Assembly (NCBI RefSeq): GCF_003544855.1
Contig: NZ_CP032101.1
Coordinates: 248,001 to 312,000, forward strand
Origin: Malaciobacter marinus
Lineage (GTDB): Bacteria > Campylobacterota > Campylobacteria > Campylobacterales > Arcobacteraceae
Direction of reading: 5' to 3'
DNA length: 64,000 nt
This document shows positions 1-64,000 of the stretch, one piece after another. Both the position numbers and the translations under genes were made by a program. The first letter of the stretch is position 1; each line of letters opens with the position of its first letter. Under the pieces are notes generated by a model. It saw only the letters and a program-made list of their open reading frames with translations, made no database searches and was not told where the DNA came from.

Positions 1-1030
1 CTCTTACTCTAAAAAGCCCATGCATTGCTCCACTCATTTCATGTCTATGAACAACACCATATTCAAAAAGTTTTTTAGGTAAATCTTTGTATGAAACTAA
101 ATCATTTTTGAAAATTTGAATATGACCAACACAGTTCATAGGCTTAATACCATACTCTTGTCCATCAATTTGTGTTAAATACATATTCTCTTTATAGTTT
201 TCATAGTGACCAGATGTTACCCATTGTTGAGCTTTTAAAATCTCTGGACCTCTTACAGGTTCATAACCTCTTACTCTATGAGCTTTATAAAGAATTTTTT
301 CTAATTTACTTCTAAGTCTTGCTCCATTTGGTAACCACATAGGAAGACCAGCTCCAACTTCATCATTGAATGTAAATAGTTCAAGCTCAGTTCCTAGTTT
401 TCTATGATCTCTTTTTTTTGCTTCTTCAAGCATTCTTACGTGATCATTTAACTCTTTTTTATCAAAAAATGCGATTCCATAAATTCTAGTGATCATTTCG
501 TTTTCTTCATCACCTCCAAGATAAGCACCTGCTACTCTTGTTAGTTTAAAACTTCTAATCATTCTAGTGTTAGGAACATGAGGACCTCGACATAAGTCTT
601 CAAAATCACCTTGTTTATATACTGTTAAGGTATCATCAGTAATATTTTTTAATACTGCTTGTTTAAGTTCATCGTTTGCAAACTTTTTTAGAATTTCATC
701 TTTGGTTGTTTCATATCTTTGAATTGGTAGCTTTGCATTTGCAAGCTCTTTCATTTTCTTTTCGATTTTTGGTAGATCTTCGTCCGTTATTTTAGAATCT
801 ACTTTAAAATCATAATAAAATCCCTCTTTTACAACAGGACCAACAAAGAATTTAGCTTCTGGATATAACTCTTTAATCGCTTGTGCCATAAGGTGTGCAC
901 AAGAGTGTCTTAATATTTCTAAAGATTCAACAGAGTTATCATTTCTTATCTCTTCTCCAGTTATATTTAAAGCTTCCGCAGTTTGAAGGTCATAAATTTT
1001 ACCTTCACTTAATACACCAATTGGTTCCAA
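1..1030 (-). CDS. thrS: Threonine-tRNA ligase, 3' end beyond the window
   Basis: Charges tRNA-Thr with threonine in the cytoplasm. About 343 N-terminal residues are visible; the rest, with most of the catalytic core, runs off the left edge. The start is a TTG at 1030-1028 preceded by AAGGAA at good spacing. Recognisable are the editing-domain segment SLEILRHSCAHLMAQAIKELYP, the segment FEDLCRGPHVPNTR, and KPMNCVGH, whose Cys is a zinc ligand of the catalytic site. Only about 28 residues precede the editing domain, so a full TGS domain is missing; I recall the same in Campylobacter ThrS, so this looks lineage-typical rather than truncated. infC, rpmI and rplT usually follow thrS in this phylum but lie outside the window. 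Confidence 0.95.
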   Translation of the reverse strand, partial: MEPIGVLSEGKIYDLQTAEALNITGEEIRNDNSVESLEILRHSCAHLMAQAIKELYPEAKFFVGPVVKEGFYYDFKVDSKITDEDLPKIEKKMKELANAKLPIQRYETTKDEILKKFANDELKQAVLKNITDDTLTVYKQGDFEDLCRGPHVPNTRMIRSFKLTRVAGAYLGGDEENEMITRIYGIAFFDKKELNDHVRMLEEAKKRDHRKLGTELELFTFNDEVGAGLPMWLPNGARLRSKLEKILYKAHRVRGYEPVRGPEILKAQQWVTSGHYENYKENMYLTQIDGQEYGIKPMNCVGHIQIFKNDLVSYKDLPKKLFEYGVVHRHEMSGAMHGLFRVR

Positions 1031-1153
1031 TAATTTCCTTTTCTTAATAAATTTTGCATTTGCAATTTTATAGAATTTCGTACATTTTAGCGCATTTGCA
1101 CTTAAATTTAATCTTAATATTAGGTTATTAATAAATTTTAGGTAGAATATGGA

Positions 1154-1666
1154 ATGATTTTAAACTTATCGAAGATAAAAACAGAAGCCTTATTATTGTT
1201 TTGCAAAGATTTAATAACTACATATAAAGATAGTAGTGAAAAGATTTTTGATATAGATGAAAAAGTTGATAAATATATCAATTCTATAAGTGAAGATATT
1301 TTAAAACAGATTAATAATGTCACTTTTGATAGTGAGCATTATCTTAAAAATAGAAATCACTATAGAATAAAAGCAGTTTTAAATGCATATAACTTTATAA
1401 ATAAAGAGATATCAAAGTATTTAAGTAAAAATAGTACTTTTAATCCAGCTATGTTGTATTTAGCATTGCTTGCTGTATGGTTTAAAGAATTAGATAAAGA
1501 AAGAGATTCCAAAGAGTTTATTTATTTTACAATTTTTCCTTATGCAAATATGTATGATAAACTTTTATTGGAAGTAAAAGATGAAGAGTTTAAAAAAGTA
1601 AATATTGCTATGATGAATATTGCTGAAACTACAATTGTAAATTTAGATAGAGTCTCTTTAAAATAA
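1154..1666 (+). CDS. Conserved hypothetical protein, 170 aa
   Basis: I do not recognise a family. The product is a soluble, probably mainly helical protein rich in Lys, Asn and Ile, without signal peptide, membrane segment or Cys cluster. It lies divergently from thrS with a 123-bp gap, and its stop codon sits inside a 12-nt hairpin loop that may end transcription. The start chosen is the ATG at 1154; a nearby ATG at 1149 is out of frame, and the upstream TAGG is a weak ribosome binding site. Codon use matches its neighbours. No operon partner is apparent, so context gives no function. Confidence 0.75.
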   Translation: MILNLSKIKTEALLLFCKDLITTYKDSSEKIFDIDEKVDKYINSISEDILKQINNVTFDSEHYLKNRNHYRIKAVLNAYNFINKEISKYLSKNSTFNPAMLYLALLAVWFKELDKERDSKEFIYFTIFPYANMYDKLLLEVKDEEFKKVNIAMMNIAETTIVNLDRVSLK

Positions 1667-1677
1667 GACTCTATCTA
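1644..1677. terminator. Hairpin between convergent genes
   Basis: An 11-bp perfect inverted repeat (arms 1644-1654 and 1667-1677, arm TAGATAGAGTC) with a 12-nt loop spans the stop codon of the 170-aa gene and lies just beyond the stop of the convergent DUF3373 gene. Neither side has a clean T-run, so termination could be weak or factor-assisted. Its position between two convergent genes is the main support. Confidence 0.5.
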
Positions 1678-1682
1678 CAAAA

Positions 1683-3185
1683 CTAGAATCTATATCTAAT
1701 ATTTGCTGTAATATTTTGTGCTTCTTCAACATTATTATCTCTAATATTTGTTGGTTCACCTAAGTCTCCAAAGAAACCATTACTTCCTGCATAATCATAT
1801 TTTATATGTGTATATCTAAGAGAAAAACTTAAAGCATCAGTTAACTTTTGATTTCTATAAACTTCCCATGCCGTACCACGTGCTGCTATTTTACTTCCAG
1901 CCATAGTATCTTCACCATAAGTCATAGGTCTCCAGTATTTACTACCTTTATTCCATTCAATTCCTACTCTTGCACTATCAGTTATTGGACAAGGCATATT
2001 TGCTCCAATCCAAAATGAGTGACCAGTTTCAGAATCTGTAGAACCAAGCATCGCATTACCTCCATCAGGACTTGTTTTACTCATGGCATATGAAGCAAAA
2101 ATAGTGGTATCATCTAAAAAGTCTGAAATTCCACTTCCAATACCCCATGCTTTAAACATAACAGTAGCTAATTGTATATCACCGAAATTATCAAATTTAC
2201 CTGTTGTTGGACTTGCATTTCCTTTATTGTCAATGCTCCCTTCCATACCTATTAAGTTCCAAGCTTTTGCATAGTTCATGTGAATAGAGTATTGCCCATC
2301 ATCATAAGGAACAAAAATAACTCCAGCCATGTCAACATTTTCTGATGTGTCATTATCTTTCATATAATCTAAACCATCAGCAGAGAATCTAAGTTTTGCA
2401 TTTGTAAGACCTCTTCCTGCACAAAACTTAAGCCACATACCACTAACACCTGTTATTTTGTCAAGGTTAAATCTTGCACTAGCTCCATCAAACTCAACAT
2501 TTACAGTGTGTGATAGTGCTGATTTTCTACTTTGATCAGCTCTAAAGTTTATTCCTAATCCATCAGTTGAAGGTCTTCTTCCAACACTTGCAGTCCAAGA
2601 AACATCACTATTTCCTAAAAATGAGTCATTTTTATATAACCAATAAGCCTCTTTTACTTTTAGGCTATTATCATTTGTAGCAGCTTCATTTGTAACCCAA
2701 TCAAAGTTGGCATTATTTGGAGTATCAACTTTATTATCTCCAAAAAGTTTGTTATATGATAGTGTTCCATAGAAGATTGAATTATCATCAGCTTGGAATT
2801 TCATTCCTAACCAAAGTCTATTTGAAAAAATCGCTTCATTTGAAACTTTTTTACCATTTCCTAATTTGTACTGAACATTATCATATTGAGTTCTAAAATC
2901 AATATCCCACTTAATGTTATCACCAGCATCATGTGCTTTAACATCTTGAATTTTTCTTGAATTTCTATCAACATTTTTTTCAAGTTTCGTAAATCTTTTA
3001 TCTGTAAAGCTTTTCTCTAGATTAGATACTTTAGTTTCGTTTGAATTTAGTTTTGTTTCAAGCATTTGTATTTGTTTTTTTAATAATTGTATTTGTTTAA
3101 GCATTTCATTATTTGATGTATCAGAAGCAAATAAAGAACTACTTAATGCTACAGCGGTAGAAAGTCCTATTATAGTCTTTTTCAT
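1683..3185 (-). CDS. DUF3373 outer-membrane beta-barrel protein
   Basis: A 500-residue predicted outer-membrane protein, probably porin-like; the substrate is unknown. An N-terminal signal peptide (about residues 1-20, ending SSLFA) is followed by a heptad-rich coiled coil (about 25-75), then a long alternating polar/aromatic region ending NIRYRF with the C-terminal Phe typical of BAM-inserted barrels. The conserved segment VGRRPSTDGLG and the overall length fit DUF3373, a family I know mainly from Campylobacterota. The start has AAGGGA upstream. It is monocistronic between a convergent hypothetical gene and the cytochrome-like gene, from which it is separated by a terminator. The coiled coil could form a periplasmic, peptidoglycan-facing stalk, but this is inference. 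Confidence 0.8.
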   Translation of the reverse strand: MKKTIIGLSTAVALSSSLFASDTSNNEMLKQIQLLKKQIQMLETKLNSNETKVSNLEKSFTDKRFTKLEKNVDRNSRKIQDVKAHDAGDNIKWDIDFRTQYDNVQYKLGNGKKVSNEAIFSNRLWLGMKFQADDNSIFYGTLSYNKLFGDNKVDTPNNANFDWVTNEAATNDNSLKVKEAYWLYKNDSFLGNSDVSWTASVGRRPSTDGLGINFRADQSRKSALSHTVNVEFDGASARFNLDKITGVSGMWLKFCAGRGLTNAKLRFSADGLDYMKDNDTSENVDMAGVIFVPYDDGQYSIHMNYAKAWNLIGMEGSIDNKGNASPTTGKFDNFGDIQLATVMFKAWGIGSGISDFLDDTTIFASYAMSKTSPDGGNAMLGSTDSETGHSFWIGANMPCPITDSARVGIEWNKGSKYWRPMTYGEDTMAGSKIAARGTAWEVYRNQKLTDALSFSLRYTHIKYDYAGSNGFFGDLGEPTNIRDNNVEEAQNITANIRYRF

Positions 3186-3320
3186 ATCTTGTCCCTTTGT
3201 GTGTTATAAAAATAATAATCAAAACTTATAGTAGTGATTTTTATTTATCTTATAATTATTATATAACTTTAGCTTTTAATAGGTGCTTAATGAAGTATTA
3301 TTTTTTATTATAATAAACAT

Positions 3321-3353
3321 AAAAAAAGGGAAGTAACATAAGCTACTTCCCTT
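3321..3353 (-). terminator. Rho-independent terminator of the cytochrome-like gene
   Basis: A 10-bp perfect stem (arms 3326-3335 and 3344-3353, AAGGGAAGTA / TACTTCCCTT) has an 8-nt loop and is followed, reading the minus strand, by a run of eight T. It lies just past the stop of the gene at 3371 and separates it from the downstream DUF3373 gene. Confidence 0.9.
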
Positions 3354-3370
3354 AAAAATATTTTATAAGA

Positions 3371-3694
3371 TTAGCAAGATGGAACATTTCCTGAATCATT
3401 TGCATAGTCATATGCAAAATCAAAAAGATGATCTTGCCAACTTTGTTTAATTGAACCTTTTTTTACTTTTGGACATATTTTAATTATTTCATTTTCAAAA
3501 TTTCCAGAATCTTTAATCTCTTTCCATTCATCTTGTGAATGTTTTGCAGCGAATTTATCTCCATTCATTCCACAAGGAGATTTTAATTTTTTAATAAAAA
3601 TCTTTTGTCCTTTTCTTGAATCTGCTGATGCAGTTGATGCAGCTACTCCTAGTACTAATGCAGCAGCAAGAGCTATTTTTGCGAATTTTGTCAT
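3371..3694 (-). CDS. Periplasmic cytochrome c-like protein without haem motif
   Basis: A 107-residue secreted protein with a clear signal peptide (cleavage near ASA-DS, residue 24). The segments RKGQKIFIKKLKSPCG and the tail HLFDFAYDYANDSGNVPSC match small proteins that I recall being annotated as cytochrome c in Arcobacter and Sulfurimonas. No CxxCH haem-attachment motif exists here: the only cysteines are C41, C74 and C107. It could therefore be a haem-free relative with a disulfide, or bind a cofactor differently. The start ATG has an AGGAG site and a TATAAT-type -10 on the minus strand at 3731-3726. It is expressed alone with its own terminator. Confidence 0.7.
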   Translation of the reverse strand: MTKFAKIALAAALVLGVAASTASADSRKGQKIFIKKLKSPCGMNGDKFAAKHSQDEWKEIKDSGNFENEIIKICPKVKKGSIKQSWQDHLFDFAYDYANDSGNVPSC

Positions 3695-3786
3695 TGTAAT
3701 TTCTCCTAATTTAAATTTGGGTACAATTATATTTTATTAATATAAAAAACCAAGACGAAAATATTATAACATAAAGTGAATTAATT

Positions 3787-5115
3787 GTGAAGTACTTTTT
3801 ATTAAAACAAGTAGTAGAATATTTGAAAGAAAACGCCCATATTATAAAGCTTATAAAGCGAATTGACAATAATATAATTATAATTGAATTTAATAATAAT
3901 AACACATTATATTTTGATATGACTAAGGGGCAAAGTCTAATTTATAAGAAAAAAGATAGAGCAAATGCTAAAAAAGATTATAATGCACCTTTTGATGTAT
4001 TGCTTCAAAAAAGGTTTACAAATTCAAAAATTGAATATATAAATATATACAATGAAGATAAAGTAATAAATATTAAAGTAAATTCATCCTCATCTTACAA
4101 GAAGCTAACAACAATTTTACAACTAGAATTTACTGGAAAACATACAAATATTATTATTTTAGATGAAGATAGAGTAGTTTTAGAAGCATTAAGACATGTT
4201 GATGAGTTCTCTTCAAGTAGAATTGTAAAAACAGGGCATAAACTAGATGAGATACCAAGGCAAAAGTTTCAATTTGTACAAGGACATGAAGAGAATATTG
4301 AAGAGTATTTATATAAAGTTTATGAAACAAAAGAACAAAACTTTTTAGATAATTTAAAAAAACAAAAAATAGTAGGAATACAAAAGAAATTAAAAAAACT
4401 TAAAGATTTAATTGATTCACTTCCTCAAAAAGAAAAACTAACAGAAGAATCAAATTTATTATACAAAAATGCAAGTATAATTTTAAGTAATTTACATAGT
4501 ATAAAACCCTATCAAAAAACTTTAGAAACCAATGACTATGAAGGAAATAAAATTAAAATTGAGTTGCAATCTAGCATGAATGCTTCAACATATTCAAATG
4601 AATTATTTAAAAAAGCAAAAAGATTAAAACAAAAAGCACTTAATATCTCAATTGAAAAAAGTAGCTTAATGCAAAAATATGAATTTTTATTAAAAATGAA
4701 ATCAAATGTACAAAAATGTACAAATATTGATGAATTAGAGTTTTTATTACCTAAAAAACAAAAGAATCAAACAAAAACAGTAAAACAACAAAATTATGAA
4801 AATTTCTTTTTCAATGGTTATAAAATAATGCTAGGTAGAAATGAACGAGAAAATATTTATTTATTAAAAAACTCAAAAGCAAGTGATTTTTGGTTTCATT
4901 TAAAAGATAGAACATCTTGCCATGTAATAGTTCAAAATAGTAAAAAAACAATTCCAGATGAGGTAATAGTAAAAGCAGCCCAATTATGTGCAAAGTTTTC
5001 AGTAGAGTTCTCAGGAAATTATTTAATTGATTATACGCAAAGAAGAAATGTAAAAATTCAAAGTGGCTCAAATGTTTTATATAATCCTTATACAACAATT
5101 GAAGTTGATATATAA
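3787..5115 (+). CDS. rqcH: NFACT family protein, RqcH-like
   Basis: Member of the NFACT/RqcH family, often labelled fibronectin-binding protein. Studied bacterial RqcH binds stalled large ribosomal subunits and adds C-terminal alanine tails to nascent chains. Visible are an NFACT-N-like region (about 1-190), a Lys-rich coiled coil (about 195-300) and a C-terminal NFACT-R domain (about 330-430) with GYKIMLGRN and DFWFHLKDRTSCHVIV. At 442 aa it is shorter than Firmicute RqcH (about 570), which I recall as normal for this phylum (C. jejuni Cj1349c). The start is a GTG with only a weak ribosome binding site. In C. jejuni the homologue lies near cdsA-dxr, as here. The RQC role is inferred from the family. 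Confidence 0.85.
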   Translation: MKYFLLKQVVEYLKENAHIIKLIKRIDNNIIIIEFNNNNTLYFDMTKGQSLIYKKKDRANAKKDYNAPFDVLLQKRFTNSKIEYINIYNEDKVINIKVNSSSSYKKLTTILQLEFTGKHTNIIILDEDRVVLEALRHVDEFSSSRIVKTGHKLDEIPRQKFQFVQGHEENIEEYLYKVYETKEQNFLDNLKKQKIVGIQKKLKKLKDLIDSLPQKEKLTEESNLLYKNASIILSNLHSIKPYQKTLETNDYEGNKIKIELQSSMNASTYSNELFKKAKRLKQKALNISIEKSSLMQKYEFLLKMKSNVQKCTNIDELEFLLPKKQKNQTKTVKQQNYENFFFNGYKIMLGRNERENIYLLKNSKASDFWFHLKDRTSCHVIVQNSKKTIPDEVIVKAAQLCAKFSVEFSGNYLIDYTQRRNVKIQSGSNVLYNPYTTIEVDI

Positions 5116-5250
5116 TTATTTATTTTTAAATATAATTTTTTTATGAGAAAATAAAAAAATAATGAATTTTTACTTAAACATATCTTTATTTTTTAGAATA
5201 TTTTATGACTTTTTTGATAATATTTCATGACCAATATCAAGGAGGAAATA

Positions 5251-5994
5251 TTGAAAAGTTATATTAAAATTGGATTACTTACTTTAAGTTCAATTTTTAT
5301 TATCTCGTTATTTACAGGTTGTGGAGCTTTACATACGGCAATTAAGAAAAGAAACTTAGATGTTCAAACAAAAATGAGTGACTCAATTTTCTTAGAGCCA
5401 GTTGCTCCAGAAAAGCAAATCGTTTATGTAAGAGTTAGAAATACTACTGATAAAGCTATCGATGTAGAAAGTGAAGTTAAAACTGCTTTTGAAAAAAGAG
5501 GATTTAAAATTACTAGAAATCCAAAAGAAGCACAATTTATGGTTCAAGCTAACTTACTTCAAGTTGGTAAAAGTGATGCAAGAACAGCAAGAAGTGCACT
5601 AGAGTCTGGATTTGGTGGAGTTGTTCTAGGAGCAGGAATCGCAGCTGCAAGTGGAGCAAATAGTGCTAAATCATATGCAGCTGGTGGACTTATTGGTGGT
5701 TTAGTTGCTTCTGTTGCAGATGCAATGGTTGATGACACTTATTATACAATGATAACTGATGTAGAGATTAGACAAAGACCCTTAGAAGGTGAAACAATTA
5801 TTCAAAACGCAAATGCCAATTCAAAACAAGGTATGTCTGCAAATGTTAATCAAAAAATCAATACTAAAAATGCAAGATGGAAAATCTTTAGAACAAGAGT
5901 AGTTAGTACAGCAAATAAAGTAAATTTAGAATTTACAGAAGCAAAACCTAAACTTGTTGAGGGATTAACTAGATCTCTTTCTGGTATTTTATAA
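5251..5994 (+). CDS. TraT-like outer-membrane lipoprotein
   Basis: Homologue of TraT, the F-plasmid surface-exclusion and serum-resistance lipoprotein; chromosomal copies have no established role. I chose the TTG at 5251 because GGAGG (5241-5245) lies at ideal spacing and the result is a clean lipoprotein signal peptide with lipobox FTGC (Cys24). An upstream ATG at 5227 in the same frame would add eight residues. After the lipobox come CGALHTAIKKRNLDVQ and IFLEPV, conserved in TraT, and a Gly/Ala-rich hydrophobic segment (about 120-160) thought to insert in the membrane. It is monocistronic, with a strong hairpin directly after its stop. No conjugation genes surround it. Confidence 0.9.
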   Translation: MKSYIKIGLLTLSSIFIISLFTGCGALHTAIKKRNLDVQTKMSDSIFLEPVAPEKQIVYVRVRNTTDKAIDVESEVKTAFEKRGFKITRNPKEAQFMVQANLLQVGKSDARTARSALESGFGGVVLGAGIAAASGANSAKSYAAGGLIGGLVASVADAMVDDTYYTMITDVEIRQRPLEGETIIQNANANSKQGMSANVNQKINTKNARWKIFRTRVVSTANKVNLEFTEAKPKLVEGLTRSLSGIL

Positions 5995-5995
5995 T

Positions 5996-6023
5996 ATAAG
6001 AAACCTAATTTTAGGTTTCTTAT
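5996..6023 (+). terminator. Terminator after the TraT-like gene
   Basis: A 13-bp perfect stem (arms 5996-6008 and 6011-6023, core AAGAAACCTAA) with a 2-nt spacer begins right after the TAA and is followed by a T-rich tail (TATTATTAC). Confidence 0.8.
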
Positions 6024-6125
6024 TATTACAACTAAATTTCTACTTAAATTACTTAAACTTATTTTTCACCAAATCAAAAGTGATAACATGCTAAACTTTT
6101 AACTATTTTACTTTTAGGGAAATTA

Positions 6126-6884
6126 ATGTCAAATTTAATAAAAGATAGTTCAACAAGGATAAAAACAGCACTTGTTTTATTTTTAGTATTTATGCTAGTA
6201 AGTTACTTAGATATATTTTTTATCACATGGTTATTTTTAGGAATTTTTATGATAGTTGGAGTAAGTGAAGCAATGAAACTATTTCAAGTAAAAAGCTATA
6301 TTGTTTATCAAATAGCTTTAATTTCATGGCTTATAGCTTATTTTTATAAAGATTCTGAAAATTTGATTTTTTTAGCTTTAGTAATCATTGCTTCTGTTTT
6401 AGCATATACAAAAGATATTGATAAAAAAACTTTTTTACCATTACTTTATCCTTTGGCTTCATTTTTAATTTTATTATCCCTTTACAATGATTTTGGAATA
6501 CAAATTCTGTGGTGGATTTTATTTATAGTTGCAACTACAGATACAGGTGCATATTTTATTGGAAAAAGTATTGGGAAAACAAAGTTTTGCCAAACAAGTC
6601 CAAATAAAACACTTGAGGGAGTAATTGCTGGAGTAATATTTGGTTCTTTAATTGGAGCACTTTTTGCAATTTCAAATATTTCATATTTTCAAGCTTTTTT
6701 AATTTCATTTATAGTAGCAATTGCTTCTATTTTTGGGGACTTATTTGAAAGTTATTTAAAAAGAGAGGCTAAGGTTAAAGATAGTGGAGACATATTACCA
6801 GGTCATGGTGGAGTATTAGATAGAACAGATGGATACTTATTCGCCTCAGTTGTAATGTTAGTTGTATTAAGAGCAGCAGTTTGA
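6126..6884 (+). CDS. cdsA: Phosphatidate cytidylyltransferase
   Basis: Makes CDP-diacylglycerol from phosphatidate and CTP at the inner membrane, the branch point of phospholipid synthesis. The 252-aa product has about seven to eight hydrophobic segments and ends with the CdsA signature region KREAKVKDSGDILPGHGG followed by DRTDG. An AGGGA precedes the ATG. The stop overlaps the TTG start of dxr (TTGA at 6881-6884), so the two are translationally coupled; the cdsA-dxr order is also known in Campylobacter. A promoter probably lies in the 100 bp after the upstream terminator. Confidence 0.96.
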   Translation: MSNLIKDSSTRIKTALVLFLVFMLVSYLDIFFITWLFLGIFMIVGVSEAMKLFQVKSYIVYQIALISWLIAYFYKDSENLIFLALVIIASVLAYTKDIDKKTFLPLLYPLASFLILLSLYNDFGIQILWWILFIVATTDTGAYFIGKSIGKTKFCQTSPNKTLEGVIAGVIFGSLIGALFAISNISYFQAFLISFIVAIASIFGDLFESYLKREAKVKDSGDILPGHGGVLDRTDGYLFASVVMLVVLRAAV

Positions 6885-7948
6885 TAGTATTAGGAAGTAC
6901 AGGCTCAATTGGGGTAAATACTCTAAATGTTGCAAGAAAGTTTAATTTAGATGTTGAGGTTCTAGTTGCAGGTACTAATATTAAACTTTTAAATGAACAG
7001 ATAAAAGAGTTTAATCCCAAAAGAGTTGTAATAGCAAAAAAAGAACATATAAAAGATGTAAATCATCAAAATGTTTTTTTTGGAGAAAGTGCAATTTTAG
7101 ATGCTATTGAAAATAGTAATTCTAAAACAGTAGTAAATGCATTAGTTGGTTTTTTAGGATTAAAACCAACATTAAAAGCGATAAAATGTGGTAAAAAATT
7201 AGCTTTAGCAAATAAAGAGTCTTTAGTTGTAGCAGGAAAATTTATAGATCAAACAAATTTAAGTGCAATTGATAGTGAACACTTTGGTTTATGGTATTTA
7301 TTACAAAATAAAAAAGTTGACTCTATGCTAATTACTGCAAGTGGAGGCTCTTTTAGAGACTATGATATAAATGATTTAAAAAATGTATCTATTAAAGAAG
7401 CATTGGAACACCCAAATTGGTCAATGGGAAATAAAATTACTATTGATAGTGCTACAATGACAAATAAAATGTTTGAATTACTTGAAGCAAAGTGGTTGTT
7501 TAATACAAGAAAATTAGATGCGATAATTGAAACAAAATCACTTATTCATGCACTAATAAATTTTACAGATGGAAGTACAACAGCACATATTGCAAATGCA
7601 TCAATGCAACTTCCAATTGCATATGCAATTTTAGGAAAAGTTGAAGAGCCAATTTTAAAGCCAGTTGATTTACTTGATGTTGCTTCTTTTGAGTTTAAAA
7701 AAATAGAAGAAAATAGATATCCAATTTGGCAAATAAAAGATGAAGTTTTAAGCAATCCTGACCTAGGAGTTGTAATAAATGCTGCAAATGAAGTTGCTGT
7801 TTCTAAGTTTTTAAATAGTCAAATAGGCTTTTTAGATGTATCCAAAATTACACTTGATGCAGTGAATAGATTTAATAAACCAATTATAAATAATATAGAT
7901 GATATTTATGAAATAGACAAAGAAGTGAGAAATTATTGTGAGTCTTGA
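6881..7948 (+). CDS. dxr: 1-deoxy-D-xylulose 5-phosphate reductoisomerase
   Basis: Second step of the MEP isoprenoid pathway: NADPH-dependent rearrangement and reduction of DXP to MEP. At 355 aa it has the expected length. Motifs are the NADPH loop GSTGSIG (about 5-11), NKESLV, the substrate and metal region SGGSF, and HPNWSMGNKITIDSATM. The TTG at 6881 overlaps the cdsA stop; no better start exists because the NADPH loop begins at residue 5. The downstream gene starts inside its 3' end. dxs, the first step of the same pathway, lies 43 kb away in this window. Confidence 0.97.
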   Translation: MIVLGSTGSIGVNTLNVARKFNLDVEVLVAGTNIKLLNEQIKEFNPKRVVIAKKEHIKDVNHQNVFFGESAILDAIENSNSKTVVNALVGFLGLKPTLKAIKCGKKLALANKESLVVAGKFIDQTNLSAIDSEHFGLWYLLQNKKVDSMLITASGGSFRDYDINDLKNVSIKEALEHPNWSMGNKITIDSATMTNKMFELLEAKWLFNTRKLDAIIETKSLIHALINFTDGSTTAHIANASMQLPIAYAILGKVEEPILKPVDLLDVASFEFKKIEENRYPIWQIKDEVLSNPDLGVVINAANEVAVSKFLNSQIGFLDVSKITLDAVNRFNKPIINNIDDIYEIDKEVRNYCES

Positions 7949-8213
7949 TTTACTTATACCTTTTCTTATTTTAATAATTTTGGTAATATACTTAATATTT
8001 ACAAGAAGTAAGTTTGAAAAAGAGATTTTAAACTCTTATGAACATAAATTTGAACAATGGAAGAAACATAATAGTTCAAATGAAGAAAAAATAGAGCATA
8101 AAGAGCTTGTAGGACTTGTTTTTAAAACAGGTTATAAAATTGATATTGAGCTTTTTGAAAAAAGTGTAACAAGACAGTTAGAAAAGGGTAAATTTAGTAT
8201 AAAGGCTAAATAG
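7938..8213 (+). CDS. Small single-pass membrane protein, 91 aa
   Basis: I do not recognise a family. The N-terminus is one strong hydrophobic segment (about residues 4-23), followed by a charged, helical cytoplasmic or periplasmic part with many Lys and Glu. The GTG start at 7938 overlaps the dxr stop by 11 bp, and its own stop (TAG) overlaps the GTG of the next gene, so it is embedded in a translationally coupled dxr-to-tsaD run. Because of this coupling I regard it as a real gene. Function unknown. Confidence 0.8.
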   Translation: MSLDLLIPFLILIILVIYLIFTRSKFEKEILNSYEHKFEQWKKHNSSNEEKIEHKELVGLVFKTGYKIDIELFEKSVTRQLEKGKFSIKAK

Positions 8214-8641
8214 TGAAACTGATATTTTTCTTATTAATTGTTGGTTCTTTGTATGCAAATAATTTTCAAAGAAACCATAATTTAAAAGTAGTAATTGACA
8301 AAAAAAATAATTTGATGTGGCAAGATGATATTAGTGTTATAAAAATTAAAAAAACCCATGAACAAGCACCAATATATTGCCAAAACTTAAAACATGCAGG
8401 TTTTTTTAATTGGAGAATTCCTGATATTGAAGAGTTTAAATTAATAGTTGATAAGAAAAATGAGTTAAATTATATTAATAGAGCTTTTAGATATAACGTT
8501 CCAGATGGATATTGGGCAAATAAAGCCCATTGGAGAACACTATGGTATTATGCTGATTATATGCATTTTATAAGTGGAACAGCATATTTTGATAGTAGAC
8601 ATAAGAAAAAATATATTAGATGTATAAGAGATACAAAGTAA
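8213..8641 (+). CDS. Secreted DUF1566 (Lcl C-terminal)-like protein
   Basis: A 142-residue exported protein: signal peptide about 1-15 (ending SLYA), then one DUF1566-type domain. Characteristic elements are NLMWQDD near residue 33, the Cys-containing YCQNL, GFFNWRIPDIEEFKLIVD and the terminal RCIRD with a second Cys, which may pair with the first. The domain is common in secreted and surface proteins of low-GC Campylobacterota, and no enzymatic role is known to me. The GTG start overlaps the previous stop by one base. Confidence 0.7.
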   Translation: MKLIFFLLIVGSLYANNFQRNHNLKVVIDKKNNLMWQDDISVIKIKKTHEQAPIYCQNLKHAGFFNWRIPDIEEFKLIVDKKNELNYINRAFRYNVPDGYWANKAHWRTLWYYADYMHFISGTAYFDSRHKKKYIRCIRDTK

Positions 8642-8650
8642 GGAAGGATT

Positions 8651-9211
8651 TTGAGTAAGAAAGTATTGATATTACATGGATTAAATGGAAGTGATTATCC
8701 ACATTGGCAAGCACATTTAGCTGCTGATTTAATAAAAGAGAACTATATTGTTTCTTTTCCCTCTTTTCCAAATAGAAATAATCCAAGCTTTAGTCAATGG
8801 AAAGAGAGTTTAAAAAAAGAGCTTGAGCATTTTAATCCTCAAATTGTTGTTTGCCATTCATTGGCAAATATCTTATGGTTCCATATTTGTGATGAACTTG
8901 ATATAAAACTTGATAAATTAATGCTAGTTGCTCCTGTTAGAAAAACTTGTGATGTAGAAGAGATAAAAGAGTTTTTTCCTTATAGTGCACCAAAAGATTT
9001 AAAAGCTAAAGAAGTTATTATGGCTGCATCTACTAATGATCCTTATATGAGTTTAGATGAGGCTGTGCAATTACAACAAGAGTTAAATATTGGTATGAAG
9101 ATAATGGAAAATGCAGGACATATAAATGCCCAATCAGGATTTGGAAAACTTGATTGTGCTTTAGATTGGATAAAAAGAGAAGAAGAGTGTGAAGAGTCTA
9201 AAAACTCTTAA
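8651..9211 (+). CDS. RBBP9/YdeN-type alpha/beta serine hydrolase
   Basis: A 186-residue small hydrolase of the RBBP9/YdeN family (DUF1234-like fold). The first strand and oxyanion region read VLILHGLNGSDYPHWQ. The predicted triad is Ser70 in CHSLAN, Asp130 in ASTNDPY and His157 in AGHIN; all three family-typical residues are present, so it should be active. The substrate is unknown; members act on small esters. The TTG start has AAGGA just upstream and sits 9 bp after the DUF1566 gene, within the dxr-tsaD run. Confidence 0.85.
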   Translation: MSKKVLILHGLNGSDYPHWQAHLAADLIKENYIVSFPSFPNRNNPSFSQWKESLKKELEHFNPQIVVCHSLANILWFHICDELDIKLDKLMLVAPVRKTCDVEEIKEFFPYSAPKDLKAKEVIMAASTNDPYMSLDEAVQLQQELNIGMKIMENAGHINAQSGFGKLDCALDWIKREEECEESKNS

Positions 9212-9234
9212 GTTTTATAAAAAGGATAAATTAA

Positions 9235-10224
9235 TTGATTTTAAGTATTGAATCATCATGCGATGATAGCTCAATAGCTATTACAGATATAAAAACAAAA
9301 AAATTAATATTTCATAAAAAGATATCTCAAGAGTTACAACATAGTGTTTATGGTGGAGTTGTTCCTGAATTAGCAGCAAGACTTCATATAGAAGCTTTAC
9401 CAAAAATACTAGAAGAGACAAAAGAGTATTTTAAAGAGTTAAAAGCTATTGCAGTTACAAACTCTCCTGGCTTATCTGTAACATTAATGGAAGGTGTTAC
9501 TATGGCTAAAGCATTAGCAATATCACTAGATATTCCATTAATTGCAGTAAATCATCTAAAAGGACATATTTATTCATTGTTTATTGAAAAAGATGAAATA
9601 CTTCCTTGTACAATACTTTTAGTTTCAGGCGGTCATACACAAATAATTGAAGCTAATTCTTATGAAGATATGAAAATTATTGCAAGTACAATGGATGATA
9701 GTTTTGGAGAGAGTTTTGATAAAGTTGCAAAAATGATGAACTTAGGATATCCTGGAGGACCAATAGTTCAAGAGCTTTCTCAAAAAGGAAATGAAGATAG
9801 ATTTAATCTTCCTATTCCTTTAAGACAAAGTCCTAAAATTGAGTTTAGTTATTCTGGACTTAAAAATGCAGTAAGATTAGAAATAGAAAAAATAGAGGAA
9901 CTATCCTCTCAAGATAAAGCAGATATTTGTGCTTCATTTCAAAAAACAGCAGTTGCACATATAATGCAAAAAATCAAGAAATATTTCAAAACAACAATTC
10001 CAAAAAACTTTGCAATAGTTGGTGGAGCAAGTGCAAATATATATCTAAGAACTCAACTAGAAGATCTTTGTAATAAGCATAATACAAAACTTCATTTAAG
10101 TCAGTTAAAGTATTGTTCTGATAATGCTGCAATGATTGGACGAGTAGCAATTGAGCAATTTGAAAGAAAAGAGTTTGTTTCAATCGATGAAATAGATGTT
10201 CAAACTAGAATTAAGAATATGTAA
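9235..10224 (+). CDS. tsaD: tRNA N6-threonylcarbamoyladenosine transferase TsaD
   Basis: Transfers the threonylcarbamoyl group to A37 of ANN-decoding tRNAs, working with TsaB, TsaE and TsaC. At 329 aa it has the family length. Visible are the ASKHA N-terminal loop [12 protein letters not shown], the metal ligands His107 and His111 in NHLKGH, the phosphate loop [20 protein letters not shown] and the C-terminal [15 protein letters not shown] start follows AAAGGA. It closes the coupled run begun by cdsA, and yciH follows 34 bp later. Confidence 0.97.
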
Positions 10225-10258
10225 ACACTTTAAACTTATTAAAGTAAAGGATTAATTA

Positions 10259-10579
10259 ATGATATTTGAAATGGGTGCAAAATTAGAAGGTGATAGTTTT
10301 GATACAAAAAAAGAAGATAAGAAAAAAAATTCTAAGCAGACAATTGAATCAAAAAACAAGCATCAGTTAGTTTTTACTTTTGAAAAAAGAAAAGGTAAGC
10401 CAGTAACATTAGTAGGAAGGTTTTACTTATTAGATAAGGATAAAAAAGAGATACTAAAACTTTTAAAGAAAAAGCTTGCGTGTGGTGGAAGTATCAAAGA
10501 AGAGTGGATAGAGTTACAAGGTGATGTAAAAATTAAAGTTAAAGAGATTTTACAAAAAGAGGGTTGGAAGTTTAAATAA
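10259..10579 (+). CDS. yciH: SUI1/YciH-like translation factor
   Basis: Bacterial homologue of the eIF1/SUI1 fold. E. coli YciH can act on initiation fidelity and is dispensable. A low-complexity Lys-rich N-terminal stretch (about 1-35) precedes the SUI1 domain, in which KLACGGSIKEEWIELQGD matches the CGCGGAVKDGVIEIQGD motif of E. coli YciH. The 106-aa length is normal. The ATG has AAAGG upstream. It ends in a long hairpin terminator shared with the convergent symporter gene. Confidence 0.9.
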   Translation: MIFEMGAKLEGDSFDTKKEDKKKNSKQTIESKNKHQLVFTFEKRKGKPVTLVGRFYLLDKDKKEILKLLKKKLACGGSIKEEWIELQGDVKIKVKEILQKEGWKFK

Positions 10580-10604
10580 TAAGAGGTTCTACCTCTTATT
10601 ATTT
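10574..10604. terminator. Bidirectional terminator
   Basis: A 14-bp perfect stem (arms 10574-10587 and 10591-10604, centre AAGAGGT / ACCTCTT) with a 3-nt loop spans the last codon of yciH and the stop of the symporter gene. A/T-rich flanks on both sides give U-rich tails in either direction, fitting a terminator for convergent genes. Confidence 0.85.
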
Positions 10605-12018
10605 ATTTTACCCAAATAGTTGTATCAATTTTATCTTTTAATTCAGGGTAATATTTAGCTTCAAAAGTAGGCTCTTTACCTTGCTCTCTTTGTTCTAAAT
10701 AATCTTTTGTTAATTTAACAACAGTTCCTGAAAGTAAGGCAATAGCAATTAAGTTGATTGTTGCCATAAGTCCCATTGATGCATCAGCTGCATTAAATAC
10801 AGTTTGTACTTTTTCATAAGATCCCCAAATTACCATTGCAATTGTTGCAAATCTTAAAATAGTAACTCCAAGTTTATTACCAATTCCTAAATAAGTTAAG
10901 GCATTTTCAGCATAAGAGTAGTTTCCTACAATAGAAGTAAATGCAAAAAATAAAATTGCAATAGCAATAAAATAAACACCAGCATCACCAATATGAGTTG
11001 AAAGTGCTAATTGAGTTAATTCAATACCTTTTACTCCAGATTCTGGATCTAATACACCTGCAAGCAAAATCATAACAGCAGTTGCAGTACATATTAATAG
11101 TGTATCAATAAATACACCTAATGCTTGTACAAAACCTTGAGAAGATGGATGGTGTGGTGCTGGTGTAGCTACTGCAGCAATATTTGGTGCAGACCCCATA
11201 CCAGCTTCATTTGAAAACAGTCCTCTTTTTACACCATTTAAAAGTGCAGCTAAAACACCACCTGTTACTCCACCAGCTGCTTCTTCCAATCCAAATGCAC
11301 TTTTTACAATTAATGCAAGAATTCCTGGAACAGCTTCATAATTTATAATCATAGTGAAAATAGCAAGAAGTAAATAAAGAACTGCCATAAAAGGAACAAC
11401 AATTTCAGCAACTTTAGCAATACCTTTAATACCACCAAAAATTACAAGTGCAGTAACTGCTGCAACTGTAAATCCAACATATAATTTTTCAACTCCAAAA
11501 GCAGCACTTACAGCACCTGCAATTGAGTTTGCTTGAACTGCATTAAATACTAAACCAAATGCTAAAATTAAACTAATTGAAAAAATTGCTGCAAGTATTG
11601 GTGATTTTAAACCTTTTGCAATATAAAATGCAGGTCCACCTCTATATTGGTCATTTTTATCTTTGATTTTATAAAGTTGGGCTAAAGTACTTTCTGCATA
11701 AGCAGTTGCCATACCAACTAATGCAACAATCCACATCCAAAAAATTGCTCCAGCTCCACCTAAATAAAGTGCAACTGCAACACCGGCAAGATTACCTGTA
11801 CCAACCCTTGAAGCTAGTGAAATAGTTAAAGCTTGAAATGGAGAAATTCCTGATTCATCAGTTTCATCTTTATCAAATACTGATTTGAACATCTCTTTAA
11901 AGTGCACAAATTGAATAAACTTAAGTTTAATAGTAAAGAATACACCAACGGCTAATAATCCGTAAAGTAAAATGTATCCCCAAAATATGTTATTTAAAAA
12001 GTCTATTATCATATTCAT
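10603..12018 (-). CDS. Alanine/glycine:cation symporter (AGCS family)
   Basis: Inner-membrane secondary transporter of 471 aa with about ten to eleven hydrophobic helices, predicted to take up alanine or glycine with Na+ or H+. Family landmarks are SLASRVGTGNLAGVA near residue 70, RGGPAFYI near 127, and GVKRGLFSNEAGMGSAPN near 265, the AGCS signature. An AAAGGAAAA precedes the ATG. It is monocistronic and divergent from nnrD, and both may use a symmetric promoter region around 12139-12191. Arcobacters use amino acids as carbon sources, which fits, but specificity cannot be read here. Confidence 0.93.
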   Translation of the reverse strand: MNMIIDFLNNIFWGYILLYGLLAVGVFFTIKLKFIQFVHFKEMFKSVFDKDETDESGISPFQALTISLASRVGTGNLAGVAVALYLGGAGAIFWMWIVALVGMATAYAESTLAQLYKIKDKNDQYRGGPAFYIAKGLKSPILAAIFSISLILAFGLVFNAVQANSIAGAVSAAFGVEKLYVGFTVAAVTALVIFGGIKGIAKVAEIVVPFMAVLYLLLAIFTMIINYEAVPGILALIVKSAFGLEEAAGGVTGGVLAALLNGVKRGLFSNEAGMGSAPNIAAVATPAPHHPSSQGFVQALGVFIDTLLICTATAVMILLAGVLDPESGVKGIELTQLALSTHIGDAGVYFIAIAILFFAFTSIVGNYSYAENALTYLGIGNKLGVTILRFATIAMVIWGSYEKVQTVFNAADASMGLMATINLIAIALLSGTVVKLTKDYLEQREQGKEPTFEAKYYPELKDKIDTTIWVK

Positions 12019-12138
12019 ATGTTTTCCTTTTTCTTTTGTATCTATAAGGTTAGTAAAATATAACTTATATGTAATTAATAAACAACAAAAATATATAAAA
12101 TCTAAATTATTTAAGTAATAAAGTTACAAAAAACTTAA

Positions 12139-12191
12139 AAATTTATCTATTATAAATATTTTTGTTTAATTTTTATATAATAGATAAATTT
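12139..12191. promoter_or_regulatory. Palindromic divergent promoter region, AGCS gene / nnrD
   Basis: A 16-bp perfect inverted repeat (arms 12139-12154 and 12176-12191) is separated by 21 bp. Each outward-facing arm begins with TATAAT: on the plus strand at 12176-12181 towards nnrD, on the minus strand at 12154-12149 towards the symporter. The two -10 boxes would therefore share one upstream region. An alternative reading is a hairpin in the nnrD leader, or an operator bound by a dimeric regulator. Confidence 0.55.
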
Positions 12192-12209
12192 ATATTAAAA
12201 AGAGTAATT

Positions 12210-13610
12210 ATGCGAAATATATTTAATGAAGTTGGTTCTTTAGACAAGAAATGTTATGAAAAATTTTCCTTAAATGAAGAGTTACTAATGGAGCATGCAG
12301 CATTAGCTTTAAAGAAAGATATAAAGAAGAATATTAAAGCTTTTGATTCAAGTGTTTTAATAGTTTGTGGAGTTGGAAATAATGGAGCTGATGGAGTAAC
12401 ATTGGCAAGATTATTACAAAATGAATATAAAAATATACATATATATATTCCTTTTGAATTAAAATCACAAATGGCAATACTTCAATATAAAAGATTAAAA
12501 CTTTTAGGTTTAAATTGTATAAAAGATCTAAATAAAGTAAAAAAAGTAGATTGCATCGTAGATTGTCTTTTTGGTAGTGGCTTAAACAAGCCTTTAAATG
12601 AGGAAACAAATACTATAATAGACAAATTAAATGAATTTAATTCATATAAAATTGCTTGCGATATACCAAGTGGAATTGATAATAAAGGAGTAATCAAAAC
12701 TACAGCTTTTAAAGCAAATAAAACTATAACAATGGGAGCTTTGAAGCTTTCACTTTTTACAGATTCTTCAAAAGAGTATATTGGAAAGTTAAAAGTTGCA
12801 AATCTTGGAGTCTCAGATATTATCTATGAAAATGACTCAAATATGTTTTTACTTGAGAAAAAAGATTTAAAGCTTCCTTTTAGAGATACTAAAAATTCGC
12901 ATAAAGGAAGTTTTGGTCATGCTTGCGTAGTTGTTGGTTGCAAAAAAGGTGCAGGAGTTATTGCAAGTAGTGCAGCTTTTAATTTTGGTGCAGGACTTGT
13001 AACAGCTATTGTTCATGAAGAGTTACAACTTCCATATTACATTATGCAAAGTCATAAGTTACCTTCAAATGTAACAGCTATTGCTCTTGGAATGGGACTG
13101 GGACTATATGATAAAAATGAACTAAAACAGATATTAAATACTAATGTGGCAAAAGTTATTGATGCTGATTTATTTTATGAAGAGTTACTCCTTGATTATT
13201 TAAATCAAGAGATTATTTTAACGCCACATCCAAAAGAGTTTTGCTCTTTATTAAGTTTAGCAAAGCTTGCAGATATTGATATTGATACTTTACAAAATAA
13301 TAGGTTTGAATATGTAAAGATGTTTTGTAAGAAATATCCTAAAGTAACATTATTATTAAAAGGTGCAAATGTTATAATTTGTCAAAATGATAAACTATAT
13401 GTAAACACATTAGGAACATCAGTTTTAAGTAAAGGTGGAAGTGGAGATGTATTAAGTGGATTAATTGTAGCTTTACTTGCTCAAGGATATAACTATTTGC
13501 AAAGTGCAATAAATGCATCCTTAGCACATACTTTAGTAGCAAAAAAATTTCAAGGCAATAATTATGCTTTAACCCCAAAAGATTTAATAAAAGGAATAAA
13601 AAGTTTATGA
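12210..13610 (+). CDS. nnrD: Bifunctional NAD(P)H-hydrate epimerase/dehydratase
   Basis: Repairs damaged NAD(P)H hydrates: the N-terminal YjeF_N half (about 1-205) epimerises them and the C-terminal carbohydrate-kinase-like half (about 225-466) dehydrates them using ADP. Visible are VCGVGNNGADG in the first domain, GSFGHACVVVG at the start of the second, LTPHPKEF, and the catalytic KGGSGDVLSGLI. I chose ATG 12210 (AGAG upstream, product starting MRNIFNEV); the frame is open to 12162, but the extra 16 residues would lie over the promoter palindrome. It overlaps cutA by 4 bp (ATGA). Confidence 0.95.
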   Translation: MRNIFNEVGSLDKKCYEKFSLNEELLMEHAALALKKDIKKNIKAFDSSVLIVCGVGNNGADGVTLARLLQNEYKNIHIYIPFELKSQMAILQYKRLKLLGLNCIKDLNKVKKVDCIVDCLFGSGLNKPLNEETNTIIDKLNEFNSYKIACDIPSGIDNKGVIKTTAFKANKTITMGALKLSLFTDSSKEYIGKLKVANLGVSDIIYENDSNMFLLEKKDLKLPFRDTKNSHKGSFGHACVVVGCKKGAGVIASSAAFNFGAGLVTAIVHEELQLPYYIMQSHKLPSNVTAIALGMGLGLYDKNELKQILNTNVAKVIDADLFYEELLLDYLNQEIILTPHPKEFCSLLSLAKLADIDIDTLQNNRFEYVKMFCKKYPKVTLLLKGANVIICQNDKLYVNTLGTSVLSKGGSGDVLSGLIVALLAQGYNYLQSAINASLAHTLVAKKFQGNNYALTPKDLIKGIKSL

Positions 13611-13915
13611 AACCTATATTAGTACAAACTACAACAAATAGTATAAAAGAGGCAAAAAAGATTTCAAAAATATTGTTAGAAAAAAAACTCGTAGCTTGTG
13701 TTCAAGTGTCAAAAATAGACTCTTTTTATGTATGGAAAGATGATTTTTGTGAGGATGAAGAGTTTCTTATAAGTATCAAAACTAAAAAAGAAAACTTCGA
13801 AAAAATTGAAAGGAAGATTAAAGAATTACATAGCTATGATGTGCCCGAAATTATAAGCTTTAAAATTGATAATTTAAGTAAAGAGTATAAAAAGTTTATA
13901 TGTCAAAGTTGTTAG
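13607..13915 (+). CDS. cutA: CutA1-like protein
   Basis: Small trimeric protein, historically linked to divalent-cation tolerance; its true role is unsettled. The 102-aa product has the CutA pattern: ILVQTTTNS at the N-terminus, KKLVACVQ, SFYVWKDD, LISIKTK, and the closing HSYDVPEII. Its ATG overlaps the nnrD stop (ATGA), and thiG follows 31 bp later, so nnrD-cutA-thiG is probably one transcript. Confidence 0.92.
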   Translation: MKPILVQTTTNSIKEAKKISKILLEKKLVACVQVSKIDSFYVWKDDFCEDEEFLISIKTKKENFEKIERKIKELHSYDVPEIISFKIDNLSKEYKKFICQSC

Positions 13916-13946
13916 AATAAATATATTGTAAAGGAAAAAACAAAAA

Positions 13947-14726
13947 ATGAGCGATATTTTAAAAATAGGTAAATATGAATTTAATAGTAGATTAATTGTA
14001 GGTTCTGGAAAATATGATAGTTTCCAAACAACAAAAGATGCAACATTAGCAAGTGGTAGTGAACTTATTACTGTTGCAATTAGAAGAGTAAATATTACAA
14101 ATCCAAATGAAGAGAATTTATTAGATTATTTTAAAGATACAAATGTTCAGTTATTACCAAATAGTGCAGGGTGTTTTACAGCAGAAGAAGCAATTACTAC
14201 ATTTAGACTTATGAGAGAAGCTACAGGAATTGATTTAATAAAATTAGAAGTTATAGGTGATGCTGATAAAACTTTATATCCTGATGTAATTGATACAATA
14301 AAAGCTTGCGAAGTTCTTAAAAAAGATGGTTTCACAGTTATGGCATATACAAATGATGATCCAATTATTGCTAAAAGATTAGAAGATGCAGGTGCAGATG
14401 CAATTATGCCATTAGCAGCTCCTATTGGTTCTGGACTTGGAATTCAAAATAGATATAATGTTGCATTTATAAAAGATGCAGTAAAAGTTCCTGTTATTGT
14501 TGATGCTGGAGTAGGTTGTGCAAGTGATGCCGCAATTGCAATGGAATTAGGTGCTCAAGCTGTATTAACAAATACTGCAATTGCACAAGCAAAAGATCCT
14601 TTGAAAATGGCAGAGGCTATGAAGCATGCAGTTATTGCAGGAAGAATGAGTTATGAAGCAGGAAGAATTCCTAAAAAACCATATGCAACTGCAAGTTCTC
14701 CTATTGATGGATTAATTCAATTTTAA
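13947..14726 (+). CDS. thiG: Thiazole synthase ThiG
   Basis: Forms the thiazole phosphate moiety of thiamine from DXP, the ThiS thiocarboxylate and dehydroglycine. The 259-aa TIM barrel shows [16 protein letters not shown], the Schiff-base Lys99 in [17 protein letters not shown] and [11 protein letters not shown]. An AAGGAAA precedes the ATG. thiS, thiF and thiH are not adjacent, so they must lie elsewhere if the pathway is complete. A hairpin terminator follows. DXP for this enzyme comes from dxs at 49633. Confidence 0.97.
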
Positions 14727-14735
14727 ATAATTTTT

Positions 14736-14763
14736 TGGACTTCTTTAAAAAAGAAGTCCATTT
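14736..14763 (+). terminator. Terminator after thiG
   Basis: An 11-bp perfect stem (arms 14736-14746 and 14750-14760, TGGACTTCTTT) with an AAA loop and a short T-tail lies 9 bp after the thiG stop. It overlaps the stop codon of the convergent azlD; on the minus strand it is followed by A rather than T, so it mainly serves thiG. Confidence 0.75.
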
Positions 14764-15050
14764 CTATATAAAGCAACAATAAATACAGCACTGCTCATAG
14801 ATAATAAAACACTTTTTGTTTTATACATGATAAAAATAGTAATAAATCCTGCAAAAATACCAATTATCCCAATTTTTATTATAGAAGGAACAATTAAAGC
14901 AATTAGAAGTGTCGCAGGAATAGACTCTAAAAAAATATCAATATTTTTAAATTTTTTTAGTTTATTAGATAAAAGTAACCCTGAAACTCTTAAAGTGTAA
15001 GTACCTATCGCAACAAAGAATATAATAGTTAAAATATCATAACTACTCAT
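14745..15050 (-). CDS. azlD: AzlD-family membrane protein
   Basis: Small subunit of the AzlCD exporter; in Bacillus subtilis AzlCD exports branched-chain amino acid analogues. The 101-aa product has four hydrophobic helices, with TYTLRVSGLLLS near residue 18 and ESIPATLLIALIVPSI near 42, both typical of AzlD. It starts inside the last codons of azlC (8-bp overlap), the usual arrangement. Regulator, AzlC and AzlD run in that order on the minus strand. Confidence 0.9.
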   Translation of the reverse strand: MSSYDILTIIFFVAIGTYTLRVSGLLLSNKLKKFKNIDIFLESIPATLLIALIVPSIIKIGIIGIFAGFITIFIMYKTKSVLLSMSSAVFIVALYRNGLLF

Positions 15051-15723
15051 TACAGCTTCTTTTATTTAAATATACATATAAAAAAGAGCCAGATAATGCA
15101 GAGATTATTATATATGACATATTTGGTATGATTTTTTCAAAAATAACTGCAATAAATGCAGTGAATAAATAAATAACTAAATCATTTTTTGTTTTATACA
15201 TACTTGTTATTATTGCAGTAAATAGTGCTAAAAATGCAAAATCTAAACCAAATAATTTTGGATTTGAAATAAACTCACCAAAATAGTATCCACTTAAAGT
15301 TCCAAGAAACCATACTATAAATATACATAATCCTCCTCCCAATAGGAAATATACACTTAAGTTTTCATCTTTTTTACTCATGGTTATTGCCCATGATTCA
15401 TCAGTGACAAAGTGCATAATAAAAGCTTTTTTTTTCAAACTACTATTTCTAAAAAATTCATTTAATGATGCTCCTATTAAAAAGTACCTAAGATTAATAA
15501 GTAAAGCACTCCATATAATAATAGAAATATTTATAGGATTACTTAACATATCAACAATTAAAAATTGTGCAGATCCAGCAAAAATGAAAATATTCATTAA
15601 AGCTAACTGTAAAAAACTAATACCTTTTGAAGTACATATAATTCCAAGTACTGCACCATATGTAAAAACACTTACGCTAATTGGCAAATTTGCCATAAAT
15701 CCATTTTTTATTTCATTTTTCAT
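15043..15723 (-). CDS. azlC: AzlC-family amino-acid exporter
   Basis: Large subunit of an AzlCD-type exporter (226 aa, about five to seven membrane segments). Family features are the N-terminal PISVSVFTYGAVLGIICTSKG, FAGSAQFLIVDML, and MHFVTDESWAI in the middle. The substrate class is inferred from B. subtilis AzlCD and E. coli YgaZH, which export branched-chain amino acids. It lies 46 bp downstream of an AraC-type regulator on the same strand, so the regulator probably senses the exported compound. Confidence 0.92.
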   Translation of the reverse strand: MKNEIKNGFMANLPISVSVFTYGAVLGIICTSKGISFLQLALMNIFIFAGSAQFLIVDMLSNPINISIIIWSALLINLRYFLIGASLNEFFRNSSLKKKAFIMHFVTDESWAITMSKKDENLSVYFLLGGGLCIFIVWFLGTLSGYYFGEFISNPKLFGLDFAFLALFTAIITSMYKTKNDLVIYLFTAFIAVIFEKIIPNMSYIIISALSGSFLYVYLNKRSCNE

Positions 15724-15769
15724 ACTGTAAGATTAGCAAAATAGAATATTTTTGTATTGTATGAGCTTG

Positions 15770-16600
15770 CTAATTAAAAAATTTTTTGTATTCTCCTGGC
15801 GTTAAACCAGTGATTGCTTTAAATCTTTTGTTTAAATGACTTTGATCATTGAACCCACACATATATGCTGTATCAATAAGACTAATGCCTTTTTGTAAAA
15901 ACTGTTTAGCTTTTTCAATTCTTATTAGCATCAAATACGCATGAACTGATACAAAGGTATGCTTTTTAAAAAGCCTAATAAAATGGTACTTAGATATTCC
16001 AAACTCTTTTGATATATCATCTAAGGATATTTGCATGTAAAAGTTATCATGTAGATAATCTTTCACTTTTTGTATTAATAAATGGTTAGATGGTAACTCA
16101 ATTAAGTTAATTGCTTTAGAATTTATTTGTAAAATAGAATTTATAATACCAATTAGTTCACACTCCCATGTAAGTGTATTAATATAAGGAATATTGTCAT
16201 GATTAATTAAAAAAGATAATCTATTGTAGATGTGTTCATTATTAAAGTGAAAATCACGAAAAGATAATTGTTTTTTAGAAAAATTATATTTAAGTATTTC
16301 ATTAATAGTTTCAGGCTTTAAATATAATGAACGATGTTTATACTCATTATTATTTGCAATAGCACAAGCATGCACTTCATCTGGATTTATTGTGATTATT
16401 GAAGATTTGTCAAATTTATGATTAAAACCTTTTAAAAAAGCATTCATATGACCTTTTTCAATAAGACTAATTGTATACTCTTCATGTACATGTTTATCAT
16501 AATTGAAATTATTAAAATGACCTTCATATATAATAATATCTTTGTTAAGTTTTGGTTTTGAGAATTTTATGTTGTGAACTATTTTATTTGACTTTTTCAT
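15770..16600 (-). CDS. AraC-family transcriptional regulator
   Basis: A 276-aa regulator: an N-terminal cupin-type ligand domain (about 25-160) with HVHEEYTISLIEKG and NPDEVHA, and a C-terminal double helix-turn-helix (about 175-275) with ISLDDISKEFGISKYHFIRLFKK and GFNDQSHLNKRFKAITGLTPGEYKK. It precedes azlC by 46 bp on the same strand, as commonly seen for regulators of AzlCD exporters, so it probably controls that pair. Unusually, a TATAAT (minus strand, 16614-16609) ends only 8 bp before the ATG and no ribosome binding site is visible, suggesting a leaderless mRNA or a later start. Confidence 0.9.
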   Translation of the reverse strand: MKKSNKIVHNIKFSKPKLNKDIIIYEGHFNNFNYDKHVHEEYTISLIEKGHMNAFLKGFNHKFDKSSIITINPDEVHACAIANNNEYKHRSLYLKPETINEILKYNFSKKQLSFRDFHFNNEHIYNRLSFLINHDNIPYINTLTWECELIGIINSILQINSKAINLIELPSNHLLIQKVKDYLHDNFYMQISLDDISKEFGISKYHFIRLFKKHTFVSVHAYLMLIRIEKAKQFLQKGISLIDTAYMCGFNDQSHLNKRFKAITGLTPGEYKKFFN

Positions 16601-16708
16601 AATAATAAATTATATCAGGAAAAATTAAAATAGTATTGTATAAAATTGCTGTTATAACAAGGTAAAATTACAAATTTCAAAAAAAAATGATTTTTTTAAA
16701 AAAAGCCC

Positions 16709-16737
16709 TTGACAAATAAAAAAAAATATAATATAAT
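16709..16737 (+). promoter_or_regulatory. Consensus promoter of the tRNA cluster
   Basis: TTGACA (16709-16714), 17 bp, TATAAT (16732-16737), followed by TCCGTCC. This is a perfect sigma-70 consensus 44 bp upstream of tRNA-Pro, with the same discriminator as the rrn promoter at 17498. Confidence 0.93.
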
Positions 16738-16780
16738 TCCGTCCACTTTTTGAGAGAAACAACTTAAAAAGAAAACTTGT

Positions 16781-16858
16781 CGGGGCGTAGCGCAGTCTGG
16801 TTAGCGCACCTGGTTTGGGACCAGGGGGCCGGAGGTTCGAATCCTCTCGCCCCGACCA
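16781..16858 (+). tRNA. tRNA-Pro (TGG)
   Basis: Full cloverleaf with CCA encoded: acceptor CGGGGCG / CGCCCCG, anticodon stem CCTGG / CCAGG, anticodon TGG at 16816-16818, T-loop TTCGAAT. First gene of the Pro-His-Arg-Leu transcript. Confidence 0.97.
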
Positions 16859-16874
16859 TCTTAGATTTTTTTAT

Positions 16875-16952
16875 GGTAGGTATAGCTCAGTTGGTTAGAG
16901 CATCGGGTTGTGGTTCCGAGGGCCGTGGGTTCAAATCCCATTACTTACCCCA
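16875..16952 (+). tRNA. tRNA-His (GTG)
   Basis: Eight-pair acceptor typical of tRNA-His: the extra G-1 (16875) faces C73 (16949). Anticodon GTG at 16910-16912, T-loop TTCAAAT, CCA encoded at 16950-16952. Second gene of the cluster. Confidence 0.96.
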
Positions 16953-16966
16953 TTTATTATATTAAT

Positions 16967-17043
<77 letters not shown>

Positions 17044-17047
17044 CTTT

Positions 17048-17132
17048 GCGGATGTGGTGAAATTGGTAGACACGCCAGACTTAGGATCTGGTGCCTCACG
17101 GTGTGGAGGTTCGAGTCCTCTCATCCGCACCA
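17048..17132 (+). tRNA. tRNA-Leu (TAG)
   Basis: 85-nt class II tRNA with long variable arm, acceptor GCGGATG / CATCCGC, anticodon TAG at 17082-17084, CCA encoded. Last gene before the strong terminator of the cluster. Confidence 0.96.
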
Positions 17133-17135
17133 TAT

Positions 17136-17184
17136 AAGCCTTATATAAATGATTTCCTTATCATTTGTGTAAGGCTTTTTTTCT
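17136..17184 (+). terminator. Strong terminator of the tRNA cluster
   Basis: A 17-bp stem (arms 17136-17152 and 17161-17177, two G-T pairs, outer part AAGCCTT / AAGGCTT), an 8-nt loop and a following T-run. It should end the Pro-His-Arg-Leu transcript, yet a second tRNA-Arg begins about 10 bp beyond it. Confidence 0.9.
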
Positions 17185-17187
17185 TTC

Positions 17188-17273
<86 letters not shown>

Positions 17274-17497
17274 CTAATAATCAGTTTATATAAATTTGAA
17301 TATATTATGACTTCATCAAATGAAGTCTGAATCACAAAAATAATAATATAATAACTTATATTTATCTTTAGCACTAAATAAATCACTTACAATAACATTA
17401 TTAATTCACTCAATAATAATAAACCCCATAAAATATAGAGAAAGCAAAAAATATAGGTAAAACCTCAAAAATTTAAGCCAAAATTAAGACTAAACCC

Positions 17498-17526
17498 TTG
17501 ACAAAGGGAAAGAATTTGTCTATAAT
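17498..17526 (+). promoter_or_regulatory. rrn operon promoter
   Basis: TTGACA (17498-17503), 17 bp, TATAAT (17521-17526), then TCCCGTCC: a perfect consensus promoter with a GC-rich discriminator, about 230 bp upstream of the 16S gene. Such discriminators often confer stringent control; DksA is encoded at 25717. Confidence 0.95.
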
Positions 17527-17582
17527 TCCCGTCCAAATTCGCTGAGGCAAACAAGAGATTGAGAGCTGAAGAAGGGATTGAG

Positions 17583-17592
17583 TTCTTTAACA
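17583..17592 (+). promoter_or_regulatory. boxA-like antitermination element
   Basis: TTCTTTAACA in the rrn leader closely matches the E. coli boxA core TGCTCTTTAACA, the NusB/NusE binding site that protects rRNA transcripts from Rho. Position in the leader fits. Confidence 0.7.
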
Positions 17593-17614
17593 CAAAGTAA
17601 GTTTGTAAGAGAAG

Positions 17615-17644
17615 TAACTTTTATAAACTGAATATATATATGAC
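17615..17644 (+). other. 16S precursor processing stem, 5' half
   Basis: The segment containing TTTATAAACTGAATATATA is nearly complementary to 19315-19343 downstream of 16S (GTCAATATATATTCAG and following). The roughly 29-bp helix would bring the ends of 16S together, as in the classic RNase III processing stem. The two arms lie 116 nt before and 41 nt after the mature 16S. Confidence 0.8.
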
Positions 17645-17759
17645 AAGAAAAAAAAGAAGAATACAAATTCTTCGTCTATAATATCATACAAAAAAGTATG
17701 ATAAAACAATGAGTAATTAATTTTGTATAGAAATACATAATTAGTCAGAGAACAAACAC

Positions 17760-19274
<1,515 letters not shown>

Positions 19275-19361
19275 CAGAGAAAAGATTAAGAGAGTCAAAA
19301 CTCTTAATCAAAAAGTCAATATATATTCAGTTTATAAAGGTTATTTAAAAGATAGGTGAGA

Positions 19362-19438
19362 GGGCCTATAGCTCAGCTGGCTAGAGCGCTCGACTGATAA
19401 TCGTGAGGTCCCAGGTTCAAGTCCTGGTAGGCCCACCA
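19362..19438 (+). tRNA. tRNA-Ile (GAT)
   Basis: First spacer tRNA of the rrn operon. Acceptor GGGCCTA / TAGGCCC, anticodon GAT at 19396-19398, T-loop TTCAAGT, CCA encoded. The anticodon stem (19389-19393 with 19401-19405) has one T-T mismatch at its fourth pair (19390 against 19404). Confidence 0.96.
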
Positions 19439-19474
19439 TGATTAAATAATCTTAAAAGAAGAGATTAAAAAGTT

Positions 19475-19550
19475 GGGGAATTAGCTCAGCTGGGAGAGCG
19501 CCTGCCTTGCACGCAGGAGGTCAGCGGTTCGATCCCGCTATTCTCCACCA
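19475..19550 (+). tRNA. tRNA-Ala (TGC)
   Basis: Second spacer tRNA. Acceptor GGGGAAT / ATTCTCC, anticodon stem CCTGC / GCAGG, anticodon TGC at 19508-19510, CCA encoded. The Ile-Ala spacer pair is the common bacterial arrangement. Confidence 0.97.
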
Positions 19551-19784
19551 ACAAATAAGAAGAAGTTAAATATAAGTTCAATGAAGATTGAATTTATATT
19601 TAATTTTTTCAGAGATGAGAAGATTAAAGAGTTATTTAAAAATATAATGTTAAAGTCAAAAATTTTTCTAAGAAAAGAAAGCAATTTCAAGAAAAGAAGA
19701 AGAACACAACTATTTTATTAAATTTAATAAGATAGTAGCCAAGGAATAATTATCAAAAAAGGTTAGAGTAAGATCTAATTAAAA

Positions 19785-22706
<2,922 letters not shown>

Positions 22707-22823
22707 ATACTTGGTTTACTATCTTATTAAGTTTACTAAAGTTGTGTTCAAAGAGACTTTAACATTAATATACTCAAAATATGAGTATAGAGTGAATAAT
22801 AAAATTCATTGTATACTCATATT

Positions 22824-22940
22824 GCTGGTGGATATAGCGAAGTGGAAATACCCAGATCCATACCGAACCTGGAAGTCAAGCACTTCTGCGCTGATAATAC
22901 TGCACCTTTCAGGTGTGGAAACGTAGGCCTCTGCCAGCTC
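22824..22940 (+). rRNA. rrf: 5S ribosomal RNA
   Basis: About 117 nt. Terminal helix GCTGG / CCAGC, conserved CCGAACCTGGAAGTCAAGC loop B/C region, and TCAGGTGTGGAAACGTAGG. Last gene of the rrn operon; ends are accurate to a few bases. Confidence 0.94.
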
Positions 22941-22952
22941 TTGAGTTTTTTT

Positions 22953-23007
22953 AAGCCCTTATCTATTTTAACTTTTTACAGTTATCTTAGTTATGGGCTT
23001 TTTTTTT
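22953..23007 (+). terminator. rrn operon terminator
   Basis: AAGCCC (22953-22958) pairs with GGGCTT (22995-23000), followed by a run of seven more T. The wide loop contains a smaller inverted element. It lies 12 bp after 5S. The 207 bp from here to the next gene are AT-rich, and I see nothing else in them. Confidence 0.75.
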
Positions 23008-23214
23008 GCCTTTTTTATCCTATATTTTTTACTTTATATTTTCCTTACTAGTTTACCTTTCTTTTTTATTTATTGTTTCTTTTTCTTCTATGATTGTTTT
23101 TTTAGAATATTATTTTCTAATAATTTGCATACTTAACTTTTAATAAGTTATAATAAGTTAATGATGATTTAGTAATTATAAATTCCTTAAGTAAATAATT
23201 TCAAGAGGTGTAAT

Positions 23215-24018
23215 ATGGTAAACAGTATATTAAAAGATTTAGTTGTACTTTATGTTGAAGATCAAAAAGATGCACAAGATGAATTAAAGCATGTATTTGA
23301 TAGAACTTTTAAAAAAACAATAGTAGCTAATAATGGTGATGAAGGATTAAAGAAGTTTCTAATGCACAAAAAAAGAAACTATAATATTGATGTTGTAGTT
23401 ACTGATATTAACATGCCAAAACTAAATGGTATAGATATGATTAAGGAAGTTAAAAAATATGACAAGGATGTTAAATTTGTTTTAACTACGGCACATACTG
23501 ACCCTGAATATTTATTAGATTCAATTGAATTAGGTGTAACAGCTTATGTAACAAAACCAATTAATATAATGCAATTATTAGAAAAAATTGAATATGCGTA
23601 TAAACAAAAAATAGATAATGATAAATTAAATAGAATAATAAATAAAATGAAAGAGCACAATATAAAAGAAGTGGAAGAGTTTTTTGATATTTTAGATAAA
23701 GAAACAAAAAAAGAAGAGTCAAATGAAAATTTATATTTATCTGATGGTTTTTCTTATAATTTTAAAAATAAAGTTCTTTTGAAAGATAATAAAACAATTT
23801 CATTAGTTAATCAAGAAATTATGTTATTAGAATACTTTATAAATAATTCAAATAAAATTTTATCATATGAAGAGTTACTTCAAGCAATATCAATTAATAA
23901 TAGTGAGAATACTAGTTTAAATAATTTACGTACTGTAATTAAATCATTAAGAAAAAAATCTTCAAAAGAATTAATTATGAATTTGTCTGGTGTAGGCTAT
24001 AAGTTAATTTTAGAGTAA
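23215..24018 (+). CDS. OmpR-type response regulator
   Basis: 267 aa: a receiver domain (about 7-125) with acidic pair Glu15/Asp16, phosphoacceptor Asp64 in VVTDINMPKLNG, switch Thr91/Thr92 and Lys114, then a helical linker (125-175) and a winged-helix DNA-binding domain (about 180-265) with EIMLLEYFINNSNKILSYEELL and SGVGYKLI. It starts with AAGAGGTG upstream and is followed after 2 bp by a diguanylate cyclase, so the pair is co-transcribed. No histidine kinase is adjacent; the cyclase carries PAS sensors but no kinase domain, so the partner kinase is elsewhere. Confidence 0.93.
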   Translation: MVNSILKDLVVLYVEDQKDAQDELKHVFDRTFKKTIVANNGDEGLKKFLMHKKRNYNIDVVVTDINMPKLNGIDMIKEVKKYDKDVKFVLTTAHTDPEYLLDSIELGVTAYVTKPINIMQLLEKIEYAYKQKIDNDKLNRIINKMKEHNIKEVEEFFDILDKETKKEESNENLYLSDGFSYNFKNKVLLKDNKTISLVNQEIMLLEYFINNSNKILSYEELLQAISINNSENTSLNNLRTVIKSLRKKSSKELIMNLSGVGYKLILE

Positions 24019-24020
24019 CA

Positions 24021-25634
24021 ATGCAAAATAGATATTTAGAATACTTTAATGATAGTCCAACACTTTTTATAAAATTTAAAGGCAATAGTAGCAAAGTTGA
24101 ATATATTACGAATAATGTTACAACTTTATTAGGGTATACATTAGAAGAAGTTTTAGACTCTAATTTTTCTTTTGAAAATATTATTCATAAAGGCGATTAT
24201 AAATTAATAAAAGATGAGATAAAAGAATTAGAGTTTTCTAATGAAATTGAATTGTCACCTTATAGAGTATTAACTAAAAATAGTAATTATATTTGGATTA
24301 AAGAAATAAGAAAAAAGTTTTATGATAATAAAATAAATGAAAATCATATATGCTCATATATTTCAAATATAACAAAAGAGGTAAATTTAAAAAAGAACCT
24401 TTTTTATACAAATAAAATAATAAAAACAGTTTATGATAATTCTGTACATTTAATAGCATTACTTAAACCAAATGGTACACTAATTAAAGCAAATAAAACT
24501 GCATTAGAATTTATTAATAAAGATGAAAAGGAAATTATTAATAAAAAGTTTTGGGACACTAACTGGTGGGATGAGAGTCAAAAACAAATTATAAAAAAAG
24601 ATCTTAAGAAGGCAAGTAAGGGATTTTTGGTTCATAGTGAAAAAAAAGTATTAGATGAGTATTATATTGAACTTACTATAAAACCTGTTTATGATGAAAA
24701 TAGAGTAATATATCTTGTTTGTGAGGGTAAAGATATTACACAAGCAAAAAAGAAAGAAAAGAAAATAAATCATTATAATGAAATAATAAACAAGCAGTTA
24801 ATTAGTATTACAAATAAAGAAGGAATAATTAAAGAGTGCAGTGATGCTTTTTGTGAATTAACTGGATATGATAAAAATGAGTTAGTTGGTAAAAAGCATA
24901 ATATATTAAAACATCCAAATAATAATAATGATGATAAATACAAAGATTTATGGGAAACGATTACTTTAAATAGAACATGGAAAGGAAAGTTAAAAAATAA
25001 AACAAAAGATGGAAGGTCATTTTGGGTAGAAAATACTATTACTCCAAATTGTGATGAGAATGGCAATATTGAAAGTTATACTGCTATTTATAATAATATA
25101 ACTACTAATAAAAAAATAAAAGAAAAACTAATCACTGATGAGTTAACTGGAATATATAATAGAAGATATTTTAATAAAATATTTAAAAAATATTATAAAA
25201 AATTCCAAAAATACAATGAAAAATTTGTTTTAATGATTGTAGATATTGATTATTTCAAGCAATATAATGATAATTATGGACACTCAAAAGGTGATGAAGT
25301 ATTAAAAGATGTTGCACAAACTTTAAAATTAAATTTAAGAAAATGTGATTATGTATTTAGAATAGGTGGCGAAGAGTTTGCAATTCTTGTTGCAATAAAT
25401 AGACATAATGTATCAAAGATAATAGCAAATAAACTAAAAGAAGCAATTTATAACTTAAATATTATACATGAATTTAGTTTTTATAGAAGATTGACAATTA
25501 GTGTAGGAATAAAACAAATAAACGAAAAGCTTTTATTAAAAAATAAAATTGAAATTTTTAATGAAGCAGATAAAGCATTATATAAAGCAAAACAAAATGG
25601 TAGGAACAGAGTTTTTACTTTTTTCGATACTTAA
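24021..25634 (+). CDS. PAS-containing diguanylate cyclase
   Basis: Predicted to make cyclic di-GMP from GTP. No membrane segment is evident, so it is cytosolic. Three PAS-like modules (about 5-118, 128-245, 250-365) precede a GGDEF domain (about 370-535) that starts with DELTGIYNRRYF. The active site reads GGEEF (449-453), and an RxxD inhibitory site (Arg440-Asp443) lies exactly five residues before it, so product feedback inhibition is likely. The third PAS has ITNKEGIIKECSDAFCELTGY. It begins 2 bp after the response regulator, implying joint control. Confidence 0.95.
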   Translation: MQNRYLEYFNDSPTLFIKFKGNSSKVEYITNNVTTLLGYTLEEVLDSNFSFENIIHKGDYKLIKDEIKELEFSNEIELSPYRVLTKNSNYIWIKEIRKKFYDNKINENHICSYISNITKEVNLKKNLFYTNKIIKTVYDNSVHLIALLKPNGTLIKANKTALEFINKDEKEIINKKFWDTNWWDESQKQIIKKDLKKASKGFLVHSEKKVLDEYYIELTIKPVYDENRVIYLVCEGKDITQAKKKEKKINHYNEIINKQLISITNKEGIIKECSDAFCELTGYDKNELVGKKHNILKHPNNNNDDKYKDLWETITLNRTWKGKLKNKTKDGRSFWVENTITPNCDENGNIESYTAIYNNITTNKKIKEKLITDELTGIYNRRYFNKIFKKYYKKFQKYNEKFVLMIVDIDYFKQYNDNYGHSKGDEVLKDVAQTLKLNLRKCDYVFRIGGEEFAILVAINRHNVSKIIANKLKEAIYNLNIIHEFSFYRRLTISVGIKQINEKLLLKNKIEIFNEADKALYKAKQNGRNRVFTFFDT

Positions 25635-25716
25635 TTTTTGATAAATTATTATAATAAAAAGATATAATATATAATAAAAACTATATAATAGTTTAACATA
25701 AGTTAAGGAGGCTGTC

Positions 25717-26082
25717 ATGCCAAACACAAAACAGATTAACGAATTAAAAGTTATTTTACTTGATAGAAAAGAAAAACTTTTAAAAAATATTTTGGGAAGT
25801 AGAGAAAATATTGATTTACTAAAAGGTCAAGATGTAAAAGATGATCTTGATTATGCTGAAGTTGTGTCTGATTCATTTACAGAAGGTATGATTGCTAACC
25901 ACCATTTAAAAGAGTTAGAAGAGATTGAATTAGCTTTAAAAAAAGTAGAAGATAGAAGCTATGGGATATGTGATATGTGTGGAGTTGTTATACCTCTTGG
26001 AAGGTTAAAAGCAAAACCTTATGCAAAGTATTGTACTGAATGTAGAACAGCTTTTGAAGCTGAACAAGCTAAAGGTAAATAA
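25717..26082 (+). CDS. dksA: DksA/TraR-type zinc finger protein
   Basis: Binds the secondary channel of RNA polymerase and, with ppGpp, modulates rRNA and amino-acid promoters. The 121-aa product has an N-terminal coiled coil whose tip carries a DxxDxA motif (Asp42, Asp45, Ala47), the element needed for DksA activity, and a C4 zinc finger (Cys85, Cys88, Cys106, Cys109). An excellent AAGGAGG precedes the ATG. truD starts 5 bp after the stop. At 121 aa it is shorter than E. coli DksA (151), as I recall for Campylobacter. Confidence 0.93.
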   Translation: MPNTKQINELKVILLDRKEKLLKNILGSRENIDLLKGQDVKDDLDYAEVVSDSFTEGMIANHHLKELEEIELALKKVEDRSYGICDMCGVVIPLGRLKAKPYAKYCTECRTAFEAEQAKGK

Positions 26083-26087
26083 GAAAT

Positions 26088-27089
26088 ATGATTAAAAGAG
26101 TCTATTTTCAAAATCATAAAAGCCTAAATTTTGATTTTTTTCAAAATGAGAATGATTTTATAGTAGAAGAAATGCCAATTGAATTCACTTTAAAAGGTAA
26201 TTTCTTAATTTTGAAAATAAAAAAAGTAAATTTAGGTACATGGGACTTAATAGATTTAATCTCTAATTTTTTGAGAATAGATAAAAATGAAGTAGGATAT
26301 GCAGGTTTAAAAGATAAAAATGCTACAACTACACAATATATATCTATTCCAAAAAGGTATTCAAAAGATATTAAAAAATTTAAGCACAAAAAAGTTCAAA
26401 TTTTAGAAACATATTTACACAAAGAGAAGTTAAATATTGGTCATTTAAAAGGCAATAGATTTAAAATTAATCTTAAAAAAGTAGATTTTGATACATTAAT
26501 TTTGATTCAAAATTGTATTAAAAATATCAAAAAAACTGGTATGGCAAACTATTTTGGTTTTCAAAGATTTGGAAGGGATATTGAAGAAAATATAGAAAAA
26601 GCTAAGCAATTAGTTTCAGGAAATCTTCATATAAAAGATAGAAAATTAGAAAAAATGCTTATATCTGCATATCAAAGTGCATTTTTTAATTCATGGTTAG
26701 TTAAAAGAATAAGTTTGCAAAAAGATAAGTTTAAACTTATTGATGGAGATGTCTTTCATGATTTAAAAAAAGATAAATTTTTTACATCATCAAAAATAAC
26801 TTCAACTTTAGAAGAAAATTTTGATAAAAAAGTAGTTTGTCCAACTGGTTTACTTCCTGGAAGAAAAGTCTTTAAAGCAACTTTAAAATCAAGAGAAATT
26901 GAAGAGAGATTTGATGATAGTAGTATTTATGAAAAAGGCTACAGAAGAGATGCTCTTGTTTTTGTAAAGATTAATGATATAAAGTATAACAAAGCTACTC
27001 AAGAGTGCTTAATAGACTTTATACTACCTAAAGGATCATATGCAACTGTTTTTATTGAAAACATTGCAAATAAAAATTTTAATTCTTAA
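26088..27089 (+). CDS. truD: tRNA pseudouridine(13) synthase TruD
   Basis: Isomerises U13 in tRNA-Glu. The 333-aa product carries the family motif YAGLKDKNATT with catalytic Asp76, and later MANYFGFQRFGR and GLLPGRK, typical of TruD. It starts 5 bp after dksA and lacks a strong ribosome binding site of its own, suggesting coupling. Its 3' end overlaps by 11 bp the 3' end of the convergent MCE-operon lipoprotein gene, with no terminator in between. Confidence 0.95.
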   Translation: MIKRVYFQNHKSLNFDFFQNENDFIVEEMPIEFTLKGNFLILKIKKVNLGTWDLIDLISNFLRIDKNEVGYAGLKDKNATTTQYISIPKRYSKDIKKFKHKKVQILETYLHKEKLNIGHLKGNRFKINLKKVDFDTLILIQNCIKNIKKTGMANYFGFQRFGRDIEENIEKAKQLVSGNLHIKDRKLEKMLISAYQSAFFNSWLVKRISLQKDKFKLIDGDVFHDLKKDKFFTSSKITSTLEENFDKKVVCPTGLLPGRKVFKATLKSREIEERFDDSSIYEKGYRRDALVFVKINDIKYNKATQECLIDFILPKGSYATVFIENIANKNFNS

Positions 27090-27660
27090 AAGTCTTACTT
27101 TCAAGATCTTTTAAGAACTTCTCAAGAATAATAGAAAAAGCATTATTTACTGTAACTACAAAATCATAAGGAGTGTTTTTTTCTAATTTAATTTCTTTAT
27201 TGTAATTGTAAAATGAACTTTTTTTAGTTTTAGTATTAATAAGTTCAAAATTTAAATTTAAAACTGCATAAGCACTATTTTTTTCAATTTTATTATATAT
27301 TTCAAATATATTCGTATTTAAAATGTAATCTGCATTTGATAAATTAGAGTTATTAAATAAATTTGATTTATTAAAAGTTAATTTAAGTTCTTGATAAATC
27401 ATATTTGATGGTATATCACTCCAATTATTTCTTGAATATTTATCTAGTTTATATTTTTTGTAGCTATAGAAAATATAAGTTTTATTAAAAGTATTGTTTA
27501 CTTTGACTTTATTTATCTTTATATATTTTTTAGTATTTTTTAAAGCTTTATAATTTGTATCAAATTTTATTAAAAAATTATTATTTGATAAAGATTGATC
27601 TTTTAAACTACATCCTGTAAATAAAACTAGGCTTATTAATAATATTGTAATTGATCTCAT
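27079..27660 (-). CDS. ABC-type auxiliary lipoprotein (PqiC/DUF330-like)
   Basis: 193-aa lipoprotein: signal peptide with lipobox FTGC (Cys17), then one domain resembling the ABC_trans_aux/PqiC family (for example KINKVKVNNTFN, WSDIPSNMIYQELKLTF, ADYILNTNIFEIY). It follows mlaD without a gap and is the last gene of the MCE operon, so it is probably the outer-membrane partner of the MCE protein, as PqiC is for PqiB in E. coli. Identity is low enough that the family call rests on layout and pattern. Ser follows Cys17, so it should be sorted to the outer membrane under E. coli rules. Confidence 0.78.
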   Translation of the reverse strand: MRSITILLISLVLFTGCSLKDQSLSNNNFLIKFDTNYKALKNTKKYIKINKVKVNNTFNKTYIFYSYKKYKLDKYSRNNWSDIPSNMIYQELKLTFNKSNLFNNSNLSNADYILNTNIFEIYNKIEKNSAYAVLNLNFELINTKTKKSSFYNYNKEIKLEKNTPYDFVVTVNNAFSIILEKFLKDLESKTFKN

Positions 27661-28584
27661 TTATTCTCCTGGTCCAAGTTTTTGCTTATTTTTCTTAAAT
27701 AAAATATCACTTGGATTTTCTTTTAATTGTTCTATTAACTCTTCACTTTTTATCAAACTATTTTCAAATTGATTTAAAACATCATTAAAATTATTAATAG
27801 TTGATTGAGAAATAGTTTTTAAATCAAAAGAACCTTTTTCTACTTCATTTAATACTTTTTGTGAGAGTTCCATTACTTTAAGAGCAGATTCTTTAACACT
27901 ATTTGCAGAATCAGACATATTATTAAAAGAACTTTTACTCGTAATTGATAAATCATTTAAATTATTTAGAATTTGTGTTAATTTGTTTTCATTATTAATT
28001 ATATATTGTGTTATTTCTTGAGTATTAACTGCTGTTTGTTTACTAGCATTTAGTAATTCTGAAAAATTATTTATATTTTCATTACTAAAAAGTATTCTTG
28101 TTTGAATAAGCAATTGTGTAAGTTGTTTTGAGATATCTTTGCTTGAATTTTCTAAGTTTCCTAAAACGGAGATTTTTGAATTAATTACTCTTTCATTATA
28201 TTTATTTTCTTGTATAAGATTAGAATCTTTACTTCCACCTTTTAATTCAATATATTTTAATCCAGTTAATCCAAGCGTTCCCAAAGTTGCGTAATTATCT
28301 TTTTTAATAGGCGTATTTTCTATTACAGAAATTTTTATTTTTATCTCTTGGGAATTTTTAGGATTAATTGATATGTTTTCTACTTTTCCAACTTGTACTC
28401 CTTTAAATTTAACAGGAGAGTCAATATTTAATCCTGATACAGATTCTTTAAAATAGATCATATAACTATCTTGTTTTGTAACTACAAATGCATATTTCCC
28501 TAACCAAAATATAAAAATTAACATAAGGACAAATAGTACTATTACAAAAGTACCTATTTTAAAAAAATTAATTCTTGTTTGCAT
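27661..28584 (-). CDS. mlaD: MCE-domain lipid-transport protein, MlaD-like
   Basis: Substrate-binding MCE subunit of a lipid ABC transporter. One N-terminal membrane helix (about 10-31), one MCE domain (about 38-118) with VSGLNIDSPVKFKGVQVGKVENI and LGTLGLTGLKYIELKGG, then a long helical region (about 140-290). At 307 aa it is much longer than E. coli MlaD (183), the surplus being the helical tail. Such tails form the needle of PqiB, so a tube across the periplasm is possible. It overlaps mlaF by 17 bp. Confidence 0.92.
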   Translation of the reverse strand: MQTRINFFKIGTFVIVLFVLMLIFIFWLGKYAFVVTKQDSYMIYFKESVSGLNIDSPVKFKGVQVGKVENISINPKNSQEIKIKISVIENTPIKKDNYATLGTLGLTGLKYIELKGGSKDSNLIQENKYNERVINSKISVLGNLENSSKDISKQLTQLLIQTRILFSNENINNFSELLNASKQTAVNTQEITQYIINNENKLTQILNNLNDLSITSKSSFNNMSDSANSVKESALKVMELSQKVLNEVEKGSFDLKTISQSTINNFNDVLNQFENSLIKSEELIEQLKENPSDILFKKNKQKLGPGE

Positions 28585-29323
28585 AAGAATCCTTTTTAAA
28601 TGTTAAAAAACTTCTTGTAATTTTATCTTTACTCTCTAAAGCTTGAGTAAGTGTTCCATTAAAATGTATTTTTGTATCTTTTAATATTATAAATCTATCT
28701 AATGTTGATTTAATTGTATCTAAATCATGGGTAATTATTATTATTGTTAAATCTAATGTGTTCTTTAATTTTTTTATCAAATCATTAAATTGAATAGTAC
28801 TTGATGGATCTAATCCACTAGTTGGTTCATCTAGAAAAAGTATTTTTGGTTGATTTGCTAATGCTCTTGCAAGTGCAACTTTTTTTTTCATACCTCCACT
28901 TAATTGTGATGGATATAAATATGCACTACTTATATCAAGACCAACCATATTTAAGTTTGTTAAAGCAATTTTAGTTATTAAATCTTTTGGAAGTTTTGTG
29001 TACTCTTTTAGAATAACCTGAACATTTTCAAGAACATTTAAAAAAGAGTATAAAGCTCCAAATTGAAAAAGATATGAAAATTGTAATTTTAAATTTTCTT
29101 CTTTTTTTAAAGTTAAATTACTTAGGTTCTCATTTAAAAATATAATTTCACCCTTTTGTATTTTTTGTAACATTACAATTTGTTTAATTAGGACAGTTTT
29201 TCCAGATCCACTACCTCCTAAAATACCAAAAATTTCATTTTTTTTGATATCAAAACTAATATTATTATGAATTACATTTTTATCAAAACTTGTATATAAG
29301 TTTCTTACTTTTATTACATTCAT
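28568..29323 (-). CDS. mlaF: Lipid-transport ABC ATPase, MlaF-like
   Basis: Cytoplasmic ATPase of the MCE transporter, 251 aa. Walker A GGSGSGKT (36-43), signature LSGGMKKKVALARAL, Walker B ILFLDEPTSGLD and the H-loop ITHDLDT are intact. Its ATG overlaps the stop of mlaE by one base (TAATG) and it overlaps mlaD, so stoichiometric coupling is likely. Confidence 0.94.
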   Translation of the reverse strand: MNVIKVRNLYTSFDKNVIHNNISFDIKKNEIFGILGGSGSGKTVLIKQIVMLQKIQKGEIIFLNENLSNLTLKKEENLKLQFSYLFQFGALYSFLNVLENVQVILKEYTKLPKDLITKIALTNLNMVGLDISSAYLYPSQLSGGMKKKVALARALANQPKILFLDEPTSGLDPSSTIQFNDLIKKLKNTLDLTIIIITHDLDTIKSTLDRFIILKDTKIHFNGTLTQALESKDKITRSFLTFKKDSYANKN

Positions 29324-30402
29324 TAAAGACCACTTTCTGTTAATATTACTGAAAAAATAGCATTTAGTGCAATTACTACAAAAATAGCATTTACTACGCT
29401 TTTTGTAGTATATTTTCCTATACTTGTTGTATTATTTCTTACTTGAAAACCTCTATAACATCCAATTATTGCTATTGCTATTCCAAAAAATATTGATTTA
29501 ATAATTCCTATTAAAAAATGTTTAATACCTACTTCTTCATACATTCTATTTATAAACTCAGCATATGTTATATCTAAATCTATATAAGCTACAATCATGC
29601 CAGAGCCAACAGCTATTACATCTGCAAAGAATACCAATAATGGAAGTGATATAAAAAGTGCGAATACTCTAGGTAATGTTATGAAAATTGTAGGTTCAAA
29701 AGCCATTGTTTTCATAGCATCTACTTCTTCTGTTATTTTCATAGCACCAATTTGTGCAGTATAAGAACTAGCTGTTCTACCTGCAATAACAATTGCTGTT
29801 AATAATGGAGCAATCTCTCTAAACATAGTGATACAAATCATTTCTACTATAAAAATATTTGCTCCAAATTTTTCAAGTTGAACTGCGCCTTGATAAGCAA
29901 TAACTATTCCTACTAAAAAAGAAGTAAGAGTTATGATCCCTAAAGCACCAATTCCTGAAGCATCAATATATTTTAGCATCTCTTTAAATCTTATTTTATT
30001 AGGTTTTATTAAAGAATAGAAAAAATAATAAAAAAGTTCACCTAAAAAAATAATAAACACTTTTAACTCTTGAAGATTTTTATATGTAGTTTTCCCTATA
30101 TTTTCTATAAAATTTTTATTGCCTTTTTCTTTTGGAATCTCATCTAAGTAGTATCTTTTGTAGTGTTCATATAAATCTTTGAATTTATTATTTATTAGGA
30201 TATTCCCTTGTTTTTCAAGTGAAATTAAATAGATAAGTGAACAAGAGTCTACATGATGAAGTTTTTTTAAATCAATTGTATATTTTAAATTATTATTTAT
30301 AAAAGAGATAAGTTTTGGAAGGGATGATTTATTTAAATTTCCTAAAAGTTCAATTTTATTATTTGTTGTAGAAAAATTAAAATCGAAGTTTGAAGTTTCC
30401 AA
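29323..30402 (-). CDS. mlaE: Lipid-transport permease MlaE with N-terminal STAS-like domain
   Basis: Inner-membrane permease, 359 aa. The C-terminal about 250 residues are the MlaE/YrbE permease with GVLGIITLTSFLVGIVIAY-type sequence, REIAPLLTAIVIAGRTASSYTAQIGAM (the family hallmark) and about five helices. The first about 95 residues look like a STAS domain (strand NKIELLGNL, then LKKLHHVDSCSLIYLISL), the role played by separate MlaB in E. coli. First gene of the operon, starting with TTG; the order is mlaE-mlaF-mlaD-lipoprotein. No mlaC or mlaA is visible nearby. Confidence 0.93.
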   Translation of the reverse strand: METSNFDFNFSTTNNKIELLGNLNKSSLPKLISFINNNLKYTIDLKKLHHVDSCSLIYLISLEKQGNILINNKFKDLYEHYKRYYLDEIPKEKGNKNFIENIGKTTYKNLQELKVFIIFLGELFYYFFYSLIKPNKIRFKEMLKYIDASGIGALGIITLTSFLVGIVIAYQGAVQLEKFGANIFIVEMICITMFREIAPLLTAIVIAGRTASSYTAQIGAMKITEEVDAMKTMAFEPTIFITLPRVFALFISLPLLVFFADVIAVGSGMIVAYIDLDITYAEFINRMYEEVGIKHFLIGIIKSIFFGIAIAIIGCYRGFQVRNNTTSIGKYTTKSVVNAIFVVIALNAIFSVILTESGL

Positions 30403-30484
30403 TCTCTAAGCCTTTATTTATATTATAGCTATTCTATAATCTTTTCACTAAAGAAAAGATATAGAAATAGTTTTAAAGACTAGA

Positions 30485-31459
30485 TTATTTAACTATAAAA
30501 TACTCATCATTGTGATATATAATATTATCAATTGCAATAACATTTTCTTCATTATCAAATGAAAAGTCATAAATTTTATCAGATTTAAAATCATTACTAA
30601 TATTGATTAAATAACCTTGTGATTCAAGTGCATAAAGAGAGCTTCCATATGCTAGGGCATAAAATTTTGCATATTTATATTTTTTTCTATCTTGAATATT
30701 TAATGATATGTCAGTTTTTATTATTTGACCGTCAATTGTTGCTATAAAAATATCTTGATTATGCGCTATTATATCTCTAATGTTATACTCTTTTAAATTT
30801 ACAACTCCAGCTCCAACAGATACAACTTTATTTGAACTAGAAGCAATTAATGTATCATTTACAACATCTAGAAATATTATATTATTAAATTTACTATCTG
30901 CATCAACAACAATAGTTCTAATAACTTTGTTTGATTTTGCAGAAACAACAATTACTTTTCCATCTAATGTTGGGAATAAAATTAGACTTCCCATATAATA
31001 AGGATTTGCTATTCTTGTATCATTTGCTAAAGATTTTGAATAATACTCTTTCATTAATATATTTTTAGTGTTAATATCATAAAGAGCAATTGAGTTATCC
31101 ATAAATACTAATGCTAAAATATTATCTTTTAATGTTGCAGCAACAACTCCTGTTGAAAATTCGTGTTCTGTTTTATTTAATAAAATCTTATTTAAATAGT
31201 TTGTAGAAATAACAGTGTCTTCACTTAAATTTATAAATTCAAATCCTTCTGGAAGTTGAAAATTTGAAACACCTTTTTTTGTTATGATTTCACCATTATC
31301 TAAAGTCGCTCCAACTTTGTTAAATGATTTTATATTGTCATTTAATGAAGCGCTATTTGATTCATAATCACCTAAAGTATCATCAACTTCAAAATATTTT
31401 TTACTAGAACAACCAGTAAAAATTATAAGAGATGTTAGTAGTATTAAGAAATATTTCAT
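30485..31459 (-). CDS. BamB-like beta-propeller lipoprotein
   Basis: 324-aa lipoprotein with lipobox FTGC (Cys17) and a series of short beta-blade repeats (for example SIALYDINTKNILMKE, GKVIVVSAKSNKVIRTI, GQIIKTDISLNIQD), suggesting a PQQ/WD-type propeller. E. coli BamB, part of the outer-membrane protein assembly complex, has the same form and also lies directly downstream of yfgM, as this gene does (13 bp after the YfgM-like gene). I infer a BamB-type role; sequence resemblance to E. coli BamB is weak by eye. Confidence 0.65.
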   Translation of the reverse strand: MKYFLILLTSLIIFTGCSSKKYFEVDDTLGDYESNSASLNDNIKSFNKVGATLDNGEIITKKGVSNFQLPEGFEFINLSEDTVISTNYLNKILLNKTEHEFSTGVVAATLKDNILALVFMDNSIALYDINTKNILMKEYYSKSLANDTRIANPYYMGSLILFPTLDGKVIVVSAKSNKVIRTIVVDADSKFNNIIFLDVVNDTLIASSSNKVVSVGAGVVNLKEYNIRDIIAHNQDIFIATIDGQIIKTDISLNIQDRKKYKYAKFYALAYGSSLYALESQGYLINISNDFKSDKIYDFSFDNEENVIAIDNIIYHNDEYFIVK

Positions 31460-31471
31460 AGATTTTTCCTT

Positions 31472-32053
31472 CTATTTTGTAAGTAAATAGTGATTTAAAA
31501 TTTTCACTAATTCATATGCTTTTGACTCTTTTTGAATAAGTTTTAAAGTAATCTTTGCATCTTCATATTTTCCATCTTTTGCTTCAATTAATGCTTTATT
31601 GAAAATTGCAAACTCTTTTAATAAAAAATTTGGATCCATTGAAACATCATTTAACTTTTCAATACTTTGCTCTTTTAAAGCTTTTTGATATTTACTTAAA
31701 CTATTGAAAAAAAGTACGTTAACATCAGCTGTTTGACCATTTTTTTTAGCTTTTAAATATAGTGCCATATTGTAAAGTTTTTTATTTGTTTCTTCTAATG
31801 TTTTTAATGCTTCTTGATTGTTTACATCATTTAAAAATTTGTTAAAAGCAATATTTGCTTTTAGTTTATTTTCATTATCAATGTAGTTTTTTACACTAAA
31901 TCCAATAATAGCTACAACAACAACTATTATAGATGTAATTATTAGTGCTTTATTTTTTTTATAAAATCTCTCAATTTTCACAAAACTTTCAAGAAATTTT
32001 TCTTCACTATTTAGTTCATTTTTAACAAAATCCACATTCTCTTTTAAACTCAT
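31472..32053 (-). CDS. YfgM-like membrane-anchored protein
   Basis: 193 aa: cytoplasmic N-terminus (about 1-33), one membrane helix (about 34-54, ALIITSIIVVVVAIIGFSV), then a helical periplasmic domain of TPR-like character. This layout, its length and its position just before a BamB-like gene match E. coli YfgM, an accessory of the SecYEG translocon and periplasmic chaperone network. The start has AAAGGAAATTT upstream. It is divergent from ctpA. Confidence 0.68.
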   Translation of the reverse strand: MSLKENVDFVKNELNSEEKFLESFVKIERFYKKNKALIITSIIVVVVAIIGFSVKNYIDNENKLKANIAFNKFLNDVNNQEALKTLEETNKKLYNMALYLKAKKNGQTADVNVLFFNSLSKYQKALKEQSIEKLNDVSMDPNFLLKEFAIFNKALIEAKDGKYEDAKITLKLIQKESKAYELVKILNHYLLTK

Positions 32054-32161
32054 AAATTTCCTTTAAAAAAATTAATCAATATGTTACAAAAATTTTCATA
32101 AAACCTTACTTTTATAAAAGTTTGAATATAATACAAGTCTTATACAAATGAAAGGTTAATA

Positions 32162-33490
32162 ATGAAAAAATTTCTATTGGCTTCATCTTTTGCTTTAGTA
32201 CTTTCGCATGGTTTATTTGCAAAAGAAAAAAGTGAGGAGCTAACGCAAAGTAGATTTGAATCATTAACTAAACTAACACAAGTTATTGGTACAGTTGAAA
32301 AATACTATGTTGATGATGTTAAACTTCAAGAGATTGTAAATAAAGCAATAAAAGGTTTGATGCAAGAATTAGATGCTCACTCATCATTTTTGGATAAAAA
32401 ATCTACAAAAGAGATGTCAATTCAAACAAATGGTGAATTTGGTGGTTTGGGAATTACTGTAGGAATGAGAGACTCAGCATTAACTGTTATATCACCAATT
32501 GATGGAACACCTGCATATGAAGCTGGAATAAAATCTGGAGATATAATTTTAAAAATTGATGATAAATCAACATTAAATATGACTTTAAATGATGCTGTAG
32601 GATTAATGAGAGGAAAACCAAAAACTAAAATTAATTTGACTGTTGTAAGAAAAGGTGAAAATAAACCTCTTAAAATAACAATAGTAAGAGACATAATTAA
32701 AGTGCAATCTGTATTTTCAAAAAAAATCGATGATAATTTATTATATTTAAGAATTGCAAGTTTTGATAAAAAAGTGACTGATAAACTAAAAGATATTATA
32801 AAAAAACATACTAAAACAAAAGGTATAGTTTTAGATTTGAGAAACAATCCTGGTGGTCTTTTGGCACAAGCTATATCAGTAACAGATCTTTTTGTTGATT
32901 CAGGTGTAATTGTATCTCAAAAAGGTAGAGATGCAAGTGATGAAGAAAAGTTTTATGCAAAATATACTAATACTTTAACTGATGTCCCAATGGTTGTTTT
33001 AGTAAATGCAGGAAGTGCAAGTGCAAGTGAGATTGTAAGTGGTGCTTTACAAGATCATAAAAGAGCAATTATTATAGGAGAAAAAACTTTTGGAAAAGGT
33101 TCAGTTCAAGCAGTATTACCAATAGTAAAAGATAGAAGTGAAAATATTAAGCTTACAATAGCAAAATATTATTTACCAAGTGGAAGAACTATTCAAGCAA
33201 AAGGAATAACTCCTGATATTATTGCATTTGCAGGAAAAACTGTAACTGAGCCTTCAAATGATTTTCAAATAAAAGAAGCAGACTTAAAAAAACATTTAGA
33301 AGAAGAGCTTGAAAAAGTTGAAGATAAAAAAACAAAAAAAGAAGTAAAATCTGGAAAAGATAAAGAAAAAGTAGAAAAGAAAGAAGAAGATAAAGAGAAA
33401 GAAGAGATTATTACAAAAAAAGATATACAAAATGATAATCAAATCAATTCAGCTATTAATATTTTAAAAAGTTTAATAATTATGAAATAG
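32162..33490 (+). CDS. ctpA: C-terminal processing protease (S41)
   Basis: Periplasmic serine protease of the tail-specific family. Signal peptide about 1-20, N-terminal helices, a PDZ domain (about 95-175, with GGLGITVG), then the S41 core with DLRNNPGG and the Ser/Lys dyad Ser287 (GSASASEI) and Lys312 (TFGKGSVQ). The C-terminus (about 375-425) is a run of Lys and Glu absent from most homologues. It precedes purC by 10 bp, as I recall for C. jejuni (Cj0511-Cj0512), but has no functional link to purine synthesis. AAAGG precedes the ATG. Confidence 0.95.
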
Positions 33491-33500
33491 AAGGAATAAA

Positions 33501-34214
33501 ATGACTAAGACAGAACTTTTATATGAGGGTAAAGCGAAAAAAATTTGGAAAACAGAAGATGAAAATTTTCTTGTTTCTGAATTTAAGGATGATTTAACAG
33601 CGTTTAATGGAGAAAAAAAATCAAGTGAAGAGGGAAAAGGTGCTTTAAATAACCAAATCTCAAGTGCACTTTTTGAACTATTAAATGAAAAAGGAATTCA
33701 AACTCATTTTGTAAAAATGCTTGATGATAATAATATGCTTCATAAATCTTGTGAAGTAATAAAGATTGAAGTTATTGTAAGAAATATAGCAACAGGATCT
33801 TTAAGTAAAAACTTAGGAATTGATAATGGTAAAGTATTACCATTTACTTTAGTAGAGTTTGATTATAAAAATGATGCTTTAGGAGATCCAAAATTAAATG
33901 ACCAACATGCATTAATTTTAGGTTTAGTTAAACACCAAGATGAACTAGACAAAATTAGAAGAGTTGCAAGAGAAATAAATGATATATTAAAACCTTTCTT
34001 TTTTGAAAAAGGATTAAAACTTGTAGATTTTAAATTAGAGTTTGGAAAAGATAAAAATGGTAATATTATTTTAATAGATGAATTAAGTCCTGATAATTGC
34101 AGATTTTGGGATATAGAATCTGGTGAATCATTAGATAAAGATAGATTTAGACAAGGTAAAGGTGGGCTAAAAGTTGCCTATACTCAAGTATTAAATAGAA
34201 TTTTAAATAAATAA
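33501..34214 (+). CDS. purC: SAICAR synthetase
   Basis: Purine synthesis: joins CAIR and aspartate with ATP. The 237-aa product starts [11 protein letters not shown] and contains [19 protein letters not shown] and [14 protein letters not shown], all family hallmarks. AAGGA precedes the ATG. First of a purC-purS-purQ trio; purL is not adjacent. Confidence 0.97.
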
Positions 34215-34229
34215 TTAGGGAGATAGAAT

Positions 34230-34475
34230 TTGAAAGCAATTGTAAATGTGGCATTAAAACAAGGTGTTTTAGATGATCAAGGTAAAGCAACACATCATGC
34301 ATTAGATACATTGGGGTTCAAAGAAGTAGTTAAAGATGTAAGAATAGGTAAACAAATTGTTATTGAACTTAATTCTTCAAGCAAAGAAATTGCAAAAGCT
34401 GAAGTTACAAATATGTGTGAGAAACTGCTTGCAAATACTGTAATAGAAGATTATGAAATTGAAATTGTAGGTTAA
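34230..34475 (+). CDS. purS: FGAM synthase subunit PurS
   Basis: 81-aa structural subunit linking PurQ and the small-type PurL. It shows the typical pattern AIVNVALKQGVLDDQGKA and DVRIGKQIVIEL. Start TTG at 34230 with AGGGAG upstream. purQ begins 2 bp after its stop. Its presence implies that the genome has a small PurL rather than the fused E. coli type. Confidence 0.95.
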   Translation: MKAIVNVALKQGVLDDQGKATHHALDTLGFKEVVKDVRIGKQIVIELNSSSKEIAKAEVTNMCEKLLANTVIEDYEIEIVG

Positions 34476-34477
34476 TT

Positions 34478-35152
34478 ATGATGAATGTAACAGTATTACA
34501 ATTTCCCGGAACAAATTGTGAATATGATACAAAATATGCCTTTGAAAAACTTGGGTGTAATGTAGAAATTATTTGGCATAAAGATACAACTTTACCAGAG
34601 AATACTGATCTTTTAGTAATACCTGGTGGATTTTCATATGGAGATTATCTAAGAAGTGGTGCAATTGCAAGATTTGCAAATATTATGAATGCAGTACAAG
34701 AATATGCTTCAAATGGTGGTAAAGTTTTAGGTATTTGTAATGGTTTTCAAATTCTTTTAGAAGCAGGCTTACTTCCTGGTGCTATGAAAAGAAATGACTC
34801 TTTACATTTTATTTCTAAGTTTAACTATTTAAAAGTTATTAATAATGATAATGTATTTTTAAAAGAGTTAAATATTGGTGATATAGTTAATATTCCCGTT
34901 GCACATCATGATGGAAACTATTTTATTGATGAAACAGGATTAAAAGAGTTAGAATCAAATAATCAAATATTATTAAAATATTGTGAAAAAGATGGAAATG
35001 AACAAAATCTAAATGGTTCTGTTTCTCAAATTGCAGGAATCTGTAATAAGGAAAAGAATATATTTGGACTTATGCCCCATCCTGAAAGAGCAATAGAACA
35101 ACTACTTGGTGGAGATGATGGAATAAGAATGCTACAAGGCTTTTTTAAATAA
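34478..35152 (+). CDS. purQ: FGAM synthase glutaminase subunit PurQ
   Basis: Class I glutamine amidotransferase that supplies ammonia to PurL. The 224-aa product shows LQFPGTNCEYDT, nucleophile Cys87 in GICNGFQIL, and the His-Glu pair in MPHPERA. Two Met codons open the frame (34478 and 34481), and either could be the start. A hairpin terminator follows. Confidence 0.97.
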   Translation: MMNVTVLQFPGTNCEYDTKYAFEKLGCNVEIIWHKDTTLPENTDLLVIPGGFSYGDYLRSGAIARFANIMNAVQEYASNGGKVLGICNGFQILLEAGLLPGAMKRNDSLHFISKFNYLKVINNDNVFLKELNIGDIVNIPVAHHDGNYFIDETGLKELESNNQILLKYCEKDGNEQNLNGSVSQIAGICNKEKNIFGLMPHPERAIEQLLGGDDGIRMLQGFFK

Positions 35153-35185
35153 AGTAAAGTAGTAGATATTTCTACTACTTTTACT
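35153..35185 (+). terminator. Terminator after purQ
   Basis: An 11-bp stem (arms 35156-35166 and 35171-35181, AAAGTAGTAGA / TCTACTACTTT), 4-nt loop, extended past a single bulge on both sides, T-rich distal arm. It begins at the purQ stop and lies 17 bp before the next gene. Confidence 0.8.
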
Positions 35186-35201
35186 TAAAAGAGAAAATAA
35201 T

Positions 35202-36407
35202 ATGAAAATAATACTGCTAATATTACTTACTATACAAATTATATTTGCTAATACTACTTTTACAAATGAAGAGAGTTCAGTTTTTCAAGAAGATGTTTAT
35301 AAACAATTAAATACACAAGTAGAAGATGATACATTTTCTTCTAATGGTCTTGATTACTTAAATGAAGAGAGTGTTAAAACAGTCCCTACGTCAAAAAATT
35401 TATATTTATCTTATTTAGAGTTTCCTCAAAATATATATAAGAACCAAAGATTTGAAATTAGTATTAAAGCTTTAATTACTACAGATGATTTTGATAGAAT
35501 TGAGACAAGATTTGTTGATTCAAAAAATATGAATGTCTTAAATCCAGAACAAGCTTGGATGGCTGTAGATAATAATAGTTTTGAAAACATATACTATTTT
35601 AAAGCTTATGAGCAAGATTTTATAATGCCAACATTTCAAGTATTGTTATATAAAAATGATCAATTAATTGATTTTGCATATTTAAAGCCAAAAGATATTA
35701 GATTTTCTAAATTAGCAAAAGGAGATAATAGTTTTTCAAATGTTATTGCAAAAGAGTTAGTTTTAAATACATATAAAACTAAACAATACAATAATAATGA
35801 GTTATTAACAATTATTGATATAGATGCAAAATATTCAAATTTAGAAGATTTTTATTTAAATGATTTTTCAAAAGATCAAGGTATTTCAAGTATTGAAGAT
35901 GAATATCCAGAACAGCATTTATTATATTATATTGTAGCTCCTATTCATAAAAAGAGATTAAATTTTACTTATTTTAATACTTCATCAAAAAGCTTTGAAA
36001 GAATATCAATACCTTTAGAGTTAGAAAATGAGTTAGTAAGTACTCAAACTGATTTAAACCCAAATAGTTCAAATCTTGAGCTTTATAAAAAAGTTGCTTT
36101 ATTGGCACTTTTACTGATTTTTATTATTTTATTTATTTGGAAAAGAAAAAAAACTTATTTATTAATTCTTCTGATTTTGATTATAATAGCAATATTATAT
36201 CTAATGCCTAATAAGCATGCTGTATTAAAGAACAATACTATGATATATATTTTACCAACAAATAAATCAACAATTTTTTATCAATTAGATAATTTTAAAA
36301 AAGTTGAAATATTAAATAAAAAAAATGAATTTATAAAAGTAATGTTCAATAATAACAGTAATAAAGTTATTGGATGGGTAAAGGAAGATAGTTTTGTCAA
36401 GAATTAG
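35202..36407 (+). CDS. Uncharacterised membrane-anchored periplasmic protein
   Basis: 401 aa; matches in position C. jejuni Cj0515, annotated only as periplasmic. Signal peptide about 1-16 (ending IFA), a large beta-rich periplasmic domain (about 60-290), two closely spaced hydrophobic segments (about 298-313 and 319-335) and a C-terminal small domain (about 337-401) with PTNKSTIFYQ and VIGWVKEDSFV, resembling a bacterial SH3 domain. The layout recalls BatD/SH3 envelope proteins. It overlaps plsC by 14 bp, so it is linked to envelope phospholipid synthesis by position only. Confidence 0.75.
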   Translation: MKIILLILLTIQIIFANTTFTNEESSVFQEDVYKQLNTQVEDDTFSSNGLDYLNEESVKTVPTSKNLYLSYLEFPQNIYKNQRFEISIKALITTDDFDRIETRFVDSKNMNVLNPEQAWMAVDNNSFENIYYFKAYEQDFIMPTFQVLLYKNDQLIDFAYLKPKDIRFSKLAKGDNSFSNVIAKELVLNTYKTKQYNNNELLTIIDIDAKYSNLEDFYLNDFSKDQGISSIEDEYPEQHLLYYIVAPIHKKRLNFTYFNTSSKSFERISIPLELENELVSTQTDLNPNSSNLELYKKVALLALLLIFIILFIWKRKKTYLLILLILIIIAILYLMPNKHAVLKNNTMIYILPTNKSTIFYQLDNFKKVEILNKKNEFIKVMFNNNSNKVIGWVKEDSFVKN

Positions 36408-37077
36408 AGCACTTTTAGTTGTTATACAATTTTCATTAACAGTTGCGGTTACAATATTTTTCATGTATTTATTTAGAAATCATACACATAAAGTAATAAA
36501 AATATGGATGAAATTTCAAATGTTTTTTCTTGGAATAAAATTAGAAGAAGAGGGTTCTTTAGACGAAACATGTGATATGGTTATTTTAAATCATCAAAGT
36601 TTATTAGATATTATAGTAATGGAATATATACACTCAAAAAACTTAGCATGGGTAGCTAAAAAAGAGATTACTGATTTACCTTTTTTTGGACATATCATAA
36701 AAGCTCCAAGAATGATATCTATTGACAGAGAGAATAAAGCTGGACTTGTTAAACTATTAAGAGAGTCAAAAGATAGATTATCTAAAGGAAGACCAATAGC
36801 AATTTTTCCAGAAGGCACAAGAACAGATGGAAAAACTATACTTCCTTTTAAAAGTGGTGCAAAGATGGTTGCAAATAAATTAAAATTAAGAGTTCAACCT
36901 GTTGTTATGTTAAACACAAGAAAGATACTAGACTCAAAAAAACTTACATGTAATCCAGGTATTGTAAAAGTGATTTATCTTGAACCTGTTCAAGCTTCAA
37001 ATGATACTGATTGGTTTAAACAAACTGAATTAAAAATGAATGAAATATTAAAAGAAAAGTCAAAAAATGAGTTTTAA
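36394..37077 (+). CDS. plsC: 1-acyl-sn-glycerol-3-phosphate acyltransferase
   Basis: Makes phosphatidate, the substrate of CdsA, at the inner membrane. The 227-aa product has an N-terminal membrane segment (about 7-27), the catalytic NHQSLLD (HX4D) and FPEGTRTDG motifs. It starts with TTG inside the 3' end of the preceding gene and ends 11 bp inside crcB. This order is the same as in C. jejuni (Cj0515-Cj0516-Cj0517). Confidence 0.95.
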   Translation: MSRIRALLVVIQFSLTVAVTIFFMYLFRNHTHKVIKIWMKFQMFFLGIKLEEEGSLDETCDMVILNHQSLLDIIVMEYIHSKNLAWVAKKEITDLPFFGHIIKAPRMISIDRENKAGLVKLLRESKDRLSKGRPIAIFPEGTRTDGKTILPFKSGAKMVANKLKLRVQPVVMLNTRKILDSKKLTCNPGIVKVIYLEPVQASNDTDWFKQTELKMNEILKEKSKNEF

Positions 37078-37456
37078 TTGGCCTGCTGTTTTAGCAATAG
37101 GTTTTGGAGGATTTATTGGAGCAGTTGCTAGAGCATACACTGTACATTTTACTAATAAGTATATTCCTTTAGAGTTTCCATTAGGAATATTAGTTGTAAA
37201 TATCTTAGGAAGTTTTTTAATAGGTTTAGTTTTTGCAGTTTTTGCCCATTATAATTTAAATGATAATTTAAAAATGTTTTTAACTACAGGTTTTTTAGGA
37301 GCATTAACTACTTATTCTACATTTGCAATTGAAACATTTTTTCTTTTTCAAAGTTCTTTTATAATTGCTGTTGCAAATATAGCTTTAAATGTTTTTGGTA
37401 CTATATTCGCTGCAGCTTTTGGGTACAAGGTTTTACAGTTTTTTCTTAATCATTAG
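37067..37456 (+). CDS. crcB: Fluoride channel CrcB/Fluc
   Basis: Dimeric fluoride exporter, 129 aa with four membrane helices. Family elements: GGFIGAVARAYT near residue 14, GILVVNILGSFLIG near 43, and TTGFLGALTTYSTFAIE near 77, containing the pore-lining Thr/Ser-Phe residues. It overlaps plsC and is convergent with an XRE regulator (4-bp overlap). No fluoride riboswitch is recognisable upstream, since the gene lies inside an operon. Confidence 0.95.
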   Translation: MSFNWPAVLAIGFGGFIGAVARAYTVHFTNKYIPLEFPLGILVVNILGSFLIGLVFAVFAHYNLNDNLKMFLTTGFLGALTTYSTFAIETFFLFQSSFIIAVANIALNVFGTIFAAAFGYKVLQFFLNH

Positions 37457-37944
37457 TAGCTATCTGTAAAATCTTTTATCTCTCTTACTTTTTTAACTAC
37501 ATTATCATATAATGCATCTGGCATATAAGGAAGTAATGAAATAAGCTCATCAATTTTATCCTTATTTGTTTTATAAGTATATATTTTTTCAACTTGTTTA
37601 GTCATCTCTTGTTCCCAATGACATAAATCTTCAATTCTATTTTTTATTAATTCAAGTTCATTTTTTGACAAATCTTTTAATATATACTTTAAGTATCTAC
37701 TTCTACTATTTGAATTATCTTCAAATAACTCTTGTTCTGCCACATTTAATGCTTCTGCTATATAAGGAATAAAATCAGCTTTTATTGATGATGTTCCATT
37801 TAAGTAAGCATATATTGAAGACACAGATGGTGCTTCACCTATTCTATTAACTTTTGGATTTACAGCAAGTAATCTAGCAGCAAATTCCTTTTTTGTAAGT
37901 TTTTTTTCTTTTAATATTTGATTGATTCTTTCATAAATTTCCAT
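37453..37944 (-). CDS. XRE-family helix-turn-helix protein
   Basis: 163 aa: an N-terminal Cro/CI-type DNA-binding domain (about 5-68, with ILKEKKLTKKEFAARL and SVSSIYAYLNGTSS) and a helical C-terminal region (about 75-160) of unknown function, perhaps for dimerisation. It lies alone between crcB and the 614-bp gene-free region. An inverted TTTAACTA / TAGTTAAA pair (37983-37990, 38021-38028) upstream of its start could be its own operator. Confidence 0.85.
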   Translation of the reverse strand: MEIYERINQILKEKKLTKKEFAARLLAVNPKVNRIGEAPSVSSIYAYLNGTSSIKADFIPYIAEALNVAEQELFEDNSNSRSRYLKYILKDLSKNELELIKNRIEDLCHWEQEMTKQVEKIYTYKTNKDKIDELISLLPYMPDALYDNVVKKVREIKDFTDSY

Positions 37945-38558
37945 ATTTTGCCTTTTTGGTATTTCATTAAATCGTCTTACAGTTTAACTAAAGAAAATAT
38001 AACAAATATTATATATTGTATAGTTAAATAATACAAATTAATTAATAATTTAAATAAGAAAGCATTATATCAAAAAAAAGTAAATAAATAATGACTAAAA
38101 TCAAAAAAAAATGCTTTTTTCTATTATTCTTAACTCATAATTTTATTATAAAAAAAAGTCATTTTATTTGACTTTTAAGTGACATATATATGACAGAGTA
38201 GTCGTTTGTAAGGATTGTGTAAAACCAAAAATATAATAAATTTTTTATTTATTTTTATAATCAAGTGCTAATAATAGAACTTTAGGATAAATAATATTTA
38301 ATTTTTAGTAAAAAATAATTTATTTTTAATAAATGAAAAGAGATATATTATTTATTATAGTTTAAGAGTAAAATTATTAAATATTTATTTTCTTATAATT
38401 ATTGTTTTTTTGTAATAATTGTAATATTTTTTATTAAAATAAAATACTAATTTTATAAACATAGCAAAAAAATATTATAAAAAGTAGATATAAGAAATTA
38501 AATAAAATTTTTAAGTATTAAGTAGATATAATCTGTAAAAAATTATAAGGAGTCTACG
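37945..38558. other. 614-bp gene-free AT-rich region
   Basis: No open reading frame of note on either strand. It contains, from left: an inverted TTTAACTA / TAGTTAAA pair (37983-38028), a hairpin AAAAGTCA / TGACTTTT (38154-38176), a pho-box-like triple repeat (38168-38196), a possible -10 TATAAT at 38232-38237 (plus) and another at 38150-38145 (minus), and a direct repeat AAGTAGATATAA (38482-38493, 38520-38531), of which the second copy includes the likely tatA -10 (38527-38532). The rest shows nothing I can interpret. Confidence 0.7.
38168..38196 (-). promoter_or_regulatory. Pho-box-like triple direct repeat
   Basis: Reading the minus strand: CTGTCAT-ATAT-ATGTCAC, then TTAA and AAGTCAA. These are three 7-bp units with 4-bp AT spacers, an 11-bp period. 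The first two units differ at one position from the E. coli PhoB consensus CTGTCATAWAWCTGTCAY. OmpR/PhoB-family dimers bind such tandem sites. A minus-strand TATAAT (38150-38145) lies 17 bp beyond, pointing towards the XRE gene. Confidence 0.5.
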
Positions 38559-38795
38559 ATGGGTATGCCAGGTGGAGTAGAATGGATTTTAATTGCATTA
38601 GTAGTATTATTACTATTTGGAGGTAAAAAAATACCAGAACTAGCTAAAGGTTTAGGAAGTGGGATTAAAAACTTCAAAAAAGCAGTAAAAGATGACGAAG
38701 ACGAAGAAGTTGCAAGCACTGATAAAGTTGATGAATTAGATAAAAAAAGTGAAGCTAAAAAAGAAGAAAAAAAAGAAGAATCTAAAACTGTATAA
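38559..38795 (+). CDS. tatA: Twin-arginine translocase subunit TatA
   Basis: Pore-forming component for export of folded proteins. 78 aa: short N-terminal membrane helix ([15 protein letters not shown]), the conserved [14 protein letters not shown] with amphipathic helix, and a highly charged Asp/Glu/Lys tail. AAGGAG precedes the ATG, and a TATAAT lies at 38527-38532. tatB and tatC are not adjacent. argS follows 15 bp later, as in C. jejuni. Confidence 0.95.
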
Positions 38796-38810
38796 AAAAG
38801 AGATGATAGA

Positions 38811-40400
38811 TTGCAAAAAATAGTTAAAAATTATATTGAAGAAGTATTAGAAAAAGATGTAGTACTTGAAAAACCAAAAGATATAACATTGGGACATTTT
38901 GCCACTCCAGTTGCTTTTTCTTTAGCAAAAGAGTTGAAAAAATCTCCTATGATAATCGCAAATGAACTTGCTTTAAAATTTGAAGAGAGTGAAATGTTTG
39001 AAAAAGTTGAAGCTGTAAAAGGTTTTATTAACTTTAAACTTTCATCTTCATTTTTGCAAAAACTTTGTGAAGAGTCATTGTCTTTGGGTGATGAATACGC
39101 AAAACAAGAAAATGTAAATGAAAAGATTCTTTTAGAGTATGTAAGTGCAAATCCGACAGGTCCATTACATATAGGACATGCTAGAGGAGCAATTGCAGGT
39201 GATACATTAGCTAGAATTGGAAGACACTTAGGTTATGATATTACAACAGAGTATTATGTAAATGATGCTGGTGCTCAAATGGATCTATTAGGTTTATCTT
39301 TAGCCTTAGCAGGAAAAGAATCAATTTTAAAAGAAGAAGTTGAGTATCCAGAAAAATATTATAGAGGCGATTATCTTTTTGATATTGCACAAGATGTTCA
39401 AAAAGAGTTTGGAACAGAAATTTTTAATGATGAATCAAGATATCTTGAACTTGCACATTTTGCAAAAGATAAAGTTTTAGAAATTATTAAAAAAGATATG
39501 GCTGATATAGGAATTGAATTTGATAATTATATTAGTGAAAAGTCTTTATATTCATCTTGGGAAAAAACAAAAGAGGTATTAGAAAAAAATGGCTCTTTAT
39601 ATGAAAAAGATGAAAAACTTTGGATTAAATCAACACAGTTTGGAGATGATGTAGACAGAGTTGTTGTAAGAGACAATAAAATACCTACTTATCTTGCTGG
39701 CGATATTATTTATCATAAAAATAAATATGATAGAGCATATGATAGATATATAAATATTTGGGGTGCAGATCACCATGGATATATTACAAGAGTTAAAGCT
39801 GCAATTGAGTTTTTAGGAAATGATTCTTCAAAACTTGAAGTGCTTTTATCTCAAATGGTTCAGTTGCTTAAAGGTGGAGAACCTTATAAAATGAGTAAAC
39901 GAGCAGGAAATGTAATTTTGATGAGTGATATATCACAAGAGATTGGTTCTGATGCCTTAAGATTTGTATTTTTAACTAAAAAAAGTGATACTCACTTAGA
40001 GTTTGATTTAGATATCTTAAAAAATCAAGATAGTTCAAATCCCGTTTTTTATATTAATTATTCATATGCTAGAATAAATCAAGTTTTTAAAAAAGCAAAT
40101 TTAACTTTTGATGATGTAGTAGGTGAAAGTTTTGATGGATTAAACGCAGATGCTATAAATTTAGTGTATGAATCACTTCTTTTACCATCAATACTACAAG
40201 AAGCATTTGTTAAAAGAGATATGCAAAAAGTAACAGATTATTTAAATTCTCTTGCTTCATCAGTACATAAGTTTTATAATGATTATAAAATTATTGATTC
40301 AGATGAACAAAATAAATATTTAAAAGTATTAAGTTTAGTAGCACTTACTATAAAAGTTACTTTAAATCTTTTAGGAATAAAGGCGAAGGAGATTATGTAA
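38811..40400 (+). CDS. argS: Arginine-tRNA ligase
   Basis: Charges tRNA-Arg, two identical TCT copies of which are in this window. 529 aa, class I: PTGPLHIGHARGA (HIGH motif, near 119-131) and YKMSKRAGN (KMSK-type motif, near 362). An N-terminal Add-1-like domain and a C-terminal helical anticodon domain are present. The TTG start follows AGAGATGATAGA, a weak site, so coupling to tatA is likely. Its TAA stop overlaps the ATG of a 39-aa gene. Confidence 0.97.
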   Translation: MQKIVKNYIEEVLEKDVVLEKPKDITLGHFATPVAFSLAKELKKSPMIIANELALKFEESEMFEKVEAVKGFINFKLSSSFLQKLCEESLSLGDEYAKQENVNEKILLEYVSANPTGPLHIGHARGAIAGDTLARIGRHLGYDITTEYYVNDAGAQMDLLGLSLALAGKESILKEEVEYPEKYYRGDYLFDIAQDVQKEFGTEIFNDESRYLELAHFAKDKVLEIIKKDMADIGIEFDNYISEKSLYSSWEKTKEVLEKNGSLYEKDEKLWIKSTQFGDDVDRVVVRDNKIPTYLAGDIIYHKNKYDRAYDRYINIWGADHHGYITRVKAAIEFLGNDSSKLEVLLSQMVQLLKGGEPYKMSKRAGNVILMSDISQEIGSDALRFVFLTKKSDTHLEFDLDILKNQDSSNPVFYINYSYARINQVFKKANLTFDDVVGESFDGLNADAINLVYESLLLPSILQEAFVKRDMQKVTDYLNSLASSVHKFYNDYKIIDSDEQNKYLKVLSLVALTIKVTLNLLGIKAKEIM

Positions 40401-40519
40401 TGAAATGGTTTATTTTAATTTTCATAGTTATCGTAGGATATGCAATACTTACAGGTAATATGGGTGGTGCTAAACATGCCACTGGAAATTATAATAGACT
40501 TCTTACAGGACAAGAATAG
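40400..40519 (+). CDS. Small single-helix membrane protein, 39 aa
   Basis: Short frame starting at ATG 40400, which overlaps the last base of the argS stop. The product starts MKWFILIFIVIVGYAILTG (one membrane helix, about 3-18), then a short polar tail GGAKHATGNYNRLLTGQE. Support: the stop-start overlap, the in-frame membrane helix, and a terminator starting at its stop codon. I do not know a family. Its position downstream of argS suggests co-expression only. Confidence 0.6.
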   Translation: MKWFILIFIVIVGYAILTGNMGGAKHATGNYNRLLTGQE

Positions 40520-40549
40520 CAAAGAGTATTTTTACTCTTTGCTTTGTTT
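40518..40549 (+). terminator. Terminator after the argS operon
   Basis: An 11-bp perfect stem (arms 40518-40528 and 40533-40543, AGCAAAGAGTA / TACTCTTTGCT), 4-nt T loop, tail TTGTTTT. It overlaps the stop of the 39-aa gene and the stop of the convergent rsfS. Confidence 0.88.
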
Positions 40550-40858
40550 TAACTCTTCTAAAAACTCTTCTAAATTATATTTTTCTCTATGTGCTTCACT
40601 CATAAGATGAATAAATGCATCTCCTAAATCAATAATAGTCCAATCATCATCTTCATCAACTCTTAAAAACTCTTCACCATCTGGTTTTAATTCTGTTTTT
40701 AAGTAATTTAATAAAGAGAAAGCATGTTTTGAGTTTAATGTAGTTGCAATAACTACATAATCAACAATGTAGTCTTTTTGTCTTAAATCTAAAACTTCAA
40801 TGTTTTCTGCTTTTTTTTCATTAAGAATATCTCTTATTTTTTCAATCGTTTTGTTCAA
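40532..40858 (-). CDS. rsfS: Ribosomal silencing factor RsfS
   Basis: Binds L14 on the 50S subunit and blocks subunit joining under starvation. 108 aa with the RsfS/iojap pattern: IEVLDLRQKDYIVDYVVIATTLNSKHA and DDWTIIDLGDAFIHLMSEAHREKYNLEEF. It follows nadD with a 1-bp gap on the minus strand, the usual bacterial pairing. Confidence 0.94.
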   Translation of the reverse strand: MNKTIEKIRDILNEKKAENIEVLDLRQKDYIVDYVVIATTLNSKHAFSLLNYLKTELKPDGEEFLRVDEDDDWTIIDLGDAFIHLMSEAHREKYNLEEFLEELKQSKE

Positions 40859-40859
40859 T

Positions 40860-41414
40860 TTAATTGCCTTTTTTGTTGGTTTTAAATAATGTTTTTACAT
40901 CATTTTGTATTTTTTTTGGGATGTATTTTAAGTCGATATTGTTTCTTAAATTAGTTGAACTAATATCAATATCTATGTTTAAAGTTTTTATACTATCTAA
41001 ATTTTCATTTAAAAAGCCAATTCTTTTTGCAAGAACGAATTCTACGTCATTTTTTAATGAATCTATTTTATACCATTTTTCTAAATTTTTAAAATTATCA
41101 CTTCCAATAATTAAATATATTTTAGATAAGTCGTAAGATTTTTTTAAATATGAGATAGTTTCATATGAAGGAACTTTTCTGTTTTGCATAATTTCAAAAT
41201 CACAAATTTCTACTTTGTTTTCATTTTCAAAAAGTTTTTTCAATAACAAAAATCTATTCTTTGGCTCTAAGTGAAAATCAGCCTTAAAAGGATTTAAATA
41301 TGTTGGCACAATAAATAATTTATCTACATCAAGCTTTTCTAATGCTTTAAAAACTATTTTTTCATGTGCAATATGAGGTGGATCAAAACTACCTCCAAAC
41401 ACTGCTATACGCAC
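40860..41414 (-). CDS. nadD: Nicotinate-nucleotide adenylyltransferase
   Basis: Adenylates nicotinate mononucleotide in NAD synthesis. 184 aa; nucleotide-binding GGSFDPPHIAHE at the N-terminus (usual HxGH replaced by HIAH), IIGSDNFKNLEKW and the C-terminal ISSTNLRN. Start GTG at 41414; an ATG four bases upstream is out of frame. It is divergent from gap with a 91-bp promoter region and co-transcribed with rsfS. The same order is known in C. jejuni (Cj1404-Cj1405). Confidence 0.95.
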   Translation of the reverse strand: MRIAVFGGSFDPPHIAHEKIVFKALEKLDVDKLFIVPTYLNPFKADFHLEPKNRFLLLKKLFENENKVEICDFEIMQNRKVPSYETISYLKKSYDLSKIYLIIGSDNFKNLEKWYKIDSLKNDVEFVLAKRIGFLNENLDSIKTLNIDIDISSTNLRNNIDLKYIPKKIQNDVKTLFKTNKKGN

Positions 41415-41505
41415 TCATTTTATCCTTTTAGTATATAATTAAATAATATTATAGCAATTTTTGGATAAAATATCTAAAATTTACAAATAAATATAAAGGT
41501 ATAGT

Positions 41506-42504
41506 ATGGCTGTAAAAGTTGCAATAAATGGTTTTGGTAGAATTGGAAGATGTGTTGCAAGAATTATTGCTAATAGAGATGATGTTGAACTAGTAGCAAT
41601 AAACGATACTGCAACACCTGAAATGTTAGAATATATTACAAAATATGATACTGTTCATGGAACATTTGACGGTGAAATAAAAGTAGAAAATGATTATTTA
41701 ATAATGGGAAATGTTAAAGCAAAATTGTACTCAACAAGAGATGCAAGTGAATTAACATTTACAAAAGAGTGTGGTGCTGAAGTTATTTTAGAGTGTACAG
41801 GTGCTTATCTGACTCAAGAAAAATGCCAAATACACCTAGATAATGGAGCTAAAAAAGTTGTAATGTCTGCTCCTGCAAAAGATGATACTCCTACATTTGT
41901 TATGGGTGTAAATGAAGATAAATACAAAGGTGAAGCAATTGTTTCAAATGCCTCTTGTACTACAAATTGTTTAGGTCCTGTTGCAAAAGTACTTGATGAT
42001 GCATTTGGTATTGAAAAAGGATTAATGACAACAATTCATTCATATACAAATGATCAAAATATTCTTGATGTTAAACATAAAAAAGACAAAAGAAGATCAA
42101 GAGCAGGTGCTCTTAATATGATTCCAACTACAACTGGTGCTGCTAAGGCTATGAAACTTGTTATGCCACAACTTGATGGAAAATTACATGGACAAAGTGT
42201 TAGAGTTCCAACTCCAAATGTTTCAATGGTTGATGTAAACTTAGTAGTTAGTAAAAAAACTACAAAAGAAGAAGTAAATGCATTATTTGAATCAAAAGCA
42301 AAAGAGCTTGCAGGAATTATTGCAGTTGATAATGAGATGATGGTTTCAAGTGATTTAGTTGGAAATACTAACTCTACAATAATTGCAAGTGATTTAACAC
42401 AAGTGATTGGTGAAGATATGATCAAAGTTATGACTTGGTATGACAACGAGTGGGGTTACTCTTCAAGACTTATTGATATGGCTATTTTTGTAGCTAATAA
42501 ATAA
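41506..42504 (+). CDS. gap: Glyceraldehyde-3-phosphate dehydrogenase
   Basis: Interconverts GAP and 1,3-bisphosphoglycerate, probably in gluconeogenesis in this group. 332 aa; NAD-binding INGFGRIGR at the N-terminus, catalytic Cys151 in SNASCTTNC, and [11 protein letters not shown] near the C-terminus. AAAGG precedes the ATG. First gene of gap-pgk-tpiA-fabI; pgk starts 8 bp after the stop. Confidence 0.98.
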
Positions 42505-42512
42505 GGAACTCA

Positions 42513-43709
42513 ATGAATTTACAAGAGATTAAAAATATAAATATTTCAGGAAAGAAAGTATTTATTAGATGCGATTTTAATGTACCAACTGATGAATACA
42601 ATAATATTACAGATGATAGAAGAATTCGAAGTGCTTTAAATACAATAAGGTATTGTATTGATAATGATTGTTCTGTTATCTTAGCTTCACATTTTGGCAG
42701 ACCTAAAGATGGATTTGAAGAAAAATATTCTTTAAAACCAATAGCTAAAAGATTACATACCTTATTAAAACAAGATATTAAAATGGCGCAAGATGTAATA
42801 GGTGAAGAGACTTTAAAAATGGCTAGTGAGCTAAAAAGTGGTGAAATTTTATTACTTGAAAATATGAGATTTGAAGCTGGTGAAACAAAAAATGATGAAC
42901 ATTTAAGTAAAACATTAGCTTCAATGGCAGATATTTATATAAATGATGCTTTTGGGGTTTCTCATAGAGCTCATGCCTCTGTTGAGGGGATATCAAAATA
43001 TTTTGATATAAATCATAAAGCAGCAGGTTTTTTACTTGCAAAAGAGATTAGATTTTTTTATCACATAGTAAATGAACCTAAAAGACCTTTCGTTTCAATA
43101 GTTGGTGGTTCTAAAGTTTCAGGAAAACTAGAAGCACTTTATAATCTTGTACCTAAAGTTGATAAGATTATTATTGGTGGAGGAATGGCATTTACATTTT
43201 TAAAAGCCTTAGGTTATGAAGTTGGAAACTCTTTAGTTGAAGACGATTTAATTCCAGAAGCTGCTAAAATAATGGAACAAGCAAAAGATTTAGGAGTTAA
43301 ATTCTATCTTCCTGTTGATGTTGTTATTGCAGAAACTTTTGATGAAGAATCTTTTGCTAAAGCAACAACAGTTCAAGAAATACCTAAAAATTGGATGGGA
43401 CTTGACATAGGACCAGCAACTGCACTATTATTTTCACAAGCAATTGAAGATGCACATACAATTTTATGGAATGGTCCAATGGGTGTTTATGAAATGGATA
43501 AATTTGCAAAAGGTAGTGCAAAAATTTCTCACGCAGTAGCAAGTTCATATGCAACAACTGTAGTTGGTGGTGGAGATACTGCTGATTTAGTTAGAGTTAC
43601 AGGTGATGAAGATGATATGACATTTATAAGTACAGGTGGTGGTGCATCTTTAGAATTAATTGAAGGAAAAATTCTTCCAGGTGTTAAAGCACTGGTAATT
43701 GAAGGTTAA
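42513..43709 (+). CDS. pgk: Phosphoglycerate kinase
   Basis: Interconverts 1,3-bisphosphoglycerate and 3-phosphoglycerate with ADP/ATP. 398 aa; [12 protein letters not shown] at the N-terminus, SHFGRPK, the hinge-region [21 protein letters not shown] and the terminal [14 protein letters not shown]. It has AAGGAAC upstream and is followed by tpiA after 2 bp. Confidence 0.98.
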
Positions 43710-43711
43710 AA

Positions 43712-44422
43712 ATGGTAATTATTGCATCAAATTTTAAAACTAACCATACAAGGCAATCAACAAAAGAGTTTATATCTTTTATAAATGATTATTTGAAAAA
43801 AGATAGTATCAAAAATGAAATAATTGTTTTCCCAACAGCTACAAGTCTTGATAGATTTAATACAGTACCAAACCTAACACTTGGAACACAAAATGCATAT
43901 GCAACAATAAAAGGTTCATTTACAGGTGAAATTGGCACTTCACAATTAGATGAGTTTGGTATTAAAACAATTTTAATTGGGCATAGTGAAAGAAGACATG
44001 TTTTAGGTGAGACTCAAGAACAAATAGCTGAAAAATTTAATTTTTATAAAGAGCTTGGATATAAAATTATTTATTGTATAGGAGAGCCTTTAGAAGTAAA
44101 AGAACAAGGCTTGGAAAAAACATTAGAGTATATTTATGAGCAATTTGTAGGAATTGACACAAATTATGAGAATCTAATTTTAGCATATGAACCAGTTTGG
44201 GCTATAGGAACAGGAGTTACTGCTACAAATGAAGATATTGTTAATGTACACAATGCTATTAAAAAGAAAATTTCTAAACCTTTACTTTATGGTGGAAGCG
44301 TAAAAGTAAATAATGTAAAAGAGATTTGCTCTTTAAATAATGTTGATGGTGCATTAATTGGAACTGCTTCTTGGAATAAAGAAGATTTTATTGAAATTAT
44401 AGAAAAAACAAAGGATATATAG
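43712..44422 (+). CDS. tpiA: Triosephosphate isomerase
   Basis: Interconverts dihydroxyacetone phosphate and GAP. 236 aa; active-site Asn-Lys in IASNFKTN, catalytic His in IGHSERR, Glu in LAYEPVWAIGTG and the phosphate loop LYGGSVKVNN. At 236 aa it is slightly short, as is usual for Campylobacterota. fabI starts directly after the stop codon. Confidence 0.97.
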   Translation: MVIIASNFKTNHTRQSTKEFISFINDYLKKDSIKNEIIVFPTATSLDRFNTVPNLTLGTQNAYATIKGSFTGEIGTSQLDEFGIKTILIGHSERRHVLGETQEQIAEKFNFYKELGYKIIYCIGEPLEVKEQGLEKTLEYIYEQFVGIDTNYENLILAYEPVWAIGTGVTATNEDIVNVHNAIKKKISKPLLYGGSVKVNNVKEICSLNNVDGALIGTASWNKEDFIEIIEKTKDI

Positions 44423-45250
<828 letters not shown>

Positions 45251-45268
45251 TATTTTATTAAAAAATAT

Positions 45269-45306
45269 TAGCTTGGATTTTTACTTATAGTAAATTTCTA
45301 AGCTAA
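45269..45306 (+). terminator. Possible terminator after fabI
   Basis: Imperfect stem: TTAGCTT pairs with AAGCTAA, with further inner pairing up to a small loop (TAC...GTA). The following ACTTTTCATT is only moderately T-rich. It lies about 20 bp past the fabI stop. Confidence 0.4.
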
Positions 45307-45396
45307 ACTTTTCATTGCTATTTATTTAAAAAAGAAGTTTTTATTTAGAATTTATTGAAGTTTTAAATTGAAATTTTATGAATTATAGGGAAAAGA

Positions 45397-46605
45397 ATGA
45401 GTATTAATTTTAAAGAGTTAGCTAACAAATATCAAACACCATATTATGTTTATGATTTTGATCATATAACAAAGCAGTATAATGAACTTAAAAGTTCATT
45501 TAAAGCAAGAAAATCACTAGTTGCATATGCGGTAAAAGCAAATTCAAATTTAAGTGTTATCAAACATTTGGCAAATTTAGGTGCAGGTGCAGATTGTGTA
45601 TCAATTGGAGAAGTAAAAAGAGCTTTAAAAGTAGGAATACCTGCATATAGAATAATATTTTCTGGAGTAGGAAAAATTGATAGTGAAATAAAAGAGGCTT
45701 TAACTCTAGGCATTTTGATGATAAATGTTGAAAGTGATGCGGAGCTTAATAGAGTTGAACAAATAGCAAAAGAGCTTGATATTGTTGCAAGAATATCTGT
45801 AAGAGTAAATCCAAATATTGATCCAAAAACACATCCATATATATCAACTGGATTACATGAGAATAAATTTGGAGTAGATATAGATACAGCTAAAAGAATG
45901 TATATTCAATGTAAAAATTCAGATTATTTAGAACCAAGAGGTATTCACTTACATATAGGTTCACAATTAACACAATTAGAGCCAATTAAAGAGTCTGTAA
46001 AAATTGTTTCAGATTTAGTTAAAAATCTTGCTGCTATTAAAATTGAATTATCATTTTTTGATGTTGGTGGTGGTTTAGGTATTATTTATGATGATGAGAA
46101 ACTTATAGATACAAATGAGTATGCCCAATCAATATTAGAGTGTTTATTTGGTTTAGATATTACAGTAGTTTGTGAACCAGGAAGATTCTTAGTTGGGAAT
46201 TCTGGAGTTTTTGTTACTAAAGTTTTATATGAAAAAGTAAATGGGAATAAAAGATTTGTAATAGTTGATGGAGCTATGAATGATTTGCTAAGACCAAGTT
46301 TGTATAATGCTTATCATAAAGTTGAAGTTTTAAATGATAACCAAGAGTTTAACGATTGTAATTTAGTAGGTCCAGTTTGTGAAAGCGGTGATTTTTTTGC
46401 AAAAGACGTACAGCTTCCAAAAACGCAGCATGATGATTTAGTTGCAATTTATAGTGCAGGAGCATACTGTTTTACAATGGCAAGTAATTATAATACAAGA
46501 GGTAAAGTGGCTGAAATAGCTTATGAAGATGGAAAAGATAGATTAATTAGAAAAAGAGAAACTTTTGAAGATATAATCGCACTTGAAGAGGAATATATAA
46601 AATAA
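45397..46605 (+). CDS. lysA: Diaminopimelate decarboxylase
   Basis: Makes lysine from meso-diaminopimelate using PLP. 402 aa; PLP Lys48 in AYAVKANSN, the GGGLGI phosphate loop, EPGRFLVGNSG and GPVCESGDFF with the active-site Cys. AGGGAAAAG precedes the ATG. It heads the conserved run lysA-HAD-pheA-hisC, with the next ATG only 1 bp after its stop. Confidence 0.97.
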   Translation: MSINFKELANKYQTPYYVYDFDHITKQYNELKSSFKARKSLVAYAVKANSNLSVIKHLANLGAGADCVSIGEVKRALKVGIPAYRIIFSGVGKIDSEIKEALTLGILMINVESDAELNRVEQIAKELDIVARISVRVNPNIDPKTHPYISTGLHENKFGVDIDTAKRMYIQCKNSDYLEPRGIHLHIGSQLTQLEPIKESVKIVSDLVKNLAAIKIELSFFDVGGGLGIIYDDEKLIDTNEYAQSILECLFGLDITVVCEPGRFLVGNSGVFVTKVLYEKVNGNKRFVIVDGAMNDLLRPSLYNAYHKVEVLNDNQEFNDCNLVGPVCESGDFFAKDVQLPKTQHDDLVAIYSAGAYCFTMASNYNTRGKVAEIAYEDGKDRLIRKRETFEDIIALEEEYIK

Positions 46606-46606
46606 A

Positions 46607-47386
46607 ATGTTTTTCATAGATGTTCAAGGTACTTTAATTGATGATATAAATAAAAAACCAATCGCAGGTTCAATAGAGTTTATAGATTATCTAAATGAGA
46701 ATAATATACCTTATGTTGTAATTACAAACAACACAAAAAAATTAAGTAAAGATTTTTTGCAATTTTTAAAAGATTTAGGATTTAATATAAAAGAAAAAAA
46801 TTATATTGATCCTTTTGTTATTTTAAAAGATGTTGCAAAAAAAAGAAAAGTTGCAGCTTTTGGACAAGATAGTTTTCCAAAGGTTTTAACACAAATGGAA
46901 TATGAACTTGAATATGATAATCCAGAAACTTTAATTGTATCAATAAAAAAAGAGTATACAAATGAAGATTATTCCAAAATGATTGAGTGTGCTTTAAAAA
47001 CTGATGATTTAATTGGAATGCATGAAACATCTATTTATTCTAAAGATGGCTCAAGGTATCCAGGAGTTGGTGCAATTATGAGTATGATTAAATTTGCTGT
47101 AAATAAAGATTACAAAGTTGTTGGAAAGCCAAGTTTTAATTTTTATAATGAAGCTAGAAAACTACTTGATTGTGATAACTTTAACAAAATCACAATAATA
47201 AGTGATGATATGATGGGTGATTTACTTGGAGCTAAAAAGCTTGGAATGAAAGCAGTATTAGTTTTAAGTGGTAAAATTAAAGATGCAAATGAAGTCTTAC
47301 CTACATTAAAGCAAGAAGAAAAACCTGATACTATTTGTAAAGACATGAGTGAAGTTTTAACACTTTTAAAAGGGAGAAGTTTATGA
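46607..47386 (+). CDS. HAD-superfamily NagD-like protein with altered motif I
   Basis: 259-aa HAD subfamily IIA (NagD type) protein. Motif I reads FFIDVQGTL: nucleophile Asp5 is present, but the second Asp (general acid/base, residue 7) is Gln (codon CAA at 46625). Motif II VVITNNTKK and motif IV IISDDMMGDLLGA are intact, as is the C-cap (about 75-190). Phosphatases need the second Asp, so normal phosphatase activity is doubtful. It sits in an amino-acid operon in C. jejuni too (Cj0315). It overlaps pheA by 4 bp. Confidence 0.88.
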   Translation: MFFIDVQGTLIDDINKKPIAGSIEFIDYLNENNIPYVVITNNTKKLSKDFLQFLKDLGFNIKEKNYIDPFVILKDVAKKRKVAAFGQDSFPKVLTQMEYELEYDNPETLIVSIKKEYTNEDYSKMIECALKTDDLIGMHETSIYSKDGSRYPGVGAIMSMIKFAVNKDYKVVGKPSFNFYNEARKLLDCDNFNKITIISDDMMGDLLGAKKLGMKAVLVLSGKIKDANEVLPTLKQEEKPDTICKDMSEVLTLLKGRSL

Positions 47387-48450
47387 GTGAAAAGGGATTA
47401 GAAGAGCTAAGAAATAGACTTGATAGTATTGATAATGAAATGTTAGATTTAATTAATAAAAGAATGGATATCGTTCATCAAGTTGGCGTTTTAAAAGCAA
47501 ATAGTGGGGGTTCTATTTATAGACCTGAAAGAGAAAGAGCTATTATTGATAGACTTGATAATATTAATACAGGAAAGTTAAATAGAAGAGCAATTGAAGC
47601 ACTTTTTTTAGAAGTGTTTGCAATATCAAGAAATTTTGAATTACCAGAAAATGTAGCTTTTTTAGGACCTGCTGGAAGTTTTACTCACCAAGCTGCGGAG
47701 ACTAGATTTGGTGCTATGAGTTCATATTTACCAATTGCTTCAATAAAAGGTGTATTTAGAGAAGTTTATACAAAAAAAGCAAAATTTGGTGTTGTTCCAA
47801 TAGAGAATTCATCAAATGGAATTGTAAGTGATACTATTAATTGTCTAACTAAATATGATTTAAAAATCATTGCTGAGGTTATTTTAGATATTCATCATAC
47901 TTTAGCTACAACATGTGATAAAGTTAAAGATATTAAAAAGATTTATTCAAAAGATATTGCATTTGAACAGTGTAGAAAATTTTTAGAAAATGTTGGTCTT
48001 GATGAGGTTGAACTCATTCCTGTTGAATCAACAACAAAAGCAGTACAATATGCATTAAAAGAAAAAGGAAGTGCTGCTATTTGTTCTCATGTTGGAGCAA
48101 AGATGTATAATCTTCCAATTTTATTTGAGAATATTGAAGATAAAGACAATAATAGAACAAGATTTTTTATTGTTAGTGATTTTGAAAATGCAAAAAGTGG
48201 AAAAGATAAAACATCTGTTTTAGTAAAACTTCCAAATAAAAGTGGTGCTTTAGTCGAGTTTTTAACTGATTTTAACGAGGCTAAAATAAATCTTACGAAA
48301 ATTAAATCACATATTGTTGAGGGTGTTTCAATCTTTTTTATTGATTTTGATGGTCATAAAGATGATGAACATATACAAAAAATATTTGCAAAACATAAAG
48401 AGAGTATAAAATTTTTAGGATCTTATGTAAAAGAAGCAGATGATATCTAA
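47383..48450 (+). CDS. pheA: Bifunctional chorismate mutase/prephenate dehydratase
   Basis: Two steps to phenylalanine. 355 aa: AroQ-type chorismate mutase (about 1-90, LEELRNRLDSIDNEMLDLINKR), prephenate dehydratase (about 93-270, FLGPAGSFTHQAA and the TRF motif in NRTRFFIV), and a C-terminal ACT domain (about 275-352, TSVLVKLPNKSGAL) for feedback inhibition by Phe. It overlaps the preceding gene (ATGA). Confidence 0.96.
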   Translation: MSEKGLEELRNRLDSIDNEMLDLINKRMDIVHQVGVLKANSGGSIYRPERERAIIDRLDNINTGKLNRRAIEALFLEVFAISRNFELPENVAFLGPAGSFTHQAAETRFGAMSSYLPIASIKGVFREVYTKKAKFGVVPIENSSNGIVSDTINCLTKYDLKIIAEVILDIHHTLATTCDKVKDIKKIYSKDIAFEQCRKFLENVGLDEVELIPVESTTKAVQYALKEKGSAAICSHVGAKMYNLPILFENIEDKDNNRTRFFIVSDFENAKSGKDKTSVLVKLPNKSGALVEFLTDFNEAKINLTKIKSHIVEGVSIFFIDFDGHKDDEHIQKIFAKHKESIKFLGSYVKEADDI

Positions 48451-48514
48451 TAAAAAAATTTAGTTTTTTTTAAAACTAAAGTGTTAAAATCGAAGTTTAT
48501 AATTAGGAAGAAAG

Positions 48515-49621
48515 ATGCAATTTAATAAAGTTTTAGATGATGTAAAAATATACGAAGCTGGTAAACCAATCGAACTTGTTGTAAGAGAATATGGCGTTGA
48601 TGCAAAAGATATAATTAAACTTGCATCAAATGAGAATCCATATGGAACTTCACCAAAAGTTACAAAAAAAGTTCAAGAGATTGCCAAAAATATGTTTATG
48701 TATCCAGATGACTCAATGTTTGAATTAAAAGAAGCTTTAGCAAATAAGTTTAAAGTTGAAAGTTCTAATATAATCATGGGCTCAGGAAGTGATCAAATAT
48801 TGGAGTTTGCTATTCATGCAAAGTGTGACAAAAATTCAAAACTTCTTATGAGCAATGTAACATTTGCAATGTATGAAATTTATGGAAAACAAACAGGTGC
48901 AACAATTATTAGAACAGAAGATGATGAGCACAATTTAGATCAATTTAGGAAACTTTATAAAGAGCATAAACCTGATATGGTATTTTTGTGTTTACCTAAT
49001 AATCCTTTAGGAGAGTGCTTAGATACTAAAGATGTTTATGAATTTTTAGAAGAAATAGATGAAAAAACTTTAGTAGTTGTTGATGGAGCATATCATGAAT
49101 ATGCAGCTTTTAAAGATGAAAAGAAAAAAATTGTAGTTGATGAACTTATTTCAAAGTTTCCAAATGTGATTTATCTTGGGACTTTTTCAAAAGCTTATGC
49201 ATTAGGTGGTATGAGAGTAGGATATGGTATTGCAAAAAAAGAGATTATTCAAAATCTTTATAAGTTAAGACCTCCTTTTAATATTACTACGCTATCTTTA
49301 GCAGCTGCAGTTGAAGCTTTAAAAGATGAAGAGTTTGTAGTTGATTGTATAAGAAAAAACTTTGAACAAATGAAAAGATATGAAGAGTATGCAAAAACTA
49401 AAGGTTTTTCTTTTATTGAAAGTTATACAAATTTTATAGCAATAAAGTTTGATAAGATGTATAACTCTTCAGAAGTTGCACAAAATTTACTTCAAGAAGG
49501 TATAATTGTTCGAGACTTAACAAGTTATAAAGTTAATGCTATAAGAATTACTATTGGAAGTGATGAACAAAATACGAAAGTATTAAAAGTATTGGATGAA
49601 GTATTAAAAAAATTAAAATAG
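48515..49621 (+). CDS. hisC: Histidinol-phosphate aminotransferase
   Basis: PLP aminotransferase of histidine synthesis, often also serving aromatic amino acids. 368 aa; [10 protein letters not shown] at the N-terminus, [11 protein letters not shown], and PLP Lys226 in [15 protein letters not shown]. Next to pheA it may transaminate phenylpyruvate as well. It has a 64-bp gap upstream with a small A/T-rich hairpin (48459-48480) and AGGAAG before the ATG. dxs follows after 11 bp. Confidence 0.95.
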
Positions 49622-49632
49622 AAGATTTTGTT

Positions 49633-51432
49633 ATGAATGTAAAGAGTAGAGATTTAGGCGAATTAGAAGAACTTTGTACTCAAATTAGAGAACGAATTAT
49701 TGATGTAGTATCCAGAAATGGAGGACATTTTAGTTCAACATTAGGTGCAGTTGAATTAACAGTTGCAATGCACAAAGTTTTTGATGTCCAAAATGATCCA
49801 TTTATTTTTGATGTATCTCATCAATGTTATCCCCATAAACTTTTGACAAGTAGATGGGAAAAGTTTGAAACTATTAGGCAATTTGGTGGATTAAGTGGAT
49901 TTACAAAACCTAAAGAGAGCAGTGCTGATTATTTTGTAGCAGGACATAGCTCTACTTCTATCTCCCTAGCTGTAGGTGCAGCAAAAGCTATTAAAATCAA
50001 TGATGAGCAAAGAGTTCCTGTTGTTATGATAGGTGATGGCTCTATGACAGCAGGAATGGTTTATGAAGCATTAAATGAATTGGGAGATATTAAACTTCCC
50101 GTTATAATAATTCTTAATGACAATGAAATGAGTATAGCCAAGCCAATTGGCTCAATTTCAAAATATTTAAGTAAAATTTTAGCAGGAAAATTTTATCAAA
50201 AACTTAGAGATAGAATAGATAAAAGCATTATACAAAAGCTACCAGAGGGTGCTAATTATATCGCTAAAAAGATTGAAGAGAGTATAAAACTTATTACTCC
50301 AGGTGTAATTTTTGAAGAGATGGGAATTGATTATATTGGACCAATTGATGGACATAATCTTGAAGAGATAATAGATACATTACAAATAGCAAAAGATCTT
50401 AAAAAACCAGTTATTGTACATGCTAAAACAGTAAAAGGAAAAGGTTATGCTATTGCTGAGGGTCAAAATGAGAAATGGCATGGAGTTGGACCTTTTGATG
50501 TAAAAACAGGAGAGTTTAAGAAAAAAGCAGGACCAAAGTCTGCAACTGCTGTATATGCTGATGCTTTAAGTGCATTAGCAAATGAACATGATGATGTAGT
50601 TGGAGTAACAGCTGCAATGCCTAGTGGAACAGGTATAGATAGATTAATGCAAGAGCATCCAAATAGATTTTGGGATATTGCAATTGCAGAACAACATGCA
50701 GTAACTTCAATGGCAGCAATGGCAAAAGAGGGCTTTAAACCATATATCACTATTTATTCTACTTTTTTACAAAGAGCATATGATCAAATAATTCATGATG
50801 TATGTATTATGGGCTTACCTGTTGTTTTTGCAATTGATAGAGCAGGAATCGTAGGAAATGACGGAGAAACACATCAAGGTGCTTTTGATATTTCATATTT
50901 AAGATTTTTACCAAACATGATTCTTTTTGCACCAAGAGATAATCAATCTTTACATCAAGCAATTAACTTTTCATATACCTTAGATAAACCCTGTGCTATT
51001 AGATATCCAAGAGGTGCATTTAAAGAGCTTGGCTATGAATCAACACCTTTTGAGCTTGGTAAATCTCAACTTTTAAAAGATGGAAGTTCAAATAAGTTAT
51101 TTATTGGATATGGAGCTGGAGTTTCAAGAGCTTGCGAAACAGAAAAACTTCATAATGAAGATATTGCTATTTTAGATTTAAGATTTGTAAAACCACTTGA
51201 TGGAAAAATGCTAAGTGCACTTGCTTCAAAATATGACAAATGGTATGTTTTTAGTGATTCTCAAAAACAAAGTGGAGTTGCAAGTGCAATTTTAGAATAT
51301 GTAAATGAAGCAAGACTTTGTGTAAATATTACTTCTTTTGAGTATGAAGACCACTTTATTGTCCATGGTGAGACTTCTAAAGTTGAAGAGAGTTTAGAAT
51401 TAACTGCAAAACAATTAGTAGAAAAAATATAA
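49633..51432 (+). CDS. dxs: 1-deoxy-D-xylulose-5-phosphate synthase
   Basis: First MEP-pathway step (pyruvate + GAP, ThDP), also supplying thiamine thiazole and PLP precursors. 599 aa; FDVSHQCYPHKLLTSR, the ThDP motif GDGSMTAGMVYEALN...N, PIDGHN, and catalytic Glu in IAEQHAV. In C. jejuni and Helicobacter flagellar genes (fliF, fliG, fliH) precede dxs; here it follows hisC directly. A strong terminator overlaps its stop. Confidence 0.97.
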   Translation: MNVKSRDLGELEELCTQIRERIIDVVSRNGGHFSSTLGAVELTVAMHKVFDVQNDPFIFDVSHQCYPHKLLTSRWEKFETIRQFGGLSGFTKPKESSADYFVAGHSSTSISLAVGAAKAIKINDEQRVPVVMIGDGSMTAGMVYEALNELGDIKLPVIIILNDNEMSIAKPIGSISKYLSKILAGKFYQKLRDRIDKSIIQKLPEGANYIAKKIEESIKLITPGVIFEEMGIDYIGPIDGHNLEEIIDTLQIAKDLKKPVIVHAKTVKGKGYAIAEGQNEKWHGVGPFDVKTGEFKKKAGPKSATAVYADALSALANEHDDVVGVTAAMPSGTGIDRLMQEHPNRFWDIAIAEQHAVTSMAAMAKEGFKPYITIYSTFLQRAYDQIIHDVCIMGLPVVFAIDRAGIVGNDGETHQGAFDISYLRFLPNMILFAPRDNQSLHQAINFSYTLDKPCAIRYPRGAFKELGYESTPFELGKSQLLKDGSSNKLFIGYGAGVSRACETEKLHNEDIAILDLRFVKPLDGKMLSALASKYDKWYVFSDSQKQSGVASAILEYVNEARLCVNITSFEYEDHFIVHGETSKVEESLELTAKQLVEKI

Positions 51433-51449
51433 ATTTTTTCTACTTTTTT
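51417..51449 (+). terminator. Terminator after dxs
   Basis: A 12-bp stem (arms 51417-51428 and 51433-51444, AGTAGAAAAAAT / ATTTTTTCTACT); the 4-nt loop overlaps the stop codon and a T-run follows. A 215-bp AT-rich promoter region without other features precedes the next gene. Confidence 0.88.
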
Positions 51450-51664
51450 ATTATTTTTAAAGCAAATATAATTTTTTTTGGTTAGAATACGCGCGAAACT
51501 ATAAATTACAAAATTTATATCCTTAAATATAATCTTCTAAAGATACTACTTAAATTTTAAATACTTTCAAAATTTATTCTATTTTAATATTTGATATAAG
51601 TGATTTTAAATATATTAATTTTTGTATTTTATCAAATTTCATAATAAATTATAAAGGGTAACTT

Positions 51665-53197
51665 GTGGATGTAAACAAACAAAATCTACAAAACACAGAA
51701 AAAATAGATAAAATCACTTTGCTTTTTAGTACGCTATTTTTAGTATCATTTGTTTTAATATCATTTATTGATGCAAAACTATTATCAACTTTAGTAAATG
51801 ATGGATTTGCTTGGTCTTCAAAAGTTTTTGGAGCATATTGGCAAGTTTTATTACTTTTAACTTTTTTAATTGGTGTATATTTAGCTTTTTCTAAAACAGG
51901 AAGTGTGATTTTAGGAAAGTTAAATAATCCAGAAATGAGTACATTTCAGTGGATAGCAATTATACTTTGTACTCTTCTAGCAGGAGGAGGTGTTTTTTGG
52001 GCAGCAGGGGAACCAATTGCACATTTTATAACACCACCTCCAATATTTGAACAAACTGATTCAAACTTTCAAAAAGCTATTAATGCATTATCTCAATCTT
52101 TTGTACACTGGGGATTTTTAGCTTGGGCAATTTTAGGAACATTAACTTCAATTGTATTGATGTATTTACACTATGAAAAAGGTTTACCTTTAAAACCTAG
52201 AACACTTCTTTATTTTGTATTTAAAGAAAAAGTTATACATGGAAAATTTGGATCAATAGTAGATGGTTTTTGTATTATTGCAGTTGCGGCTGGAACAATA
52301 GGTCCAATAGGTTTTTTAGGTTTACAAATTTCATATTCCTTACATGAATTATTTGATATACCAAATAGTTTCTTAACTCAATCTAGTATTATTGTATTTG
52401 CAATTATTGTTTATACTTTATCTGCTCTTAGTGGACTAACAAAAGGTATTCAAATACTTAGTAGATATAATGTATATTTAGCTCTTTTTTTAGTGGCATT
52501 TATTATTATTCTAGGTCCAACAAATTTTATTATTAATAGTTATATTCAAGGTGTTGGTAATATGATTAATAATTTTATACCAATTGCAACATATAGAGCT
52601 GATACTTCTTGGCTTGGTTGGTGGACAGTTTTCTTTTGGGGTTGGTTTATAGGTTATGGTCCAATGATGGCTATATTTATTGCAAGAATAAGTAGAGGAA
52701 GAAGTATAAAAGAGTTAATTTTAGCAGTATCTTTTATAGCACCACTTGTAACAATGTTTTGGTTTACAATTGTAGGTGGAGCTGGTTTATCATATGAAAT
52801 TGCAGAACCTGGAGTAATTAGTGAAGCGTTTAAAGGTTTCAATTTACCAGCTGCACTTCTTGCTATTACACAAAATCTTCCTTTCCCTTTGATTATTTCA
52901 ATACTTTTTTTAGTTTTAACGACTATCTTTATTATAACTACAGGTGACTCAATGACATATACAATGAGTGTAGTTGTAAGTGGAAGTACAGAACCAAATG
53001 CTTACTTAAGAGTTTTTTGGGGAGTACTTATGGGGGCTTTAGCAATAATTTTAATTTCTGTTGGTTCAGGAGGAATCACAGCCTTACAATCATTTATTGT
53101 AATAACTGCTGTTCCTGTATCTTTGATTCTTTTGCCATCTCTTTTTAACTCTATAACAGTAGCTAAAAAAATGCATAAAGAACAAGGCTTAAGCTAA
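51665..53197 (+). CDS. BCCT-family betaine/carnitine/choline transporter
   Basis: 510 aa with about twelve membrane helices. Family landmarks: GGGVFWAAGEPIAHF (near 105-120), the aromatic GWWTVFFWGWFIGYGPMMA (near 318-336) that lines the substrate box, and IARISRGRSIKEL. Predicted Na+- or H+-coupled uptake of a quaternary amine such as glycine betaine, probably for osmoprotection in a marine organism. It starts at GTG 51665 with AAAGGG upstream and is monocistronic. It overlaps a convergent tautomerase gene by 9 bp. The long C-terminal osmosensing tail of BetP is absent. Confidence 0.93.
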   Translation: MDVNKQNLQNTEKIDKITLLFSTLFLVSFVLISFIDAKLLSTLVNDGFAWSSKVFGAYWQVLLLLTFLIGVYLAFSKTGSVILGKLNNPEMSTFQWIAIILCTLLAGGGVFWAAGEPIAHFITPPPIFEQTDSNFQKAINALSQSFVHWGFLAWAILGTLTSIVLMYLHYEKGLPLKPRTLLYFVFKEKVIHGKFGSIVDGFCIIAVAAGTIGPIGFLGLQISYSLHELFDIPNSFLTQSSIIVFAIIVYTLSALSGLTKGIQILSRYNVYLALFLVAFIIILGPTNFIINSYIQGVGNMINNFIPIATYRADTSWLGWWTVFFWGWFIGYGPMMAIFIARISRGRSIKELILAVSFIAPLVTMFWFTIVGGAGLSYEIAEPGVISEAFKGFNLPAALLAITQNLPFPLIISILFLVLTTIFIITTGDSMTYTMSVVVSGSTEPNAYLRVFWGVLMGALAIILISVGSGGITALQSFIVITAVPVSLILLPSLFNSITVAKKMHKEQGLS

Positions 53198-53581
53198 AAA
53201 GTCTTCATTTAGTGTCCATGAGGGAAGATACCTTTCAATTAGATGAAAATCTTCCCCATCATGTTTTGTATAAGTTAAATATTGATTTCTATTGTCAACT
53301 TTAAAAAGTTCATTTACAATAGCCATAAATCTCAAGGCTAACTCTCTTCTTTGTTCTATTGTTCTTCCATGCCTAATATCTAAACTCATTAAACATATGT
53401 CATCACCATCAACAGCTCTTCCAATACTAATATCATATTTTCCAACTTCATTTATTGAGATTGCAATATGTCCTTTATCTGTATCCATAACTTCTGAAAA
53501 AGCATCTTCTATTTTTAAAATAAACTCTTTTTTTATATCATCTGATACTTTTTTGTTTATTTCGAATTTTAAATGTGGCAC
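53189..53581 (-). CDS. Tautomerase-superfamily protein
   Basis: 130 aa. Pro2, which becomes the catalytic N-terminal Pro after Met removal, opens the protein (MPHLKFEI). The rest includes HIAISINEVGKYDISIGRAVDG and RHGRTIEQRRELALR, a pattern of a larger bacterial tautomerase subgroup (CHMI-like). The natural substrate is unknown. Its start lies 10 bp after the maf stop, so the two genes are one transcript. Confidence 0.8.
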   Translation of the reverse strand: MPHLKFEINKKVSDDIKKEFILKIEDAFSEVMDTDKGHIAISINEVGKYDISIGRAVDGDDICLMSLDIRHGRTIEQRRELALRFMAIVNELFKVDNRNQYLTYTKHDGEDFHLIERYLPSWTLNEDFLA

Positions 53582-53591
53582 AATTTATCCT

Positions 53592-54137
53592 TTATAAAAA
53601 TGGTTTTAACTTTTCTACACAAAGTCCCATTGCTGTTGATTCATAACCTTTAACACTTTTAATGTATGGTTTACAAAACCCCTCAACCATAATAGCTCCA
53701 GCTTTCCCCATACATTCACCTGAGTTTATGTACTCTTGTATATGTTTTTCATCAAATTTATCAAATTCATAAGTAGTTGAAGAGATATCAATAAGTTCAA
53801 GATTTAAAGATTTATAAATCATACATGTAATTATAGTAGTACTATTTTGACTTTGCAAATTTAACATTCTTCTTGCATCTTCAAGATTTTTTGCTTTTCT
53901 TAAAAGTTTATTGTCGCATGTAACAACACTATCAGCAACTAATAAGGGTAACTCTTTAACTGTATATTTTTTGTATAATTCATCAAATTTACCTTTAGTT
54001 GCTTCATAACAAAATGACTTAGGATTTGTTGTTGTTATGCTATCTTCATCAAACTCTCCACCACTTTGAATAAAATCAATACCAAAGTTTTTTAAAATTA
54101 GTGCTCTTGTTGGTGAATTTGAACCAAGTCTTATCAA
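53592..54137 (-). CDS. maf: Maf-family nucleotide pyrophosphatase
   Basis: Hydrolyses non-canonical nucleoside triphosphates such as methylated NTPs; overexpression blocks septation. 181 aa with the Maf motifs RLGSNSPTRALIL at the N-terminus, LLVADSVV with the catalytic Asp, and AGAIMVEGF near the C-terminus. In C. jejuni maf adjoins alaS; here alaS is about 5 kb away. AAGGGATT lies upstream of the ATG. Confidence 0.93.
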   Translation of the reverse strand: MIRLGSNSPTRALILKNFGIDFIQSGGEFDEDSITTTNPKSFCYEATKGKFDELYKKYTVKELPLLVADSVVTCDNKLLRKAKNLEDARRMLNLQSQNSTTIITCMIYKSLNLELIDISSTTYEFDKFDEKHIQEYINSGECMGKAGAIMVEGFCKPYIKSVKGYESTAMGLCVEKLKPFL

Positions 54138-54210
54138 AATAATCCCTTTTTATTTTAATTATACTCAATTTGTATATAATATATTTTAAAATATTGATAT
54201 AGGATTAAAA

Positions 54211-55161
54211 ATGAATTTTATTATTATAGGTGCAGGTGGAGTCGGTTCTTTTTATGGAGTTAAATTACTTATGCAAGGACATAATGTAAAGTTTGTAGCA
54301 AGAGGTGAAAATCTAAATTACTTAAAAAATAACAAATTAAAACTTACTCATCCAGATTTTATTTTTGAAGATTATTTAGATGTAATATCAATAGATGAAT
54401 TAAAATCAATTGATGTTAATAGTATAGATGCTGTATTTATTGCAACAAAATCTATGAGTACAAATGAAGTAAGTGAAAAATTATCATTATGGATAAAAAA
54501 TGAAAATAAAATTCCATATTTTATCTCTTTGCAAAATGGGGTAGAAAATGAAGATAAAATGGCAAATTATCTACCAAAAGAGTTTATAATTGGAGGACTT
54601 ACAAGATTAATTGCTGTTCATATAATAAAACAAGGTTTTGTTGAAGCAGTTGGAGAAGTGCAAACTATACTTGGAAGTATAAAGCCAACAAAACATTCAC
54701 AAGAGTTTTTAGAAAAATTAAAAATAGAACTTGACAATGCAAATACTACAACAATTTTAACTAATAATATAAAATTAGAATTATGGAAAAAATTGATTAT
54801 AAATAATGGTGTAAATGCAATATGTACATTACTTGAAGAAAAGTCTGGTACTTTAATAAATAAAGATGAAACTTCAATTTTAGTTTATAATTTGATGAAA
54901 GAAGCAGGGCAAGCATCCCATGCAGTAAAAGTAAATATATCTGAAAGTGATGTTGATGAGATGTTTGAGCTTATGAAAGAATTTGAATCAATAGTTCCCT
55001 CAATGTGGGTAGATAAAAAAAATAATAGAGATTTAGAACTTGATGATATTTGTGGAGTGGTTATAAGAAACTGTGAAAAACAAGGTTTAGATGCACCATA
55101 TACTAGAACAATAGCAACAGTTTTACATTTGCAATATAATAAATTAAGGTTGAAAAAATAG
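54211..55161 (+). CDS. panE: 2-dehydropantoate 2-reductase family protein
   Basis: NADPH-dependent ketopantoate reduction in pantothenate synthesis, or a related 2-oxoacid reductase. 316 aa; nucleotide loop IIGAGGVGSFYG, SLQNGVENED, and catalytic Lys in LWKKLIINNGVNAICTL, plus the C-terminal DICGVVIRNCEKQGLDAP with the family Glu-to-Asp region. AGGATT precedes the ATG. It is monocistronic; the next gene is 297 bp away behind a structured region. Confidence 0.88.
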   Translation: MNFIIIGAGGVGSFYGVKLLMQGHNVKFVARGENLNYLKNNKLKLTHPDFIFEDYLDVISIDELKSIDVNSIDAVFIATKSMSTNEVSEKLSLWIKNENKIPYFISLQNGVENEDKMANYLPKEFIIGGLTRLIAVHIIKQGFVEAVGEVQTILGSIKPTKHSQEFLEKLKIELDNANTTTILTNNIKLELWKKLIINNGVNAICTLLEEKSGTLINKDETSILVYNLMKEAGQASHAVKVNISESDVDEMFELMKEFESIVPSMWVDKKNNRDLELDDICGVVIRNCEKQGLDAPYTRTIATVLHLQYNKLRLKK

Positions 55162-55202
55162 TATTTGAAAAAAAGTTTTAAATTTTTTCAAAAGAGGGTC
55201 AA

Positions 55203-55220
55203 AAGTCATACTAAAGTCAT
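55203..55220 (+). promoter_or_regulatory. Pho-box-like direct repeat at the -35 position
   Basis: AAGTCAT-ACTA-AAGTCAT: two identical 7-bp units with a 4-bp spacer, ending 10 bp before the TATAAT at 55231. This 7-4-7 geometry and placement over the -35 region are those of a PhoB-type activator site. No -35 consensus is present, as expected for activator-dependent promoters. Confidence 0.5.
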
Positions 55221-55230
55221 CTAAATTTAT

Positions 55231-55242
55231 TATAATTCCCGC
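55231..55242 (+). promoter_or_regulatory. TATAATTCCCG promoter core of stable-RNA type
   Basis: TATAATTCCCG repeats the rrn core (17521) exactly and the tRNA core (16732, TATAATTCCG) but for one C. It would start transcription near 55243, the first base of the 17-bp closing stem below. Confidence 0.7.
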
Positions 55243-55373
55243 ATAAGAAGTAAATGTGAAGTATATTTGTTACTACAAAAATATATAAACATAGTGTAAT
55301 TATTATAAACTTATTCTGGATTTTTCTCCCTCTCCATGATTTTTATTATCACATTTACTTCCTTATTCTTTTT
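55243..55373 (+). ncRNA. Candidate structured small RNA or operon leader
   Basis: About 130 nt without a reading frame. The 5' end (55243-55259) pairs with 55349-55366: ATAAG + AAGTAAATGTGA against TCACATTTACTT + CTTAT with a single bulged C, giving 17 bp, followed by TCTTTTTAT as in an intrinsic terminator. Inside lie a weak hairpin (TTTGT / ACAAA, about 55266-55279) and a TGGA / TCCA hairpin (55317-55335) whose loop is the C/U-rich TTTTTCTCCCTC, complementary to ribosome binding sites. It may be a free sRNA, 6S-like, or an attenuator for the following carrier operon. Confidence 0.55.
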
Positions 55374-55458
55374 ATAACAACTTCAAAATAAAAAAATTAT
55401 TATGCCTTATTAAATTCATTTTAGCTATAGTATTATCTTTCAGATTTTAAGGAAAGTT

Positions 55459-56385
55459 ATGTACTTATTTTTTATTCTCCTTGGAAAGATTTTTCCTTTA
55501 TACTTAAATATTATTATTGGATATTTCCTTGCTAAGTATTTTAAAGTAAGAAGAGATATTATTGCATTTTTATTAGTGTATATTTTAGGCCCAATTGTAA
55601 TATTTTTTGCAACTATGTCCATACAAATCAATATTCAAATAGCTTTTTTACCAATATTTATATTTTTATTTGGAAGTGCCATTGCTTTTTATATTCTTAT
55701 TAGGTATAAAAAATATTGGACTGATTCAAGTATTAATACTTTAGCTTTTACTTGTGGTACAGGTAATACTGGATATTTTGGAATTCCTTTAGCTATGATT
55801 TTACTAGAACCTCAAGTTGTAAATATATTTATTTTTGTAACTTTGGCTTCTTTATTATATGAAAATACAGTTGGATTTTATGTTACTGCAAAAGGAAATT
55901 TTACAGCAATAGAATCTATTAAAAAGATATTAAGACTTCCTTTAGTGTATGCTTTTATTTTAGGAATTATATTGAATTTGAATGGAGTAAATACTCCAGA
56001 TTTTGTAATTCCATATTTTGAAAATTTAAAATGGGCATATGGTATACTTGGAATGATGATGCTTGGTATGGGATTAAAAGGGTTTAACTTAGAAGAAGAT
56101 TTTGATAAAAAGTATATGAAAGTAGCCTATTTATATAAATTTGTATTTTGGCCTTTGGCTATGTTAATAATTATTTTTGCTGATAAAACATTTTTCAATT
56201 TTTTAAACGAAGATATTTATAAAGTATTATTTTTAATGTCAATTGTACCTTTAGCAGGAAATACAGTAACTTTAGCTATTTTATTAAAAGCCAAACCTGA
56301 AAAAGCGAGTTTTACTGTACTTTTAAGTACTTTAATATCTGTGATTTATATACCAGTTGTTTTGGCACTTTATGGAGGGTTTTAA
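55459..56385 (+). CDS. AEC-family carrier, copy 1
   Basis: 308-aa inner-membrane protein of the auxin-efflux-carrier family, about ten helices. Bacterial members carry malonate, malate or other organic acids. Landmarks are LNIIIGYFLAKYF near the N-terminus, CGTGNTGYFGIPLA (near 96-109) and MSIVPLAGNTVTLAILLKAKPEKASF near the end. It is clearly paralogous to the carrier at 56963. AAGGAAAG precedes the ATG. Its terminal codons contain GGAGGG, the ribosome binding site of the next gene, so translation is coupled. Confidence 0.88.
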   Translation: MYLFFILLGKIFPLYLNIIIGYFLAKYFKVRRDIIAFLLVYILGPIVIFFATMSIQINIQIAFLPIFIFLFGSAIAFYILIRYKKYWTDSSINTLAFTCGTGNTGYFGIPLAMILLEPQVVNIFIFVTLASLLYENTVGFYVTAKGNFTAIESIKKILRLPLVYAFILGIILNLNGVNTPDFVIPYFENLKWAYGILGMMMLGMGLKGFNLEEDFDKKYMKVAYLYKFVFWPLAMLIIIFADKTFFNFLNEDIYKVLFLMSIVPLAGNTVTLAILLKAKPEKASFTVLLSTLISVIYIPVVLALYGGF

Positions 56386-56386
56386 G

Positions 56387-56962
56387 ATGAAGAAATTATA
56401 TTTATTTATATTTGTATCATTTTTTGTAAGTGGATGTATTAGTTTTAACATAAATAATATAAAATTGCCAAAGAAAACCTTAGATTTAAAGAATAGCAAA
56501 ACTATTGCTACTTTTCACCCTTGTGCAAATTTTTCATATATATCAAATGTAAATGATAAAGAGTATGGAAAACTATTTATTGAGTATATAAACTTAGATA
56601 ACAATTGTAGCTGGAATGGATTTGAAAGAGGTTTTTTTGAAGAACTATTTAAACAAACACTTAAAATAAAAAGTATGAAAATTGTAGAGCAGTATGATTT
56701 TGATACATATGAGTTTACTACATATTTAATAAACAATAACTCTTATGTAAATCTTATTTTTGTTTATGGTGTTAATAGTTCAAAGTTTATCTTGGATTAT
56801 GAGGGTAGACTTTCAAAAGAGCTAATAAGTAAATATAAGCACTCTTATAAAAGTGAGTATATAAATAAAAAAAGATTTTTAGAAAATTATGATAAAAGTT
56901 TGGTAAAAATGGCAAACTTTTACTCTTACTTTTCTAGAGAAAGCAATAGGTATTTAGATTAA
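56387..56962 (+). CDS. Unknown lipoprotein between two AEC carriers
   Basis: 191-aa lipoprotein with lipobox VSGC (Cys17), and Ile at +2, so probably outer-membrane. I do not recognise a family. The mature part is mixed alpha/beta with two further Cys (in FHPCANF and NNCSW) that could pair. I chose ATG 56387, 1 bp after the stop of carrier 1, because GGAGGG lies 8 bp upstream; the frame opens at 56357 but that would remove the signal peptide from the terminus. The next carrier starts directly after its stop. Confidence 0.82.
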   Translation: MKKLYLFIFVSFFVSGCISFNINNIKLPKKTLDLKNSKTIATFHPCANFSYISNVNDKEYGKLFIEYINLDNNCSWNGFERGFFEELFKQTLKIKSMKIVEQYDFDTYEFTTYLINNNSYVNLIFVYGVNSSKFILDYEGRLSKELISKYKHSYKSEYINKKRFLENYDKSLVKMANFYSYFSRESNRYLD

Positions 56963-57892
56963 ATGAGTCTGTTTTTTATATTATTATTGAAAATTACGCC
57001 TTTGTATATAAATATATTACTTGGCTATTTAAGTGTAAAGATTTTAGAAGTAAAAAAAGAATCAATTGCAAAATTGATTATTTATATAATAACTCCTGTT
57101 GTGGTTTTTTCTTCAACTATTAGTGTAAAAATAGATTTTAGCTTGGCAATTATGCCAATATTTTTTTATCTATTTTGTTCTTTTACTGCAATTATTGTTT
57201 ATAATATTTTTAAAAAGCATTGGAGTGATGCTACTTCAAATATTTTAGCTTTTAATGCAGGAACAGGAAATGCAGGCTATTTTGGTATTCCTTTGGCTGT
57301 TTTATTTTTTGAACCTCATATTGCAGATATTTATATTTTTGTTCAATTAGCATTTATTTTTTATGGAAATACAACAGGGTTTTATATAACTGCAAAAAGT
57401 AATTTTACTGTTAGAGAATCATTAATAAAGGTTTTTAGATTACCAGTTGTTTATGCTTTTATTCTTGGACTTTTATGTAACTTATTTGGCGTAAAAATAC
57501 CAGAAGAGTTATTTGTATATACTTCACAATTTAAAGGTGTATATGGGATTTTGGGGATGATGATTTTAGGTATGGGATTAGTTGGATTAAAAAAGAGTGA
57601 GGATTTAGATAAAAAATTTATCTTTTTAAACTTCTTTTTTAAATATGTATATTGGCCAGGAATGGTTATTTTATTTATATATATAGATAAAACAATAATA
57701 CATTTTATAAATGATGAAGATATTTATAAAGTAATGTTTTTATTCTCAATTGTTCCTATTGCAAATAATGGAGTTACTTTAGCTATTATAAATGGAATAA
57801 AACCTGAAAAAGCTACTTTTACGGTTTTATTAAGTACCATATTTTCAATAGTGTATATTCCTATTATGATAGTTTTATATGGAGGATTTTGA
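56963..57892 (+). CDS. AEC-family carrier, copy 2
   Basis: 309-aa paralogue of the carrier at 55459, sharing long identical stretches (for example AGTGNAGYFGIPLAV against CGTGNTGYFGIPLAM, GFY-TAK-NFT, and the YGGF end). About ten helices. It starts directly after the stop codon of the lipoprotein gene (0-bp gap). The three genes form a tight unit, and the tandem copies may form a heteromer or have diverged in substrate. Neither substrate can be read from sequence. Confidence 0.88.
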   Translation: MSLFFILLLKITPLYINILLGYLSVKILEVKKESIAKLIIYIITPVVVFSSTISVKIDFSLAIMPIFFYLFCSFTAIIVYNIFKKHWSDATSNILAFNAGTGNAGYFGIPLAVLFFEPHIADIYIFVQLAFIFYGNTTGFYITAKSNFTVRESLIKVFRLPVVYAFILGLLCNLFGVKIPEELFVYTSQFKGVYGILGMMILGMGLVGLKKSEDLDKKFIFLNFFFKYVYWPGMVILFIYIDKTIIHFINDEDIYKVMFLFSIVPIANNGVTLAIINGIKPEKATFTVLLSTIFSIVYIPIMIVLYGGF

Positions 57893-57924
57893 TATAATTT
57901 TTTTAAATACTTTAAGAAGAGAAT

Positions 57925-58446
57925 ATGAAAAAAGCTAAAAAATATTTGATTTTAACTTTACCTTTACTATTTAGTGGCTGTTCTTTATCTTTGCAAAGTG
58001 CAAAAAATTTATTTAACAGTTCAAACAATACTAATACTATTAGTATAAAAAAAGAGTATGAACCACAAAAGAGTGAGATAGCAAAAGCATTACTTTCTCA
58101 ATATCATGAATGGAAAGGTGTAAAATATAGATATGGAGGAAACTCTAAAAATGGAATTGATTGTTCAGCCTTTATTCAAAGAACTTTTAAATCGAAGTTA
58201 AATGTAAAAATTCCACGTACAACATATTATCAATCAAGAGTTGGTAAGAAAGTATCAAAAAAAGAAGCGAAAGTTGGTGATTTGGTATTTTTTAAAACAG
58301 GAAAAAATAGTAGACATGTTGGAATTTATTTAGATGATGGAAGATTTATCCATGTGTCTAGAAAAAAAGGTGTGATTATATCAACTTTAGATAATGTTTA
58401 TTTTAAAAAGCATTTTTGGAAAATCCAAAGAGTTTTAGAGAATTAA
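57925..58446 (+). CDS. NlpC/P60 peptidoglycan hydrolase lipoprotein
   Basis: 173 aa, MepS-like. Lipobox FSGC (Cys19), a linker (about 20-50), then the NlpC/P60 endopeptidase domain with the triad Cys80 (GIDCSAF), His131 (SRHVGIY) and His143 (FIHVS). It should cleave cross-links or stem peptides in the periplasm, from the outer membrane. AAGAAGAG lies before the ATG; it follows carrier 2 by 32 bp and may be in the same transcript. It is convergent with the next gene with a 4-bp overlap. Confidence 0.93.
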   Translation: MKKAKKYLILTLPLLFSGCSLSLQSAKNLFNSSNNTNTISIKKEYEPQKSEIAKALLSQYHEWKGVKYRYGGNSKNGIDCSAFIQRTFKSKLNVKIPRTTYYQSRVGKKVSKKEAKVGDLVFFKTGKNSRHVGIYLDDGRFIHVSRKKGVIISTLDNVYFKKHFWKIQRVLEN

Positions 58447-58922
58447 AATCCTCTAAGTGTAACTCCTAGATAAATAGCAATAAGTCCCAAAAATATATTT
58501 AATGGTATAAAATATTTTGCTATTGGTAAAAGTTGTTTTTTACATCCTGTAAAATCACCCTCATCAAATAGTTTTTGTGCCTTATTTCTTTTTACATATA
58601 TAGTAATAAAAACAATACTCATAATTGTCCAAATAATCTCTTTAGCTATTACAACAGAATATAAGTTTGTTCCTTTGAATCCTAAAATTAAAATCATTAT
58701 AATTGCTGTAATTAAAAGTATTAAAATAGTAGGAATTACCATATTAAAAAATCTTTTTAAATTCTCTAATGTTCTTTCTAACCTAATCTTTGGTTCTTGA
58801 ATTCCTTGCATAGAGTAATGAATAGCAAACCTTATTGCTATCATTCCTCCTACCCAAACTACTGCACTTAATACATGTAAAAATATAAGAAATGCAAGAT
58901 TATTTTCAAATAGTGTTAACAT
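58443..58922 (-). CDS. CopD-like four-helix membrane protein
   Basis: 159-aa inner-membrane protein with four helices (about 10-30, 60-82, 88-107, 133-155). The first, FLHVLSAVVWVGGMIAIRF, has the His and Trp-Val-Gly-Gly pattern of CopD/HemJ-type b-haem or copper-related membrane proteins. No soluble domain is present. The start codon overlaps the alaS stop (1 bp), so it is probably co-transcribed with alaS. Function is uncertain; copper resistance is only a family label. Confidence 0.72.
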   Translation of the reverse strand: MLTLFENNLAFLIFLHVLSAVVWVGGMIAIRFAIHYSMQGIQEPKIRLERTLENLKRFFNMVIPTILILLITAIIMILILGFKGTNLYSVVIAKEIIWTIMSIVFITIYVKRNKAQKLFDEGDFTGCKKQLLPIAKYFIPLNIFLGLIAIYLGVTLRGF

Positions 58923-61489
58923 TATAAATTAGCTTTCACAAACTCTAAAGCTTTTTCTAAAGCTTGATCTATTTTTGAAACATCTTTTCCTCCAGCTTGT
59001 GCAAAGTCAGGTCTTCCACCTCCACCTCCACCAACAATAGGAGCAACATGTTTTATCCAATCACCTGCTTTAACAGGAGTGTTTTTACTTCCAGCTACCA
59101 TCATTACTTTATCGCCTTTTGCTTGTAAAAGTAAAACTGCAAGTTTATCATTTGCATTTTTTAAATCATCAACTATTTTTTTAATATCACCATTTTTAAC
59201 AATATCAACAACAACTTTAGTATCACCAATAACTTCTTCATTTATTGCTGAATTTGATGAGCTTTGAGACTCTTCTAACTCTTTTTTTAGTTGTTTAATT
59301 TGATCTTTTAGTTTTTTAACTCCAAGTGCTGCATCAATATTTTTTACTTCATTTTGAACTTCTTCATATTTTTGAATAATCTCATTTGTATAGTTAATTG
59401 CAGCAACACCACAAACGGCTTCTATTCTTCTAACACCTGCACTAACACCTGACTCTTTAATAATATAAAAGCTTCCAATATCAGAACTATTTTTTACATG
59501 AGTTCCCCCACAAAATTCAACACTTACACCACCAAAATCAACAACTCTTACAATATCACCATATTTTTCACCAAACATAGCAATTGCACCTTTTAGTTTT
59601 GCTTCTTTTATTGGCAGTTCTTCAATATTTGATTTAATCCCTCTAACAATCATAGAGTTTACTAAATCTTCAACTTCTTTTATTTGCTCATTATTCATAG
59701 CTTTTGGATATGTAAAGTCAAATCTTAATCTTGAAGCATCATTTAAAGAACCAGCTTGTGCTACATTTTCACCAAGAACCATTTTAAGTGCTGTTTGTAA
59801 AAGGTGGGTTGCACTATGATGTTTTGCAACCTCATATCTATTTACAACTACCCCATCAACTTTTTCACCAATAATTAAGTTTTTATTTGCAACTTTTACT
59901 TGTGAAAGATTTAAATCAAAGAATTTTTTAGTATCTAAAACTTCTGCAATGTGACTTTGGTCTTCAATTACTCCAATATCACCAGCTTGTCCACCAGATT
60001 GTGCGTAAAAAGGTGTTTTATCAAGCATCACCCAACCTGTTTGACCTATTTCTAAGCTATTTACTTCTTTAAAGTTTTCATCTAATAAACTTACAATTTT
60101 TGAATTACAAGTTGTTGAGCTATGCCCTATAAACTCATTTTTCCCATATTTTTCAAGTAGATTTTTGAAATCACCTTCATTTAGGCTGTCTCCACTACCT
60201 TTCCATGCTGCTTTGGCTTTATTTCTTTGTTTTGTCATTAGTTCATCAAATTTTTGAATATCTACACTTAGATTCTTATCTCGTAACATATCTTGTGTTA
60301 AATCTAATGGAAATCCAAAAGTATCGTAAAGTTTGAATGCTACTTCTGCAGAAAAATTATCTTTAGTATTTTTTAGCTCTTCTTCAAATAGACTCATACC
60401 TGATTCAATTGTTTTAAAGAATCTATCTTCTTCTAAAGTAATTTGTTCTTTTATATACTCTTTTTTCTCTCTTATATCAATATAATGAGAACCAACAATT
60501 GAGTCTAAAGTATCAACTAATTTAGCCATGAATGGTTTTCTAAATCCAAGAAGATAACCATGTCTTACAGCACGTCTTAAAATTCGTCTTAAAACATAAC
60601 CTCTACCTTCTTTATCAAATAAGATACCTTGACTAATCATAAAACATACAGCTCTTAAATGATCAGCAATTACTCTAAAACTTCCAATGTTATCTTTTGA
60701 TAACTCTTTTGTTGCTAAATTTTGTATATTATTTATAATTGGTGTAAAAAGTGAAGAATCAAAGTTATTAAATTTACCCTCTTTAATAGCTACAACTCTT
60801 TCAAGTCCCATACCTGTATCAATAGATGGTTTTGGAAGAGGAGTTGTTTTTCCACTTGCATCTCTTTCATATTGCATAAATACAAGATTCCATATCTCTA
60901 AAAATCTATCACCCTCACCACCTAAGTAGTCTTCCTCACTGTTGAAGTTTTCTTCACCTTGATCATAGAAGATTTCAGAACAAGGACCACAAGGTCCTGT
61001 ATCACCCATTGACCAAAAGTTGTCTTTATCTCCAAATCTTTTGATTCTATCTTCACTTATATGCTCTTTCCAAAGTTCAAAAGCTTCATCATCACTATTA
61101 TGAATAGTAACCCATAGTTTTTCTTTTGGTAAAGCTAAGTTTATTGTTATAAATTCCCAAGCATACGCAATTGCATCTTTTTTGAAGTAATCTCCAAAAG
61201 AGAAGTTTCCAAGCATCTCAAATAAAGTATGATGTCTTGCTGTATATCCAACATTTTCTAAGTCATTGTGTTTACCACCAGCTCTTACACATAATTGACA
61301 ACTTGTTGCAGTTTTATTCTTTGGTGTTGGAATTGCACCTGTAAAAACATCTTTAAATTGCACCATACCAGCATTTGTAAATAATAGTGTAGGATCATCT
61401 GGAACAAGTGGCATGCTAGAAACCACTTCATGTCCTTTATTTTTAAAAAATTCTAAATACTCTTTTCTTACATCCATGAAATTACCCAT
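58922..61489 (-). CDS. alaS: Alanine-tRNA ligase
   Basis: Charges tRNA-Ala. 855 aa; class II core with [36 protein letters not shown] and GMGLERV; editing domain with [12 protein letters not shown] and CGGTHV; C-terminal coiled coil (about 700-760) and DHHA1-like [15 protein letters not shown]. The frame opens at 61489, but the in-frame ATG at 61477 gives MDVRKEYL, the usual family start; neither has a good ribosome binding site. It is divergent from trxA. Confidence 0.97.
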
Positions 61490-61608
61490 TGTTAAATTAA
61501 AGTTTATATTTTACCCAAATAAAAATTTATAGAAGATTAGTACAACTTTTATTTAAGTTTAGCTTAGTATAATTATTGCACTTAAATATTAGATCTTAGG
61601 GGAATTAT

Positions 61609-61926
61609 ATGGGAAAATATATTGAATTAACACAAGAGAACTTTGAGAGCACAGTAGCAAATGGTGTATCATTAGTAGATTTCTGGGCACCATGGTGTGG
61701 ACCTTGTAGAATGCTAGCACCAGTAATTGAAGAGTTAGGTGAAGAGTTTGATGGAAAAGCAAACATTTGTAAAGTAAACACTGATGAGCAACAAGACTTA
61801 GCAGTTAAATATGGAATCAGATCTATTCCTACAATTATCTTTATGAAAGATGGTGAAATTGTAGATCAAATGGTTGGTGCTTCTTCTAAACAAGCACTTT
61901 CTGACAAAATTAACTCACTAATATAA
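61609..61926 (+). CDS. trxA: Thioredoxin
   Basis: Cytoplasmic disulfide reductase, 105 aa, of normal length. Active site WCGPC (Cys30, Cys33), cis-Pro in SIPT and the expected strand pattern FIELTQENF...DFWAPWCGPC are present. AGGGGA precedes the ATG. Trx reductase is not adjacent. A 9-bp hairpin follows and a sensor kinase gene begins 53 bp after the stop. Confidence 0.98.
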   Translation: MGKYIELTQENFESTVANGVSLVDFWAPWCGPCRMLAPVIEELGEEFDGKANICKVNTDEQQDLAVKYGIRSIPTIIFMKDGEIVDQMVGASSKQALSDKINSLI

Positions 61927-61933
61927 ATAATAT

Positions 61934-61954
61934 TCTTAGGGAATTTCCCTAAGA
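61934..61954 (+). terminator. Hairpin between trxA and the sensor kinase
   Basis: A 9-bp perfect stem (TCTTAGGGA, 61934-61942, against TCCCTAAGA, 61946-61954) with a 3-nt loop. No T-run follows, so it may stabilise the trxA mRNA 3' end or only partly terminate. Confidence 0.5.
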
Positions 61955-61979
61955 GTGACTTCTTAAATCTAGGGAAAAA

Positions 61980-64000
61980 GTGAAATATAAAAAATTATTA
62001 CTTCTTTTTTTTATTCTATTTAATACCTTTGCTTTTGCACAATTTGAAAAAAATGTACTTATTTTAAACTCTTATCACAGAGGTTTCTTATACAGTGATA
62101 ATATTATTAAAGGAATTGAACAGAGTTTTTATAAAAGAGGTGAAGTAGATATAAATGTTTTATATATGGATTATAAAAGAGTTAACTCAAAACTATATTT
62201 AAAAAAGTTGGTTGATTTATACTCCTTACAACTAAAAAGACGTCAGTATGATTTGATAATTGCAATAGATAAATTTGCATATGATTTTGCAATTAAAAAC
62301 TATAATAAACTTTTTAAAAATGAACAAATTGTTTATAGTGGAATTGAAGAGTTTGATAAATCAAAACTAGAAAAATATAATTTACAAAATAGAGTTCATG
62401 CAATACTTTCAAGAAGAGACATAACAGATAATATTAAATTTATAAGTAAAGTTATCCCAAAATTAAAAAAGTTATATATTATAAATGATTCTTTAAGTAG
62501 TGAAAAAACAAATATATATGTAGAAAAAGCATTTAAACAAATGAACAAAAGATTTGAAGTTGAATATATTCAATATTCAACATTAAAGAAATTAAGTGAT
62601 GAATTTAGTGTAAAAAAACTAAATGAAGCCATATTTTTTGTGAAGTTCTATGAAAATGAGAAAAAAAATTTAAATAAAGATAGTGAAATAGCAAGGTTCC
62701 TAAATTCAAGTAAACTAGCAGTTTTTGCAACAGATGATCTTTTTCTAAAAAAGGGAATAGTTGGAGGAAAATTAGTTCCCATTGTAAAACTTGGACAAGA
62801 AACAGGTCAAGTTGCTTTAGATATATTAGATAATAAAATAGACTTTATGGTTAGAAAAAGTATAGCTTATGATTATAAGTTTGATAGTTTAAAGCTAGGT
62901 GAATATAAAATAAATCCATATTACTACTATAATAACTATGAAATAGTAAATAAGCCATTGGATTTTTTTGAAAAACATAGAACTTTTTTAGAAATACTTT
63001 TTTTGCTTTTTCCTTTATTGGTTTTACTTGTTATTGGCTTACTTCATAATATATACTCAAGAAGAAAAACAGAAAAATTATTAAAAGAGAGAATAGATTT
63101 TGATGAAACCTTATTAAATGCAATTGAAAGTCCAATATTTTGGCAAAACAAAGATGGAAGAATTGTTGATTTTAATACTAAGTTTAGCTCTATGATTGGA
63201 ATATCACAAGAAAATCTATATCTTAGTTCATTAAGAAAATTAAGAGGGATAAAAAGAGTAGGTAATCTTTTACTTGCTTTAGAAAACTATTCAAAAAAAC
63301 CAGAAAATAATTCCCACTTTAATTTTGAGATAAAAGATGGTAAAAAAAGAGTATATTTAATAAAACAAGCAAAATATAAAGATGAAAAATCAGAAAATTC
63401 TGGACTTGTAACAATACTTACAGATATAACAAAAGAAAAAGAGATTGAACAAGAAAAAGAGAGAAATCAAGAGTTTTTAATACAACAGTCAAAACTAGCA
63501 GAGATTGGAGAGATATTCTCAGCAATTGCACATCAGTGGAAAGCACCTTTAGTTGAAATTACAACAATTGCACAAGAGAGTTTTTATACAAATGAAGATA
63601 ATAATAAAGAGAGTGAATCTTATGTAAAAGATATCATGACACAAGTAAAATATATGAATGATACAATAAATGATTTTCAAGATTTTATAAAGCCATCAAA
63701 TAAAAAAACAATTTTTGATGTTCATGAAGCAATAAGTTCTCTTTTAAAAATAGTTGAGCATAATATTAGATTTAATTACATAAAAATAAATATAAATTTA
63801 AAAACAAACACAAATGTTATGGTTTATGGTTATAGAAATGAGTTTATGCAAAGTTTATTAAATATAATAAATAATGCAAAAGATGAGTTAGTTAAAAAAG
63901 ATTTTAATAATAGAAATGTAAATATTGAAATTTTTAATGATCAAGATAAATTACTTATAACTATAAAAGATAATGCAGGTGGAATAAATGAAAAAGATAT
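61980..64000 (+). CDS. Sensor histidine kinase with ABC-substrate-type sensor, 3' end beyond the window
   Basis: Signal peptide (about 1-19, ending FAFA), periplasmic substrate-binding-like domain (about 23-320, ILNSYHRGFLYSDN and GQETGQVALDILD as in TrpX/ABC_sub_bind proteins), one membrane helix (about 336-357), PAS (about 375-485), H-box with His518 in AIAHQWKAPL, N-box NIINNAKDEL and G1 DNAGGIN. The end of the ATPase domain is cut off by the window edge. The GTG start at 61980 has AGGGA upstream. AHQW-type H-boxes are common in Campylobacterota kinases. The ligand is unknown and no response regulator is visible yet. Confidence 0.9.
   Translation, partial: MKYKKLLLLFFILFNTFAFAQFEKNVLILNSYHRGFLYSDNIIKGIEQSFYKRGEVDINVLYMDYKRVNSKLYLKKLVDLYSLQLKRRQYDLIIAIDKFAYDFAIKNYNKLFKNEQIVYSGIEEFDKSKLEKYNLQNRVHAILSRRDITDNIKFISKVIPKLKKLYIINDSLSSEKTNIYVEKAFKQMNKRFEVEYIQYSTLKKLSDEFSVKKLNEAIFFVKFYENEKKNLNKDSEIARFLNSSKLAVFATDDLFLKKGIVGGKLVPIVKLGQETGQVALDILDNKIDFMVRKSIAYDYKFDSLKLGEYKINPYYYYNNYEIVNKPLDFFEKHRTFLEILFLLFPLLVLLVIGLLHNIYSRRKTEKLLKERIDFDETLLNAIESPIFWQNKDGRIVDFNTKFSSMIGISQENLYLSSLRKLRGIKRVGNLLLALENYSKKPENNSHFNFEIKDGKKRVYLIKQAKYKDEKSENSGLVTILTDITKEKEIEQEKERNQEFLIQQSKLAEIGEIFSAIAHQWKAPLVEITTIAQESFYTNEDNNKESESYVKDIMTQVKYMNDTINDFQDFIKPSNKKTIFDVHEAISSLLKIVEHNIRFNYIKININLKTNTNVMVYGYRNEFMQSLLNIINNAKDELVKKDFNNRNVNIEIFNDQDKLLITIKDNAGGINEKD

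Follow-up and report, generated by a model that had tools for sequence, protein, structure and literature searches.

A conserved, probably noncoding RNA of Malaciobacter and its predicted operator, which associates with C4-dicarboxylate and fumarate-respiration genes across the Arcobacteraceae

In PhoB-type promoters, the half-sites of the Pho box follow one another at a distance of one helical turn, close upstream of the -10 element, and activators of the OmpR family usually have their tandem half-sites where a -35 box would stand. In the small RNA RepG, a C/U-rich loop is thought to pair with a G-rich mRNA leader. RepG is described as a small RNA of Helicobacter pylori (PMC8295292), and Campylobacter jejuni, of the same phylum, is reported to be without Hfq and ProQ (PMC8687705; for Hfq, also PMC3656092). 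The aspA, dcuA, and dcuB genes of C. jejuni are described as governed by the two-component system RacRS (PMC5293742). Among arcobacters, 42 response regulators are listed for A. butzleri (PMC2147049), and a further paper states that the other regulators of Arcobacter have no reported functions (PMC6682613). Among the best literature matches listed, no title names an RNA or an operator such as those described below, and none names a small RNA controlled by RacR; no paper was found that pairs the term "sRNA" with Malaciobacter.

We analyzed a segment on the plus strand, positions 55243–55373, of a 64,000-nucleotide stretch of the Malaciobacter marinus genome (hereafter, the window, which spans bases 248001–312000; the genome is 2.9 Mb in a single contig). 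The segment, whose extent is that drawn in an earlier note made from the sequence alone, lies between two genes of the same strand: an ApbA/PanE-type reductase gene (panE-like; 54211–55161; TIGR00745 above cut-off) and an AEC-type carrier gene (55459–56385; PF03547 above and TIGR00946 below cut-off). The AEC gene is followed by a small possible lipoprotein gene in the open reading frame list (56357–56962) and by a second AEC-like gene (56963–57892) whose product is 54% identical to the first. No open reading frame of at least 60 amino acids in the list for the window runs across the segment. The 131-nt segment has a predicted fold energy of -23.7 kcal/mol, compared with -13.2 ± 2.5 kcal/mol for dinucleotide shuffles (z = -4.2), and none of 200 shuffles folds as well. 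Together with a conserved core, these data bear out the earlier proposal of a structured RNA in a gene-free segment: the prediction from sequence of a structured, conserved, probably noncoding RNA at 55243–55373 is strongly supported.

The ends of the segment had been described as joined by a 17-bp stem with one bulge. Such a stem is present in the predicted fold (5′ arm, 55243–55259; 3′ arm, 55349–55366; 17 pairs plus one bulge), but only its inner 13 pairs, from 55247 inward, are kept in all six Malaciobacter genomes, one G-C pair being G-U in one of them. The outer pairs appear in the single-sequence folds of three genomes only (G000, which is the window's own, G001, and G003). Within the closing stem, a predicted inner hairpin (arms, 55315–55320 and 55333–55339) presents the loop UUUUUCUCCCUC at 55321–55332, a putative pairing site that is mostly unpaired in the predicted fold and invariant in the six genomes. 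Among the 35 predicted pairs we find no compensatory change and a single G-C to G-U substitution, in six copies that are near-identical; covariation cannot be shown because the stem hardly varies across them, the lack of compensatory changes that the earlier note named as refuting carries no weight for the same reason, and the predicted helices are those favored by folding energy alone. The AT-rich window holds 91 pairs of inverted repeats with a length of 13 nt or more, so a long-range inverted repeat by itself is not rare there, and the closing stem is not among the 25 pairs listed. The U-tail that had been noted after the stem exists in the window's genome as a run of five or six T but is not a conserved feature: The run recurs in G005 and is broken or absent in the other four genomes (two of six in total), and a terminator scan finds no intrinsic terminator at the RNA.

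There are substantial differences in conservation along the locus. Pairwise identity of the 114-nt core (55247–55360, plus strand) is 97.4%–100% across all six Malaciobacter genomes, compared with 75.9%–90.3% for the AEC gene (third codon positions, 59.2%–79.0%) and 71.5%–86.6% for panE (third codon positions, 54.4%–74.1%) in the same genomes. The five-genome alignment shows no variation in 111 of the 114 core columns; invariant columns number two of 40 before the operator described below, 18 of 60 downstream of the core, and 18 of 38 directly ahead of the AEC gene. This pattern suggests that the whole RNA molecule is under strong purifying selection. All six copies are flanked by the same two genes, on the same strand, with AEC downstream, and the RNA is present in the records Malaciobacter halophilus DSM 18005 and "Arcobacter sp. 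CECT 8985". In the draft genome G003, a contig break falls inside the RNA, and the two flanking genes are on two contigs; about 97 nt are common to the ends of these contigs (G003:C73 and G003:C78), perhaps as an effect of the inverted repeat.

Conservation of this strength could in principle reflect a small protein gene, and a frame of 39–48 codons starting with GTG does run across the core and is open in G001, G002, G004, and G005 (a count that leaves out G003, whose copy was too short to judge). An extra A nevertheless ends this frame after 10 codons in the window's genome, whose core otherwise matches those of G001 and G003 exactly. The differences among the cores shift the frame or change residues, none being synonymous, and the start codon would lie inside the predicted closing stem. 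We consider a protein-coding role very unlikely.

The promoter region of the RNA consists of two conserved elements. A -10 box, TATAAT, is located at 55231–55236 (plus strand; six of six columns invariant in five genomes), and its position predicts a transcription start near 55243, in agreement with the start proposed in the earlier note. Upstream is a predicted operator at 55202–55222 (plus strand) with half-sites AAAGTCAT and AAAGTCAY, 11 bp apart: The direct repeat AAAGTCATACTAAAGTCAYCT, with its 11-bp period, ends 8 nt before TATAAT and occupies the -35 place. The operator is without mismatch in all six Malaciobacter genomes, identical but for one Y, and 20 of its 21 columns are invariant in five genomes. 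Operator and -10 box are conserved in the five-genome alignment, and the surrounding spacer is not. A third AGTCA is present 10 nt upstream of the operator in G005 and G002.

The promoter had earlier been likened to those of rRNA operons. This holds for the -10/discriminator sequence TATAATTCCCG in this species, which has only two copies in the window, at 17521 (the rrn promoter) and at 55231; it fails for the rest of the promoter, since the rrn promoter of the window has TTGACA where the RNA promoter has the direct repeat, and since TCCCG is absent from the RNA promoter in the other five Malaciobacter genomes. Membership of the Pho regulon was considered and rejected, the half-site of the pstS promoter in the window's own genome being different by eye. 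Upstream of the 350-aa pstS-like gene of that genome (L036) there is an 11-bp direct repeat, GTAACC-N5-GTAACC, before TACAAT, which is likely a Pho box.

The RNA itself appears to be specific to Malaciobacter within the family genomes examined. BLAST against 150 genomes, including the window's own, gives long matches in the six Malaciobacter genomes; matches of 24–52 nt in 17 genomes of other genera were taken as AT-rich noise. A covariance model built from the six copies and run on 104 family genomes recovers the same six and three weak matches (G073, G017, and G078), placed within coding genes or opposite them and judged chance. There is no credible copy in the 98 other family genomes by this search, whose strict filters and near-identical model sequences would allow a diverged relative to escape. 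Phages and plasmids give no match to the RNA, and neither does IMG/VR when searched with one exact 23-nt pattern. No family of Rfam 15 lies on the RNA at the gathering score; at E-values up to 10, there are only two matches, both upstream of the RNA and on the other strand.

These searches bear on the earlier suggestion of a 6S-like RNA, which has not survived them. The RNA might be a 6S paralog by its stem-closed shape and, in this species, by sharing the -10/discriminator of the rrn promoter, but the 6S model RF00013 has no match at the RNA even at an E-value of 10, and the RNA is found in one genus only. Moreover, a separate, full-length 6S candidate lies elsewhere in the same genome, directly upstream of a gene that by eye is purD-like (G000:C1:1442462-1442637, minus strand; sub-threshold, 24.3 bits, E = 0.0076). 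The RNA is almost certainly not a second 6S RNA.

We searched 104 family genomes for the layout of the operator, defined as AAGTCAY-N4-AAGTCAY, with its half-sites 11 bp apart, plus a loose -10 element 8 nt on, allowing at most two mismatches. The layout has 81 matches in 51 genomes, compared with 13 for a reversed-pattern control; the site at the RNA, from which the pattern was drawn, matches without mismatch in all six Malaciobacter genomes. Among the 81 matches, G048:C1 and G035 were left out, and five Malaciobacter rows were already known. The 72 sites read comprise 49 outside open frames of at least 110 codons and 23 inside such frames, the latter taken as chance, perhaps wrongly in the case of L284, which precedes a DASS-like gene. 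For about 11 of the 49, the downstream gene is out of reach or of unclear function. From the 49, 32 were hand-picked for a site table, as illustration only. An operator match in G031 lies inside a coding gene, and those in G083 and G016 look like gene ends or coding DNA; these were set aside. In G068, a response-regulator gene follows a site with a different half-site, GTTAC, and this site was not used as evidence.

By HMM, the genes sampled behind these sites include aspartate ammonia-lyase (aspA; L230 and L269, the latter a partial gene below cut-off), fumarate reductase cytochrome b (frdC; L239), DcuC in the window's own genome (L266), DctP (L255), a DASS carrier (L089), an SDF/DctA-like carrier (L264, below cut-offs), a TAXI binding protein (L276), formate dehydrogenase gamma (L090), a hydrogenase small subunit (L259), a CLC channel (L233), and two Cache-domain sensors, probably chemoreceptors (L265, in the window's own genome, and L240). 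N-terminal likeness alone adds ten DASS carriers, one aspA, one frdC, two DctP, two sensors, three formate dehydrogenases (one partial), an SDF carrier, a CLC channel, and two genes resembling those for amino-acid binding. Genomes of genus g6 carry this operator, followed 8 nt on by a -10-like hexamer, ahead of a DASS gene in G048 and G059 and ahead of a formate dehydrogenase gamma gene in G038 and, by likeness, in G063. Sites in the window's own genome precede the RNA, dcuC, and a sensor gene and, with three mismatches allowed, a peptidase-like gene beside dcuC. As judged from predicted sites, the operator is associated family-wide with genes for C4-dicarboxylates and fumarate respiration. 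The operator is new here and provides a candidate map of a C4-dicarboxylate/fumarate regulon for the Arcobacteraceae, to which the RNA would have been added in one genus.

A candidate for the protein that binds the operator comes from 19-kb stretches taken around eight operator sites. In the Malaciobacter genome G001, the order is frdC-frdA-frdB-[site]-aspA-DcuA/B carrier-asparaginase-histidine kinase-OmpR-type regulator-SDF carrier (frdC by likeness), and in G158, of genus g11, it is [site]-aspA-histidine kinase-regulator-SDF carrier. The kinase and OmpR-type regulator pair thus lies between aspA or asparaginase and the SDF carrier gene in both (L295:1228-5375 and L296:10572-14409). Identity between the two regulators is 65%, and a PF04392 domain is present in each of the kinases. 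In a third genus (G071, genus g6), a frame-broken gene of this regulator family lies right after an operator site (L289:599-999; two pieces with 60% and 46% identity). This broken gene is located between trxA-like and trxB-like genes, where G048 and G059 have the DASS gene.

The regulator query finds no match in four of the eight stretches (L293, L294, L297, and L298). One of these, L293, is from the window's own genome; it holds, directly before dcuC, a paralogous kinase that shares 51% identity with the G001 kinase (L293:4461-6638, equal to G000:C1:2596460-2598637), and no match to the regulator in its 19 kb. At the DctP sites of G010 and G007, the adjoining regulators (L299 and L255) share only 27% and 35% identity with the one in the aspA cluster, which counts against one single regulator for all sites. 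By association, the aspA-cluster regulator is a candidate binder of the operator at 55202–55222.

Our preferred reading, to which we give a probability of about 0.5, is that the segment is an RNA gene of about 115–130 nt within the C4-dicarboxylate regulon, switched by the regulator and acting in trans through the loop at 55321–55332. A phosphorylated OmpR-family regulator of a C4-dicarboxylate/aspartate two-component system would bind the two 11-bp half-sites and switch transcription from TATAAT on or, with less likelihood, off, so that the RNA would share its control with the regulon's carrier, aspA, frd, and sensor genes. The molecule would fold with its ends closed by a stem, presenting the invariant loop UUUUUCUCCCUC, which most likely would pair with Shine-Dalgarno regions of mRNAs and lower their translation.

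G-rich Shine-Dalgarno regions are complementary in sequence to the loop. In the six genomes, the complementary string GRGGGAGAA shows no enrichment, with 117 matches compared with 134 for the reversed control. Seven of the 117 are the RNA itself. Of the remaining 110, a permissive filter for start regions retains 26, and many of these plainly lie within genes. In the window's genome, the start region that matches best, GAGGGAGAAAGA, belongs to a gene that by eye is acetolactate-synthase-like; pairing with the loop is complete for G000 and G003 but only partial for the remaining four genomes, and the gene is a candidate target only. The lack of enrichment and the full pairing of the best target in only two of six genomes count against action in trans, as does the lack of a conserved terminator, which is unusual for a free-standing small RNA. 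In its favor, a -10-like hexamer, TATAGT, lies before the AEC gene (55426–55431, plus strand) as a possible separate AEC promoter. A hexamer of the form TATA-T is found near this distance in all six genomes, although such hexamers are common by chance in AT-rich DNA.

In the main rival reading, the operator may instead drive the AEC operon directly, and the RNA may be the conserved part of a 216-nt 5′ leader that acts in cis, with control of AEC through a ligand, a protein, or processing, and perhaps with release of a small RNA. We hold this tentatively, as a possibility of real weight. The RNA keeps the same strand and the same AEC neighbor in six of six genomes, no conserved terminator separates the two, many of the other genes behind the operator encode carriers, and the conservation covers the whole fold rather than a short seed. 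The linker between RNA and AEC is, however, poorly conserved (18 of 60 columns), and pairing of the loop with the AEC start is near or above the shuffle mean in four of six genomes; it is better than shuffles clearly only in G002 and slightly in G000. Around AAGGAAA in the AEC start region (window positions 55415–55465, and the same place in L003), a hairpin of its own is possible, stronger in G001.

Comparison of AEC loci also argues against a general leader of these carriers: The element accompanies AEC in six of six Malaciobacter genomes but in none of 24 loci of other genera, where the strings of both stem and loop are missing (the G003 locus, L053, misplaced because of an early contig end, was left out of this count). 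With this absence and a T-run that is not conserved, the idea that the RNA is an attenuator of AEC working as an intrinsic-terminator switch is not supported. An aptamer-like AEC leader is a further variant: The two-component system would sense C4-dicarboxylates outside the cell, and the RNA would sense an inner metabolite or protein before AEC is made, perhaps acting in trans as well when cut free. We regard such a two-step sensor as improbable and keep it in view because the whole fold, and not only a seed, is near-totally conserved. Overall, we favor action in trans over the AEC leader; the two could also hold together, with the RNA cut from the leader.

Set against the described systems, the operator of the RNA resembles PhoB-type promoters in the spacing of its repeated half-sites, one helical turn, and in their position directly ahead of the -10 element, and it differs from them in the half-site itself. 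Like 6S RNA (RF00013), the molecule has its ends closed by a stem, and it differs in having no match to the 6S model. RepG is also a small RNA of the Campylobacterota thought to use a C/U-rich loop on a G-rich leader; the likeness is by description only, and the RNA described here has another operator and a long closing stem. The RacRS regulon of C. jejuni is likewise described as a two-component control of aspA, dcuA, and dcuB in low-oxygen fumarate metabolism (PMC4456614, PMC5293742). This likeness is one of regulated genes, and the candidate regulator proposed here itself sits in an aspA cluster.
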